Positions 1 to 64,000 of a stretch of 64,000 bases of DNA are shown here, piece after piece. The notes under the pieces were generated by a model that saw nothing but the letters and a program-made list of their open reading frames with translations, was not told where the DNA came from and searched no databases. The stretch's first letter is position 1. Every line of letters starts with the position of its first letter. A program made the position numbers and the translations under genes. Source of the stretch: Melanopsichium pennsylvanicum (lineage: Eukaryota > Basidiomycota > Ustilaginomycetes > Ustilaginales); assembly GCA_900208305.1 (NCBI GenBank), contig OAPG01000020.1, forward strand, positions 1-64,000, written 5' to 3'.

Positions 1-100
1 CCCTAACCCTAACCCTAACCCTAACCCTAACCCTAACCTAACCCTAACCCTAACCCTAACCCTAACCCTAACCCTAACCCTAACCCTAACCCTAACCCTA
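1..100. repeat. Telomeric repeat array (CCCTAA)n
   Basis: The window starts with uninterrupted CCCTAA units, the C-rich strand of a TTAGGG telomere, so position 1 is at or near the physical end of the chromosome. One unit at 37-41 is a 5-base CCTAA variant. The array stops at about 100, where GGATCC begins the subtelomeric sequence. Confidence 0.97.
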
Positions 101-177
101 GGGATCCAAGACGAAGACGGAAGGGAGACGGGATGCTTTGGCAGATGAGGGATCCGAAGGAGGTAGGCCCTCGCTGC

Positions 178-543
178 CTAGTTTTGAGACATTGCGGTCC
201 TGTCTTCCCCCAAGTATGTGATGGCTTTTGGCTGGCTGCCAGAATTGTTTCCTGTCAAGGAGCCTCGGGACCCGCTCGAGTTGGACGAGAAGGAGTTGTC
301 GGGACTGGCGGACGAGTCTTCGTCGTCGCTGATGAGGATCGGGTTGAGGCAGATCATTGGATAGCCGTAGGCGTTGACCAAATCCAATTCGGCCTGGATG
401 AGGTGCGCTTCGGCTTTGGGCTGACGGGCCAAGAAGTCGTGCTTGAAGTCAAAGTGATCTTGCGAGCAGATACGGCAGGACCGTGTCAGGGGGCGTTGTG
501 CCAAACTCAAGCTTTGCGCCGAGATCCGCTGAAACCGTCTGTT
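178..543 (-). pseudogene. 3' end of an unidentified subtelomeric protein-coding gene
   Basis: The minus frame is open from about 543 down to a TAG at 178. Its codons end mostly in C or G, as in the real genes of this window, which the overlapping plus-strand frame does not explain. The readable part has a CxxC (CRIC), a charged stretch ending in NAYGYPMICLNP, and an acidic and Ser-rich tail (SDDEDSSAS). There is no ATG at the upstream end, and the frame runs there into a dispersed repeat (484-656) before a TAA at 544-546. I read it as the C-terminal part of a gene cut by repeat sequence, or a last exon. I do not recognise the family. Confidence 0.4.
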
Positions 544-656
544 TTAGCGTGTTTGAGATTGAGACCTGATAAGCAGGCCGGTTCTATTGTGTTTTGCTAT
601 GAGACCTGCTGCGCAACTCTTGAGCTGACTGACCACTGTGAACACTCCGTTCAGAG
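484..656 (-). repeat. Dispersed subtelomeric repeat, copy 1
   Basis: This stretch shares a 19-base exact block (636-654) and a 14-base exact block (518-531) with 10982-11038 in the opposite orientation. It also shares a looser series of motifs (GTCAGRGGGCGTTG, then TGAAACC, then TGTTYTAGCG) with 1474-1560 in the same orientation. The spacing between blocks differs among copies, so the copies are partial and rearranged. Identity of the parent element is unknown. Confidence 0.5.
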
Positions 657-660
657 GTAA

Positions 661-1139
661 TGCGGCTCGTCTGTGTGTTGTAAGACCTTCACGATGCACG
701 AGTGCTCTTGATGCAAGTGTTGGTCACCGTCAGGGACTGCTTCGGATGGTCTTGAAGCTGTCGTGATAATGAATTGGCTACGGTGGAGGTTCCGTGACCG
801 CGGTTGAGGTTCCGCCTACAGTTGAGGTGCTGTAGTGTCAGTGATGGTGCTGACAATTGTCGATGAAGCTTGTCTCCTTATACTGAGGAGAACACAGACA
901 CTGGATAGCTGCAATACCGTATGATTGCAGCTGCTGACGAGAACTATATACTGAGTAACTGGTAACGACTTGTAAAGTAAAGACTGGGTTAATATAAAGT
1001 AGAGTGGATGAGTCCTGCTCCTCCACGACTGTAAAGACTGTGTTCTTATATACCTATGGCCCTCCAGGGGCTCCCTTTTGTCCGCTATGACCCTGGTACA
1101 CCAGAGTATCAATGGCCACCAGAGTTTCGACGTGTCCGC
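661..1139. other. Subtelomeric non-coding stretch, possible LTR remnant
   Basis: No convincing reading frame is present. A GGTTGAGGTTCCG-like motif is repeated around 785-825. The part from about 833 to 1060 is richer in A and T, with TATATA-like runs and few codon-like features, and resembles a worn promoter or LTR. Termini and target duplications cannot be shown. Confidence 0.3.
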
Positions 1140-1422
1140 GAGCTTGGGCCCCGTGCTAATCAATGCCGACTGTCATCAACTATGACAACCACGAGCTTGG
1201 GCCCTGTGTTAAACAATGCTGACTGCCCTCAACTATGACAACCACGAGCTTGGGCCCCGTGTTAAACAATACCAACTGCCAGCAACCATGTCGCCCTTGA
1301 GCTTGGGCCCCGTGCTAACCAGTGCTGGCTGTCAGCAACCATGACACACACAGCGGACGGTAGCTTGGGCCCCGTGCTAACCAGTGCTGGCTGTCAGCAA
1401 CCATGACACACACAGCGGACGG
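1140..1422 (+). repeat. Five-unit subtelomeric minisatellite
   Basis: Five tandem units start with the core GAGCTTGGGCCC at about 1140, 1193, 1246, 1299 and 1361. The first three are 53 bp. The last two are 62 bp, nearly identical to each other, and carry an added ACACACACAGCGGACGG segment. The units diverge toward the telomere and are most alike on the centromere side, suggesting recent duplication there. Confidence 0.85.
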
Positions 1423-1473
1423 TCCTACATCATGTTGCACCCTTCCATCAGGCCTCCTGTACCAGACGGAGGC

Positions 1474-1560
1474 TGTCAGAGGGCGTTGCACTGATATCGG
1501 ATGAAACCACGTGTTCTAGCGGATGTCAACCTGAAACCCAATAGAACACAGTGTTTCACC
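1474..1560 (-). repeat. Dispersed subtelomeric repeat, copy 2
   Basis: This short stretch at the 3' end of the disrupted gag gene resembles 484-610 in the same orientation. It shares the GGGCGTTG, TGAAACC and TGTTCTAGCG motifs in order. It overlaps the gag stop codon at 1556, so the repeat may be part of the old gag element's 3' region. Confidence 0.4.
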
Positions 1561-2556
1561 GGGTTTGAAATCCACCTCCGGTAACAGACCGTTCCAGGTA
1601 GATGTACTTCCCAGACTGGGGCAGCTTGTATGCCCGGGTGCGTACGCCATCCTTGTTGATGTACGCTACGTTGGCGGGGGCGTAGTTGGCTGCCAGGCCT
1701 GATCTGGGAGGGGCTCTGTTGGCATAGGCGCCCTGGGTCGGAATGCGCTCGACGGCGTTGCCGGCCGAGACGGAGACTGGAGCCGCAAAGACGGGGCTGT
1801 ACTGAAGCGGAGGCTGGGCAAATGTGCCTGCCTGAAGCTCGGTGCGCTTGTTGCAAGCGGTGGCGCGGCTGCCAGAGCAAAGAGCGGTGCGCCAAGGTCC
1901 TTCGAGACTACAAAGCTCAACGAGGAGCTTGTCCATGGTTGCCGTGGCGGACATGTGCGTCCTCACGTCCAGTTGCAGCAAGGCCGGAAGACCAAGGCGG
2001 ATCTTGTGCAGCAGGTCATGTTCGAGGCGCGTAGGATAGGCAGAGCGCAGGAGGGATAGCTTGGCGTAGAAGTACGCCGCAATGGACTCCTTGGGCCAAT
2101 CCCATTTCCTGTCGTCTGCGATGCGACGGATTTCGCTTGCGTCGGGCTGGAACGCATTGCGCAGGGCTGTGTCCCACTCGGCCCAGGCGGTGTTGAGCTG
2201 GGAGCGCTGTTGGGCGCTGACAAGTTGGTACCACTGCGCCGCCGTGTCGCGCAGGCACAGGGGCAGGGTGTCGACGATTGCAGCCTCCCAGCTGGGATCT
2301 TGACGGCTTTGGACAAGTGCGTTGACTTGTCCCAGGAAGAATTCGAGCTTGTCGGCGCTGCCGTCGAACGTTCTGATGTCCTCCGGTTTGATGGCTTGTC
2401 GGCGGGCGGCGCTGACTGCAGTGGCCGGCGAAGTGGCACGGGGCTGCTCGAGAGGAACGGGGACGGTTCTGGTGTCGGCCTGGGGAAGGGTTGAGTTGTC
2501 CTGAAGGCCGTTTCGTTGAAACACGCGGGTGCGAGCAAGTCTGGCGGCCTCGGCGG
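1556..2556 (-). pseudogene. Older retrotransposon gag, C-terminal part, split by the chromovirus
   Basis: This minus-strand frame encodes the larger part of a Gag-like protein. The core DGSADKLEFFLGQ and a following Trp/Leu-rich segment resemble the Ty3/Gypsy gag capsid domain, and the younger element's Gag has the similar DGSQDKLEDFLDQ. The frame is open to a TGA at 1556-1558 and has no CCHC zinc knuckle. Its N-terminal part lies 7.6 kb away at 10194-10457. Removing the inserted element and one copy of the target duplication joins the two into one 419-residue frame without a stop or shift. No pol follows it, so this was either a gag-only (non-autonomous) element or a gag-derived gene. It is now disrupted. 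Confidence 0.8.
2552..2556. repeat. Target site duplication GGCGG (left)
   Basis: These five bases flank the left LTR and match 10194-10198 beyond the right LTR, as expected from Ty3/Gypsy integrase. Confidence 0.9.
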
Positions 2557-2986
2557 TGTTAAGGCTGTAGGGTCTAGATACCGCGGGCGGCTACAGCCGG
2601 GATGGAGGCTACGGGTACGGAGAGGTCGTAGGCGGGGCGACACAGGCGGTCGGGGGTCAGAGCACACTACTGCGTTGCTATAGAGCTAACTAAGTAATAC
2701 ATGCGACGAGGTCCGGAGGCAACCTCATGTCAGGCGGGGGCGGGGTGGTAAGGTACAGGAACTATCGGTCACTTCCCACCGCGGCGTTGCAATGTTAGGT
2801 TGCCAACGGTCGTATCCTACGTACGGAGGGGCCAGCCGCGGTTGGGCGGTAGGAGGGTCGTGTCAGGCCGACCGCTCCGCTGCGAGGGGTCCGGAGAGGG
2901 TCGGTCGGGGCCTGATCACGACGATCGCTCAATCGGGAGGGGGGCCGAGCACCCCCTCTTTGGACTCCGGTTGGTAGGCACTAACA
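2557..2986 (-). repeat. 3' LTR of the chromovirus
   Basis: It is a 430-bp direct repeat of 9764-10193, with TGTTA at one end and TAACA at the other. It differs from the other LTR at 2805 (A for G), 2913 (T for C) and 2976 (A for G). All three are transitions, and the first two destroy a CpG present in the other copy. Confidence 0.95.
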
Positions 2987-2989
2987 TTA

Positions 2990-2997
2990 CCCCCCGG
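2990..2997 (-). other. Probable polypurine tract
   Basis: Read in element sense, a run CCGGGGGG ends four bases before the 3' LTR. A purine run at this place normally primes plus-strand DNA synthesis. The run is short and the call rests on position. Confidence 0.4.
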
Positions 2998-3220
2998 TTC
3001 AGGCCGACTGGTCCCCAGGCGGCTGATAGGACAGGAGGGCGAGGGGGGTCGTACTCCCTCAACCTTAATCTGCGCCAGGGGCGCCTCTCTGTACAAGTTG
3101 CGACGCTCGTCTCGGCAATTTAATTGCGGATGCGCAGCAATGAGGCAATACCACCCACAATGCCTTGGACCGGCGGAATTGACTGTGCGCCATTGCTCGT
3201 GCGTAGCTATCGAGGAGGGA

Positions 3221-3227
3221 TATAAGG
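3221..3227 (+). promoter_or_regulatory. TATA box of the antisense accessory gene
   Basis: TATAAGG lies 64 bases before the chosen ATG at 3291, and the leader between them is pyrimidine-rich (TTCC, CCCATTCTTC repeats). This is typical spacing for a short fungal 5' UTR and argues that the antisense gene has its own promoter. Confidence 0.5.
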
Positions 3228-3290
3228 ATGGGGTTCGACGGGTCTTCCTTCTCGATTTCCCCCATTCTTCCCCATTCTTGTTTTTTCGCA

Positions 3291-4745
3291 ATGTCGTCGC
3301 CACCAGCAGACGCTTCCTTGGATTGTCTTTTTTTTTCAATGTCGTCGTCACCAGTAGACGCTTCCATGGATTCCCCGGCCGACAACCCGTCGGCCGGTGT
3401 CAGTACCGTTCCCTCTCCGTCGCCTACGTCCGCGACGGCGGCAGCGTCGGCAACAGCAGCAGCAGCAACAACAACAACAGCACCAACAACAACAACAACG
3501 TTACCCGCTTCCGGAGGTGAGTCGATCGTGGTTCCGTTGTGATTCGGTTGCGGATGGGGGCCCAGAGGGCCTGACAACCACCGGTCGGTGCCGTGGAATG
3601 GGTTACTGACGTTTGTTCCCTCCCCCTTGTTTCGATTACGACAGATCGGCCGTCGGAGACCTCCGCTGGTCCCATCCGGGGGGTGCGCCGTTCTCCGCGT
3701 GCTCACCTTTCCCGGGGGGCCAACTCGGGCCGTCGCGAGCGCGCCGTGCGTCAACAGTCTGCTGATCCGTCGGCCATCCCTTCCTCTGCATCGACCAACA
3801 CTTCCCTCGTCCTGGCGCCCCGGAATTCGATGCCGTGGTCGCGTCCTTCGGTTCCCATCGAGATCACTCCGGAACTCGTTGGTGATGGTAAGTATTTGTT
3901 CCATTGCTGTGTTGATTGGGATCGCTACTGACGTTTGTGTTTCCGTGGCCGATACGACAGACCTTGCCCCGCTATGGGCCGAGACGTGGGGCGATTGCTA
4001 CGGCTGCGTATGCGCCGGCGTTGCCTGTGAGCGGGCGGGAGGCGATCTCCGCTGCCGTCGGTGTCAGGGGCAGCACGGGCAACCCTGCGACGCGGATATG
4101 CGCGGTAAGTATTTCCGTCGGGCGTCTGTCGCGATGTCCTGGGTGGTCGGCTGACTCTTGTTCCTCCTTTTGTTTTCCTCGACAGTCCCACCACTTGGCG
4201 GCGCCCAAGGTCCCCTCCGAATGAGGGTTTACGCGTGCTTGCTTGAGAGGTGGAGGTCCGGAGGGGTCGGTCGGCGTCGCCGCCCCCACCCCAACGTCAG
4301 GTTGTCGCTGAGGACACTTGGCGAGATCCCGGAGGAGGAGGAGGAACTGAGGGAGGAGGTGGCTCGGGTGGGCGCGGTGGGTCGGGAGCGGGAGGCGGCT
4401 CGCAAGCGAGCTAGGTCTCGCCCCGACCGTCCAGCCGAGGCTGCCCGAGAGCGGCGTCGCACTCGGGCGCGGGCCCAAGGCCAGCCGGGGGAGTCCGCTA
4501 CGGGCCTGGGGGACCTGGGTGCGGCCGTAAGGCGTGCCGAGTCCCTCTTCCACGGGGTGCAGGAGGGGACTGAGTTATTTCAACAGGGGCTGGCCGACGT
4601 GGCTGCGCTGTTGCTGACAGAGTCGCTGAGGACCGGCGGCGAGCGAGAGCTCCGCCGGATCAGCGAGATCCAGCAACTGTCGCAGAACACGCGACAGCAG
4701 GTGGACGTGGTCTGGGCGTGGTTGGAGGGCTTCCGGAGGGACTAG
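3291..4745 (+). CDS. Antisense spliced accessory gene of the retrotransposon, Zn2Cys6-like cluster plus charged C-terminus
   Basis: Exons are 3291-3516, 3645-3887, 3961-4104 and 4186-4745. Joined, they give 390 codons without a stop. Introns (128, 73 and 81 bp) have GTGAGT or GTAAGT donors, CTGAC branch sites and GACAG acceptors, and all three are in phase 1. Residues 1-75 are Ser/Pro/Ala/Thr-rich. Residues 169-199 hold six cysteines spaced CX2CX6CX8CX2CX7C, matching the fungal Zn2Cys6 (GAL4-type) cluster, though without its usual basic loop. From about 220 the protein is Glu/Arg-rich with probable coiled coil. The gene lies opposite to gag-pol, between pol and the 3' LTR, so its introns would survive retrotransposition. 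ATG 3291 was chosen for its context. ATG 3228 and 3339 are in frame, and 3339 begins a 48-bp duplication of the start. A role in regulating element or host transcription is inference. No homologue was searched. Confidence 0.75.
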
Positions 4746-4928
4746 CCCCGGGGCCCCTCCTCGAATGCACTTGTTTTCTTTTCTGTCGCTTGCGTGTGTG
4801 TGTGTCCGTGTGTGGGAGTGGGGGTGAGGGGAGCCCGACCGGGTCTCCTACCCCAGAGGTCGGGGACCGGAGGGGTTTTGGCTCCGGCGGGGGGGTCTCC
4901 CGACGGCGACCGTCGCTCGTATCCGTGC

Positions 4929-6044
4929 CTAACGCCGGGTAGGGGCCGGCTTGGTCGGGTTCGCGGCGTGGTACGCAGCGACCAGATCCGGGGCGCGGTC
5001 CACGTCTTCCGCCGGGACCCAGCTTGGGGGGTACCCTACCCAGGAGACCTTGTACTGTAGGCGTCCGGCGCGGCGGCGGGAGTCCAATACGCCCTCGACT
5101 TCGAAATTGGCGTAGTCGTCCTCCAGAGTAGTCGGTTGGGGGGCGTCGCTGGACTCCCTGACTCCGTCGGGGTATGGCTCCAGCATCTGTACGTGAAAGA
5201 CGGGATGGACCTTCCACGACGGAGGCAGGAGGAGTCGGTAGGCTCGGTCGCTAATCACCTCGTCGACTTTGAACGGGCCGGCGAGGGGGTTGGAGAGTTT
5301 GTGGGAGGGTCGGTCGCTGCGGAGGTGCTTGGTATGGAGGAGCACCAGGTCCCCCCGGCGGAACGAGACGTCGCTCCTGCGACGGTTAAACCACTTCGCG
5401 ACGGCAAGGTTGGCTTTGGCGATGGCGTCCTGGCACACCCGCACTTTATCCGCCGACGGAACGTTGGAGGTGGCCGGGGGGATGGAGGGGTGTGCCCGAG
5501 GTGCAAATGTGAAGCAAGCTATAGCCGGGGCGATGGTTGTGGTTGCCGACGGTCTTTGGTTCAGCGCGAGCTGGGCTGTCGGCAGGAGGGTTGCCCAGTC
5601 GCTGTGGTTGTAGGCCGTATAGAAGCGGAGGAACAACTCCAGCGTCTGGTTGGCTCGCTCGGTCTGGCCATTTGTTTGAGGGTGGTAGGCCGACGAGTAA
5701 GACCCTTTAATCCGGAGGGCCCGGAGGAGCTCCGTCCAAACGGAAGCTACAAACGTGGTTCCTCGGTCAGATACAATGGTGTCCGGGAGGCCAAAGTATG
5801 AAAAGACGTAGCGGTGGAGCTGGTACGCCAAAGTCTCCGCCGTATCGGTTTTGTTTGCAGGAATGAAGACCACAAACTTGGTGAGGCGGTCGACGACTAC
5901 GAGAATGGAGTTGTAGGTGGTGCCGTTGGCAAGGGAGGGCGGGAGGTCAGTGATGTGGTCCATGGTAATAGTGGACCACGGCCGATCGGGAGGGACCGAC
6001 GGGAGAAGGTAGCCGTGGGGTTTGTGACGGGGGTGTTTTGCCCT
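4929..6044 (-). pseudogene. Integrase core and chromodomain, downstream of an in-frame TGA
   Basis: This continues the pol frame after the TGA at 6047-6045. It holds the integrase catalytic core, with the first Asp in MDHITD, the second in VSDRG and the Glu in QTERANQ, arranged as D,D-35-E. A linker and the GPF/Y-like LAGPFKVDEV segment follow, then a C-terminal chromodomain with the aromatic pattern YKVSWVGYPPSWVP. Known chromovirus chromodomains steer integration to marked chromatin. The stop removes this half from the polyprotein unless it is read through. Where the TGA stands, CxxC is normally followed by a basic residue, so a CGA to TGA change is the likely cause. Confidence 0.85.
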
Positions 6045-8492
6045 TCAGCAGGCCGCGCAAGAGGCGACATAGCTGTCGGTGTCCTGCACCATGGTTGGCC
6101 AGTAAAAACGTTGACGCATGAGATGGAGGGTCGTCTTGCGGCCAGGATGTCCCGCCGTAGGGTGGTCGTGCAGTAGGTGGAGTGCCTTGTCCCGTAATTG
6201 GGGTGGCAGGTAGACGTGACCCTCTGAGGTGTACGGGACACCATCGCGGACGGCAACGTTTGGGGGGAGGTTGGCCGCTTTCCGGAGGGCTTCGATCCAC
6301 TCCGTAGGCAGGGGGTCCGAGGAGTGTACGCCGGCTGCCCTTGCAAACAAGTTTGCAGGGAGGAGAGTGGCTTGGTTGGCGGGGTCTGGGCGCGACGGTC
6401 CGTCGGGGAACAAGTTGTGCCGGCGACTCAGAGCGTCGGGGCGGACGGCCTCCTTACCCGGACGGTAGTGGAGGACAAAGTCGAACTCAGCCAGGTCGGC
6501 TTGCCAGCGGGCTTGGCGACGGTTGAGTTGTCGCTTCGTCTGAAAATACTGGAGCGCCTGGTGGTCGGTGTAAATGAGGAACGGTCGGGTGAGGCCATGG
6601 AGGTAGTGTCTCCAAGCGCCGCAGGCGTCTACGATAGCCAGGAGTTCCTTGTCGTGGATTTTGTAGTTACGCTCCGCCGGGATCATCTTTCGCGACCAGT
6701 ATGCCACAGGATGGAGGGTATGCGAGCGGCTGTTGGGCTCGGCGCTCGCGTCGGCGCCCTGCTGTGGGTGCCACTGCGACAGCACGGCGGCTACCACAGC
6801 ATCGCTCGCGTCTGTTTCGACGACGGTGTAGAGCGTTGGAGAGAAGTGCCGGAGGATAGGGGCAGAGGTGAACGCTTCTTTCAGCCGGTTGAAGGCTGCC
6901 GTTGCTTCCGGGGGCAGGTCTACCTTTCCGGAGGCTCCTCCTTTCAGGAGGTCGGTGAGGGGGGCCGCTACACGAGAATAGTGGCGGATGAAGCGACGGT
7001 AGAAGTTGGCGAATCCGAGGAAGACTTGGATCTGTCGGATCGACTGTGGTGGCGGCCACTCCAAGACTGTACTGACCTTGGTCGGGTCCATGGAGAGGCC
7101 GTCGGGACTGACAAGGTAGCCGAGGAACTCGATGGAGTCGGTGTGGAATTCGCATTTGTCCGGAGCGCAATACAGCTGATGCTTCCGTAATCGATCCAAC
7201 ACTTGGCAGACGTGGTGGTGGTGGTCGGCCTCGTTGTCGGAGAAGACTAGGATGTCGTCCAGATATACGATGACGGACACGTCTAAGAGATCCGACAGCA
7301 CGTGGTTCATGAGCCGTTGGAAGGTCGCCGGAGCGTTGCAGAGGCCGAACGGCATGACGAGGTATTCGTAGCTGCCGTAGCGCGTGCGGAATGCGGTCTT
7401 CCATTCGTGGCCGGGGGCGATCCGGAGGAGGTTGTAGGCACCCTTCAGGTCAAATTTAGTGAAGATCTTGGCCGTCGCCAGCCGATCAAGGTGTTCGGAG
7501 ATGAGGGGGATCGGGTAGCAATCCTTGACGGTGATGGCGTTGAGGGCGCGGTAGTCCACACACGGCCGGAGGCGACCGTCCTTCTTTGGTACAAAAAGGA
7601 GGGGCGCGGCAGCTTGGCTACTCGACGGTCGGATGAAGCCAATGGCCTGCATCTTCCGGAGGTAGTTCCGGAGCTCCTCTTGTTCGCGGTGCGACAGTGA
7701 GTAGAGTGCGCCGTAGGGAGGGGTTTTGCCAGCCTCCAGGTTGATCTCGTGGTCGTGTGGGCGGTGGGGAGGCAATTGGTCGGCCCTCTCGGCGTCGAAG
7801 ACGTCGGCGTACTCGCGGTACTCTGGCGGTAGGACGGCGAGGTCGGTCGCGGAAGCTCGGAGGGGCAGTAGCTCCTCTTCCGGTTCTGGGAGGACCAGCA
7901 GGTCCTCCTCAGTGGAGACCAGCTGTCGCCGGCCGACCAAGTTGTGGAGTTCGTTCTTTTCGATTTTGGGGTTGGAGGGCACCGTGACGGTGTGGGGGAC
8001 CCGGAGGTCCCACGTACGGAGGGTATAGTTTGGCTCCGGCCTGGCGGCCTCGATCCAATCCATCCCCAACAGCATGTTGTGGGAGGTCATGGGGGTGATG
8101 AAGAGTTGGTGGCGTGAGGTGATGCAGTGGTTGTTGATGATGATATCCACCGCCGCGTGGCGACTGATGGCGGCTGACATGCCCTGGAGGAATGTGGCGT
8201 GGACGGATTTACGGAGGGAGTGGGTAAGAATGTTGGCCGTTGCGACCATTTCGGGAGTAATGAAAGAGGCGGTGGCGCCGGTATCGAGCAAGGCAAGGCC
8301 TTGCGTGTCGCCGACGCTTACCAAGCATTCGTAGGTTGGTAAGGTAGGGTGTCGATGGATCCGGAGAACGGATCCCTCTTGCTCCACGACGGGAGTGTCG
8401 GTCCGGTGGGCTGCCCAGAATGCTGCGGCGAGCACCCGGAGCTGGCTTAGGTTGTCGATGGGTTCGGACCGAAAGAACCCATCGACCCTTAG
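6045..8492 (-). CDS. Pol: protease, reverse transcriptase, RNase H, integrase zinc domain
   Basis: The frame is expressed as a -1 extension of gag. It is open from about 8525, overlaps the gag end and has no ATG near its start. Domains in order are an aspartic protease (LLDTGATASF, DTGA at 8285-8274), reverse transcriptase (VPKKDGRLRPCVDYR, then YLDDILVFS at 7265-7254), RNase H (VVETDASDAVV, YTDHQAL, DALSRR) and the HHCC zinc domain of integrase (HDHPTAGHPG to CAAC). A TGA at 6047-6045 then ends the frame right after the second CxxC cysteine. The reading frame is otherwise undamaged over 815 codons. It makes the enzymes for reverse transcription in a cytoplasmic particle. Confidence 0.92.
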   Translation of the reverse strand, partial: LRVDGFFRSEPIDNLSQLRVLAAAFWAAHRTDTPVVEQEGSVLRIHRHPTLPTYECLVSVGDTQGLALLDTGATASFITPEMVATANILTHSLRKSVHATFLQGMSAAISRHAAVDIIINNHCITSRHQLFITPMTSHNMLLGMDWIEAARPEPNYTLRTWDLRVPHTVTVPSNPKIEKNELHNLVGRRQLVSTEEDLLVLPEPEEELLPLRASATDLAVLPPEYREYADVFDAERADQLPPHRPHDHEINLEAGKTPPYGALYSLSHREQEELRNYLRKMQAIGFIRPSSSQAAAPLLFVPKKDGRLRPCVDYRALNAITVKDCYPIPLISEHLDRLATAKIFTKFDLKGAYNLLRIAPGHEWKTAFRTRYGSYEYLVMPFGLCNAPATFQRLMNHVLSDLLDVSVIVYLDDILVFSDNEADHHHHVCQVLDRLRKHQLYCAPDKCEFHTDSIEFLGYLVSPDGLSMDPTKVSTVLEWPPPQSIRQIQVFLGFANFYRRFIRHYSRVAAPLTDLLKGGASGKVDLPPEATAAFNRLKEAFTSAPILRHFSPTLYTVVETDASDAVVAAVLSQWHPQQGADASAEPNSRSHTLHPVAYWSRKMIPAERNYKIHDKELLAIVDACGAWRHYLHGLTRPFLIYTDHQALQYFQTKRQLNRRQARWQADLAEFDFVLHYRPGKEAVRPDALSRRHNLFPDGPSRPDPANQATLLPANLFARAAGVHSSDPLPTEWIEALRKAANLPPNVAVRDGVPYTSEGHVYLPPQLRDKALHLLHDHPTAGHPGRKTTLHLMRQRFYWPTMVQDTDSYVASCAAC

Positions 8493-8498
8493 TTTCCC
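8454..8498 (-). promoter_or_regulatory. Programmed -1 frameshift signal at the gag-pol junction
   Basis: In element sense the heptamer G GGA AAC (8498-8492) lies directly before the gag stop TAA (8491-8489), in the register required for simultaneous -1 slippage. After a 5-base spacer (TAAGG) comes a perfect 12-bp hairpin, GTCGATGGGTTC with its complement GAACCCATCGAC around a 9-base loop (8486-8454). Slippage leads straight into the open pol frame. Heptamer, spacer and stem together match the known eukaryotic and retroviral rule. Confidence 0.85.
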
Positions 8499-9724
8499 TC
8501 CGGGGGATCCTCCGAATCCGATAGGTCACTGTCGGGGTTGGAGGCTGACCCGTCATCCATGGGGTTGACGAGTATAGTCCCGGAATCGTTGTCGAATGAA
8601 ATAGCATGTGCCCGGAGAGTTTGTGTTTGGGGCGCCTTTGGGCAGTCACGGGCCAAATGGTTGCTGCCACCGCAGCCGAAGCACTGCCCGTTGGTCCGTC
8701 GGTGCTGGCGAAGGCGTTCCGCCGCATCACGCGTAGGGTCCTTGGCCGGTAGTGGAGGTCGTTCCATTTTGCGGGGTCCCTCCGGGGGCTCTCGTTTGGC
8801 CGTCACGGCTGGGAGGGGCGGTCGGTGTCGCAGCTGTGACTCCGCGGGTCTTGTCGTGGCCTCCTGTATCACCTGCATCCGGCGCTCCGTGACAATGGCG
8901 GCGTTGATGAAGTCACGGATGTCGGTCATCGGCACGTGGGTGAGCTTTTCCCGTAGGCGCGGCCGGAGGCTTTGTTCAAACAGCATCAACGCCTGCTGCT
9001 GGTCGGTCAGGTGCGATTTGGCCGTCAGCGACATGAACTCCGCCGCGTGCTCCAATACTGATCCCTTCTGGCGGAGGGCATTCAGTTGGAGGCGTGCGGT
9101 GTAGCTGGGGTCGGGATCGCCATGGACGCGACGGAGGTCGGCGCAAAAGGCCCTCCAGGAGCTCATCCAGGGCGGATCCTCCCCCTCCTGTTGTCGCACA
9201 TTGCAAATGCGGGTTCGTGGTTTGCCCGTCATGTTGCCGATGGCAAACATGATGCGACGGGCATCCGTCGGAAACTTGGAGGGATTAGCCTCGAAGTTGA
9301 GTTCGCATTGATCCAAGAAGTCCTCCAGTTTGTCTTGGCTGCCGTCCCATTCCGGAGCCTGGAGTCGAATCTCTGGCTCGCGGGGCGCGGCCTCCACGTA
9401 GACGGGGGCTACGGTTGGCGGGGGGACCTGGGCAGCGGTTGCTCCTTGGTAGTGCTGAGAAGACTCCGGTCTAGGTTGATCCTCCCTGGGGAAGAAGGCG
9501 GCCTCTAACAGAGCGGTAATGCGCCGCTGTTGTTCAGAGGTTTCACGCAGAAGCGCCAGGATATCCACTTGCCCTTGGACCAAGGTGGTCAGGGCGGCGG
9601 GCGGTTCGCCCGAGGGTGCAACAACGCTGGCGGGCTCGTCTCCGCTGGGGGAGATGGTGGGAGCGTCTCCCTCCGCTTGGGGGGAGGCGTCCGTTTGGTT
9701 TCGTCGGTTGGAGCGTGTACTCAT
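8489..9724 (-). CDS. Gag polyprotein of the chromovirus
   Basis: This is a 411-residue Gag from ATG 9724 (MSTRSNRRNQ), 40 bases inside the 5' LTR boundary. A longer open frame reaches into the LTR but has no conserved content there. A disordered, acidic N-terminus is followed by a capsid-like helical region beginning near the EWDGSQDKLEDFLDQ motif (about residues 125-290), a basic Pro-rich linker and one CCHC zinc knuckle, CFGCGGSNHLARDC (about residue 355). The C-terminus is acidic. Gag forms the particle and packages RNA. Its stop codon is part of the frameshift signal that produces Gag-Pol. Confidence 0.92.
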   Translation of the reverse strand: MSTRSNRRNQTDASPQAEGDAPTISPSGDEPASVVAPSGEPPAALTTLVQGQVDILALLRETSEQQRRITALLEAAFFPREDQPRPESSQHYQGATAAQVPPPTVAPVYVEAAPREPEIRLQAPEWDGSQDKLEDFLDQCELNFEANPSKFPTDARRIMFAIGNMTGKPRTRICNVRQQEGEDPPWMSSWRAFCADLRRVHGDPDPSYTARLQLNALRQKGSVLEHAAEFMSLTAKSHLTDQQQALMLFEQSLRPRLREKLTHVPMTDIRDFINAAIVTERRMQVIQEATTRPAESQLRHRPPLPAVTAKREPPEGPRKMERPPLPAKDPTRDAAERLRQHRRTNGQCFGCGGSNHLARDCPKAPQTQTLRAHAISFDNDSGTILVNPMDDGSASNPDSDLSDSEDPPEGN

Positions 9725-9746
9725 CTTGGTTACGACGTCGTCCCGT

Positions 9747-9763
9747 GGGGAGGTCGCATGTAA
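9747..9763 (-). other. Primer-binding region, possible self-priming type
   Basis: The bases just inside the 5' LTR read TTACATGCGACCTCC in element sense. They do not start with TGG, as a tRNA-primed site would. Ten bases (TACATGCGAC, 9762-9753) are exactly complementary to GTCGCATGTA within the 5' LTR (9914-9905). In Tf1 the 5' end of the transcript folds back on the primer site and primes synthesis, and the same arrangement would fit here. Confidence 0.55.
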
Positions 9764-10193
9764 TGTTAAGGCTGTAGGGTCTAGATACCGCGGGCGGCTA
9801 CAGCCGGGATGGAGGCTACGGGTACGGAGAGGTCGTAGGCGGGGCGACACAGGCGGTCGGGGGTCAGAGCACACTACTGCGTTGCTATAGAGCTAACTAA
9901 GTAATACATGCGACGAGGTCCGGAGGCAACCTCATGTCAGGCGGGGGCGGGGTGGTAAGGTACAGGAACTATCGGTCACTTCCCACCGCGGCGTTGCAAT
10001 GTTAGGTTGCCGACGGTCGTATCCTACGTACGGAGGGGCCAGCCGCGGTTGGGCGGTAGGAGGGTCGTGTCAGGCCGACCGCTCCGCTGCGAGGGGTCCG
10101 GAGAGGGTCGGTCGGGGCCCGATCACGACGATCGCTCAATCGGGAGGGGGGCCGAGCACCCCCTCTTTGGACTCCGGTTGGTGGGCACTAACA
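9764..10193 (-). repeat. 5' LTR of the chromovirus
   Basis: This 430-bp LTR pairs with 2557-2986 at 427 of 430 positions. It carries G, C and G at 10012, 10120 and 10183, where the other LTR has A, T and A. It should hold the promoter for gag-pol on the minus strand. I see a GC-rich stretch near 9937-9950 but no clear TATA box. Confidence 0.95.
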
Positions 10194-10198
10194 GGCGG
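10194..10198. repeat. Target site duplication GGCGG (right)
   Basis: It matches 2552-2556 across the element. Confidence 0.9.
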
Positions 10199-10457
10199 CC
10201 TCTTCTTCGACCCTCTGTTGAAGCTGGGCGGCGGACTTGACGGGGGCCGACGAGGCGGGCTGCTGTCGGATTGAAGCCTGGAGCTGCTCGAAGCGCTGGT
10301 CGAACTCGCGGCTGAGTTGAGCAGAGACGGCTCGTACGATGTCCTCGGCGCTGAGAGGAGGAGGCGTCTGAGGTTCAGGCGAGACTGAGGAGGCGACGTC
10401 GCCCCCCTGCTGAGACGTTTCGGCTGCCTGGCCGGTTTGCTTTCCCTTCGGAGGCAT
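10194..10457 (-). pseudogene. Older retrotransposon gag, N-terminal part, split by the chromovirus
   Basis: This encodes the first 88 residues of the disrupted gag gene, from ATG 10457 (MPPKGKQTGQAAE) through a Gln/Ser-rich stretch and a helical segment (AQLSREFDQRFEQLQ) to EEEAA at the insertion point. The joined product continues in frame at 2551 with EAARLARTRV. The open frame extends upstream to 10733, but that part is Ser/His-rich and looks like a 5' leader read by chance. The ATG at 10457 is therefore preferred. Confidence 0.75.
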
Positions 10458-10981
10458 CTTGACGAGTGTATGCGCCTGTATGCGGGGACGGGTGCTTGAG
10501 GCGGCGCGAATGCGAGAATGAATGGACGTCGAGGGGTCCACAAAGGCGAGGAGGTGTCTACAGAGTGTAGAGAAGGTGTGGAGAATGGAGGGGAGGTTCG
10601 ACGGATGTATGGAGGATGATTGACGAATGTTCGAGGAGATGGCGATGGCGAGCGAATTGGAAGTGAGTGGCGGAGATCGTGTAATGAAGTCTAAGAGTGA
10701 AGTGGGCGCTGAGAGAATCACTCTTGTCACCATGTGATGCCGTGGGCATGCAAAGTGATTGGAGCAAAGATGATGGCATTACAGGAAGCTAGAGACGGCA
10801 AGGACGAAGGTGATACCTTTGCCCGAGGCCACGTTCAACCCGGCCAAAAAGGTCCAGGCTGAGCGTGACGCGCTACACTCCCAAGTTTGCAGGAGATGTT
10901 GTAGACATTGACCAGCACTTGCATTAAGGACACTTGTGTGTAGCGCAGGCCACACAATTATTTGGACAAGGCACACTACAC
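10458..10981. other. 5' region of the old gag gene and intergenic sequence
   Basis: On the minus strand the first 280 bases are a pyrimidine-rich leader (TCCACACC, TCTCTACAC runs) that may be the old element's untranslated region or LTR. No matching second LTR was found on the other side of the old gag. Beyond about 10740 no gene is visible. Confidence 0.35.
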
Positions 10982-11110
10982 CTGAACGGAGTGTTCACAG
11001 AGGCTAGTTGAGTTGGAACGGTTCCAGCGGATCTCGGCACAAACCAGATAGAACATGCACCTCCAGCGGGTTTCATTTTGGAACACAATAAAACCCCAGG
11101 TTTCATTGGA
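10982..11110 (+). repeat. Dispersed subtelomeric repeat, copy 3 (inverted)
   Basis: It contains the exact 19-base block (10982-11000) and 14-base block (11025-11038) seen in opposite orientation at 654-636 and 531-518. Here they are 24 bases apart instead of about 104. A later GGAACACAATAAAACC motif also has a counterpart near 588-602. From about 11080 to 11427 the sequence is poor in CpG and holds no gene. Confidence 0.5.
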
Positions 11111-11427
11111 TATTAAATGGAACCCCAAGCTAGGCACATTGGCCCCTGACATACAGCTTGCAGAATGCTACTTTTGGGATTCCACAATGGTACACTAACA
11201 GCACCAAAAACTACACTTTTCATGGCAATGTTGACCACAACCAAATAGCTGGACTGGACTTTGGATGATTAATTCTCTTCACAGCATCCACAGAGGTGTG
11301 CGCCACAGCTCTCCTTCTATGCTCTCCACCTTGCCTTCCTTGTAAGTCTGAGTGACATACAATGGTGAGTGCAGAGATGCATTGACTGAAGCTCAAGCAT
11401 ATAGCAAAAATAAACGAGGCAAAAGCA

Positions 11428-11529
11428 TGATCTCTGCCGGGTTCGAACCGGCGACCTCCTCCGTTAGCTATAACGATCTGAAGATAGAAGTTGTTAAGGA
11501 GACGCGCTAACCAACTGCGCCAAGAAACC
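11428..11529 (-). tRNA. tRNA-Val(AAC), intron-containing
   Basis: The minus strand folds as a full cloverleaf: acceptor GGTTTCT with AGAGATC, D arm GCGC/GCGC, anticodon stem TCTCC/GGAGG, T arm GCCGG-TTCGAAC-CCGGC and discriminator A. The loop TTAACA gives anticodon AAC. A 28-base intron (11491-11464) follows position 37. It contains GTTA, able to pair with the TAAC of the anticodon loop, as tRNA splicing requires. One acceptor pair is T-G here and T-A in the second copy at 27943. Confidence 0.93.
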
Positions 11530-11795
11530 TTGATAAGATGGAAAAACATTGTAATTATAACTCCGCAATATCTGTTTGCCCGAATGAAAGCCTCAGTTGC
11601 TCTACGTAGCGGCAGCTATTCTTAAGTGGCTCTAAAAAGGCGCAGAGTAGATTTCGGAAGGGACACTATCTCAAGACAGACCTACATAGTCATCCTCGAA
11701 TTCAGATATAACATGTGGAGAGAGTTTGAGCCACTAGGCTCCGTGTTTTGCAGATTGCATGGTACTGATTACAACATCGCAATTCGCGCAGAGAT

Positions 11796-13046
11796 TCACT
11801 TCTCAGAGAGTTCTTTGACGCCGGGAAGAGTCTTGCCCTCGAGAAGCTCAAGGGAGGCACCGCCACCAGTCGAGCAGTGCGAGATGCCCTCTTCAGCGCC
11901 GTACTTTGCGACCACGGTAGCGGTGTCACCACCACCAACAATGACGGTGGAACCGTTCTTCTCAGCCTCGAGACAAGCGTCGAGCATGGCTTTAGAGCCG
12001 CCAGCGAAGTTGTCGAACTCGAACACACCAGCAGGACCATTCCAAAGGATGGTCTTGGCCTTGAGAATAGTCTCGCGGAACTTCTTGCGCGAATCCTCAC
12101 CGGCGTCGAGTCCCATCCACTCGTCAGGGATCCCCTCGGCGTCGGTAGCGGAACCGGTCTTGGCGTTCTTGTCAAACTTGTCAGCAGTGATGTAGTCGAC
12201 GGGGAAGACGAGCTCGACGCCGTTCTTCTTGGCCTTCTCGACGAGTTCGGCGACCTTGTGGGAACCGGCCTCGTCAAAGAGCGAAGTGCCGATCTTTACG
12301 TTGTTGAGGGTTTTTTTGAAGGTGAAAGCCATACCACCGCAGATGATGAGCGAGTTGACCTTGTCCAACATGTTGTCAATGAGCTGGATCTTGTCCGAGA
12401 CCTTGGCACCACCGAGGATGGCAAGGAAAGGACGCTCGGGCGACTCGAGGGCCTTAGCGAAGAACTCGAGTTCCTTTTTCATGAGGAAACCGGCAGCACG
12501 CTGGGGCAGCTGAACACCGACCATGGAAGAGTGAGCACGGTGTGCGGTACCGAAAGCGTCGTTGATGTAGACATCACCGAGCTTGGTAAGAGAAGCACGA
12601 AACTCCTCGACCTTCTTGGGATCGGCCTTGACCTTCTCACCAGCCTCGTTGGTACCCTTGCCCTCCTCCTCAACGTGGTATCGGAGGTTCTCGAGCAAGA
12701 AAATCTTGCCACCAGTGGCAGAGGCAACGGCCTTCTCAGTGTCAGCACCAACACAGTCGGGAAGGAACTCGACATCCTTGTGGAGAAGCTTGGAGACCTC
12801 GGCAGCGACGGGCTTGAGCGAATACTTGGGAACGGCCTTGCCATCAGGGCGGCCCATGTGGGACATGAGAACGACAGTCTTTGCCTGCTTCTCGATGGCG
12901 TACTTGATGGTGGGAAGAGCAGCAACGATCCGCTGGTTGTTGGTGATCTTGGTGTCGTCCATGGGGACGTTGAAGTCGACACGGATCAAGACCTTCTTGT
13001 CTTTGAGGTCGACATCGGTGATACCAAGCTTGCTAGAGAGAGACAT
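11796..13046 (-). CDS. PGK1: Phosphoglycerate kinase
   Basis: This intronless 416-residue enzyme transfers phosphate between 1,3-bisphosphoglycerate and ADP in cytosolic glycolysis. It is full length for the family (yeast 416). The N-domain has RVDFNVP near residue 22, the HMGRPDG loop near 63 and LENLRYH near 118. The C-domain carries GGAKVSDK near 213, the [14 protein letters not shown] loop near 335 and the nucleotide-binding GGGDTA near 373. ATG 13046 (MSLSSKLG) fits the family start. It shares a 677-bp divergent intergenic region with the RPC4 gene. Its position about 11 kb from the telomere, beside a retrotransposon, is unusual for such a highly expressed gene, but nothing in the sequence suggests damage. 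Confidence 0.98.
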
Positions 13047-13723
13047 TGTGTATTGAAGAGGGATGTACGGGGTTGTAGAAATAGATCTTCGTGGTTGAAG
13101 GTGGAAGGAATGTTGAAAGCGTGGGCGCTACGTTGTTCAAAGTTGCGAGAAGATGTTGCTCACGCTGCTGGACACGGGCATAGCAAATCGATTGAAGGCA
13201 CATGCGAGCGAAGGCGCCGGAAAGATGCGAGCAGAATCTCACTGATCCGCAGTGCGTTCGTGAAAAAGCGGTTTTGGACCTTGAGGTGGAGCACCGCTCG
13301 CGAGAAATAGCAGCAAAGAGCTGCAACCGTGCGTATTGTGCCCGATTTCGACCTTCTTTCCTTAGCATCCTCTTTATCGATGGAGAGCGTGGTGAATGAC
13401 TCTGACTGCCTGACCCCCTTTCTTACTTTTCTGCGATTTTCTCGTCTGTTGGGCTATTGATTTGAATCGCGGCCTGCCTGCTCCCCGATTGCAAATTATC
13501 GGATTGGTGTGAGTGTCTCGGAACTCGGACCCAAAAACGTCCATCGGCCCTAAGAGTAGTACTATTTAAAACGATACAGTTTTTCGTCCTGCCTAGTCCC
13601 TCACATATTTTTGAGAAGACCCATGAGCATCAATTGCTCCTTCGACTCCACCTCCCCTTCCAAGCAGACCTATCGCTTCACCATCGAGTGTCGCACACAC
13701 AACCTCGGACCATCCAGATCACA
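13047..13723. promoter_or_regulatory. Divergent promoter region of PGK1 and RPC4
   Basis: This 677-bp gap separates two genes transcribed away from each other. Near 13563 there is a TTTAAA motif that could serve the plus-strand gene. Pyrimidine-rich stretches precede the RPC4 start. No further gene is seen. Confidence 0.5.
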
Positions 13724-15439
13724 ATGTCGGATCCTTCAAACCAGCCTTCGGGCTTAGGTCAATCCAACAATGGTGCTCGACCTTTCACCAACCCAACTGC
13801 ACCCGTCAATGGTCGTCCACTTCGAGCGGTGGCATCCCTTCGTGGCGCCGCCGCCCTCCGAGGTGGTTCAGGTCGCGGAGCTTCAACATCTTCGACCGCC
13901 TCAATTATTCCTTCTCGCTCTTCATACGCTTCTCCTGCTCCTGGTGCTGCCCCCGGCTCTGGCGTGCGCATGCAATTTCGACCAGTCATGCCACAACGTC
14001 GCAAAGCATCCGAATCTCCCGCACCTTTTTCTCTAGACGCCGCGGAATATTCTTCCGCGTCTCCTCTCTCTGCTCCCTCTGGGCCCTCTTCCAGTCCTCG
14101 CGGTCGAGGACGAGGTCGTGGCGGAGCTCGGCCGCCCCGACAGCCCGTTCAAATGACGGCATCTGGTCCCTTTGCTATGGGTCCTGCTGCCCGTTCTGCC
14201 GCCAAAAAAGTTGCCCCCATCGGCCCAGGCGGCTCATCACTAACTCCTGCAGCCGGTAGTGCTGACTCTAGCCGCAGCGATACACCGGCCAAAACCGACC
14301 CTGACCGCGCTGCATATCGTAACCCGGACAAACTCAAAGACGCAGAGCAGTACTCTGACCCAGAGGATGGCGGTGTGGAGATCGTAGACATGGACGAGGT
14401 ACATGTGCTTGACGAGCTGGCTCCTCGTGCGTTGCCAAGGATGGCGGAGAAGGAGAGCAAGAAGGACAAGCAAAGAGCAGCCAATGCTCGGCGGAAGAAG
14501 ATGGACGGTAGGATGTCGAAGGATGAAAAAGATGCCAAGCCAAAGTCGGGAGCTGTTAGAGTGAAGAGCGAGGATGACGATGATGATGCGACGAGAGATC
14601 TGCATTTCACCGTATCAGGTTGTACGAGTATGGCGATTTCGAGCGCCTCAGCAACACCAGCGCTAGAAGACGAAGCTGGTACAAAGGTCAATACTGCTGA
14701 CGCTCTCGATCTGTCGGAAAGTGAGGGCGAAGAGCTCATGGACGATTTAGTTGATGATTTTGTCTTCCACGATGACGACGATGTGAATCCAGAAAACAGG
14801 CTTTACTTGTTCCAGTTCCCACAGCTGTTCCCAAAATTCAAGGCACCTAAGAAGTCCAGGACCGGCCCGGTCACCACCACCGAAGCATCGGCACCAGATG
14901 CCGAAAAGTCCGCAACGAGCTCGCTTCGCAGTGTGTCGTTCGCAGAAGGTACTGCTGGAGGCGCTGGATCTGCTCGTGCAGCGATCAAAGACGACATCAG
15001 TGCCAGCTCGGAAATCGATTCCTCTGACGACGACTCAGCGTCGTCTGATGAAGAAGATGACAAGAAACGCGGCACAAAATCATCCTCCTCATCCAAAAGC
15101 GAAGGCTTGGTCGGCAAGCTCGACGTGTATCGAGATGGTCGAGTCTTCTTGCGCTTCGGCGAGCTTGTCATGGAGGTCACTGGAGGATCTCAGAGCACGT
15201 TCCTGCAACAAGTAATGTTGCTAGATCCGACAAATAAGAGTGCCACAGCGTTGGGTGAACTGCACAGGAAATTCATCGTCAGTCCAGAACTAGATTGCAT
15301 GCTAGTTGATATCAGTCTGCACGACGAGGAGCAACGGTTGGAGGCAGAGAGAAGGCGAAAAGCGGAAGAGGCAAAAGAGGATGAGAACAGGCGCAAATAT
15401 GGTGCCCCAGGTGCTGGATTTGGCTCTTTGGGTAGGTGA
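13724..15439 (+). CDS. RPC53: RNA polymerase III subunit RPC4 (RPC53-type)
   Basis: This 571-residue protein is recognised by its C-terminal RPC4 domain: GKLDVYRDGRVFLRFG at about residue 462, then FLQQVMLLDP and a final segment ending in charged helices. In yeast this subunit pairs with RPC37 and helps Pol III terminate and reinitiate on tRNA and 5S genes in the nucleus. The N-terminal 330 residues are low in complexity, with an RGRGRGRGG run near 130 and a Lys/Glu-rich segment near 250. ATG 13724 (MSDPSNQPSG) is the first ATG in this frame after the leader. The longer open frame upstream begins with TTG only. It is longer than the yeast protein (422 residues), mostly from N-terminal disorder. 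It converges with the eIF2B gene, 229 bp apart. Confidence 0.88.
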   Translation: MSDPSNQPSGLGQSNNGARPFTNPTAPVNGRPLRAVASLRGAAALRGGSGRGASTSSTASIIPSRSSYASPAPGAAPGSGVRMQFRPVMPQRRKASESPAPFSLDAAEYSSASPLSAPSGPSSSPRGRGRGRGGARPPRQPVQMTASGPFAMGPAARSAAKKVAPIGPGGSSLTPAAGSADSSRSDTPAKTDPDRAAYRNPDKLKDAEQYSDPEDGGVEIVDMDEVHVLDELAPRALPRMAEKESKKDKQRAANARRKKMDGRMSKDEKDAKPKSGAVRVKSEDDDDDATRDLHFTVSGCTSMAISSASATPALEDEAGTKVNTADALDLSESEGEELMDDLVDDFVFHDDDDVNPENRLYLFQFPQLFPKFKAPKKSRTGPVTTTEASAPDAEKSATSSLRSVSFAEGTAGGAGSARAAIKDDISASSEIDSSDDDSASSDEEDDKKRGTKSSSSSKSEGLVGKLDVYRDGRVFLRFGELVMEVTGGSQSTFLQQVMLLDPTNKSATALGELHRKFIVSPELDCMLVDISLHDEEQRLEAERRRKAEEAKEDENRRKYGAPGAGFGSLGR

Positions 15440-15668
15440 TAGCCGGCGAATTGCGAACGCAGGACGTAACCATACAGTGATCCATTCAGGAGCCTAGGCG
15501 CTCTCCGCATCCTGACCTCGCCTGTGCTCAAGTTCGTGTTCTTGAAGCTGACCCATTTGCGTTAGTTTCAGGTGTCGTTTTCGCATCCGCCAGCACAGGA
15601 AAACGTGCAACCGTACATTCGGTTTGAGAAAGGACAATGAGATTAGATTTCTGGCTTGATCCTTCAGA

Positions 15669-18095
15669 CTATTCCAAGTCCTCATCTTCATCATCGTAGT
15701 CGTCATCATCCGAACTCTCTTGAGACTCCAAGATGTGCCTGATCACCTCCTCGGCGCTCTTTCTCAAGCTCAGGTTCTTCTCTCCGCCGATCTCTGGCTC
15801 GGTCTTCCTGCTCAATGGGCTCTTCCACCACCCGATGATGTTCTCCTCCGAAATGATATCGTCATTATAGAACTTCTTAAGAAGCGGGACGAAGGTCTTG
15901 TAATACTTTGCGTGTGTTGCACAGAAGTTCTGTGCCGTCGCCAGCGCCTCGATCTGATCATCCACCGCCACCACCGAGATCAAAGGACACCACTTATCGA
16001 GAAGCTTGAGCATCTCTTTGGGTCGGTCTGGTTCGCATTTGGTGAAAATGAATCCGATGACAGTCTTGCGAACTTCTTTGAGCGGGACGTTGGAGGCCAT
16101 ACGAAGAGTTTTGAGTTCGATGGCTGCATCGTCGACAGTGTGGTTTTCTTCGAATGCCCGTTCCAACGATGCTGTTGCTTCCACGCGGAACTCGTCAAGT
16201 CGCCTTACGGCAGCCTGCTTCTCCACATTGGTCTCGCCATCAAGCATCATAGACTCTCCAAGCGCATCGTCATCAGATGATATGGAGCCGTCGGAACCGA
16301 CCTCGGAACCGTCTTCAGCATCGTCGTCGTCGGATTCTCCGCCAATGCCAATGGATGAAACGTCCGATATGGCTTCGCTCAATCGCAGATCGTCCAGATC
16401 CGCGCCTAATCGCATCAGCCGCAAGTTGCGCGATTGCTCAATCTCGTCCACCTCATCCTCATCTTCTTCGTCGGATGCTTCCGAACCTATCTCACCTTCA
16501 GCTCTTATCGGCTTTTCTCCCAACGCGGGCCACAGGAATCCGATACTCTGCGCACCGAGCTCTTTTGAAGATGCATCCTTCCCAGCCGCAGCCGTGGCTT
16601 GTCGCGAAATGTTATGCTCCTCATCCTCGCTCTCGCTCTCGCTATTGAACTCCGACTTAAACTTCTTCTTCGCCACTCTGCTAAATGCACCTAGTTCCAC
16701 GTTGGGGCCGATGACACAACCATCAGCGATGATGCAACCCTTGCTAATCTTGACACCATCCAGAATCTTGACGTTCTCCCCTATAATGCTACGCTCGATA
16801 GTGCAGCCTATACCGATGATCGTATTCGCCCAGATATACGATCCTGTAATACTGGTGCGACTACCCACCTTGACTGAAGATCCAAGCACGGATTGATGGA
16901 GGGAAGCCTTTTCGCCAATCTCGGATGCACAACCGACAAGAGTGTGGGTGCCGAGCTGGCATGTTCGGCTCAAAACGACATTGTCACCAAGAAAGCGAAG
17001 ACCGGGACGAGGACTGTATCTTTGACCACCAGGAAGGTAGCCTGCGGGACCGAGAGGGTAGGTCCACTGACCAATGACGTCTTTAGAAATGGCATCGTAG
17101 TCAGCGGGCGACTTCACACGGGCGGCGTAACCTCGTCCGTACGTCGAGGTGCCAAGGGTCTCGGGGAAGGAAGAGCTAGCGATCGGAACTGCCGACGCGG
17201 GTGGACCCGTGGGTGCTACGTGGACAAAGATTTTGCTATCAAGCAAATCAGAGGTAAGGATTCCGAGCACAAAGTCGCGACGCAGAGTCTGGTAGTCGAA
17301 GTTTTCCGAGAAGAGAGGCGGTACGTCGGCTGAGCAGATGTCGATGCCACAGTCTACCAAGTCGTTTCGGATGTCGATTTCGGCGCCTCGAGAGAGGCTG
17401 CTAGTGGTTGCAGCAGCGTCTTCATCAAACACTTCGAGGGGAATGCTGGTGGCTTTGAGTCGAGGAGCTGCACGCACGGGCGCGTAGTGGATGAGTTGCG
17501 AAGTGTGGGGTTCGACAAAGAATAGAGAGAAGTTACCTGGTGTGCGAATCCTACTGTACTTGCCGACGGGCATGGTGCAGATGGTCATGATGGCGTCCTT
17601 GTCCTTCTTTCTGCGGCGCTTGTGTGCGTCAACAATGCTGGCCAGGTCCATGCTTGCTACCGAGTCGGCGTGAATAAGAATGAAGTCCGAACGGATAATT
17701 TGCTTGCTATCGAGCTCGCGCATCACGTCGCCAAGCGATTGGGCATCTGGAGTGGCGATTACCGTGATCTTAGGCAACGAGTACCTAGCAGGGCTCGTCG
17801 AAAGATGCTTCTTGATCAAGTCCCAGTGACGGCTAGCGAGGATGATGATCTCCTCAACCTCAGCCAGGGCGAGGTTTTCCAGTGTCCAGTCGAGTAAAGG
17901 TACGTTGCATAGTGGGAGGAGGCATGCTGGCTTGTCAGTGGTCAAAGGGTCGAGACGTTTAGAGAAGGCATCGGCGAGGATGACAGCCTGCAATGGCTCG
18001 CGTTGAAGATCCTCTTCCTTGTTCTGCTGGGATTTAGCTTTGGACGAGGCTCCCCCGGCTTTTGCCCCTCCTTTGCCTGCTTGCTTGGACGGCAT
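15669..18095 (-). CDS. GCD6: Translation initiation factor eIF2B, epsilon (catalytic) subunit
   Basis: This 808-residue protein is the guanine-nucleotide exchange subunit that reloads eIF2 with GTP in the cytosol. Domains in order are a nucleotidyltransferase-like fold (QAVILADAFSKRLDPLT, residues 40-250), the NF motif (ENFDYQ near 265) known to be needed for catalysis, left-handed beta-helix hexapeptide repeats (GVKISKGCIIADGCVIG, about 370-490), an acidic linker and the C-terminal W2/eIF5C HEAT domain (about 640-790). The tail is Asp/Glu-rich. ATG 18095 (MPSKQAGKGG) was chosen. The frame is open 55 codons further up, but that part lacks family features. It is divergent from GRC3. Confidence 0.95.
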   Translation of the reverse strand: MPSKQAGKGGAKAGGASSKAKSQQNKEEDLQREPLQAVILADAFSKRLDPLTTDKPACLLPLCNVPLLDWTLENLALAEVEEIIILASRHWDLIKKHLSTSPARYSLPKITVIATPDAQSLGDVMRELDSKQIIRSDFILIHADSVASMDLASIVDAHKRRRKKDKDAIMTICTMPVGKYSRIRTPGNFSLFFVEPHTSQLIHYAPVRAAPRLKATSIPLEVFDEDAAATTSSLSRGAEIDIRNDLVDCGIDICSADVPPLFSENFDYQTLRRDFVLGILTSDLLDSKIFVHVAPTGPPASAVPIASSSFPETLGTSTYGRGYAARVKSPADYDAISKDVIGQWTYPLGPAGYLPGGQRYSPRPGLRFLGDNVVLSRTCQLGTHTLVGCASEIGEKASLHQSVLGSSVKVGSRTSITGSYIWANTIIGIGCTIERSIIGENVKILDGVKISKGCIIADGCVIGPNVELGAFSRVAKKKFKSEFNSESESEDEEHNISRQATAAAGKDASSKELGAQSIGFLWPALGEKPIRAEGEIGSEASDEEDEDEVDEIEQSRNLRLMRLGADLDDLRLSEAISDVSSIGIGGESDDDDAEDGSEVGSDGSISSDDDALGESMMLDGETNVEKQAAVRRLDEFRVEATASLERAFEENHTVDDAAIELKTLRMASNVPLKEVRKTVIGFIFTKCEPDRPKEMLKLLDKWCPLISVVAVDDQIEALATAQNFCATHAKYYKTFVPLLKKFYNDDIISEENIIGWWKSPLSRKTEPEIGGEKNLSLRKSAEEVIRHILESQESSDDDDYDDEDEDLE

Positions 18096-18521
18096 GTTGA
18101 TGTGTAGCGGACGATGCCGAAACGTTGAGATTGCACAGAGGAAGCTGATGGATTCCAAGAACAAAAGCCTGGATTGTAACGGTGTATTGGACTGATGAGA
18201 GCACAGATTCTGTGGCTCAAACGCGGCCGCACGTGATGTGCTGCGAATCACTAACCTCACAATTTTTGTTTCCTTTTTCGAGATTTCTGGACGATTAGGC
18301 CGTGCTGCGCAAGAGAAATGATTGCGGCTTTCGTCGTCTGAGCAGAGGACCCTTTGAAGAAGAAGAAGCTTTTGCTATTGCCCAGCTCGAGATCAGGCAC
18401 AGGCCAGCAGCTCGGAAGGACATGGCTAATTCTTCCGTCTAATCACCTCACTTCGCTACCCATCACAGCTTATTCCCTGTCACTTTCTAATTTTTCGCTC
18501 TAGGAGCATAAGGCAGCCATC
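18096..18521. promoter_or_regulatory. Divergent promoter region of GCD6 and GRC3
   Basis: These 426 bp lie between two outward-reading genes. No distinct element is recognised and no further gene is seen. Confidence 0.45.
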
Positions 18522-21500
18522 ATGGCGCCCAGAAAGAAGTTAGCGGCAACCGCATCAGCACCAATCAGTGCACTGGCTGCTCGTAAGGCTAAGCAGCAAC
18601 AAGCTGAGGCACAGCGTTACAAAACGAAGGGAGCTACCGTCTCGACGCACGATGGAGCTGTTTCTTCGCCTCGCACTGTCAGAAGAGCTTCAGCCCGCCA
18701 CACTGTGAAGTCAAATGACAATTATGAAGAAGACAGCCCAGAGGCATCAGTGTTAGAAGTCATTCTGCCACTCCCGACCGCCTCTCCGGCAGTGGCCTCG
18801 CCATCAGCAGCCAAATTGGCCTTCAAATCGTTTTCAAGAAACCGGGGCAGGCCCTCCGTCACACTCTCCCCCGAATGCATTGCAGCTGCAGCCTCATGGC
18901 CAAGGAGGGGCTCTGTGACGGCACAGAGCACACCTGTCCGCAGCATCGCAACAAAAGCCGCTTCTTCTTCGACCTCGACCCCAGCTTCATCCAGCAAAAA
19001 GCGAAAGACAACCCGAGAGACCGCCAACGACTCGGATATTGATATTCAAGACATTCTCGACGAGCTGGAAGGCGAAGAGGCAGCATCAGACGTCGATGCT
19101 TCGGAGCCAGAACAGCCGCCACGCAAGAAACGTGCCAGTCAGCCAGCAAAGGCGCGCAGCACTCCTGCCAAGTCACGAAGGTCTACCGCTGCTGAGACCG
19201 AATCTTCTGCCAAGCCAAAGCGCACCTCAGCAAAACGCACTCCTACCAAAGCTAGGGCTCCAGCGAGTACGCCGAGCAAGACAGCCAGATCGGCTTCGAA
19301 CAAAGAAGCTGCATCGGAAAAGCCGAAGAGAACCAAGGCCGCACCAAATAACCCTCTCGCAAAAGTCAATGAGTCAGTCGCAGCAAAGAAGAAGAAGGCT
19401 CTCACCGAAGACGAAAAGCGACTCGAGGCTGTTAAGCGCTATTTTGCCGGCCCTTCTAGGCAGCATGAAAAGATTCACGCAGGTCCATCGGCTATGCCGA
19501 TTGAGGACAAAGTGACGGGCTTCTTGCGCTTCGGCGAGGATGACAGCGACCCGGAAGAGGCGATTGATGCCACGCAGATTCACGAGGAAACGCCAGCTCA
19601 GAAAGACGGTGACAACTCTTCCGAAGACGAAGGGGAGCAGGAAATACCATCAGAGCTCACAGATGAAAGTCGCAGAGCCGTCGATTTGGCAGTTGGTCGA
19701 CCTCCGACTGACCTCAAGGGAAAAGGCCGCCAGGTGGAGACTCCCCTGATGCCAAGGATCGTCCTCGATAGCGACGACGGAGAGACCGATGACGGCCAGT
19801 CTATCGCCACGGTTCTCTCTCGTGAGGCGCTTTTGGACGCCATCCCATACTCCAATTTCACGCCTGTCCTCAGTGGCGACTCGAAGAACATGCACGTAGT
19901 GGATTATAAGCGCAAACGTGCGAGAGAAGCAACTTACTTTGGTCTGCGACATGGCGAGACCCTTACCTTCCTTGGCATCGGTCGCATTCAGGTGCTTCAA
20001 GGATGCGCACAGGTTGGCGGTGCCTTCCTTTTTTCCTCCTCAGAGGCATTCAAGGCCGCAGACATTTACGCTCCGATCTCTAATGCTCTCCCCGTACTCA
20101 AGAGCATCTCAGATTTGCAATTTTCCGGTCAAGAAAGGGCTGCAAATAAAGACCATGATGCACGGCATGGAGATGATAACGACATTGCAATGTCGTTCGG
20201 CGCATTCGACACCGTTGTCAAAGTTACACCGCTGTCGTCACCAGTCATTGCCCTTGGTCAGGTCTGTCCGATTGGTGGTTTATCTACGCCCTTTTCAATG
20301 CCACCAAACCTGGAGGTCGCGGATATTCATCAGCTCTCGACCGTCAAAATCCTCATCGCCCCCGATGTGGAAGCGCTAGCTCGCAAGCCAGGGAAGATTC
20401 TCGCAAACGGCATGTTTTCCACCGCGGGCCTCAGCGCAACTTACATACCACACAAATGGCAAATGCAGCTGGACCGCCTTGCAACTGCAGCAAGGGCTGC
20501 TGCTATGCATCCTCAAGAAGAGTCGATTGTGGCGCTCGTTCGTGGCACTAAGAAGGTCGGAAAGAGCACATTCAGCCGTATGGCACTTGAGAGGCTCCTC
20601 TCAGTCGGCACCTACAAAGGCGGGAAAGTCGCTTACCTTGAACTCGATGTGGGGCAGAGTGACTTTGGACCTCCCGGAATGGTTGCTTTGCACATTTTCA
20701 GTCCCCGTGACAAAGTCCGACCCAACGCGCAGACGAACAAGGATGGAGAGGACGAAGCTATCGAACAGGCAAACATCGATCAAGTCTCAAGTGGCAATGA
20801 AACCGACTCCAAGGATGACGCTTTGTCCCAAGATGATGGGATTATTACCCTCGGTCCAGGCTGGTGTCAACACCGCGTACCAGCACGAGCGCACTTCATC
20901 GGCGACAGTTCACCAAAGGACGACCCAGAAAGCTATGTCGCCGCTATCTACGACCTTATGGTGCATTTCCGCCATCACATTCAGCCTGGGTCAGAAACAT
21001 CATCTAATGGCATAGGGAAAGAGCGCGTGCCGTTGGTGATCAACACTATGGGTTGGATCAAGGGTCTTGGAGCCGAACTGGCAGCTAGGTTGGAACCGAT
21101 TTTGAGACCGACGCATATTATTGACGTGGTGCCAAGAGGAGGCGGCGAGCAGGTGGCGGGGATCATTAGGGGAGCGCCATGGCTGGACGAGGAGGGGCGA
21201 ATCCTGGCTGCAGGGCCGGAGATCGTCACCCTTGAGAGCGTGTCTTCGGTGGAGTTTGGACAAGGTTTTGGAGCCACCGCTACATCTCTTGCTCAACATG
21301 CACCTTCGCTCTATGGGAGTTTGCAGGAAACAGAGGAAAAAGCCCGACTCGGCGATGGAGGTTCCAACCCTCCTCGATACATCACCGATGTAGGCTCAAA
21401 GATGGGCCCCGCCGAGGCGCGACTGCTCAACACCATGTCTTATCTCTATGCCACCTCTCTCGCTCCATCCTCAAGCGCAAACGGGCACAAGGTGCAAGGC

Positions 21501-22142
21501 ACATGGGACTTTACCGAGCCGCTCGTACACCGCAAACCATGCATCTTGGACGTGGCAGACGTTCTCAAAGGAGGAATCAGTGTTTTGGCACAAGGGTCTT
21601 CTGTGCCGGACAGCTACAAGCTCATGGCTATTGATTCAAGCATTGTGGCAATTGTTGTTGCGGATCCAGTTGAACCCACCATCAATGACGATTGGAGCAT
21701 TGCAGAATCAAAGGAGGTCAAATGGAAACGGGTCTTCAACGCAGGCAGACAGCTCCTTGTGCATCGCACAAGCTGTGTGGGGTTGGGTATTGTCCGTGCA
21801 ATTGACCCGGACAATCTCAAGCTTCACCTGCTCACGCCTATTGATCCAGCAATATTGGTTGGGAAGCAACATGTAGGCTTGGTCAAGGGTGGTCTTGAAC
21901 TTCCTGTTTGGGCATCATTGGACTTTGAAGCCATCAAGGAAGCACGTGAATCTCGACTCCATGTGCCACCTCTTGATGCACTGGAATCTTTGGAGAACGG
22001 AGGGGGAATGGCTGGGTTCCTGGCAGGTGTGCCAAGGAACCAAGTGCCTTACCTTGGATGGCCTAACTATGGACCAGTCCACCTAGGCCTTGAAAAGAAA
22101 AAGGTAAGACGCAATCTGATGCGGAAAAGTCAATTCACCTGA
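18522..22142 (+). CDS. GRC3: Polynucleotide 5'-hydroxyl kinase Grc3
   Basis: This intronless 1206-residue protein has a Clp1/Grc3-type kinase core. The Walker A motif RGTKKVGKSTF is at about residue 674 and is followed by YLELDVGQSDFGPPG near 705, the family's substrate-proximal motif. Yeast Grc3 phosphorylates the 5'-OH end made when Las1 cuts the ITS2 spacer of pre-rRNA, a step in 60S maturation in the nucleolus. The first 420 residues are Lys/Ala/Ser/Thr-rich and disordered (repeats of AKPKRTSAKRTP type), roughly doubling the length compared with yeast (632). The core is preceded by a Grc3 N-terminal beta domain (GETLTFLGIGRIQVLQG near 475). The C-terminal part has VGLGIVRAIDP near 1090. 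ATG 18522 sits in a good context (ATCATGGCG). Confidence 0.92.
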   Translation: MAPRKKLAATASAPISALAARKAKQQQAEAQRYKTKGATVSTHDGAVSSPRTVRRASARHTVKSNDNYEEDSPEASVLEVILPLPTASPAVASPSAAKLAFKSFSRNRGRPSVTLSPECIAAAASWPRRGSVTAQSTPVRSIATKAASSSTSTPASSSKKRKTTRETANDSDIDIQDILDELEGEEAASDVDASEPEQPPRKKRASQPAKARSTPAKSRRSTAAETESSAKPKRTSAKRTPTKARAPASTPSKTARSASNKEAASEKPKRTKAAPNNPLAKVNESVAAKKKKALTEDEKRLEAVKRYFAGPSRQHEKIHAGPSAMPIEDKVTGFLRFGEDDSDPEEAIDATQIHEETPAQKDGDNSSEDEGEQEIPSELTDESRRAVDLAVGRPPTDLKGKGRQVETPLMPRIVLDSDDGETDDGQSIATVLSREALLDAIPYSNFTPVLSGDSKNMHVVDYKRKRAREATYFGLRHGETLTFLGIGRIQVLQGCAQVGGAFLFSSSEAFKAADIYAPISNALPVLKSISDLQFSGQERAANKDHDARHGDDNDIAMSFGAFDTVVKVTPLSSPVIALGQVCPIGGLSTPFSMPPNLEVADIHQLSTVKILIAPDVEALARKPGKILANGMFSTAGLSATYIPHKWQMQLDRLATAARAAAMHPQEESIVALVRGTKKVGKSTFSRMALERLLSVGTYKGGKVAYLELDVGQSDFGPPGMVALHIFSPRDKVRPNAQTNKDGEDEAIEQANIDQVSSGNETDSKDDALSQDDGIITLGPGWCQHRVPARAHFIGDSSPKDDPESYVAAIYDLMVHFRHHIQPGSETSSNGIGKERVPLVINTMGWIKGLGAELAARLEPILRPTHIIDVVPRGGGEQVAGIIRGAPWLDEEGRILAAGPEIVTLESVSSVEFGQGFGATATSLAQHAPSLYGSLQETEEKARLGDGGSNPPRYITDVGSKMGPAEARLLNTMSYLYATSLAPSSSANGHKVQGTWDFTEPLVHRKPCILDVADVLKGGISVLAQGSSVPDSYKLMAIDSSIVAIVVADPVEPTINDDWSIAESKEVKWKRVFNAGRQLLVHRTSCVGLGIVRAIDPDNLKLHLLTPIDPAILVGKQHVGLVKGGLELPVWASLDFEAIKEARESRLHVPPLDALESLENGGGMAGFLAGVPRNQVPYLGWPNYGPVHLGLEKKKVRRNLMRKSQFT

Positions 22143-22608
22143 AGCTGAATCCATGGTATACCTCTGCATTGTGTAGTATGGTAGCTGATGGTAACCAGAG
22201 CAGCTGTGGATAGAAGCAATGTGTTGGGATGATTCAGTGTGTCAAAGTCAAAGTGTGGTCAAGAGACAATGGCATGGATGTGGCATTATTGATTGCAGCA
22301 CAAGCAAGGCTGTGTCAGGTCAATGCCAGCAATGTGACGCGAGACTAAAGCTTAGAGATTTGGCTCAAAAAAGCCATGTTTCATGAGCTAAAATGGGTCC
22401 AATTTGACTCATGCTAGGTCCGTGAGTGAAAGTCAAAAAGCTAAAATGTAATTATAGATAAATTCGGCTCACAAAAAAAGTTAAATTTGGTTGGCCCAAA
22501 ACCTCCCTAGTTTAAGGAGCAAAAACATCAAGAGGTTAAAGTGGTTGCAAGAATACATGATGTCGCCGGCGGAGCCCTAGTAATTCATAAAGTAAGAAAG
22601 CTAAAAAA
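22143..22608. other. CpG-poor intergenic sequence
   Basis: No gene is seen. The first 195 bases contain no CpG, and the whole stretch has only a handful. TG and CA are abundant, as after deamination of methylated cytosine. Confidence 0.6.
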
Positions 22609-22704
22609 TGACCAGCCTGGGGCTCGAACCCAGAATCTCCTGATTACCGCAACTCCTGTTGGAGAGTGTCGTAGTCAGACGCCTTACCATTGGGCCAACC
22701 GGCC
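22609..22704 (-). tRNA. tRNA-Arg(ACG), intron-containing, copy 1
   Basis: The minus strand gives acceptor GGCCGGT with GCTGGTC, D arm with CAATGGTAA loop, anticodon stem TCTGA/TCAGG, loop CTACGA (anticodon ACG), T arm CTGGG-TTCGAGC-CCCAG and discriminator A. A 24-base intron follows position 37 (22668-22645). The body resembles yeast tRNA-Arg(ACG). A run of six T directly after the 3' end is a Pol III terminator. Confidence 0.92.
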
Positions 22705-23443
22705 GAAGATGTCAATATTGAGGTGATATAGTAAACATATATCAATGAGGTAATTATAAATCACAAACAGGCAATAAGTTATAGAGTTTAAGACCTTCCA
22801 GGTGAAATCCAATTTTGTGATTGCTTTATCTGCTGGTGCCAAGAACAAATCTGTCAGTGCCAAGCTTCTGATGCTTTGCTGGTTGACTTTGATGTTCAAA
22901 GCGCCTCCATCTGGGTGCATCAAGATTTTTGTTGTCTATTGAATGCTTGGCCCTCTTTGAGTCTTGCAGCCCACCATTGTTTAATATGCACTGTCATGCA
23001 TGTTGAATTTGCACACACTTGCCTCAGAACCCAGGCACAAATAGAGGGCTTTCCAAATAAATACTGTCTGTCATCTCAAATCCATTGCCACAAATTATTG
23101 TTTTTGCTTGCCTCAACAGGCACATGTGCACTCAATTCAAGAAGCAATACTACAAGCAACTAGTACTCTGTAATTGATGACCAACCATGTTGCCAAAAGA
23201 TCTGGTCACTTTCAATTGTGTTCTTTGTCACAAGACACTTGCCTTGACAAACAACACTTGTACTTGCAAGAGTCATGTTCCCAAAAGCAGTTACTACAAC
23301 TACAACATTATGTTTGGCCTAATCAGGCAGCAGAGAAACCAGATCACATCCTCCAAGACTGCAATCAAAGCTGTACAATCATCTTCTCTACAACGCAAAA
23401 GCATTGAACAAAAATTTGACCACCCTGTAAGAAAGTTAAAAAA
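22705..23443. other. CpG desert between the two tRNA-Arg genes
   Basis: In about 740 bp I count two CpG dinucleotides (near 22902 and 23394), far below what the base composition predicts. TG and CA are frequent. No gene is seen. The sequence has probably been methylated and mutated over a long time, so it may derive from an old repeat. Confidence 0.65.
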
Positions 23444-23538
23444 TGACCAGCCTGGGGCTCGAACCCAGAATCTCCTGATTACAGCAATCCTGTGCAAGAA
23501 TATCGTAGTCAGACGCCTTACCATTGGGCCAACCGGCC
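23444..23538 (-). tRNA. tRNA-Arg(ACG), intron-containing, copy 2
   Basis: The mature part is the same as in copy 1, with a 23-base intron of different sequence. The 3' flank (T run followed by TTTCTTAC on the minus strand) is shared with copy 1, so the gene was duplicated together with its trailer in direct orientation. It lies about 300 bp before LYS12 and is transcribed away from it. That 303-bp gap holds the LYS12 leader and no other gene. Confidence 0.92.
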
Positions 23539-23841
23539 AACTGCATTTCGGTATGGTTGGTACGTCAATAAGAATATATAAGTAAGGTTTGTGAGATTTG
23601 TCTCCCCCGTACAAAGCCGACTGGAAGAAATGGAGGAGATGGTGTGGCTCGAAAAAAAGCCGTGACTCGCACACTACAGGACTGTGCTTCATGCTCGTTG
23701 AGGGACGCCGAATTGGAAGCGTCCGGTGGCTCAGCGAGGACAGATGTCTTCAACATACCTTTTTCACTTCTGGTCCTGCTTTTCTGCTCTAACATCACAC
23801 AGTCTCTCACCTCTATACTCTCCTCTACAAAACCCGCCAAG

Positions 23842-25063
<1,222 letters not shown>

Positions 25064-25397
25064 ACGCGATCAAAACGTTTTCCCCGAACATACACCTTCC
25101 CTGTTCGAAAGCATCTCTCTTTTTGACCATGAAATCTTTTTGTGTCTCGTCCGTCAGCCGTAAGGACTGAATCAGAAAAGCCCTTAGACCAGACGAGTCG
25201 TCTGCTTAATCTCGTTCCCCGACAAGCCACAGATCTTGACTCAAACGAAAGCATTAGAAGTGGATCGTGAGACAATCTTGCAAAGAGAATGAGTGTGATT
25301 ACAAGTAGAGACAGAGACACTTCACAAGATGCTAGACAGGAGGAGCAAGTCAGATTTTTTATCTACAAACGAACGAAACTTGTCGCCGAGATCCGAT
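25064..25397. other. Convergent intergenic region, LYS12 and ARG1 3' ends
   Basis: These 334 bp separate two genes that end toward each other. No gene or repeat is seen. The sequence should hold both polyadenylation regions. Confidence 0.6.
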
Positions 25398-27156
25398 CTA
25401 CTTTCGGATGGCGTAAGCGGTGTCGCGATCGGAACCAGCCTGGCCTCGCTCCTGAAGACCCAGACCGTATCGGCGAAGACGGATGGCCTGAACGGTGATG
25501 AAACCGCTGGTAGCAGCCGAGTCGAAACCACCCTGCTCGTCCATCGAGGTGAACTTCTCATCGTATAGGAGCTCCTCGGAGCTTCGGCCCTCAATGATGA
25601 CATTACCCTTGTAAAGGGCGAGTTTGACCTGACCATTGACGGTCTTCTGGGACTGGGGGATGCACGAGCGGACAAACTCGCATTCGGGCGAGAAGAAGAA
25701 ACCGTAGTACAACTGCTCAGAGAATTTCTGGGTGATGACCTGGTCTCGAATTCGGCGCACCTCCCTGTCGAGGGTGAGACCTTCAAGGTCAAGGTGGGCG
25801 GCGCGGAGGATGGTGGCACCAGGGGACTCATAGCATCCACGAGACTTGACACCGATGAAACGGTTCTCGACAATGTCGATTCGGCCAATACCGTTGGCAC
25901 GAGCCAAAGCGTTGAGGGTAAGGAAGACGTCAACGGGGTCAGTGTGCTCCTTGCCGGTGGAAAGAACCTTGACCTTGGATGGAAGACCCTGCTTGAACTC
26001 AATCACAATGCGCTCAGGAGTGTCAGGAGCACTTTCGGGCGACTTGGTGAGCTTCCACATGTCAGCAGGAGGAGTGGTGTTGGGGTCTTCGAGAATACCG
26101 GCCTCGTAAGAAATGTGGAAAAGGTTCTCGTCGGTGGACCAGGGCTTAGCCTTGGTCTGGGTGACGGGGATACCCTTGGACTCGGCGTACTCGAGAAGGG
26201 CAGAACGGCCGGCGAAGCGGTTGAAGAACTCGGGGATACGCCATGGGGCGATGACCTTGATGTCAGGCTTGAGGCCATAGAAGGCGAGTTCGAATCGGAC
26301 CTGGTCGTTACCCTTACCAGTGCAACCGTGCGAGACGTACTGGCAGCCAGTCTTCTCAGCTGCCTCGATCATGCCACGGGCGATGACGGGACGGGCGAGC
26401 GAGGTACCGAGGAGATAGACATCCTCGTAGATAGCGTTGGCCTGAACAGCGGGGAAAATGAGCTCCTCGATAAACTCTCGCTTCAGGTCAGCAAGGATAA
26501 AATCTTTGGCACCGCACTTGAGGGCCTTTGACCTGGCGGCTTCAAAGTCCTCCTCCTGACCGACGTCAGCCATGAATGCGATGACATCGTATCCTTCGTC
26601 AATGAGCCATGCGAGAATGGTGGAGGTGTCTTTTGGATTGCGCCACGTGAGCAGAAGCAAAAAGCAGCATCATCGTACGACATCGAATGACGATGCGCAC
26701 CATCAAGAAAACAATGACAGTGATGGCGTCGCAGATGATGACAATGTTGAACAACAGCGAAAGGAGGGGATCCGCAGAGGCCAAGTAGCGTAAGATCGAT
26801 GCATCGGGATAGGCATTCAGAAGAAACGAGGCGGAGGAGCGCCGAAGATTTGGAATTTTTTCCCCCCAAAAAAAATTCGAAAAAAAATCGAGTCACCCGA
26901 TTGGCCCGCACACCACCAAAAGTCACAGATATTAAAGAGGGAAGCAGAAACGATGAGGAGGTAGTGGCAAAGTCAGTGATGGTGTCGCCGACAATAAGGG
27001 TCGGTGCAGGGGCCAAGTACTGGCGGTGAACAGCTGTCAAACAAGGCTCGAACCCCGCAATTGTAGCTCCAACAGAGGGCTACCGGAATGATTCCCGGAC
27101 TACTTACCGAGTCCACCAGAGTAAGCCAAAAGCACCTTGCCGGTCTGTCCTGGCAT
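25398..27156 (-). CDS. ARG1: Argininosuccinate synthase
   Basis: The two exons are 27156-27108 and 26629-25398, giving 426 residues. Exon 1 codes for only 16 residues plus one base (MPGQTGKVLLAYSGGL), and the 478-bp phase-1 intron cuts the Asp codon of the SGGLDTS ATP-binding signature. The donor is GTAAGT. The acceptor is an unusual AAAAG, but it is the only AG that keeps frame and signature. The enzyme joins citrulline and aspartate, using ATP, in cytosolic arginine synthesis. Other family motifs are ADVGQEEDFEAAR near 37, GTSLARP near 90, the SHGCTGKGNDQVRFE signature near 118 and NALARANGIGRIDIVENR near 247. The length is normal (yeast 420). The intron is several times longer than the others in this window. 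Confidence 0.95.
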
Positions 27157-27942
27157 GTTGTTCACTTGTTTTCGAGTGTGTTTGGTGTGTTGAAGCTCGT
27201 ATAAGAGAGGAAACGACGAGCGAGGTAAATTAAGATCGATTGCGAGGGTAAGTCGATACGTTGATGCTGTGTGAGAGGTTAATGGTAGTGGTTGGGCAAG
27301 TGGTACAGAAACAAGACTGCTCGCACTGATAAGGGCTTCTTCTGTCCGCTCGAGCCACGGAAACGGACGCGTTCCCACAAGTTCGCTCACCCTTTTCCGT
27401 TCAATTAGCCAGACGTTTGGAGTCTGAAGTTACTTTGCATCACACTGATTAAGTGCCGAAAGGTGCCAATTTTCCCCAAATGGCCGCCTCTGCACGTCTG
27501 ACTCGTTTCACGAAAATTCTCGTATCTGGTTGGTCCGAACATATTTCTCAATCAAAAAGAAATGTCTTTTTCTAGAGATCCTTCTTCTTTGGTCCAACAC
27601 TTCAACACGTTTGCTTTTTTAGATCTTGGAGCATGTTGATCTTGACTTGGTGCACAGAATGCCATCAAGGACGCCTTGACAGCACTGTCGAGTAGCTTGG
27701 TCTGATTTCGCGAGGATGACGTCCACCCAACAATCAATGTGGCCCATATCCATGACACAGTGGACGATTTGACCATCTTGTTTCATAGTATAACCCATCT
27801 AAGTAACTTTCCGCTGCTCTGACCGCAAAAATGAACACCAAACTCATCGCGCGCTCTCGCCTGATACTTAACATCTACCGGCCATGTTTTTCTGTCCACG
27901 GCGTCGTGTTGGTGAGCTTGAGCAAAACATGTGGCAAAAGCA
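27157..27942. other. Intergenic region upstream of ARG1
   Basis: It should hold the ARG1 promoter on the minus strand. No gene, repeat or clear binding site is recognised. Confidence 0.5.
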
Positions 27943-28044
27943 TGATTTCTGCCGGGTTCGAACCGGCGACCTCCTCCGTAAGCCCTAACGATCTGAGGAT
28001 CAGAATTGTTAAGGAGACGCGCTAACCAACTGCGCCAAGAAACC
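27943..28044 (-). tRNA. tRNA-Val(AAC), intron-containing, copy 2
   Basis: The cloverleaf is the same as at 11428-11529, with a perfect AGAAATC acceptor strand and a 28-base intron (28006-27979). The introns of the two copies differ at many sites but keep TCAGATCGTTA, which includes the GTTA that can pair with the anticodon loop. The mature sequences are otherwise the same. Confidence 0.94.
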
Positions 28045-28514
28045 AACGACGGCACAGATGTTTTTTATTGAATATATATAACACCACTGCCGAAAAAATT
28101 TCAATCTAGATTGATTCCCTTCAATTTCATCTTCGACTGTCAAATCAGCCTCGCTTAGACCCTGAATTTACGGATGGCCAGACACAAACCACAACGACAC
28201 ACTGAGAGCATCAAGAAAAACGACAATAAAGGGAGGCGATCTTTGCAAGCAGCAAGGGGATTATGCGCCTAGCTGTGGCGTCCAACAGAAAAAGTAAATC
28301 TTGGAATCAGATGAGATACATAATGCAATTGCGAAAATAGGTGACGTGTGCCGAGGTTGATCCGCTCTGGTGTGTATGCGTCTGTGGCAGTGGTCGTGGG
28401 GGCCGATGGCGAGGGCCAAAGGAGCTAGCATGTATGGAGTTTTTCTACTATGTCGAACTAGAATCGGAACTCGTTGGGCAGTGTGTGTTCGCCTTTGCAA
28501 ACACATCGAATCGC
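28045..28514. other. Intergenic region downstream of the zinc-finger gene
   Basis: No gene is seen. It includes the presumed 3' UTR of the zinc-finger gene on the minus strand. Confidence 0.5.
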
Positions 28515-30164
28515 TCAAGGGTTGATATGGCCAAAGTACGTTCCGAAGGGTTGCTGCTGTCTTTGGCTAGGCGACATCATTGGTGGCTGATTCTGGTAGC
28601 CGAAGCGTTTCATATCGCCTTCAAAGCCACCGAGACCGTTACCTCCGCTTTGGTCATTTCCCAAATCAGCGGCGCCGAGGGCGGCTTCGTCTACAAAAGA
28701 TTGTTGCGGGCCGCCATAAGGCATCGTATTGTTTGCCAACTTAGCACTTCCTGGTCTAGATGTGTGCTTAGATTCCTGACCATCCGGCCCTCCGTCACCA
28801 GCTGTGGCCGCGTGCGCCTTCATGTCGGAAGGAGACGACGCCGAGCTGCCTTCGGGGCTTGTGAATGCATTCACAAGTCCTCCTGGAAGCTGTTGGCGTT
28901 GCTGAAACGCGTCCTCGCCCGGCATGCCAAAAGTAGGATAGTGTGGTTGCTGCTGATAGCTTTGAAGGGAAGCGCTTTGCGGCATTTGCATTTGTAAACG
29001 ATCTTCGCCACGAGACCCATACTGATCAGCGTTAAGGCTGTTGCTTCCGTCGTTCACGGACTGCCAAGTCGCGTCTATTCTTGCGCCCGCAAACCCGCGA
29101 GTATTACTCCCTTCCGCACTCTGGAGCCCCTGCTGATCCTGGTAGTGGAGGTCATCTCGGAAGCTGCTATAGTCTCTCACCCTCCCGTCGCTCGAGCCCC
29201 CATCGTAAGGGGCCCTACTAGAGCTTCCCCCGTCACTGTTCTCCAACTTGGACAATGTGGCAGCGCGCTTCCGGCTGTCGTTCTGCTTCTTGTTGCCAAT
29301 CCCACACCCCTTGACCAAGACATGGCGCTTCAAAGCATCTTTGCGACTGAAAGCCTTATCGCAATAGCCGCAGGGAAAGGGCTTGACCGCCAAATGAATC
29401 CGGGCATGACGCTTGAGATCGTGGTTGCGGCTGAAGATGGCGTCGCATGCAGAGCATTTGAATTGCTTCGGTGGGGGAAGCGACGAGCGGGCTTTGAATT
29501 TGCCTTTGTCCGTTGCAGAGGTCAGTGTTAGACGTGCGACCTGGCCAGAGGGGGCAGGAATGCTGGCAAAGGCGTCGAGAGAGCTAGGGTCAAGTGGCCA
29601 GAGGGTATCCGCTGTGTGATCGTAGGCGCCGCTCATGGCTGATGCTGATCCGTTCATGACCTTGGGGTATATCTCGCTGCCGGCGTGAAATGTCGAACCG
29701 CCGTACGCACCATTCGTGCTGCCGGGGTAGGCATTCTGGGCATGGAGGGGCGGCAGACCTCTTTGTCCCACCGGTGGCATAAAGGAAGCTGTTGGGTACC
29801 CGGCATATTCATTCGCCGACTGACCACTCAGGCTCCAAGGGACTTGAGCAGGCTGACTATATACAACAGGATTGCGCAAGGTCGCTGACGAAGCGCTGTC
29901 GTAGGTGTAGCTTGATTGTTGAGCTTGCTGACGTGGCATGTCGGACTGTGACGAAAAGCCGTGAGTGAATCTATCGGAGGCAGGACTTCCTTGCTGGGCT
30001 TGCTGCTGGACACGGGGAACCGGCCAGATTGGCTCGGCTTGCTCTTCCATCTTTGACCTACGGTCGTATCCCAAGCTCTGGATAGAGGTTGGCGGTGCCA
30101 TGCCGGAATAGTGTTGACTGAAGCCGTACTGGCCGACTCCGTCCTGTCGTTGTGCGACGGCCAT
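28515..30164 (-). CDS. C2H2 zinc-finger transcription factor
   Basis: This 549-residue protein has two adjacent C2H2 fingers near residues 236-285 (FKCSACDAIFSRNHDLKRH and FPCGYCDKAFSRKDALKRH), joined by an HLAVKPFPC linker and followed by a basic KKQNDSRKR stretch. This tandem pair is typical of fungal DNA-binding regulators. The rest is Gln/Ser/Gly-rich and disordered, as in activation regions. The start ATG 30164 and the stop at 28515 are clear, and no introns are needed. I cannot assign a target or an orthologue. The gene stands alone next to a 13-kb gene-poor stretch, so its upstream control region could be very long. Confidence 0.88.
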   Translation of the reverse strand: MAVAQRQDGVGQYGFSQHYSGMAPPTSIQSLGYDRRSKMEEQAEPIWPVPRVQQQAQQGSPASDRFTHGFSSQSDMPRQQAQQSSYTYDSASSATLRNPVVYSQPAQVPWSLSGQSANEYAGYPTASFMPPVGQRGLPPLHAQNAYPGSTNGAYGGSTFHAGSEIYPKVMNGSASAMSGAYDHTADTLWPLDPSSLDAFASIPAPSGQVARLTLTSATDKGKFKARSSLPPPKQFKCSACDAIFSRNHDLKRHARIHLAVKPFPCGYCDKAFSRKDALKRHVLVKGCGIGNKKQNDSRKRAATLSKLENSDGGSSSRAPYDGGSSDGRVRDYSSFRDDLHYQDQQGLQSAEGSNTRGFAGARIDATWQSVNDGSNSLNADQYGSRGEDRLQMQMPQSASLQSYQQQPHYPTFGMPGEDAFQQRQQLPGGLVNAFTSPEGSSASSPSDMKAHAATAGDGGPDGQESKHTSRPGSAKLANNTMPYGGPQQSFVDEAALGAADLGNDQSGGNGLGGFEGDMKRFGYQNQPPMMSPSQRQQQPFGTYFGHINP

Positions 30165-33100
30165 TGAATGTTCCTGCGCTTAGAGCAGGAGGCGAGACTT
30201 GAGGCGCTGCTTGAGGCGCGTCGAGATAGGCGAGTGCTTGGCGAGTCGGGAAGACAAATGTTTGCCTCTCGACCCCAAATGCTGTTGAAGACCACGATGT
30301 CTACCTCTCAACCTCGGTGGCTGTTTATGACGACGATGTCTACCTGATGTGTGAAGAAGAGGCTTCGAATGTTCCTGAGAGGATGCCCGAGAGAATGAGC
30401 GTACAAAGTAAGGCTGAGAAGATCTACCGGCAGAATTGCTGATGAACTATCGAAAAGCTTTCTCTAGAAGAGGATGCACATATAGCAGCTCCCACGAAGG
30501 ATCGCTGGAGTACGGTGGCTGGAGTTGTCTGAGCAGGCACAGGACCGAACCCACACCGAGAAAGGACGTGCAAAGACGTTGACAACGGCGAGGTCGATTG
30601 AATCAGGTGCGACGCGGTAATACGGGCCTGTTCCTGGTCAAAGGCGCGACAACGAAGCGTGAAGGGATGTTGCGGAAGTGGATCCGATTTGAGCCGAGCT
30701 TCACACTCTGTATGCAATGAAGTAAGGTACGCGATGAGCTGCGTTGTGCGACTGAGAGCGACGGGTATCGATTTCCGAGGCTGGAATCGCACTAGCGACC
30801 CTTTCGAAGTGGACGATCTTCTGACAGATGCGCGTATTGTAATCGCAATTGGCGCTGTGAAGCTTCGTTGCGGTTGCGAGTGGGACGGAGTTGGCCGTTC
30901 GGGCAACAAGCAAGGTTAGGGGTGTGTATGCAGCCCGAGGGAAACGGCAAATGAAAGGCTCGAGCTTGAGTGGATGAGGCCAAATGAATCGGGTCTATCC
31001 GATGCAGTCTCAGAAGGGTGTGTTTGAGCTTACTACGAGCGGGTGCTGCGTCTGCACCGCCGTGATTTCGAGTAGGACTGGGAGGACTGATGTAGGGGAA
31101 CCGAAATTGAAGTGGCACAAACCGAAGCGCATCCAGCACGGTATGCGAGACGATGCCGTGGTGTAAAAGGCCATAGTGATAAGGCAAATCATGGTCGGAA
31201 GAGCAACATGAGAAGAACGTTGGTTGCAGGACATGAAAGGCCAGAGCGAGGGTAGGCAACAGAGAATATCGGCAAACGGTAAATAGCGAGTTCGGCGGAA
31301 AAGAGGAAAAGAAGTGGGTAAGATTAGTGGGCTGTACTGAAACGAGGGCATGGCAACAACAATGTCACCGAAAGCGGGAGAGGACGGCAGGTCAGGACCG
31401 TGTGAAACGCAAGGGTCGGGAAACGGATCCCAGCACTGAGCACTTGCACCCATGGTGGGTTCAGGAGGCGAAGAAGATGGGAACACGGACCGGCAAGTGA
31501 AGCAGAGTGCGGCACATTGGTGGACACTGTGCAAACCTCAGACGAGAAGGCTGAGCGCAGCTTCGGCAACACCAAAGGCACACTATGAATCCCACATCCT
31601 TGCCGTGAGAGCCAACGGCCAATTCCTCAAGGTTGAGCTTCATTCGCATGAGCTCAAACTCCAGAAATCCGCGGGCTCAACGTCGGCGAAGAACAGGTGT
31701 CTTGGCAGTGAGTCGGCCTGGCATACCCAGCGATGGCAAGCTAGAACATGGCCGAACGAGCAGAAATCGAGCCCCCTTGTACCGGCCGATGTAGAGCCTG
31801 AAGAGATCGCTAAAGCCGCATTGCGATAGCGACTGTGCTTCTGAATAGGTTCCAGGCACGCCGAGAGATCATGGATGACTGAGGGGTAACAGCACTTCGA
31901 ATGTTCGTGGAGAGTAAGAGCAGCACAGGTGCAGAAAGTTCTGGTGGAAACGCGCATGAAGTGTGGGTACTTACCGACTTCCGAGATGCAGACTGACAAT
32001 GGCAATGCAACACCGTTCCTGGGCAATCTAGCAAAAACAATCGTAAAAGCGCAATGGCCGAAGTGCAGCGCAAAGGTAGGGGCAAGAGCTCGAACCTACG
32101 CAACGCAGCGCCGACGTCAAGCCAGAGTCCGGGATGAAAGTGCGTGAGGCTAGTTGATGACAAGCAGCACCCCTCGGCCGAGAAGAGAAGAGCGTGGTCC
32201 CGGCCACAGGAGGTCGAGAAGTTAGGGGAAAAGGCGATGTGACAAACTGGTCAGGAAGCACTTACAAGACCACAAACACTCGATGTGGCGCTGCAAAAGG
32301 AGCGGCCCGATCAAGGGCTGGTCGTGATCGTATGATGTAGAAGCGATGCTGGGTTGGGATGTGCAGAAGAGTGCAGAGTCAGCGGGATCAAATCGTAGCA
32401 AAGGTCGTATGAAGGTGGTGGTCGTGAAGGAAGATGGGTAGCGTTGTAGGTTAGACTCCTGACTACACTAGGCTGGATTCTCGTTTGGTTCGTCGGAAGC
32501 GGATAGCTGAGCAGTATTCGGCAAGACGCAGCCGGGCCTCAACTGGTGAGCGCGAGCGGCGTGCGATGCGTGTCCAGACACTCTCAAAGGGAACAGGCCG
32601 ATCCGATGCTGGAGATGACAGAAGAAATCCAACCAGTCTGCTTGGAGAATGCCGTGAAGAGGGAGATAGGAGAAGGACTAGTTCGAGGGGGGAAAGGACG
32701 AGACGGCAGAGGGAAGAGAGTCGGAATCGAATGACAACCAGAAATGATTCAGGTTATATCGTAAAAGAGGGCTCGGGCGAAATCCACGCGGGCAAGAGAG
32801 CGGAACGGAAAAGAACCCCTCAGCGAGCTGGAATACGGTGACTGGAGAGACAGCTGTGAGTCCAACAGCACCCAGCAGCAGCAGCAGCAGTATTAAGTCC
32901 GATGATCAGGGGAGACGAAAGGCAGAGCCAAAAAGATGAGACAGGCTGAGTCGGCAAGCATACACAAGCTCTTTCAGGCGGATTAGTCCAACATGATCCA
33001 GGTCTGCTCGACCCAAGCGAAGAATCTGCGTTGGTGCCAGTCAGCTAGGCGATACAGCTGAGAGCGAATTAGTCCGGAGAATGCAAGAATAAAATAAAGT

Positions 33101-34919
33101 TTAAGATAAACGAAATTACAACAAAATCGAGGGAAAAGTCCGTCGGTCCACTCTGAGTCAACACAACGAGAATGCCAAGCTGAATATCGAGTGTCTGTCG
33201 ATGCGAAGTCTGAAACAGACCCTGCTGGCGATGTGTCTGCATGCGACTTTTGAGTGAAACGTAGACGGTGGAGACTCTGGGCACTTTGCCACAAGAGGAG
33301 AAGGAGGGTCGGAATACCCGAGGCAAAAAAAAAAAGATTCTTGGAGGCAGGAAAGGGGAGAAAGAGAAAGCACACACCGGTGCGCATGAGGAAGTTTGTC
33401 ATGCGCGGATGCTTGAATTAGGAAGAGAGACAGGGAGAAAGTGAATGCGTGTGTCGGCATATGTCAGTGGTAGTAGCGAGGGAAGTCGATTAGCACATCG
33501 CGCCCACGCAATGGCATCTTGAGCAAGAGCCAGGCGGAGGAGGACATAGGATGAAGAAAGTGAAAGCCTCATGAAGGGAGTAAAGAAATTACTATGAAAT
33601 AAAAGGTCCCGATCGTAGTGTAGCGATTGACAGAGCGAATAGGTTCAGAGGAGAGCGGCAGCTCTAATCGACGACGAGAGAATCAAAGAAACGAAAACGT
33701 CAGATCGACACACAATGACCATAGCCAGGGCCGGACAGGCGAGGCTAAAATGATGCAGCAGAGTGACAGTACTGCAGGAGATATGGGGAGGGAGGCGGCT
33801 AAGCTGCGAGTCTTGGAGCTCGGCAGGCAGGAAGTGGTGTCGTGTGGTTGCAATGCCCAGGTATTGGAACGAGATAGGCGCCAGACGGATTGAAGTATGG
33901 GTGAACCAACAGCTTGGTCGGGTGCGGTATTCGAAATTTCGGGGCTCTATTCTGCAGACCACATGCATCGTTAATTGAGCAAGCCAGCAGCGGCAGATGG
34001 AAAGCAACACGCAGGCACTGTAAAGTAAATTTTACTGTACAGTTCAGAGCAGCTGCCTGTTGCCAGAAATTCCGGGCATCTGAAACTGTGCCACTTCTTT
34101 TTTTTGTTTTTTTTTTTTTTACTTTCTTTTTTGCACAACCAAGACATCAAATAGCAGCAACGACAACGACGGAAAGAATCGACGCGAGAATCAGGCTCGG
34201 GCTCGTGTCTGTCACCTTCCCTCACGATGTTTCCACCTTGTTCCAGACAGGGAAAACGAGCGTATTTGCCGGATGATGTGTGTACTCGGTCGTGGCCCTT
34301 TCGTCGGCCAAAGTATGCGTTTGCAATCCAGGGGCTCGAAGCAGGTGAGAACGGTTCAAGCCTTGAATGCCAGTGTCGCATACACTTCATCTTGTTGCCG
34401 CCATCACATCAAACGTCCCCTCACTTTGTTTTCAGAGCAGCAAAGAGGCGTACGAGCAAGAGGCTCGAGCTATGGTTGATGCTCGCAACCAGGATCTCAC
34501 GTGCTAAAAGGTAGACAGCCTGCACGAGTCGAGCCAAAACAAGCGCCTTTGGCGAAGCAGCTGTATACGGACGGGCAGGCGGAGGCAGGCGGGAAGAACA
34601 TACCTTGTTTACGACCCTGGTGCCCATCATTTCTGTTGCTGTTGGCCAAGAGGATCTGTAGCCATTGTTCAGTCTGTCGGGCCGCTCGGAACCGGATGGT
34701 ACTGGCAAGCCGACCTTGTCAGGGTAAACATGACAGTTCATATGAGCTTTTCCTTGCACTACTTTTTCCTCCGAACAAAAGAATGTGAAGTCATCCGCTC
34801 TTATACGGTACGACTTACCATGCTCACTTAAAAAAATGTCAAAAGCAAAAAGAGGGGATGGTTGCGAACAAATAGAGAGATTGGAAACGTTCACACAGTC
34901 GTCGCAGCCGTAGTAGAAT
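30165..34919. other. Gene-poor region upstream of the zinc-finger gene
   Basis: Both strands lack a frame with coding character. Open frames are short, rich in Ser, His and Cys, and overlap on opposite strands. On the minus strand there are several good splice donors (GTAAGT near 31974, 32269 and 34816; GTATGT near 34612), so a long spliced 5' leader of the zinc-finger transcript or a non-coding RNA is possible. A (CAG)6 run lies at 32873-32890 and a long T tract at about 34097-34130. Confidence 0.45.
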
Positions 34920-37690
34920 AAAACGTTTTCAACCCACTTTGACTAATTTGATAGACATGTAGAGGGGGGCATCATGTCTCTGGTTGCTAGCAACAGCTGC
35001 AGCTGTTACGTGGAGACTTTAAACGTCTGACTGATCTTGAAATTGCTGATTGAAGCAAACGTTATTTTTAAGTTCGAAATTTGACCACAAAGTTTGTGTG
35101 TGTGTTCCTTTTTATTATATTTAAAATTTTATTATTCACAACCTTCTCTGAGGTGCCCAGTGAACTGAAAGGACAATCAGCTGAACAGTGTTCCAGGTTT
35201 TGGATCTGCTGCATCCCTTCCCTCCTGCATTTTGCATGTTTTTTTGTTTTTTTTTTGTTTTTTTGTTTTTTTTTCCATAGTAACAATTTCTAATATATTT
35301 TTCATTCTTCTGTTTGGGTCTTTGTTTTACTGCTTTTGGGAGCTTAGCCCCTTCTTGGCAATTGATTTCTTCAGCAAGTCATCCTAGACTGGACAAAGAT
35401 ACAGGAATGCAAAGAGAATAGGGGGACACTTTGCTCATTGGAGAAGACAACCTGTGTGGGTCTTTCCAAGTTTCTTACTGCTCATTTCAAACCAAGGCAA
35501 CTCATTGGCTGTGACCCACTCCAAGTCTTACTTAGACCAACCACCAAAACTTGCATTCTTTGGCAATTGCAAGACAAACTTCTACCAAAAGCTGTAAAGG
35601 GGATCCAGCCACCACTGCTGAGTGGTCAATGTGTGCTGCAGGGCTATAACCGCTATGAAGTCATTGGTGGTTGAGCATTTCAATTATGCCATGCTGGGAA
35701 CAGAGCTGATTGGAAACAGTTGTACCACAACACAGGAAGCAGTGGTAGAGTTTGACAGGACCTTGATGCAAAATGACAACAACTTGATACCTGACTCCCA
35801 GGATCAAACTTTGAGACCTTGGTGGCATTTGCTCATTTTGTACACCATCTCTGCACCATGACAATGGGCATACCCATGTCATGGACCGCAAGAGTGTGCT
35901 CTTATTGCTGGCCAAGCAGGTCTTAAGGGAATGCTATTCCACCCCTCTCAATCTGTAATTGTACAGACAAAATCCAGAATATTTGTCTATGAACAACTGG
36001 TAGGCTCTGTTCAACATGGGCCAACACCAAATCTGACCATTCATTTGTCCAGCATTTATTTTGTCTGCCACTTGTCTTTCTGCCCTACAGGCCAAATCCA
36101 TTGACATGCTTGGATTCAGCACACATTCTAACAAAGAGATGGCATTCTTGCTGCTCAGCTTGCCATGCAAAAGCTGCAGTGTGGCCTTTTGATCCCAAAT
36201 GCTTGCAGCTCTGCATTGTATCTGACTTATGCTCAGTCCTTTCATCAATGCTTGAAGAGACATTGGGAATGCCTTTTTGTGTGTGGTTGCAAGTTTTGTG
36301 GATTATTGTGGGAGTTGGATGAGAACTCAGCTTGCTTCAAAGGGTCCAAGCCCTGAGTGAAGTTACTTTGGCCCTGAACAAACACCTGTCCCTTGGAGCA
36401 ACCATTACAGTACGCATCCACAACTGATGGCAGCAAAACAACAAAAGATCACTCTGGGTGCAGTTAGGAGCAGCTGTGTGCTTGTTGTGTTGCATCTTTA
36501 CAAAAGTACAAGGACCTGTGGTAGGAAGCATTCTCATGCGGTGGACTCCTTTCCAAAGATTCAAGCTGTCTGAGTTGGTTCACCCTCCCTCTCCTGCCTT
36601 AGTGTGGTCCTCTGTGCTTTGGCTGCCACATTTCCTCAAGATTGACATCTCCAGATCTGCTGGCTTGGCGTGCATATACGCATTGCAGAATCACTAAATG
36701 TCAGATTGTCTCAGCTCAACTACACATGACAATAATGTAGCAGCAGTGATAGTATCAGAGTGCTTTACTTTTTGTGGTAGCACAGGCCACAAAACACCAT
36801 TGTCATCATCCTCATCCAGTAGCAACAACAAGGGCAGAAGCGTGCAAGTGACAACATGCTTGGATGCCAACGCACAGCTGCAGCGCCTTGACAGCTTGCA
36901 AGATCATTGTGCTACATGCTAAACCATGCACCTGCTTTGCTTGTCAATTACGTCCTGCTTCTGTCATTCTTCATCCACAATGCATTTGTCATCTGAATTG
37001 GCTAGGCAGAATGGTATGAGATGTGACAGATAGTCTATCAGCAGGGACTGTACATACAGAAGGACAACCAAAAGCAGCAGAGTGAGTCTGTCAACGGGAA
37101 GAGGACAAATCTGCCAAGGCAGAACACCCCTTTGGAAGGGACAAGTTTGAAATTGCTATGGCCACGGTGCATGACAAGAGATACAGCTGCCAATTATTGA
37201 GTTCAACACAGCTGTCAGAATAAAGTCCAGTGCTGCTGGTAGCGGTAACTGTAGAGCTCAAGAGCGTGGGCTTTGCATAGCTTGATGCATCCCAAGACAA
37301 GAAAAGGGCAAACTGTGTTTCAGTAATTTTAGATGACTGATGGAGTATGGTGTGCAACACACTCTCAAGATCCTCATTAATAATTTTACATTCTCTGTTG
37401 TCTCTGACATCCAAGAAATAGGATGTGTCAGAATCCTATTGCATGCATGTGCATGAACCAAGCTGCTGATGCCCTTGTGCTGTAAGTCCCAAAATGATTG
37501 CTTTGCAAGCAGAGACAAATTGACACATTTTCTTGAGCATATTGGCAGACTTCAACATTGGATGCTTGCCTTGACATTGTTTCAAACCTGACATGCTCAA
37601 GTCCATGGCAACTTGTACTCAGGCTGGCTGTTGCACCATCTGAAACCAAAGAATGAGATCTGCAAGCTTGTCACTTCACTGTAGTTTCTA
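34920..37690. other. CpG-depleted, AT-richer decayed segment, probable repeat remnant
   Basis: I see no CpG at all from 35077 to 35650 or from 35889 to 36412, and only scattered ones to about 37250. TG and CA are enriched. Short broken frames occur on both strands (for example minus 35934-36263 and 37091-37414), none longer than 110 residues and none identified. A T tract lies at about 35239-35274. The pattern suggests an old transposon eroded by C to T change. The family is unknown. Confidence 0.55.
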
Positions 37691-40600
37691 ATAAAAGAAA
37701 AAAGTGACAGAGATAGTAAGGTAAAAATAAAAATAAATAAAAATTATAGGAAAAAGAAAAAGGTGAGGATCAACTTGTTTCAGTTCTCGCGCCCCAGCCC
37801 AAAACGGAACGGAATGCAATCCCTCGCTCGGATCCAATCGATCATCTCGTCTCCTCTTACCCTATCTTCTGTCGCGTTCCAGTTGTTTCGCATATTTTAT
37901 AGTTGAATCTCACAGCCCGCCTTGATAACTCTACCTATCCTCCAATCCAAATGTGACGTGCGGGGTCAGATTATAAATCAGGCCATTCGCACAGCTACGA
38001 TGGACGTCTGACCTGTGCCTTAATTCGTGATGATGGGTTTCCTGGGTCCTTCGAGCATATGCTGCATCCGTCTGCTCTTGACAGAATGCGGGCGCGACAG
38101 ACTCGCTACGTGTTTAATGACATAGATTGGAACCAGAAAAGGCACTTGTGGCTGAATCGGAAAGGGAGTAGATGTGAGGGCACGAAGCAATTTTTGCGTG
38201 GATAAGAAAATTCGGTTGGCAGGGTGCGACGTTTCGGCAACGGAATTGGACGACCCGAATCGCGGAGCTCTGCCTAGGAGGCGAAGTCAGCCGCTTTGCT
38301 GCAAGCTTGACCAGAAAGGTACTTAGGTTGAAGTCTGATCAAGCAACATGTGCAGCTATCGCCTCAGCTCGGCTATTGCATAGACATTTCTTCCTCTCGT
38401 GCTACCCAACCGAGACCAAGACGTGTCGAATATTATTTCACTTCGTGCCAGCTATGTCAACAACACAGCTTGACTGACGTGCGATGTTCGGCTATTCCGA
38501 AGCAACCATCCAGCTTGAGGCTTCGTGCTTGACCCAGCCCCGATTAATATCAGCGATTCGAACCGCGTGCTTCGTGACTGTGAATGTGGCTTGCCTCCCT
38601 TTTCAATGTGAGAATGCAAAAACCGCAAGGGTCTCGAACATCTGACATATCATTCATGTACTCGGCACGCCCTCTCGAAATTGTCCCGAAGACATGTTGA
38701 GGCAAAGTACTTCTCTGACTCGCCCAATTCTTGTGCTTAGCTGCGAAACATGGCGTTCTAATTGCCAAATGGAGTGCGTCGTCTGTTTTGAAACAATAGG
38801 ATTTGACTCGGCATGCCAGCTAGACTTCACGTCAATGTCGCTTTGGAGTGACTCACATTTCGCCAATTTGGCAGATCTCTTGGCACAACAAGTCAAAGCG
38901 TCATCCGGGGTTCTGCTTTCTTATCATCGTGTCTTCCAACGGAAGCTCGATGCGATTGACGAGACCGGGTCGCTTCCGGGTTCCGGAGTTGCGATTTGCA
39001 TGCAAACTCGCAGCTACACTGTAATTCGTTGGTTGGCCTTCCCAAACTTCTTTGCTGTCCCACACCTCGCCGATCGATGTAGCACTCCAGGTATTGTGCC
39101 AATTTATGCAGGCACTCTCTTTCTCGCGTCTGCACAAGCATCGAAGTGGAAAGTTGATAGCCGGGCCGAGTTGGCATCGTCTCAGCACTGCTTGACTGAA
39201 CGACTCGGCTGAGCACGCGGTCCGCGACAACATGACACAAATTGAACCGGTATCCGAGCCTGTTGTGATCGCAACCGCAAGATGCGCGTGCGCAACTTCC
39301 CCTGCCATGCTTTCTGGGTGCAACGACACGTTGAGCAGCAATTACGTACAGACGGCAGCTGGCCAATCCTCTCGGAATCTCGCGCACCGCGCCGACCCGA
39401 ACATCTATGGTTACTAGCATCATAGACTGTCGTTGCGAGGCTAACAAAGGTGCTGTCACCCCGTCATGCTTTCTTGGATCTTGGATCTGCGCTTAAACAC
39501 AGACAGCCTCTTGTCTTCACCCGCACGTCGCGTGCGCTCACAATGATAAGCAAGATCAGCAGGTGGCGAGCTCAGCTCGGCCTTGCCCGGGTCTAGCTGT
39601 CGGTCCCGTGAAGTTGAGCGAATCATATCTGCACGCCGCTTAAACTTTGCGACTTCCTTACAGGTCACGCTGCATCAACACTGAAGAACAAATTGAATTC
39701 CGTCGGACAGGCCGAGGTCATATCTCAGGGCATGAAAAAACTCTATCTGTCACACCACCCATGCATCGAAGGCCTCCAGACGGCACCGGTGACCGGCAGT
39801 GGTGTCACAAGGACGCTATTGGGTCAAAAGGCGACACCAAGAGTGTCGAGCAAAGGGCGCATGCCTTCCATCATGATTGCATTTGCAGAGTTCACCGGTC
39901 CTGCCGGCATGTTGCTCCGGCAGCGGGTGGAAGAAAGTGGGTGCCAACCGCATTGCTGACAACCACGCTGTTGCAGTTGAAGGGTACAGTATTTGGTTGA
40001 TGATGGACGTCAAGCCAGCTACAGATGGTGAAATTTTGATAAATTGTCAGGCAGCAGAAGTCCAAATTTCATCTTGGGACGTCCACTCGAAGGTTGGACG
40101 TCAAACGCGTCCCTGCCATATTATGCAAAGCGCATGGAACGTGCGCTAGCTTCACTATAGCAAGAAAGCGCGTGACTGCTCACATAAGAAACACATAAGC
40201 AGAAGTGAGGTGTACGAAGCTGCGCCAAGCTAGCTTCATTACCACTTTACCTTCCTCTCCATCTCCTCACTTGCCAGTTGCTGCTGCAACTGTTTTTTCT
40301 TCTTCACCCTGCCCGTCCCGTCCCTTATTTTCATGTCCTAGTCATGTCTGCGGTCTCACGCCCCTCCGCTACGCTCACATGCGACGCTCGACCGTCCGTG
40401 CCCTATACGGCCACGGCTGGGAGCTCGCGAGCGACTCGCACGAGTAAGGCAATTCTTGTTTCTCTCGTTTCTTGTTTCTTGTTTCCCGTCGCTTACTTTC
40501 TGTGTTACATGAGTGAAGTGATGGCGTGTGTTGTCGTGTGCCCAGCGACGGTGATTTCAACTCTCGCTGCTGGTGAAAAGGCCAAAAGCTACTCTGTAGG

Positions 40601-43284
40601 TATATTCACCCATTAGAGAAGCCCGATTTCGAGAGATTTCAATAACCGTAATGTGACTGGAGATCTCACGTCACGCACACACGCAAACCGAACTTTCCTT
40701 GTCCCTGAATTCTCCCGAAGGACATTGGGCTCAGTTTGAAAATGTGCTTCTCGACAACCCAGATGCTGAAGCGAGTCAATACGATCTCATAGTTGTTTCG
40801 TTGTCAGAAAGGGCATCAAATAGGGCAATGGTTTCGAATTGCTATAAGTATTGCCCAAAATTCTGTTCATGTTCACCCGAAAATGATGCGGAGTCACCAA
40901 GCGAAAACCATTCGATCGGGCAAAAAACTCGAATGGTGGGTCCATTGCCGCATGTTAGCTTCATGGTGTTGGTTTTGCCGAAACATATGAGGGGAGGCTG
41001 CAGAGCCGACCTGGAACACATTTGCAAATGTCAAGCGGATACCCCGAATGACCAATGAGCTCGTTGTACGTCTAAATCGGATAAACCGAAGAACGAATGA
41101 ACCAAACCTACTCTGAATTACGAGGGCGTCAACAAGAACAACAACATTCGCGTAGAGACTCTCGCGATTTGATATAGTGGATTGCAGTGCGAAGTCATTC
41201 CGATATCTCTAACATCGCAAATCCATGACCTGAATGCATCAAACGATAATGAGGAACTCGCGCGAGAGAGTGTGGCGAAACAAAGTTGGGGTGATATGCT
41301 TTATTTTTTCATTGTTCTTTCTTTTACCTCCGTTTCCCTTTCTTTTGTCCGTGCAAGCCAATTTCCGCGAGTAACCGCTTACATGCGATGTTATGATCAC
41401 ATGCACATGGCGGAGAAAAAACTTGGTAAGGCGACCAACGACGACGACGTCGGACTCGATACATGGACAAGAAACTTGCGACACCCTGTTTACTCTTGCT
41501 GGAATTGCACAAGTACGAGTCTACGATCGGACACACAATCACAGACAATCAGGCACCGTCATTCCCTATAATCGCCTGGTTCTGACGAGGCTTGGCTTGT
41601 CAAGACAGCACGCGGTCTCGGATGCAGCGAGAACTCTCGGCAAGGACAACGCTGCGTGCCTGAAATTCCTGCCCCGACAAGACCAAGGTATGGCTGCACA
41701 TGCTCGCTTCGAGAGCCTATTCGCTACCGTTTCAGATGGTGATCGGACCTGTGATTGCTGCTGAGACGAAGCGGAAAACTACATGTAATTTGGGTTGTGA
41801 GCTCAATTATGTAACAAAAACAGTGAAGAGCCATGAGCTTCGGCAAAGAGAAACGATGGCATATGCGAGCGGCAGAAACGTGCGAAGCATGAGTATTCCT
41901 ATCGTGTGCCTGAAATGTATGTGGAGGACCAAGACAAAATGCGCAAAGCTTTCCGTCGGGATGGAACTTTCGAAGCTCAGCAAGATCCCAAGGCTCTCAC
42001 TTCCCCGATATACAAAGAAACGTTTGATACAGCGCAAGATGCTAGTGCCTTTATCGAGTCTAGAACGATCACTATGAAGCATCATCGACAGCTGTCCGCC
42101 TCTACGATCCGCAAACAATGCGAAGATTGGGTTATTAAATTGTGTCGAACAGCAAAAGCAATCTGTTCCGTTTTTTTGGCTGTACCTTGGTTTCGAGCGA
42201 GCACTGCTCAGATTCGGCGGCTTTGAAAAGCTTGGCGAAGCGCTCAGAGTCACGAGCACATAGATTCAAGGCCAGAGGATCTTAAACTAGTACATCGCAT
42301 GAACTGTCATGAGACACTTGAGCCACCAGGTTCGGCTAGAGCCAGATGGCCAATCATGGATCTACCGTTACTATGACCTTGACTTGCAGTCTTGCAACTT
42401 CCACCAGCAATTGACAAGAACGAACGAATGGCAAGATGCCGGTCAATCTCATGTCCGGTAGAACTTTGGTCTGATTCGCTTCTATGCTCGAATGAATAAG
42501 CAGGCATCGAGTGTGGCAGGGTGGACTACTGGAGCGGAGCCGAGAATCCAAATCGCTTGCCGTCTGCAACTGAAGGAAACACCTATATGTTGACTGAAGC
42601 AGATTCATCGGGAGCTCAGCATAATTTGAGGCTGGTGGGCCCCCATTATTCTACTCCTCGCTTTTGGCTCCTCTGATTGGTACATCGGTCAAAACAAGTC
42701 TTCACGTTGGAACGAAAGAAGACTCGATCTGTCAACTTGCATTGGTCCTTCAGTCTTGAATTTCCGTGGTCACCACAGAGAATGCGGGCTTAGATGAGCT
42801 CCATCCGTGCTTTTCCATGATCATCATTCATGATGGAAGAGGAAAACATAAGCGTGGGAAATTGAGTTGCGTCTCCGATCTTACCGCAGGCGACTATCAT
42901 GCCTTTCTGTGCAGAATGCACCCACTTTAAATTCTAATCTTGCCGGAACGGTGCATTTTGCATTCTTCTCGAAAAAGCACCGGTTTCACAGGGTAAATTT
43001 CTGCTTAAAATTCTTGTGTTCCTTTCCAACGGAAGCAAATGAATCCTCTCCGCTATAAGCTCGCTTACAGCGAGATCCAGATCCATACCTATAACCCGAT
43101 CCAGACTTTTCCAACTTCAGCATTTGGTCACGCTCGCATCCTTCCCATCGTACACATCGATTTCGGTTCATGCTGCGTTAATTAAAGTTACTTTATTTAC
43201 ATGTTGGTCGATGCGTATGGACGTGAGTGATTGTGTGGGACTGTATGTGAACCATGAGCGGTGGAAGAGATATGATGTGATAGA
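37691..43284. other. Gene-poor region downstream of MDN1
   Basis: Base composition returns to that of the rest of the window, but no convincing gene appears in 5.6 kb apart from a weak spliced candidate at 40344-40616. Overlapping frames near 38694-39459 occur on both strands without codon bias. A frame at 41906-42226 (plus) has a mildly protein-like, charged composition but no family features. Confidence 0.45.
40344..40616 (+). CDS. Possible small two-exon gene, unknown
   Basis: A long pyrimidine-rich leader (40245-40340) precedes an ATG at 40344. Exon 1 (40344-40443) ends at a GTAAGG donor, and exon 2 (40546-40616) follows a GTGCCCAG acceptor. Joined in phase 1 they give 56 residues (MSAVSRPSATLTCD...) before a TAG. 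The arrangement looks like a smut gene start, but the product is short, unconserved as far as I can tell and without motifs. It could instead be the 5' end of a decayed gene or a non-coding RNA. Confidence 0.25.
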   Translation: MSAVSRPSATLTCDARPSVPYTATAGSSRATRTSKAILVSLVSCFLFPVAYFLCYMSEVMACVVVCPATVISTLAAGEKAKSYSVGIFTH

Positions 43285-46200
43285 CTAGGACTCGGTCTCA
43301 CGGATCTTCTCGACCCACTGTCGGAGCGTGGCAGAGAGCACCTCGGGCAGAGCCTCGACCTCGCGCACAACAACGTAGTAATCGAAGGGGAAGGTGTCCA
43401 TGTAGCGCTCCATCCTGAGCTGCAGCCGACCGTTGGCATCGGTGTGATAGGAAGCATTAGTCATTTCCAAGATTGAGCTTCTTGGCTGTTGAGGTGCAAC
43501 TCTGGCACCACCTGCCACTGCTGCCGGCGTCGGAGCACCACTGGCTGGTGCAGGCTGCAACGAATCAATGACGACAAAAACCAGCATCACTCTCTGCTCA
43601 GCTGCCTCACGCAGGAGTGAGCGAAGCTTGGCATGATCCTGACAGATACCATCCGAGATGATGATCTCAAGCTGCCAGAGGTCGCCACCTTGAGAAGCAG
43701 AAGAGGACGACCTACCCGCACGAGCCTCAGCAAGAGTATCCAGCGACTTTTCGACGAGTTTGAGCACGTTGGTCTTCTTCTGCTGGAAACCGAGCCTGTC
43801 AATGACATGGGCACCATTCTGATCATTGAAGCTGCCCTTGCCGAAATCGTGCAGGCTGTCAACATCCTCACCGAAGCGGCAGACGGAGACATCACCCACT
43901 TCGAGGCGCGAAAGCGCACCTGTCACGAGGGCCAAAGTCTGATAGGCCAAATGTGCCGAGCGTGATTCTGACATACTTCGACTATCGTCGATGGCAAGCA
44001 TGACTTGATACTCGCGAGAGGACGGCTTGGTACGTCGGAGCCAGATCTTGTCCTTGGCAAAGTCAGAGGCGATGAAGGGTACAATCTTGCGCATGTTGAG
44101 ACGCTTCCCCGTGCGAAAATCTCCGTTGAGTCTGGTTGCTAGGGTTGGGGCAAGGATGAGTCGAAGCTGCTCGCACAAAGAGAAGGCAAGGTCGGCTGTG
44201 AGCGATGCGTAGGATCTCCATAGGTCACCAGACTTGGCGAGCCGCTCTTCGGTAGAAGTGACGTTGCGGAAAGCTTCCAGTTGCTGCTGGACCTCGTCAT
44301 CCACTTCTTCTCGAATATCGTCCGGCAAAGGAGTCATGGCTTCATCGTCCTGTGCTTCCTCCTCGACTTGCACATCATCGGCCATGTTGGCATCGACTTC
44401 GCGATCGACCAGAGCTTCTTGTTCTGCGGTCAGCGATGTCGGCTTGAGATCGGATGGCATGAAAGCTTTCTGCTGTCCATCGCTCTTTTCGTTGCGATCC
44501 TCTCTCTCGGGTTGGTCAGGAAGAGGAGCTGGGCCTTGCTGCTCGGGCTCTTGTTGCTCATTGGCATCCTCTCCGCGGGGTTTGGCACCCATCGACTCGT
44601 CAATGTCCTCGATGCCGAGGTCTCCCAGCTTTTTCACCTCGTCCTGTTCCTGGGCAGCGCCGAGCGCTTGAAGCTCAGCATCATCGTCGTTGACAATATG
44701 CTCGAGGTCAGTATCTTGTGGCATTCCTTCGCCATCCTGCTCTGCCTTCTCACCCAAGGTCTCTTCCTCTTCTTGGCGCGCGGCTTGGATCTCCTGCATT
44801 CTGCGACGAAATTGCTCCAGTGCATCACCCATTCGGCGGAGCGGGTTGGGGTCAGCCTCCTCTTCACCCATTTGCTCGGTATCACCGGAGACCTCGTCCT
44901 TCTCAGCCTTGGGAGCTCGCGCTCCGCGTTCGCCGGCCGAGGGCGGCTGCTCGGCTTGCTCTTGCGGTGCAGGGTCGGCAAAATCGTCCATCTCCATTCC
45001 CTGATCAGCTTGGGACGGGTCTTTGCGTGCATCGACTCGTCTGCCGCGTTGAGAACGCGAAGACTGCTGCTGGGTGGCCGGCTCGTCCTGTCCACCGTCG
45101 TCGGCGCCTGTATTCACAGCATCGATGTCGAACGGGTCGACATCATCCTGCTTGCCGCCGGCATCGTTGTCACTTCCAGGTCTTTCCTGCTGTGACTGCG
45201 GCTCGTGGCCTTCGTCTTCGTCATCTTCGTCCATGGCGTCTTCCCTTTCATCCTTGTCAACCTTGACATCATCCTCGGGGTGATCGTCGGCAGACTCACC
45301 CTCAGCCGTCTCCTCGCTCTCCTTTTGATCTTTAATGGACACATTAGCCTGATCGTCGTCGAGATCGTCCATCGCCTTATCATCGGCTTTGTTCTCTCGC
45401 TGATCCTCTGGCGTCTGCTCGATGTCGCTGAAGTCGTCGAGGCCGTTCTCATCGTCTTCTGCGTCGCTCTTTCCATCTGCTCCTTCCATGTTGAGATCAT
45501 CGTCGAGATCGAGGTTCTCGCCTTGTTCGACCTCTTGGTCGATTTGACGTCCTCCACCTTCGCCTTGAACATCAGCGTCCTCGTTCTCCTCCTCCGCATC
45601 GCCTTCGCCTTCTTCTTCGTCGCCATTGCCTTCTTCAGGCTCCGCGATATCCTGATCATCTCCGCCTTCCTGTTTGTTCGCGTCATTCTGATCTTGCTCG
45701 TTGTCGGCCTGTTCCTGTTGCTGCTCGTCGCGCGATCCTTCAGCTGGACGCTCCTGCTTCTGCTTGTCCTCACTGGCGGCATCATCTGCTTTGGGCACCG
45801 AGTCAGCTTCTTTGCCATCTGCATTATCGGCACCGAGGTCCTTGTTAGTTTTGTCTTGGGGTGCATCCTTCTTCTCATCCTCATCATCCTCGTTACCATC
45901 CCAGATCTTCTCGTCGACAGCGTTAGGATCCAGAGGATCAACCTCGCCAACCGCATCTTCAGGCTGCTCTTCATCACCATCCTCTCCCTCTTGGTCACTA
46001 CCAGCCTCTTCATCACCGTCCACACTGACGTCTTCAAGATCGCCACCAAAGTCCTGATCGGCTTCTTTGGCGTTCTTCTCACGTTCTATCTTCTCGCCTT
46101 CGTCACCTTCGTCAGCCGGATTGTCCTTCTGCAGCTCCTCGATCTCTTCGTCATCCTCCATCTGATCAGTTACATCCTTTGCACCGGTACCATCACCGAG

Positions 46201-49200
46201 TCCCGTTCCACCTTCGAGCTGTTCGCCATCGTCACCTTCGCCGTCGTCGTCCTGCTGCTCCTCTGGAGGTCTGCAGAAGCCCTTACTAGCCAGAGCAGTC
46301 ATCAAGTGGCAAAGAGTGTGATCAAGCTTGAGCAAGCTCCTCGAGAAGTGGGCCGATGCCAGTAAGTGAGCCCGAAGCAATTCCGAAAATTCATGGACGA
46401 AGGGGTAGACAGCTGCGAGCTGCACGTGCACCATCTCCTCGGCTTCTTCGTTTCTGGCCAGCTGCTGAGCCAAGGTGAAGAGCTTCTGAACCTCAGACAG
46501 GACGGACGAGGATCGCAGCATGGCTTGCTGAGCTTGCAAGGTCGCAAGCTCAGTGGTGATGACCTTGTCCGCTAGACCTGGTGCTCCTTCGTCAGAATTT
46601 GCTTGATTGGCAACAGGTGCAGTGCCTGCTCGACGAATGTCTTGTGCAACCTGCAAGACCGCTGAGACCACAATGTTCGCCTGGTGTACAAGATCCTCCG
46701 GCTGACAAGCGGCCTTGAGGGGTGCATCCAGGGTGGCAAGGCAGCGGTCAACCAGCTTGGTTCCGCCCACCGTCCACTTCCACACAGGGTGAAGAAGCGA
46801 TTCGAGGGCAGGCAAGGACTGCACATGATCACACAAATCTCTCTCTAGGCTGTCGAGGAGGTCGCGACTAGCTTCAATACTAGCACGCTCCTCCTCTGTG
46901 AGGAAGAACAATTTGTCGGCCTGGGCTGTCTTGGCGATTCTCTCGATCTCTAATGCGTGCTTGAGGAGATCAGCTGTCAGAGACGGAAGACGCCCAGTCA
47001 GCGTGTCCTTGCCTGCCGAGAAGGCGGAAGTAGCCAGAAATTTGGGAGCTTGAATCTTGATCTCGTCAAGAGCGTCGGCGAGTCGGGCGAGGAAGTCGGC
47101 CAAAGTCCTGAAAGGTGCTGACTCAGAAGCCCTCGTGGGCGTTCCCAACGTTGCAGTGTGCAAATTGCGCATGCGACCAGTGACCACTTCGAGCGAAGAG
47201 AGGGTCTGCAATTCTGAGTGCATTCGGTCACGCTCGCGCAACACCAGGTGAGTGACATGCTCGACGTAGTTGATGCCTCGTTGCAGCTCTGCCGTCGAAA
47301 GGTCAGGGCTGTGGCTCTGCAAAGAATCGCGAACCTTGGGCAGGGCAGCGAGTAAACGGAAGAAGAGCCTCTCGTGCGTCGAGAAGGGCTCGTCCAAAAG
47401 CGATTCAGGACAAGCCGATTTCAAGGCAGGTCGAGTGTAGATGTGCATCACGCTCTGATTCGATGCTGCCATATCGGTCTGGACAAAGGAGCTGAGACCA
47501 ACTCGGCGAAGCTCTTTGAGAAGATCCGACCAGGCCTTGCGCTTGCGGGCGGTCAAGTTCTTGATTGCCTTCTCGTTGTCCTCCTTGGAGAATGCTGGTG
47601 TGAGCTTGGCGAGCTGTTGCTGACGATCGACGATCTCATCTGCCAGGTCGGCGACTCCTGAGGCAATTGCTACGGGTCGCAGCAAAGTAGACCAGAGTCG
47701 GTCGCCTGACATCTTCTGGAGCACCGCCAGGGTCTTGGATAAGTTCCGGATGTGCTCTGGCGCCGACTCATTGAGGCTGGCGAAAGATATGGCTTGAGTC
47801 CAGGCCTCGGTGGGCTTGCTCTCTACGTCGAGCACGTTGCGATGGTCGAGCGAGTCGACAGAGAAAGTTGGAATCTCTCTGCGGGTGAGTGCATCGAGAT
47901 GAGAAGCTAGCATGGGATCTACTGGCTGACGAAGAACATCTCGGAACTTGCGCAAGGTCTTATGGAGCTGTCGATGAGTCTTCTGTGCCGACTGCTTGAG
48001 TGCGTGGATGTTGATGTCCTTCCAGCTGGCAAGTTTGATGAAGCCCATGATGTCCTTCTCGAGAACGGTACGTTGGCTCTGCAGGGTGCTAGAGATACGC
48101 TCGCCAAACTGGCGGAAGAAGGTGGTAATATTCTGCAGTATTACGCCAATCTGCTCGAGACCACGGCTTTCTTTGGGTGGAGCCAGACGAACAAGGCGAT
48201 CGATGAAGCGGCCATACGACTCGAGGAGCGAAAGGCGTGCTTCGAATTGACCCAGTGGACTCGAGCGAACGAACTGGTCTACAGCGTCGATGAGCTGTTC
48301 AACATGCTCCTTGAAGGCTTCTTCGCCATCTGCCGAAGCTGCGCGTGTTCCGCGAATGAGGATTTCGTAAACACGGAACCACCACTCGCCGAGGTCATCT
48401 TGAAAGTTGCGCGCCTGAGTGTTGAGAAGCTCAGCCCAGCATGACAACTCGAGCCGTCTCCACTCGATGATCTGAGCAGAGATGCGCTCTCTGTTTGCCT
48501 GGATGGAAGTCTCGCGGCTCGCGAAACCCTCCCAGTCCTCGGTGTGAGTGAGCAACTGCTCGAGAGCGCTGAGCATCTTCGCGACTGGGCTTGCGGCGTC
48601 GAGGCGCAGCACAGCATCACAGCGGTCTCGAATGTGCTGCAAGACCATCTGCTCTGGCCATTCTTGAATCAATGCACTCAATCGCGTGCGCAGGTCTACG
48701 ACGATGGCTGTCGCCTTTCTGACCTCTGCGGGCCTTGGGTCCAAGTAAAAGTTGAAATCCTTGGCTGTCTGGGTAAATGTCGATTGATCATCGATGGCTG
48801 CAGAGAGGCCAAAAGCAGCACCGATCTGATCGATCGACTCTGGCCAGTCCTGATGGTTCTTGCGCATCAGCTTGATCGCGAGCGTGTCCCGCTCGCAGTG
48901 GTACAATTCCATTGCAATTTTGCGCGAAGCAGGTCCAAAGATGGCCATGTGTGCATTCAAGACGGCAATGAAGCGAGGAGGAGGTAGCAACATGCCCTTA
49001 TGAGCGTGGTCGTGTCCATTCGCAGCAGCGACAGATCTTTGGCCCTCGAGAATATCATCGTCGTACTCGGGAAAGAGGGAGCGGAATTCCTTCTCTTCAG
49101 CCTCGGCATCCAGCTCGACGGATTCTTCGATCTTGCGGGACTTGTACAAGCTCATGTTTTCTTCCTCCTCACGCTTTGCCCTTTCTCGATCGAGAGCCCA

Positions 49201-52200
49201 GAGTTGAAAGATCCTCTCGTAAGTGCGACTGATGTTGCGCAGCGTCTCAGTGATCTCGAGCACGTCGATGCTGAGGGAAGTATGGTCGTAGGCGAGCGAC
49301 GCAGCGGAGACGATGAGAAGCGAGGCAGCAACCTCGGAGCGTGCCTGCAATTGACTGGCGACATCTGTCTGTCGCAGCAAGGCGGAGCTGTGGGCGGTTG
49401 GGAAGGTGACCAGCGCTCCCAAAATGTTTGCGCGTTGCTTGACGTCTTCCGGTGCCGATAAGGTGCGGTTCGCCTGTCGAACAAGGCGAAGACCGAGTTG
49501 AAGCTGCAAAAGGGAAGCAATAATCGGCTCGACCATGTCGCGCAACTCGGCAAAAGTCTTGCGCAGGCGATCGCCGAACGACAACAAACTGGCTTGCAAA
49601 CTTACCTCTCGCTTTTCTGCCTGCTCTGAAGGTCCGTTCAACAGATCTTGAACCAGATCAGCCACTTTCTCGGCGGTCACTACCTCTTTCAGGAAGGACG
49701 AGGTCTCTCGGTAGAACTGCGACAAGAGCTTGAGGTTGGGCTTTCGCCAGGCCTGGTTTCGATCGGCACCTTGGGTCTGGAGCTGCAATTTCGTCTCCTG
49801 AATCTGAGCTTGCAGGTCGCGAATGACGCGATTGCTCGATTCTCCTGTCACGATTGTTTCGGCATACACTTCCAACTCCACAGCGTTGTCTAGCTGTGCG
49901 TTGCAGAAGTCGCCGAAGTCAGCCATGGTCCTGCGAGCGACGATGGGGTCAAGAGCAACGTTGGGCAAGTAGAGGCGAAGCATGATCAAAGAGACCGAGA
50001 TCCACGCTCGGCCGAGCAGAGTAGCGTCGACTTCCTGATTTGAGCCTGACAGGGCAGGCACAAGCTCCTTGTCAAGGACTGCGACCCATTCTGAAAGCGC
50101 AGCGGTTGCGTGTTCGGATAGACGTGCCTGACCAGCTGCTTGAAGTCTCTTAAGAGCAGTGCAGCATGCCTCCGGCCCTTGCACGGGCTTCCACGAAGGA
50201 AGATCGTGCTCTGCCAGGTCTTTGAGAGCGGCGTTGTATAGCGTCTCTGACATCAAGCAAATGAAGCGTACCATGATCTGTGCAAGCTTTTCTGCACGCG
50301 ATGAGGAGCTGGCGGGCAGTACGGCACCGACGGTCTTGATCATGCGCCCAACTGAGGCGTCGTGCAGTGCACTCTCCATGAGCGATCGATTGCCGAAGCG
50401 TGACTCGAGCAAGGCTTGCAGCAAAGCAGGACGCAAGAGGTATGCAGGTCCATCAGCGTTCGAGGCTTGACCTGTTTCAACCGGCCAGAGTCGCCTGATC
50501 CACGTAAAGTCCGAGAGTGGCACTTTTGACTTTGCAGACCCAGAGTCGAGCGCCCACAAGGTCGCCTTGCATGATGCAGCAGCAGCCTGGACGGACGGAG
50601 CCGAGTGCGACTCGAGCAAATGCGTGATGAGCCTCATTCTAGATGCCTGCGATGCATCAATGAGACATTCCGGCGTCTTGATCGAAACCTCCGCAATGCT
50701 GAGTAGTGCAGCCTCGGAATTATCAGATCCTGCAGACTTAGTGATCTGTTCCTTGGCCTGAGTTGCGACCTTGTTGCCCGCGGAACGGATCATCTTTAGT
50801 GTCTGCCAACCGAGTTGCATCATGGCCTTCAGCTCGGAGGGCGAGGCAGACTGCTTGCCTGCGACACACAAAGTGGCTGCGACATTCAGTGCGTTCTTGA
50901 GAAGATCGCCAGCGGCGGCTGGGAGCAATGCCGCCTCGTCACAGATGAGACGGTACAGGGTTGCTTGCATACCTTCATCTGCAGCGAACAGGGACCAGAT
51001 CGGGAAGAGGGCCTTGCCTGACGTGAGCTGAAGCGAGCCACCGAGCAGATCGATGGTTTGAATCAGGTGGACGTCGCGCTCGATTCCCGCGGCGCTGATG
51101 TCTCGCAGCAGGTCCGACATGAATCGTACCAGAATCTGAATAGAAGAGTAGTCGAGCTCCGAAGAAGCGCAGAGATTCTGCAAATACTCTGCCGAACGCA
51201 ACAGAAGAGCAACTTGACGAATGGCCGAGACTGGGAAAGCAGCGGCATTCCCGTTCTGCATGCAAGCACCGACCATCCTGTTGACTGCTAAGACCAGAGG
51301 GAAGACATTGCGCACAGCAGTCGTGGCCTGGTCCTCGTCGTGCATCATGGCAGTGCCGCTGAGTCTGGCCGAGCGTTCCATAATGTTGAGGTCCTGCATG
51401 CGCTTCGACGAAGCTGTCTCCATAATCTGCTTTGCATCAAGGCCTCGAAGAATAGCCACGAGAAGGACCTGAAGCACCTGTGACGGAACGTCGTGAGACT
51501 CAAGCAAGCGGAGGACATTGTCGTCGTAACGAAGATCGATTGCGAGATTGTCGGCCAACTCCTGCGAGATGCGACCCGACTCGACCAGGTTGCTCTCGAA
51601 GACGTTCCTCGAGACTTGAAGATTCTTGGTCGATGAAAGGATCTCTCGCAAGAGGGCTGCTGTGCCTTCTGAAACCGAGGATAGACAACGGACTACCACC
51701 TGCCAGGTCAACAACAAAGCTTTTGGAGAGCTTAAGCGGACCAACAAAGAGGCACCAGCTTCTGAAGCAGCACCTTCCGCCCCTGCAAGGTAAAGTGGCA
51801 GGACAGCCGAAGCCAAGGTCGAATTGGTCAAAGCGAGCCGACTTGCGGCCCAAACCGCCGCTTTTCGTTGTTGCGCTGTGGATGATTGATCCATGCCGAG
51901 AACTTCGAGCTGCTCGAGGCCGCGCTGAGCTAACTGTATGCGGAGGGATGCGTCCATGAGCTCCTTCTGAGTGGATCGCGCCGGACTGGCTGGCAGGCCA
52001 GAATCGGCAGCACAGAGCTGTGTGAGCCTCTCCAGATCACTCGATGCGTTGGAATGCTGAGGCAAGAATGCAAGTTCGATACCGCGATTTCTCATGGCTC
52101 TGGACAGCTCTCCGTGTCTAGGGTCCAGACACATGAAGACTCGGAAATTGGGGTGCGGTCGAACAACGGGCACCTTTCCATCCACAAGACCGCGTTCACT

Positions 52201-55200
52201 GATCACAAGAGAGCCATTGACTTCGAAGAGCGAGTTGAGACGGTCGAGCACCGATGCCGAGCAGAGATTGGCATTGTCGAGCATGAGCCAGTGACCCTCT
52301 TGCAACGCTCGCAGCAATGGTCCGTCTGTCCACTCAAACCTTCCCGTAGCCTTATGCGCGTCTGGCGGGCTCTGCATCGATTCCACCGCCACGGCAGCGG
52401 CATCGTCTAGAGCGGCGCGCAACGACTCGTCGTTAAGGTCGGTGGTTGCAGCCCGGAAAGCCTGGAGTGTGCGAACTAAGCTGTCTGTGCCAATCAAGCC
52501 ATCGGAAGAAGCGACGGTAGCGTTGAGCGCCTGATAAGCCTCAAGAAATGCGGTTAAGTGAGCGCTGCTAGCTGCGGCGATACTTTCAGAACAGCGATGC
52601 ATTTCCAGAAGCAGAGCACTGAGCACACGTCTGGAGTGAGCCTGAGGATCGTACTGCTCGAAAGTACCAATGAGGTCCATGGTATCAGTGCCCGAGTTCA
52701 TCTGGAACTCTTCGAGACGTGCACCAGCCAGCTGAGCCAAGAGTCGCACCATGCTCGTCTTGCCGCTGCCTGTAGGACCAACGAGGATCGCGAGCCACTT
52801 CTTGTTCACGCAGTCCATCAGAGCTTCTAGCACAGGAAGCTGGCTCTGGAGAAGCACAAGGCGATGTCTCTGGGCTTGCAAAGCAGGCTGGCGTGGCATC
52901 ACCGCGTGACCGATTCGTACCAGGTTTGGAGTAAGCGTGGGAAGGATGCGCGAATCGCTGGCAGGTCTGCTGCCGAAGCATTTGCGGAAAAGTTCACGCG
53001 CAGCTTGACGATCCGATGCCGTGCGGAAACGCTGGATGTAGAGAGAAGCAAGATGTTCGATCGGATCACCAAGATTGTTGAAACCAAGATCGGTGTGCAG
53101 CAGGTCGAGCCACCTCATCAGGTCTCGCAAATTGAACTCCCATGGAGCGCCGATCCTTCCAAACGAATGCTTAACGACAATTTCGTGGTAAAGATCAAAG
53201 TTGAATCGAATCATCTTGCGCAGCCGCTCGGTGTCAAAATTGGGATAGAGATGCGAGCTGATGGCGAAAATGTCTTCGCCTGTCAGCTCTTCGATGTGAA
53301 CTCTGATGAATCGGTTCAAAAACGACTTGGGAAGACCCTTCCTGCCGCCTCCCTGATGATGAGGGTTTTGAGCAGCAAAGATACGGAAGTTAGAATGCTT
53401 TGTGAACGAGCGACCGAGTTCTGGCACATACACGGTGCCACGGTGATCAAGACAGGAATTGAGACCTTCCAGCACGGTCTGAGAGGCCAAGTTCATCTCG
53501 TCGAGCAACACCCATTCTCCCTGCTGCATTGCGGTAAGGAAAGCCGCGTCGCGCCAAGCGAACTCGCCTGGGCCTCCCCCCTCGAGAGGCATGTCTGAAC
53601 CGAACAAGTCCACGAGCTCGGTCTGGTCGGACAAGTTGATACGCGTGAGTGGTCGGCCAGCGCCAGAGGCAAGGGCAGTGATGAGACTGGTCTTACCGGC
53701 ACCTGGGCTACCTTCCAGCAGTACTGATTTGCCTGGCACGGAAAGCGCTCGGAGGACACGCATGGCGTTGGAAGCGGATGTCCTGGCACCGAAGCTGAAC
53801 GAACCGGGTGCCTGTGAAGGCAGGCCGAGACTTCCTCGTGGGATCGAGAAGGGACCGATGCGCAATTGCTCCTCTGAGAGATCCACTTCGAAAAAGCTTG
53901 AGACTTCAGGGTCATACTCTGACGGTGCGATCAGTTCGGCGACCTTGGCAAGGCAGCGGTCTCGGAGTTGGTCGAGGCCTGCTACGGTCATGGCAGCGGT
54001 AGCGGGCAGGGCACCCAATCCGTCAATGATGGTCAAAGAGGCACCATGAGCGAAAGCCAGAGCCGGTTCGAGGGAGGCGGTAAATGATAGCTCGTTCATG
54101 AACGACGCCCATGTGAGAAGATCTCGTAGACCTAAGCCAGACTGATCACGTCCGCCGATCTGGTGGATGAACCAGTCCGAAAAGTCGAGAATGCGCTCCG
54201 TCCACGCAGCGAGGGTGGCATCCTTCCACTGCGCGTTGATGATCTGGATAAGATCGCTGCGAATGTCGACATGAGGTACCCAGATCTCTGTGAAACGGTT
54301 GCGGAGTGCGGGGGAGAGCTCCTTCTTGCCGTAGTCACCACCAGGATTCATAGTGGCGAGTACTTGAAAGCCGTCTGCGCCCGTGATCTGGGTTGCTGAG
54401 ATGTCAGCTTCCGAACTGAGATGGCTCGATGAAGTGGCTCGCTCTGCAAGCACCAACGTGCGTGCGGGCTCGAGAACACTGTTGAGACGCTCGAGCACAC
54501 TGTCGTCCGCTAGGGAGATCTCATCGAGCAAGACGTGATCACCTCCTCGCATCGCCTGAACCAAAGGACCGTCTCGCCATTCGAAGAGCGCTGTGGCTTG
54601 GTACGCGCTGCGTACTGCGTTGCGTAGCATGTCTCGAGCTTGTTCCCTCTGTAACTCGTCAAATGATGCAAGTCGTTCGCTCTCCTTGGACAGTATCGCT
54701 TCAATGAAGGACAAGACGTCTTCGAGCTTGCTTCCTGCACTGAGATTGTGAGCGATCTGAAGAGCGTCCAGGGCTTCGATGCAAGCTGCCTTTGCCGCGC
54801 TTTGCTGGGCGGCTCTGTTACGGAGAGGACGCTGACCACCCAAAAGATCAGCGGTGTCCGTGTTCTGGTGGCAATTAACACAATGAAGCTCACGGCCGAA
54901 GGCGGTGGCGAGTAATTCGCATACGGACGTCTTACCTGCACCCGTCTCTCCGACGAGAAGGACGGGCTCGTTGTAGCGCAAGCTGGTGGCGACGAGACAT
55001 AGCAATCGCTGGAATGCGGATGTTCTCACGATGCTGGTGTTGGATAAAGCGCTGATGATGGAATTGCCTAGTCGTTTGCCCATGCGCGCCAGTGTTGCCT
55101 CGCTGCCAGTTCCCTCCAACGAATACATGTGATCGATGTCGAGCTTGACGCGCATGATCTTCTCGATGACATCCTTGACCGTCTCCTTGTCATCCGAGCG

Positions 55201-58200
55201 ACGTGCGCGCTCAGCGATGAGCATGTAACCGTTCTCTGCCAACTGCTGGTAGCCGACAGCCTCTCGATTACCCCAGCGGAAGAGATCGCGCAGGGTAACG
55301 AAGGCCTGCTTGGTCTCAAAAACACGGCCGGCCTGTCGGCGCTTCTGCAATTCCTCAAAGACGCCGACGATGCGCGACGAGTATGAAGGCGCGATCTTGC
55401 ATCGGTTCGTGAGGATGGTCTCGAGTTCGGCACGAGGTACATCGTCAAAGTGAAGCTCGAGGAATCGGTTGCGAAAGGCACGACTCAGAACCTTTCGCCC
55501 AGCATACAGACCTGGAGGGTTCTGCGTCGCAAACAGCATGAAGTGAGGATGGGGCTTTACTGTCTCACCCGTCTCGGGGATGACAAGCTCGCGATTATCG
55601 TCAAGCAAGCGGTTGAGAGCCTCGAGAACGTCGGTAGGGGCTAGATTGAGCTCGTCGAGTACAATCCAGTCTCCTTTTCGCAGCGCCTTGACGAGCAAGC
55701 CTTCCTGGAAGCGGAGCTTTCCCGAGTCAGGATCCGAAGCATACGAGCCAATGTATTCTTGAATGTCAGTGTGCTCGTGGTTGTTGATACGAACAAATCG
55801 ATGCCCGGTGCGCCTGGCGAGATACTCGACGGCACTCGTCTTACCCGCCGACGTTGGACCCTGAATGAGGACGGGAAAGCGACGTGTCAAAGCGGCTCGA
55901 GACAGGCCGACGAGCTTGCTCTGCACCGAAGCCGTGAGGATGTAGTCCTCGGCGGCATCGAGTGCTGCAGGGCCGGTTGGTAGCCAGAAAGGTCCAACTT
56001 GGACAAATTTACCCTCGTCAGCTCCTCTGGGCGCTGGGGGCACAAAGGTGGCGATGGCACGAGCGTTCTTCGCCTTGGCCAGAGTATGACGCTCAATGAT
56101 GGCACGCACAGTCCTGGCGCTGGCTTCGTCCAGTAGCAAGGTGAAAGCCATAATGAAGCCTTCCCAAAGACTGCGTCGCAATCCGTACAGGGGCGCGATA
56201 TCGGTTGCAAATGTCAATGCGCGAGACAGGGTACGGATGGAGTAGTGAGGTCGCTGATTGGCGCCGTCGGCCAGTTGATGCTGTTGGGCCAAGCGGCGGA
56301 TCTCGGCATAGCATTCTGCAACGTCCATGATGGCACTCCGATCGCCTAGCGCGTGTTCGCCGATGTACTTCTCCACGATAGCCGTGAGTGCGTCACGGTC
56401 AGAGTCTGGGCTGGGCACATACAACTCGGTGAAGCGCGATCTCAAGCTTGCAGGCAGGTCCTTCTTGCCGACGTCGGTGGCGGGATTCATGCACGCGAAG
56501 AGACGGAAATTGGGATGTCTTGGAATAGGCTCGAGATCGCCACGCTCGGTGAGTGTGATGCTCGATGTGGGAGATTGCAAGAGGCCGGTGAGACTGTCGA
56601 GTGTCTCCGCAGCGGCCAGATTGATCTCGTCGAGCAGGATCCAATCTCCCTGACGGAGCGCCTTGACAAGAGGTCCCTCTACGAAGGAGAAGACTAAGTT
56701 CTTCTTCTTGCTGCCATGCTGAAGGCCAAAGTCCCTTGCCTTTGCATCCAGTTCGATCCATTCTCGATCGAGCTCTGCCTCAGCACGCGCATCATCGACG
56801 TTGGCGGGCGAACCCTCGGTAGCTCCACACTCTGTCTTACGCTTCTTGCGTGAGCCAGAACCGAGGCGAACATCGTTGTCAGCATTCGTGATGCTATCGT
56901 CCGCGCCGGCGTTGCCGTTGTTCTTGGCTGCACCCTTCTTCCGCTGCGAGGCCATCTTTGCGGACTCGCGCCACAGCATGGCCAATCGCGACCACTTGCC
57001 AGCAACGAAGGCTTTGCGCTCGGCATCGACGAAGCGCGCGTTTCGACGAGACGAGAAGGTTCGCGCGAAAAGCGAGTTCCATTGATCGTGGAGCTCGGTC
57101 GCAGGTACTTTGGGATCGAGCGGCTTAAATGCTCCAAACAAATCACCACTTTCGGTCTGCTGGCTCAAGTTGAGCGCTGCCATGGGTTGTCCGAGGAGCG
57201 ATGCGAGGTGTTGAATGACGGTGGTCTTACCAGTGCCCGTTTCACCAACGAGGAGGACCGGTTCAGCGAGTACAGTGCATACTGACAGTCGCTCAAGGAG
57301 CAGCAAAGATGGCTTGGTCAGAGCGAACTTCCGAGAGACAGGTGCAGCGCGTCTGGTAGTGGCTTTCAATCGGCGAAGCAGCTCACAGCGGCCTACACGG
57401 ATCATACTCGAGCCAGCGTCAACAGGCTGTCCCAATGCCGTTGCGTCGATGATTGATTCTGTGGATCTGACGGACAGCTCAGGAATGCGCTGCTTCAATG
57501 CCCACCATGCACGCTCGCTGGTCAGCCCAAGCTCTTCGGCAAGGAGTTCGACCAGGGCACCGTAGCGATCCGTAGTCTTGCCGTTCGCTGCTTTCGGTGC
57601 TTGCTTCACGATTTGCATCTCTTGAGCTGGAGGTACCGATCCTAGAAAGATGTCGCAGGCTTCGATGAAAATCTCTTCTTGCTGTATTGGATTGCTGAGT
57701 GGATCAGAGACCATGGCATGCTCCGCCGACAGAAGGCGTTCGACACGGCGACACCACTTGATGAGATCTCGCAATGTAGCCGTACGTACGCTACCGGCAC
57801 TTGCACCTGTGCCCTTCGTAGTGGCATGCAGAGAGGCCGCCGAGGGCTGCGTAGCGCGACGAAGCTTGTGCCAAGTGGCTACTAAGCGGTTGGCAAAGTG
57901 AGACTGCTGGCCAGTGAGACGAGGGAACTTGTTTGCCAGAATGCTGCTGACATCGCTTTGAGTTGGCGAATGAATGAACACTTCGGACCAGTGAGAGCTG
58001 CCTAAAAAGGTTGCACTGGATTGCGTACGAGCGTTGTGCGTGGAAGATGCAATGGATCTTGTGGCGAACAGGGCGAAGCCGTCGCCGGCACTGACCTTAC
58101 CGCGGCTTCCGAGGTCGACAACGGCGCGGGAACCGAGTGCTTTCGTGGGGCCGAGTTGCTCTACAAGTCGTGCAACTATGCTGAGTACCTCGGATCCAGC

Positions 58201-59520
58201 CTTGTCAATGTCCTCGAGTACGACCCACTTGCCTTGGCGGACAGCTCGTGTTAGGGCTCCTTCAGTCCATTCGAACTTCCCCGGCTGTGTAGGACTGGAC
58301 ACGAAGGAGCCAAGAAGCTGCTTGGCGTCGATGCCGGACTGATCACCAAGCTGGATGGTGAGGAGATGGCTAGCCATCAAGGGTGCCTCGGCGCCCTTGA
58401 GCAGCTGGGAAAGGTATCGGATCAAGGTCGACTTGCCGCTGGATGGAGGACCTGAGAGGAGAATAGGGTAGTCGAGGCCGAGTCGAAACGCAAGCTCGGA
58501 TAGTGGAAGCGTGATACCAGCCGTTTCGACGAATCGATCTTCAGCGGTCGACGGTTCGATGGCAATATTACGAGGAGAGCATGCAAGAAGGACACCGCCA
58601 ATGCAGCAGACTTCTGGCGAGAGGTCGCTGAGAGTCAGGGCAGCATGTTTCTGATTCGAGGATGGCAAAAATTGCACCATGCGAGATAATACTGATGACC
58701 TTGCGCGTTCGATGCGCGAGAACTCTTCCAATTCGAGTGTCCACAGGTTGACTCCGGCTGCTTCGAGAGTGAGCGGAGCGAGAGCGTCGACGCTGTATGT
58801 ATCGGTAGTCCCCGCAGAGGCCAGTCCGAGGCACTTTTGCTGCAAGTCGAGTCGACCCTTCTCGCTCACTCCTTGCTGCAACGCAAAGAAGTTGAGGGCG
58901 AGCAATCGCGTTGGAATCGAGACGGAAGCCTCTGAAGAGTGCATCACGCGGTGGGACCACCGCGCAAATGTTGGTCCTACATCATCAGATAGGCTATGAG
59001 GCGCGGCGGCAACGATTCGGTATAGGTCAAGCAGGACCTGGTTGAGCAGTTCGGGCTGGGCGAAGGAGATGCTGTGTTGCAAAGAGATGAAGGCGCGAGT
59101 GCGGACAAAGTTGGACAGGGGGCGATGGACTTGTGGAAAGATGCTGATGAGGATGGCGAAGGAGTGTAAAGTCTTTATGAGAACATCCAATTCTGCACTA
59201 TCCTTGTTATATGCTTGTCTGAGACTTCGCACGAGCAGATCCAAGAGTAGTGGCTTGAAATGAGCAGCGACTGAAAGAGTGCATGATGGTTCGAGGAGCA
59301 GGCTGGCGACACGGTTGAGCGCATCAGCTACAGGAACGCCGCTTTCGAGGGCTGTGATGGTCTCCTGCAGCACAGCGACAGCATCAGAATGGATCAACAA
59401 CTCTTCCGCCAAAGCAGTACAGCTTGTATAAACGTCGATATCGAGTGCTGAGGGGCGTGTTGCACTTGCGGACGCCTCGCCGTGGGCCTTAACTGAGGCC
59501 GGGTCTGAAACAAGACCCAT
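43285..59520 (-). CDS. MDN1: Midasin, AAA+ ATPase of 60S ribosome assembly
   Basis: This is a single uninterrupted 16.2-kb frame of 5411 residues. Six AAA+ modules are visible by their Walker A loops: GPPSSGKST near residue 356, GETGTGKTT near 757, GPTSAGKTS near 1218, GETGAGKTS near 1522, GSPGAGKTS near 1935 and GPTGSGKTS near 2245. A long helical linker follows, then a very acidic Asp/Glu-rich region (about 4420-4940) and the C-terminal MIDAS domain with the metal site DDSRSMS near 5173. The protein forms one dynein-like ring that uses ATP to pull Ytm1 and Rsa4 off pre-60S particles in nucleolus and nucleoplasm. It is slightly longer than yeast Mdn1 (4910), mainly in the linker and acidic part. 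ATG 59520 starts MGLVSDPAS. No intron is needed. Confidence 0.98.
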   Translation of the reverse strand: MGLVSDPASVKAHGEASASATRPSALDIDVYTSCTALAEELLIHSDAVAVLQETITALESGVPVADALNRVASLLLEPSCTLSVAAHFKPLLLDLLVRSLRQAYNKDSAELDVLIKTLHSFAILISIFPQVHRPLSNFVRTRAFISLQHSISFAQPELLNQVLLDLYRIVAAAPHSLSDDVGPTFARWSHRVMHSSEASVSIPTRLLALNFFALQQGVSEKGRLDLQQKCLGLASAGTTDTYSVDALAPLTLEAAGVNLWTLELEEFSRIERARSSVLSRMVQFLPSSNQKHAALTLSDLSPEVCCIGGVLLACSPRNIAIEPSTAEDRFVETAGITLPLSELAFRLGLDYPILLSGPPSSGKSTLIRYLSQLLKGAEAPLMASHLLTIQLGDQSGIDAKQLLGSFVSSPTQPGKFEWTEGALTRAVRQGKWVVLEDIDKAGSEVLSIVARLVEQLGPTKALGSRAVVDLGSRGKVSAGDGFALFATRSIASSTHNARTQSSATFLGSSHWSEVFIHSPTQSDVSSILANKFPRLTGQQSHFANRLVATWHKLRRATQPSAASLHATTKGTGASAGSVRTATLRDLIKWCRRVERLLSAEHAMVSDPLSNPIQQEEIFIEACDIFLGSVPPAQEMQIVKQAPKAANGKTTDRYGALVELLAEELGLTSERAWWALKQRIPELSVRSTESIIDATALGQPVDAGSSMIRVGRCELLRRLKATTRRAAPVSRKFALTKPSLLLLERLSVCTVLAEPVLLVGETGTGKTTVIQHLASLLGQPMAALNLSQQTESGDLFGAFKPLDPKVPATELHDQWNSLFARTFSSRRNARFVDAERKAFVAGKWSRLAMLWRESAKMASQRKKGAAKNNGNAGADDSITNADNDVRLGSGSRKKRKTECGATEGSPANVDDARAEAELDREWIELDAKARDFGLQHGSKKKNLVFSFVEGPLVKALRQGDWILLDEINLAAAETLDSLTGLLQSPTSSITLTERGDLEPIPRHPNFRLFACMNPATDVGKKDLPASLRSRFTELYVPSPDSDRDALTAIVEKYIGEHALGDRSAIMDVAECYAEIRRLAQQHQLADGANQRPHYSIRTLSRALTFATDIAPLYGLRRSLWEGFIMAFTLLLDEASARTVRAIIERHTLAKAKNARAIATFVPPAPRGADEGKFVQVGPFWLPTGPAALDAAEDYILTASVQSKLVGLSRAALTRRFPVLIQGPTSAGKTSAVEYLARRTGHRFVRINNHEHTDIQEYIGSYASDPDSGKLRFQEGLLVKALRKGDWIVLDELNLAPTDVLEALNRLLDDNRELVIPETGETVKPHPHFMLFATQNPPGLYAGRKVLSRAFRNRFLELHFDDVPRAELETILTNRCKIAPSYSSRIVGVFEELQKRRQAGRVFETKQAFVTLRDLFRWGNREAVGYQQLAENGYMLIAERARRSDDKETVKDVIEKIMRVKLDIDHMYSLEGTGSEATLARMGKRLGNSIISALSNTSIVRTSAFQRLLCLVATSLRYNEPVLLVGETGAGKTSVCELLATAFGRELHCVNCHQNTDTADLLGGQRPLRNRAAQQSAAKAACIEALDALQIAHNLSAGSKLEDVLSFIEAILSKESERLASFDELQREQARDMLRNAVRSAYQATALFEWRDGPLVQAMRGGDHVLLDEISLADDSVLERLNSVLEPARTLVLAERATSSSHLSSEADISATQITGADGFQVLATMNPGGDYGKKELSPALRNRFTEIWVPHVDIRSDLIQIINAQWKDATLAAWTERILDFSDWFIHQIGGRDQSGLGLRDLLTWASFMNELSFTASLEPALAFAHGASLTIIDGLGALPATAAMTVAGLDQLRDRCLAKVAELIAPSEYDPEVSSFFEVDLSEEQLRIGPFSIPRGSLGLPSQAPGSFSFGARTSASNAMRVLRALSVPGKSVLLEGSPGAGKTSLITALASGAGRPLTRINLSDQTELVDLFGSDMPLEGGGPGEFAWRDAAFLTAMQQGEWVLLDEMNLASQTVLEGLNSCLDHRGTVYVPELGRSFTKHSNFRIFAAQNPHHQGGGRKGLPKSFLNRFIRVHIEELTGEDIFAISSHLYPNFDTERLRKMIRFNFDLYHEIVVKHSFGRIGAPWEFNLRDLMRWLDLLHTDLGFNNLGDPIEHLASLYIQRFRTASDRQAARELFRKCFGSRPASDSRILPTLTPNLVRIGHAVMPRQPALQAQRHRLVLLQSQLPVLEALMDCVNKKWLAILVGPTGSGKTSMVRLLAQLAGARLEEFQMNSGTDTMDLIGTFEQYDPQAHSRRVLSALLLEMHRCSESIAAASSAHLTAFLEAYQALNATVASSDGLIGTDSLVRTLQAFRAATTDLNDESLRAALDDAAAVAVESMQSPPDAHKATGRFEWTDGPLLRALQEGHWLMLDNANLCSASVLDRLNSLFEVNGSLVISERGLVDGKVPVVRPHPNFRVFMCLDPRHGELSRAMRNRGIELAFLPQHSNASSDLERLTQLCAADSGLPASPARSTQKELMDASLRIQLAQRGLEQLEVLGMDQSSTAQQRKAAVWAASRLALTNSTLASAVLPLYLAGAEGAASEAGASLLVRLSSPKALLLTWQVVVRCLSSVSEGTAALLREILSSTKNLQVSRNVFESNLVESGRISQELADNLAIDLRYDDNVLRLLESHDVPSQVLQVLLVAILRGLDAKQIMETASSKRMQDLNIMERSARLSGTAMMHDEDQATTAVRNVFPLVLAVNRMVGACMQNGNAAAFPVSAIRQVALLLRSAEYLQNLCASSELDYSSIQILVRFMSDLLRDISAAGIERDVHLIQTIDLLGGSLQLTSGKALFPIWSLFAADEGMQATLYRLICDEAALLPAAAGDLLKNALNVAATLCVAGKQSASPSELKAMMQLGWQTLKMIRSAGNKVATQAKEQITKSAGSDNSEAALLSIAEVSIKTPECLIDASQASRMRLITHLLESHSAPSVQAAAASCKATLWALDSGSAKSKVPLSDFTWIRRLWPVETGQASNADGPAYLLRPALLQALLESRFGNRSLMESALHDASVGRMIKTVGAVLPASSSSRAEKLAQIMVRFICLMSETLYNAALKDLAEHDLPSWKPVQGPEACCTALKRLQAAGQARLSEHATAALSEWVAVLDKELVPALSGSNQEVDATLLGRAWISVSLIMLRLYLPNVALDPIVARRTMADFGDFCNAQLDNAVELEVYAETIVTGESSNRVIRDLQAQIQETKLQLQTQGADRNQAWRKPNLKLLSQFYRETSSFLKEVVTAEKVADLVQDLLNGPSEQAEKREVSLQASLLSFGDRLRKTFAELRDMVEPIIASLLQLQLGLRLVRQANRTLSAPEDVKQRANILGALVTFPTAHSSALLRQTDVASQLQARSEVAASLLIVSAASLAYDHTSLSIDVLEITETLRNISRTYERIFQLWALDRERAKREEEENMSLYKSRKIEESVELDAEAEEKEFRSLFPEYDDDILEGQRSVAAANGHDHAHKGMLLPPPRFIAVLNAHMAIFGPASRKIAMELYHCERDTLAIKLMRKNHQDWPESIDQIGAAFGLSAAIDDQSTFTQTAKDFNFYLDPRPAEVRKATAIVVDLRTRLSALIQEWPEQMVLQHIRDRCDAVLRLDAASPVAKMLSALEQLLTHTEDWEGFASRETSIQANRERISAQIIEWRRLELSCWAELLNTQARNFQDDLGEWWFRVYEILIRGTRAASADGEEAFKEHVEQLIDAVDQFVRSSPLGQFEARLSLLESYGRFIDRLVRLAPPKESRGLEQIGVILQNITTFFRQFGERISSTLQSQRTVLEKDIMGFIKLASWKDINIHALKQSAQKTHRQLHKTLRKFRDVLRQPVDPMLASHLDALTRREIPTFSVDSLDHRNVLDVESKPTEAWTQAISFASLNESAPEHIRNLSKTLAVLQKMSGDRLWSTLLRPVAIASGVADLADEIVDRQQQLAKLTPAFSKEDNEKAIKNLTARKRKAWSDLLKELRRVGLSSFVQTDMAASNQSVMHIYTRPALKSACPESLLDEPFSTHERLFFRLLAALPKVRDSLQSHSPDLSTAELQRGINYVEHVTHLVLRERDRMHSELQTLSSLEVVTGRMRNLHTATLGTPTRASESAPFRTLADFLARLADALDEIKIQAPKFLATSAFSAGKDTLTGRLPSLTADLLKHALEIERIAKTAQADKLFFLTEEERASIEASRDLLDSLERDLCDHVQSLPALESLLHPVWKWTVGGTKLVDRCLATLDAPLKAACQPEDLVHQANIVVSAVLQVAQDIRRAGTAPVANQANSDEGAPGLADKVITTELATLQAQQAMLRSSSVLSEVQKLFTLAQQLARNEEAEEMVHVQLAAVYPFVHEFSELLRAHLLASAHFSRSLLKLDHTLCHLMTALASKGFCRPPEEQQDDDGEGDDGEQLEGGTGLGDGTGAKDVTDQMEDDEEIEELQKDNPADEGDEGEKIEREKNAKEADQDFGGDLEDVSVDGDEEAGSDQEGEDGDEEQPEDAVGEVDPLDPNAVDEKIWDGNEDDEDEKKDAPQDKTNKDLGADNADGKEADSVPKADDAASEDKQKQERPAEGSRDEQQQEQADNEQDQNDANKQEGGDDQDIAEPEEGNGDEEEGEGDAEEENEDADVQGEGGGRQIDQEVEQGENLDLDDDLNMEGADGKSDAEDDENGLDDFSDIEQTPEDQRENKADDKAMDDLDDDQANVSIKDQKESEETAEGESADDHPEDDVKVDKDEREDAMDEDDEDEGHEPQSQQERPGSDNDAGGKQDDVDPFDIDAVNTGADDGGQDEPATQQQSSRSQRGRRVDARKDPSQADQGMEMDDFADPAPQEQAEQPPSAGERGARAPKAEKDEVSGDTEQMGEEEADPNPLRRMGDALEQFRRRMQEIQAARQEEEETLGEKAEQDGEGMPQDTDLEHIVNDDDAELQALGAAQEQDEVKKLGDLGIEDIDESMGAKPRGEDANEQQEPEQQGPAPLPDQPEREDRNEKSDGQQKAFMPSDLKPTSLTAEQEALVDREVDANMADDVQVEEEAQDDEAMTPLPDDIREEVDDEVQQQLEAFRNVTSTEERLAKSGDLWRSYASLTADLAFSLCEQLRLILAPTLATRLNGDFRTGKRLNMRKIVPFIASDFAKDKIWLRRTKPSSREYQVMLAIDDSRSMSESRSAHLAYQTLALVTGALSRLEVGDVSVCRFGEDVDSLHDFGKGSFNDQNGAHVIDRLGFQQKKTNVLKLVEKSLDTLAEARAGRSSSSASQGGDLWQLEIIISDGICQDHAKLRSLLREAAEQRVMLVFVVIDSLQPAPASGAPTPAAVAGGARVAPQQPRSSILEMTNASYHTDANGRLQLRMERYMDTFPFDYYVVVREVEALPEVLSATLRQWVEKIRETES

Positions 59521-60174
59521 GTTATTGAAAGATACCGAGCTCCGTGTTCAACTTGGAGCACTGATCTACGAAAAATTGGACGGCGATGAGCATGTGTTGA
59601 TCTTAAAGAGAAGCTGAAAGGGTCCAGCGGGTCGAAGCTTCACCAGTCCGAGACTGACGTGCAAATGTTGCGTCGACGCGGCTGGGATTGCAGAACAACG
59701 TCGGATGTCTGACTATCTAAGCGCGATGTTGCTATGTTCTGTCCTCTCGGAAGTGGTCGAGGAGGATGAGAGTAGTGCAGGATGATGGCATCGAGGGGGA
59801 TTGGGCTTTGGTGTACAAACTACCTCGATCCACTCGTGTAGGTCGTACACAGAAGTAAGCGATATGTTTCTTCTCGGATTTTTCTGGTTGATGACTTTTT
59901 TTTTTTTTTTTCTCCCTCTTTCTCCACCACGCTCCACACGAAATTTTCCCATTTCAGACACGCTTTTTTGTTGACACATTATTTGTGAGGGATGATACTC
60001 TAAAAATTCCTCAAAGCCTCATTATTTAAGAGTCAAGATGGTGATGGTGGTGGGGGAATTCCGAATTCCGAGAGTCAGCCAATCTTTTTCTGGTTTGTAC
60101 AACAAAGACTTCTCTTTTCGTTATTCTAACCTCGAGAACACTACCTTGGACGCATCACAATCATACACACAACT
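59521..60174. promoter_or_regulatory. Divergent promoter region of MDN1 and RPA12
   Basis: These 654 bp lie between two outward-reading genes. A T tract lies at about 59896-59911 and an ATTATTTAAGAG motif near 60021, which may act as a TATA-like element for RPA12. No other gene is seen. Confidence 0.45.
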
Positions 60175-60786
60175 ATGTCGGCGCTTCCAGGTAAGCATTG
60201 CGATAAAGAATCGACAATAAAGCCTAAAGGACACTTGCTGATAAGGACATGGATGCATTATCTCTCTTTCTTCCACTTTATAGACAAAATCGGCTCGCTC
60301 CTCTTCTGCCCGAACTGCGGTTCGTTGCTCGACGTGCCCGGTGACGAGGATTTTATCAAGTGTCCCCCATGCGGTGCGGTACAAAACGCCAAAGGTAGGT
60401 GTCTAAGAACAGTGCAGACTTGAAAAAAACGACCATCTGCAAACGAGAGTCCAGCCGTTGACCATTTTCCCCTTCGGACCTATCTCGTCCTACTGCTCTA
60501 CTCCTCTTACTGCTCTACCTCAGTCTACGACAACCTCTCTATCGTCACACGCTCCCATTCATCAGCATTTCCGTCTGCCTTGCGTCAAAAGCGACAGCTC
60601 GTAAATACAGCAGCTGCACTCGGTGACGACAATAAACCTCAGGAGGCTACCATCAAGGAAAAGTGCCCAGGCTGTGGAAACGACGAAATGAACTTCCACA
60701 CACTTCAGCTTCGATCCGCCGACGAAGGCACCACCGTCTTTTACGACTGCCCAAAGTGCGGATACAAGTTCAGTCAGAACAACTAA
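60175..60786 (+). CDS. RPA12: RNA polymerase I subunit RPA12 (A12.2)
   Basis: The three exons are 60175-60190, 60284-60394 and 60524-60786, giving 129 residues (yeast 125). Both introns (93 and 129 bp) are in phase 1, with GTAAGC and GTAGGT donors. Exon 1 codes for only five residues and one base. The N-terminal zinc ribbon has CPNC and CPPC (about residues 15-36). The C-terminal TFIIS-like ribbon has CPGC and CPKC, with the acidic hairpin motif RSADEGTTVFYDC that reaches the Pol I active site and supports RNA cleavage and termination in the nucleolus. The spliced protein reads ALPDKIGSLLFCPNCG at its start, as expected for the family. It converges with ATG7, 218 bp apart. Confidence 0.93.
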
Positions 60787-61004
60787 ATTTCCTTCTCAGC
60801 CTCAGCCATCGATTCACGATATCACGACCCTTATACTACTTTGATTCGAGTCATATCCCTGCTTGTAAACCCTTACCTTTTTTGCATTCCTTTGTTCCTG
60901 TCACCGTTGTATTACTAGCCTCCGAACATTTGACCGTTGCATCCTGTTGTACAGTGTGTTACGCTCAGAGGCCGACAAAATCAGATCGTGCGCTACGAGA
61001 CGGT

Positions 61005-63233
61005 TCAGAAATCGCCCTCCTCGTCATTCTCCACATCCCAGTCGAATGCAGCCTCAAGTTCCTCCGCTTCCTCATACATCTTATCCAAACCCGTCAGCTT
61101 TTCCAGGTACTTTTCCTCCTTAAAGGCCTGAAGTAGCATTTCAAAGCCAGAGGAGCGATACGCTTCAATCACTGAAGCACTGCATCCGGTGCACCGATCG
61201 TACGCCTGGCCAACCACCCTGAGCGTGTTGAATTGCGCCAAGAAGCCCCGCAACTGGTGTGGTACAATCCCAAGCACGGTCGTAGCATTGGCGATGGCTT
61301 GCATATCCTCTGTGCCCTGCCTGGACGACTCGCCAGCTGTGGCGGGGGCATCAAGACCAAGCTTGTGCTGCAATACCGAAACCATCAGTTCCACGGCCGA
61401 TGCACCCGCAATTGCAGCCAGACCAGGTCGCGTCACTGTACACATCTGGTCCAGCGTGCGGTCGGTCAAGGAATCTGATGGCGCCACAATATCGTTGCAG
61501 AAGTAACAACCCAGACGTCCGTGCCAGCTCTTGTTCGCGTCCACGCCTTGCTTTGGCGCTTCGACTTCGTTCGCCGACTTTGGTGGAGCACCATGGCGCA
61601 TGACCAGATAGCTATCGAAGCCCAGCGCAGCGTTGATCACGAGCTTGGACTTGGCAGCGCCCAGAAGCGTCGGCAGCCATCTACTTTCTCTCGAGTCCAT
61701 CAGGAGGTAGACGACGTCGTGTTCGTCCATGAGCTTCTCGAGTCGTTCTACATCAGCTTTGACCTGCTGCTCGCTATTTGGTGGCACGGGATGCCCTGGC
61801 ATCGGGATACTGAAGCTGACGCCTTTTGCATCAACGCCAGGGTAGATACGCATCAGATTCTTTGCCGCGCACTCGGCCTTGGGTCGTCCGCCCTCCAGAC
61901 AGTCCTCAAAGTCGAACAGCGGCTGCCGCACCGGATTGGAGAACGACACTTTTGCCGAGTCAACAAATGTGATCTGGCGCACACCCCAGCCTAGAAGCGC
62001 GCGAGCAACGTAGCATCCTAGGGTACCTGCGCCGAGAAGAAGGCAGCGAGTGTTTTGAATTGTTTCCAGCTTGATTTCCGGCATGATTCGCCAGCGCATG
62101 AGCTTGAGGTTCAGATCGACTGCTTGATCGGCCAGCTTTCTCGGGTCCATCAGGGGTCCTAGATCAGCCACCTTGGGAGCGAGCTTGCCTTGCACGTTGC
62201 GCTCCCAACCTACACCGTCCGGAACTTGATCGTCGTTTGCCTTGCACGAGAGCCATGTTCTTCTCCCTTCCAACTTAAGACCAGACGGTGTTTCATCGTC
62301 CTTTGATGTTGGAAGATGTATATGCCCGACTACGCTTCTCATGCGATCGGATGTGAGTGCGACCCCGCCTTCGTCCTTCCAGCAGATGACTTGAGCTTGT
62401 TCGATGCCGAATCGCGCATGGAGGTAAGCTAGAAAATTACGCAAAGGCCAGCCCGGTATCTGCGAAGCTCCAGAAGGGTCCACGAAGCCAATGTAACGCT
62501 CCTTCTCGGGGACACCATCGAAGAAGGAGGAATAAGTAGATATCCTGCCGACAGAAGAATCTGTGCTGTTCGAGGTCTTGAACAGAAAGAACCCCTGGCC
62601 AATAGTCTGCTGTTGAATCCAGGTACCTATCGCATGGCGTTGGGACGCATCGAGATCGGTAGCGATCGGCCGCCACGCATCCGCACCGTCTGCACTTTCC
62701 GTCAGCTCCCACGCTGGATTGGTCACGAGGGCAGGGTAGGCAAACCAGTAGTAGAACTTATATTTCTTCAGGTCAGCAAAGGTGAGGGCCAAGAAGGTGG
62801 TCAGAAACGTCTCGGGGTCCTGCTCGACGTTCGATAGGCCCTTCCAGATGCTTTGAAGCGTCGAGCCAAAGATCGCTTGCTTGTCTGCGTTGCGGAAAGC
62901 TTCGATAGTGTTGAAGTTCTTGAGAGAGCCACGGGCTTTGATGGTGGTTGATGACTGCTTACTTGTTGAAAAGAGCGGAGTAGCCGAGATGGATGGTGAG
63001 TTGTGTGACGTGTCTGTGGACTGGAGACTTGCAGCATCCAAGCCGATCTGACCACCAAGCGACACCGATTCGCCTGTTTGACGATCGAGGACTACCTTTC
63101 CAGCGGAATAGTTGGCATGGATCTGAACGGTCTCATCGCTGAGTTGGAGCTTGTCGATCTTGAGAGAGGAAAGCTCCTGCCAGAAGGTGGGGTGGATGTT
63201 GGTGCTGAATGGTGCAAACTTGAGGATCGCCAT
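61005..63233 (-). CDS. ATG7: Autophagy E1-like enzyme Atg7
   Basis: This intronless 742-residue protein activates the ubiquitin-like proteins Atg8 and Atg12 and passes them to Atg3 and Atg10. The N-terminal domain starts LKFAPFSTNIHPTFW and binds the E2 partners. The adenylation domain has the nucleotide loop LLLGAGTLGCYVAR near residue 395, with FVDSAKVSFSNPVRQ after it. The catalytic cysteine lies in MCTVTRPG near 596, and CxxC pairs (CYFC, CTGC) fit the zinc site. The C-terminal tail ends in an acidic FDWDVENDEEGDF, which contacts Atg8. ATG 63233 (MAILKFAPF) matches the family start. The frame is open 15 codons further up without family features. The length is close to yeast Atg7 (630) with some insertions. 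Confidence 0.96.
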   Translation of the reverse strand: MAILKFAPFSTNIHPTFWQELSSLKIDKLQLSDETVQIHANYSAGKVVLDRQTGESVSLGGQIGLDAASLQSTDTSHNSPSISATPLFSTSKQSSTTIKARGSLKNFNTIEAFRNADKQAIFGSTLQSIWKGLSNVEQDPETFLTTFLALTFADLKKYKFYYWFAYPALVTNPAWELTESADGADAWRPIATDLDASQRHAIGTWIQQQTIGQGFFLFKTSNSTDSSVGRISTYSSFFDGVPEKERYIGFVDPSGASQIPGWPLRNFLAYLHARFGIEQAQVICWKDEGGVALTSDRMRSVVGHIHLPTSKDDETPSGLKLEGRRTWLSCKANDDQVPDGVGWERNVQGKLAPKVADLGPLMDPRKLADQAVDLNLKLMRWRIMPEIKLETIQNTRCLLLGAGTLGCYVARALLGWGVRQITFVDSAKVSFSNPVRQPLFDFEDCLEGGRPKAECAAKNLMRIYPGVDAKGVSFSIPMPGHPVPPNSEQQVKADVERLEKLMDEHDVVYLLMDSRESRWLPTLLGAAKSKLVINAALGFDSYLVMRHGAPPKSANEVEAPKQGVDANKSWHGRLGCYFCNDIVAPSDSLTDRTLDQMCTVTRPGLAAIAGASAVELMVSVLQHKLGLDAPATAGESSRQGTEDMQAIANATTVLGIVPHQLRGFLAQFNTLRVVGQAYDRCTGCSASVIEAYRSSGFEMLLQAFKEEKYLEKLTGLDKMYEEAEELEAAFDWDVENDEEGDF

Positions 63234-63779
63234 AGTTGACTCGGCTGATCTTCTTTCCTCTCTAGAGCCAGCTAGCACAATGGAGAATCGTAATCTAGCG
63301 TTTCTGCTGCAATCAATGTGTTGAATACTTCACTGTACGGGACTGCACTGGATAGACTAGGCTGTATTGTGAATGGTGTTGCCAGGGATCGTGAAACAGG
63401 GCTTTTAGGGTCCCTGAAAGGGTCCAACGCGGGTGACGAATCTGGCTCGTGCTCAGCTCTCGCCACAAAGGATTCAACCAATGCACCGTTTTTGTGACCA
63501 CATTTATCGGGAGTTAATTCACAGCCACTTTACGGGTGATCGTAGGGCGTCCCAGACTCTGAAGTTTAAGGTCCTTACAGCTCAGGCTACAAAGATCAGT
63601 GTCTGACAAATGAATGGTTGAGGTCTGACAGCTCTTATTGCAAAGGCAGAGCTGCAGAGGACACAAAAGGTGCTAGAAATACAACAAGGTTCATCGAGGT
63701 CGAGTCAATGGGTAACTAGAGACACAAGACAAAGGCATGAGCGTGCCGGGATATCTGAACAGTAAGTGCAGGACTGGGA
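63234..63779. other. Intergenic region upstream of ATG7
   Basis: It should contain the ATG7 promoter on the minus strand and the 3' UTR of the partial gene beyond. No other gene is seen. Confidence 0.5.
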
Positions 63780-64000
63780 TCATCTTCGGATCAACCCAGG
63801 TGAACCGCCAGATGCAAGGGGTGGTGCTTTACCTTTGACACCCTGGTACGCTTTACCGCCGAAGGGTAAGGACGGATCGAATGGCCGTGGTGCATGGGCG
63901 TTGTTCAGCGATGATGCAGATTGATACGCTGAATGACTTGTAGAAGGCAGTACTGAGGTTGAAGCTGGCACTTGACCAGCTTCTTGGCGCCGCTTTTCCC
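63780..64000 (-). CDS. C-terminal end of an unidentified gene (partial)
   Basis: A minus-strand frame is open from the window edge to a TGA at 63780. The visible 73 residues are rich in Pro, Ser and Gly (motifs HAPRPFDPSLPFGGKAYQG and SGGSPGLIRR) and look like a disordered tail. The codons favour C and G in third position, as in the neighbouring genes. The rest lies beyond the window and no family can be named. Confidence 0.5.
   Translation of the reverse strand, partial: EKRRQEAGQVPASTSVLPSTSHSAYQSASSLNNAHAPRPFDPSLPFGGKAYQGVKGKAPPLASGGSPGLIRR

What the first reader, a model, noticed from the sequence alone, without database searches (positions are those of the whole stretch)
3291..4745. Intron-bearing gene with a Zn2Cys6-spaced cluster encoded antisense inside a chromovirus
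Seen: between pol and the 3' LTR, on the strand opposite to gag-pol, four exons join through three introns with full donor, branch and acceptor signals into one open 390-codon frame, behind a TATA box. Six cysteines (residues 169-199) are spaced CX2CX6CX8CX2CX7C, inside the range of GAL4-type clusters. Known: some plant LTR elements carry extra antisense ORFs, but I know of no fungal chromovirus with a spliced, regulator-like antisense gene. Inference: antisense introns are invisible to splicing of the genomic RNA, so they persist through retrotransposition. The product could regulate the LTR promoter or host genes, and transcription toward pol could make antisense RNA that limits the element.
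Basis: partly seen in the sequence, partly recalled or inferred. Interest (0 to 1): 0.88.

Follow-up and report, generated by a model that had tools for sequence, protein, structure and literature searches.

The report
Antisense spliced gene in smut retrotransposons
A jumping element in the genome of a smut fungus carries, on its opposite strand, an extra intron-bearing gene that selection has kept intact in nearly all examined copies, and similar backward genes sit in related elements, so it looks like a real accessory gene whose job is still unknown.

Summary
It belongs to the family: of 36 examined loci that cover it whole, 34 have no stop or frameshift; splice signals and TATA box are nearly invariant; none of 37 loci lost an intron; non-CpG substitutions are biased towards synonymous in this frame. 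Other chromovirus families of the genome (integrases 37-44% identical) carry an antisense, intron-bearing gene at the same place with matching cysteine spacing; those have relatives in Ustilago. Homology of the window's product to that group is suggested by position and spacing, not shown by sequence. It is not a demonstrable GAL4-type protein: no Pfam match, no basic region. An antisense gene in a fungal chromovirus is already in print (Boty brtn), so this is a new variant of a known kind. Most likely a nucleic-acid-binding accessory protein acting on the element's own expression (inferred); one high-copy lineage lacks it, so it seems dispensable in cis. Expression is untested.

The parts
2557..10193 (-). 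complete Ty3/gypsy chromovirus; target duplication GGCGG at 2552-2556 and 10194-10198
   Evidence: LTR pair and duplication; gag, protease, RT, RNase H, integrase and chromodomain matches
2557..2986 (-). 3' LTR (430 bp)
   Evidence: 427 of 430 identical to 9764-10193
9764..10193 (-). 5' LTR (430 bp)
3219..3227 (+). TATA box of the antisense gene
   Evidence: GATATAAGG in 38 of 39 rows; the other row does not reach it
3291..3516 (+). exon 1 (older start ATG at 3339; 3291 lies in a 48-bp duplication)
3517..3644 (+). intron 1
   Evidence: GT in 36 of 37 loci, AG in 37 of 37; CTGAC in 39 of 39 rows
3645..3887 (+). exon 2
3888..3960 (+). intron 2
   Evidence: GT and AG in 37 of 37 loci
3961..4104 (+). 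exon 3 (144 nt, in frame; Cys cluster, residues 169-199)
   Evidence: 7 Cys kept in 38 of 39 rows, the exception being a frameshifted copy; 0 of 18 non-synonymous variants hit a Cys, P 0.055
4105..4185 (+). intron 3
   Evidence: GT and AG in 37 of 37 loci
4186..4745 (+). exon 4 and stop; charged region
   Evidence: group A versus B dN/dS 0.33; free of stops in 39 of 42 matched places, 4 of the 42 partial
4929..5963 (-). pol, 3' part: integrase core and chromodomain
   Evidence: rve 2.4e-11, Chromo 6.5e-8
6045..8435 (-). pol, 5' part: protease, RT, RNase H, H2C2; an in-frame stop parts it from the integrase core in this copy
   Evidence: 20 of the 36 rows of the same family lie in a frame of 1198 codons or more
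8489..9724 (-). gag, with a CCHC knuckle just below its cut-off
   Evidence: Ty3_capsid and Retrotrans_gag at or above cut-off

Best explanation
An element-encoded accessory gene. SHOWN: a chromovirus family carries between pol and its 3' LTR, on the opposite strand, a four-exon reading frame with conserved splice signals that evolves under purifying selection. INFERRED: it is transcribed from its own TATA promoter inside the element towards pol, spliced, and translated into a nuclear protein whose Cys cluster binds zinc and whose basic N-terminal and charged C-terminal parts help it bind DNA or RNA. It would act mainly on its own element (LTR activity or RNA fate), in trans across copies, like the antisense accessory genes of some retroviruses and perhaps the antisense ORFs of plant Ty3 elements. 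The introns survive because the reverse-transcribed RNA is the other strand, in which they are not spliced. My split: real gene 0.93; nucleic-acid-binding self-regulator about 0.45.
For: 34 of 36 loci that cover the gene have no stop or frameshift; 13 of 14 exon length changes are multiples of three, in 9 open copies, some inherited in common, while introns vary by single bases. Non-CpG substitution types: 51 synonymous against 33.4 expected, 0 of 2000 simulations as high; of the other 5 frames only the antiparallel one that shares third positions shows an excess (45 against 30.9). Group A against the diverged group B: pS 0.070, pN 0.036, introns 0.065; exon 4 dN/dS 0.33. Integrase of 32 of these copies: non-synonymous observed/expected 0.65, against 60/76.6 here. 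A second group of antisense genes in other chromovirus families: 106 synonymous against 52.1 expected, dN/dS 0.29; 39 of 39 places with an integrase match within 2.5 kb lie downstream and opposite; relatives in Ustilago species.
Against: No RNA evidence. A weak fold model of a relative (mean pLDDT 42.9). No significant Pfam, NCBIfam or solved-structure match. Exon 3 has only 8 non-CpG variants, too few to test, and exon 1 alone shows no constraint. 4 of 6 deposited models skip exon 3. Group A against group C gives dN/dS 0.72 overall and 0.99 in exon 4, and within A 0.75. Shared variants are richer in non-synonymous changes than singletons (2.13 against 1.16), against the simplest expectation; I read that as recurrent CpG transitions. 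A high-copy lineage lacks the gene.
Confidence: 0.6

Rival explanations
1. The antisense transcript is the functional product: transcription towards pol makes antisense or double-stranded RNA that limits the element, and the reading frame is secondary.
For: Convergent orientation; TATA in 38 of 39 rows; a review discusses this for other elements (PMC7264820, passages).
Against: Synonymous excess, indels in threes and conserved Cys residues point to a selected protein. A purely RNA function does not explain codon-level constraint.
Confidence: 0.15
2. The protein acts on the host, for example on host transcription or silencing, rather than on its own element.
For: Zinc-cluster-like spacing; charged regions; amplified families keep it.
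Against: No targets known; a lineage without the gene amplified in the same genome. The data do not separate host from element targets.
Confidence: 0.2
3. A captured passenger gene or chance open frame without function.
For: Recent copies look nearly neutral (within group A dN/dS 0.75, A against C 0.72), as expected after insertion of any copy.
Against: Constraint between diverged groups and in the second gene group; relatives of the second group in other smut species; no clear host source in the genome.
Confidence: 0.05
4. The window's gene and the antisense genes of the other chromovirus families are unrelated and arose separately at the same place.
For: Profile comparison gives probability 0.5% and a reversed control 0.9%; with cysteines held fixed the domains are no more alike than shuffles (P 0.18 to 0.73), and with all residues shuffled P is 0.05 to 0.54; intron positions differ. 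The window's product itself matched only M. pennsylvanicum proteins (6, where only the 7996 best candidates were scored; 5).
Against: Same site, same strand, same spacing CX2CX6C...CX2CX7C in all six compared.
Confidence: 0.45

Closest known systems
brtn, antisense gene of Boty (Ty3/gypsy, Botrytis cinerea; Zhao et al. 2011, paper not seen, only its title and mentions)
   Same: Fungal element; a Boty-like gag-pol is described with a CHROMO domain (PMC4227169 passage); extra gene antisense between pol and 3' LTR (PMC7264820 passages).
   Different: Ascomycete host. I had no brtn sequence, so homology, introns and Cys cluster are untested.
Antisense aORFs of plant Ty3 elements (Grande gene23, RIRE2, Retand with TRP28 domain; PMC7264820, PMC11963269, passages)
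   Same: Position and orientation; present in most copies; own promoter and nuclear product reported for Grande; function unknown.
   Different: Other domains; plants. The word intron does not occur in the main text of either paper.
GAL4-type Zn2Cys6 cluster (PF00172)
   Same: Six cysteines with permitted spacing.
   Different: No Pfam match; at most one basic residue between the second and third cysteines; fold not shown.
HBZ of HTLV-1 (spliced antisense retroviral regulator; mostly recalled, named in a PMC11963269 passage)
   Same: Antisense, at the 3' end; regulator by analogy.
   Different: bZIP protein of a retrovirus (recalled); no sequence relation claimed or tested.

Membership tests
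Chromovirus (Ty3/gypsy with chromodomain) | Order protease-RT-RNase H-integrase with a chromodomain at the C-terminus | tested here: met
   RVT_1 9.3e-38, rve 2.4e-11, Chromo 6.5e-8, all above cut-off; pol carries a stop in this copy
Chromovirus (Ty3/gypsy with chromodomain) | LTR pair and 5-bp target duplication | tested here: met
   430-bp LTRs, 3 differences, GGCGG
Antisense additional ORF between pol and 3' LTR (aORF-3R) | Opposite strand, between pol and 3' LTR | tested here: met
Antisense additional ORF between pol and 3' LTR (aORF-3R) | Present in most copies and conserved like other element genes | tested here: met
Antisense additional ORF between pol and 3' LTR (aORF-3R) | Transcribed from its own promoter | not testable with these tools
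   conserved TATA only
GAL4-type Zn2Cys6 (PF00172) | Cys spacing CX2CX6CX5-12CX2CX6-8C (recalled) | tested here: met
   CX2CX6CX8CX2CX7C; in the second group the middle gap is 18-20, outside that range
GAL4-type Zn2Cys6 (PF00172) | Match to the family model | tested here: not met
   no match of the spliced product or the domain at E 1 or 10, nor of the second group; 67 other places of the genome match (a six-frame scan that cannot see a domain split by an intron)
GAL4-type Zn2Cys6 (PF00172) | Run of basic residues between the second and third Cys (recalled) | tested here: not met
   VCAGVA here; AKLGVP, ARLDIP, FNLGIP in the second group, at most one basic residue
GAL4-type Zn2Cys6 (PF00172) | Binuclear zinc fold | tested here: inconclusive
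   model of a second-group protein has pLDDT 33-55 there; the window's domain was not folded
brtn family | Sequence homology to BRTN | not tested
   no sequence at hand

The most novel reading that the evidence does not exclude
Smut chromoviruses share an old antisense accessory gene for a spliced zinc-cluster protein that regulates the element in trans. It would have been passed on across families whose integrases are only 37-44% identical and across smut genera, with the cluster on an in-frame cassette exon in the window's family, so that alternative splicing could make a form with the cluster and a competing form without it; one lineage then dropped the gene and lives off the others.
Probability: 0.25. 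Interest if true: 0.82.

Novelty: new variant of a known kind. Interest (0 to 1): 0.62.

Why it matters
Accessory genes beyond gag-pol are seldom described in fungal LTR elements (my impression, from the searches named in the report) and their roles are unknown. Here several families in one genome and related proteins in other smuts give natural replicates, with and without the gene, that make function testable. The case also shows how introns can persist in a retroelement: on the strand that is not reverse transcribed. Deposited models of these genes are named uncharacterized proteins, one of them a cluster of 75 member sequences in Ustilago sp. UG-2017a, so smut proteomes may hold a hidden set of transposon genes.

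Tried and rejected
Host-gene capture in this copy only: rejected. A function of the antiparallel frame: its synonymous excess is weaker and follows from shared third positions, in the window's family (45 against 30.9 expected, beside 51 against 33.4) and in family 3 (87 against 48.7, beside 106 against 52.1). Homology of the window's product to the second group: tried by multiple alignment, profile comparison and shuffles; not shown. The first test, singletons against shared variants, went against the simple expectation and led to the CpG-controlled test. No fold search was run, because the model was too weak. A scan of viral contigs for the Ustilago relative found none. Promoter/terminator and tRNA scans made for bacteria gave nothing.

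Counting notes. The own-genome searches score only the best candidates, so copy numbers are lower bounds (one search scored 40 of 90; one search scored 40 of 226). In the 39-row alignment L044 repeats locus L020 and L039 repeats part of L005; one search drops both and counts 37 loci, of which L036 does not reach the end of the gene. Short fragments among the 44 rows were not aligned. Searches left out L036, L039 and L034b but kept L044, which does not change the variant types counted; one search kept L044 and L034b. Group A, B and C were set by me from overall identity. The simulations treat variant types as independent. For family 3, 18 copies were aligned of the 34 exon-2 places at 84% or more: the 10 best loci and 8 picked for diversity; L048, the same locus as L046, was dropped, the partial L027 left out, and L064 and L067 were cut at the start by my fetch. 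One search used 44 of the 90 rows (exon-2 side; one short fragment left out) and 69 of the 115 rows, copied by hand.

Full report
WHAT IS THERE. The window begins at a telomere and holds a complete chromovirus at 2557-10193 on the minus strand, with 430-bp LTRs that differ at 3 positions and a GGCGG target duplication. Pfam finds gag, protease, RT, RNase H, integrase and chromodomain above cut-off and a CCHC knuckle just below it. Pol is interrupted by an in-frame stop in this copy; of the 36 integrase rows of this family 20 lie in a frame of 1198 codons or more (two of those 20 with a stop inside the matched part). The genome is Melanopsichium pennsylvanicum: the lengths of the contigs that hold six deposited MEPE proteins equal contig lengths of this assembly.

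THE ANTISENSE GENE. The ATG at 3291 lies in a 48-bp duplication; 14 of 39 rows have a gap there, one of them because it does not reach that far. ATG 3339 is the older start, kept in 33 of the 34 intact copies.

IT BELONGS TO THE FAMILY. I examined 37 distinct loci with the gene. Of 36 that cover it whole, 34 have neither stop nor frameshift. Donors are GT in 36, 37 and 37 of 37, acceptors AG in 37 of 37 for each intron. TATA is in 38 of 39 rows (the other does not reach it) and CTGAC in 39 of 39 rows for each intron. No locus has lost an intron. Of 14 exon length changes 13 are multiples of three, some inherited in common; introns differ by single bases.

SELECTION. The copies are full of CpG transitions: 177 of 374 substitution types in the segment. 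Controlling for base change and CpG context, non-CpG changes in the spliced frame are 51 synonymous, 60 non-synonymous and 2 stop, against 33.4, 76.6 and 3.0 expected; 0 of 2000 simulations had as many synonymous. With CpG changes included the excess is smaller (89 against 73.5, P 0.02). The only other frame with an excess shares third positions with it. By exon, constraint is clear in exons 2 and 4, absent in exon 1 and untestable in exon 3 (8 non-CpG variants). Between group A and the diverged group B, pS is 0.070, pN 0.036 and introns 0.065 (dN/dS 0.51; by exon 1.00, 0.51, 0.68, 0.33); A against C gives 0.72 and within A 0.75, as expected if copies drift after insertion. The integrase of 32 of these copies gives 30 synonymous against 14.9 expected. 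One result against: shared variants have a higher N/S than singletons, which I attribute to recurrent CpG transitions.

THE CLUSTER. Seven cysteines in exon 3 hold in 38 of 39 rows, the exception being a frameshifted copy; 0 of 18 non-synonymous variants there hit a cysteine (P 0.055). Six of them fit CX2CX6CX8CX2CX7C. No Pfam family or solved structure matches, and PF00172 finds 67 other places in the genome but not these genes. Exon 3 is 144 nt, so skipping keeps the frame: of 6 deposited proteins 4 skip it, 1 keeps it in a fused model, and 1 holds only the exon-4 part. Those models are predictions; I do not know whether RNA supported them.

A SECOND GROUP. In other chromovirus families of the genome (integrases 37-44% identical to the window's) I found antisense genes at the same place. 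Family 3 has two exons and one intron of 70-89 nt; donors are GT in 17 of 18 rows and acceptors AG in 18 of 18; exon lengths change only by threes in the 16 complete copies, of which 8 are free of internal stops and 8 carry one. Non-CpG changes: 106 synonymous against 52.1 expected, 0 of 3000 simulations as high; dN/dS 0.29 between young and diverged copies. Families 4 and 5 have relatives of it with the intron in the same codon, read by eye. Of 44 places checked, 39 have an integrase match within 2.5 kb, and all 39 lie downstream of it on the opposite strand; 5 had none near. Related proteins are deposited for Ustilago sp. UG-2017a (a cluster of 75 members), U. trichophora and U. hordei (where only the 7995 best candidates were scored). 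Two relatives, P0038 of Ustilago sp. and P0037 of no named organism, end exactly at the intron codon. Whether those Ustilago genes lie antisense in an element I could not see.

ARE THE TWO GROUPS RELATED? Position, strand and the spacing CX2CX6C...CX2CX7C agree. But the profile comparison fails, a reversed control does as well, residues other than cysteine are no more alike than shuffles, and introns differ. The window's product itself matched only M. pennsylvanicum proteins. I leave this open.

DISPENSABLE IN CIS. Family 2 shares its post-pol end with family 5 (98.3 and 98.9% over 539 bases for two copies) but has only about 460 bp between integrase and LTR, without the gene. At least 19 places show that short form, against 7 places, some partial, with the family-5 gene. 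So the element seems able to multiply without its own copy, perhaps helped in trans.

WHAT IT MAY DO. The basic N-terminal stretch, the cluster and a charged C-terminal part suggest a nuclear nucleic-acid-binding protein; this is inference. The fold model of a second-group protein is weak (mean pLDDT 42.9, pTM 0.34), so I drew nothing from it. A self-acting regulator is my first choice because authors propose that for antisense genes at this site in retroviruses and plant elements (PMC7264820 and PMC11963269, passages).

NOVELTY. [quoted passage not shown] What I did not find described is a spliced one, one with a Cys6 cluster, or one in Basidiomycota: searches, listings only, apart from passages of five papers (PMC9603552, PMC7264820, PMC11963269, PMC8365987, PMC4227169). 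The library lacks most subscription journals, and Zhao et al. 2011 was not seen.

Noticed in passing
L045 (G000:C18:123000-127500) and L058-L060: A high-copy chromovirus form (at least 19 places) appears to be a version of family 5 that has lost its antisense gene; a natural with/without comparison.
   Followed up: partly
protein P0006 (MEPE_01710), G000:C3 near 506573-507218: A deposited gene model joins exons 2-3 of the window family's antisense gene to SNase and Tudor domains; a possible exon capture or an annotation error.
   Followed up: partly
window 483-1586 and 1556-2524: LTR of a family-2 type element and a gag-like ORF of another element; the chromovirus inserted near the start of that ORF, which may continue at 10188-10733.
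   Followed up: partly
window 1-103: Telomere repeats (CCCTAA)n: the element lies in a subtelomere.
   Followed up: no
alignment, window 3200-4900: Strong CpG transition bias among copies (177 of 374 substitution types), which suggests cytosine methylation or a related process.
   Followed up: partly
L046, L049-L057 and L062-L069: The intron of the family-3 antisense gene varies from 70 to 89 nt while exons of complete copies change only in threes.
   Followed up: yes
window 11796-13046: Minus-strand ORF of 416 codons that looks like phosphoglycerate kinase (recognised by eye, no search).
   Followed up: no
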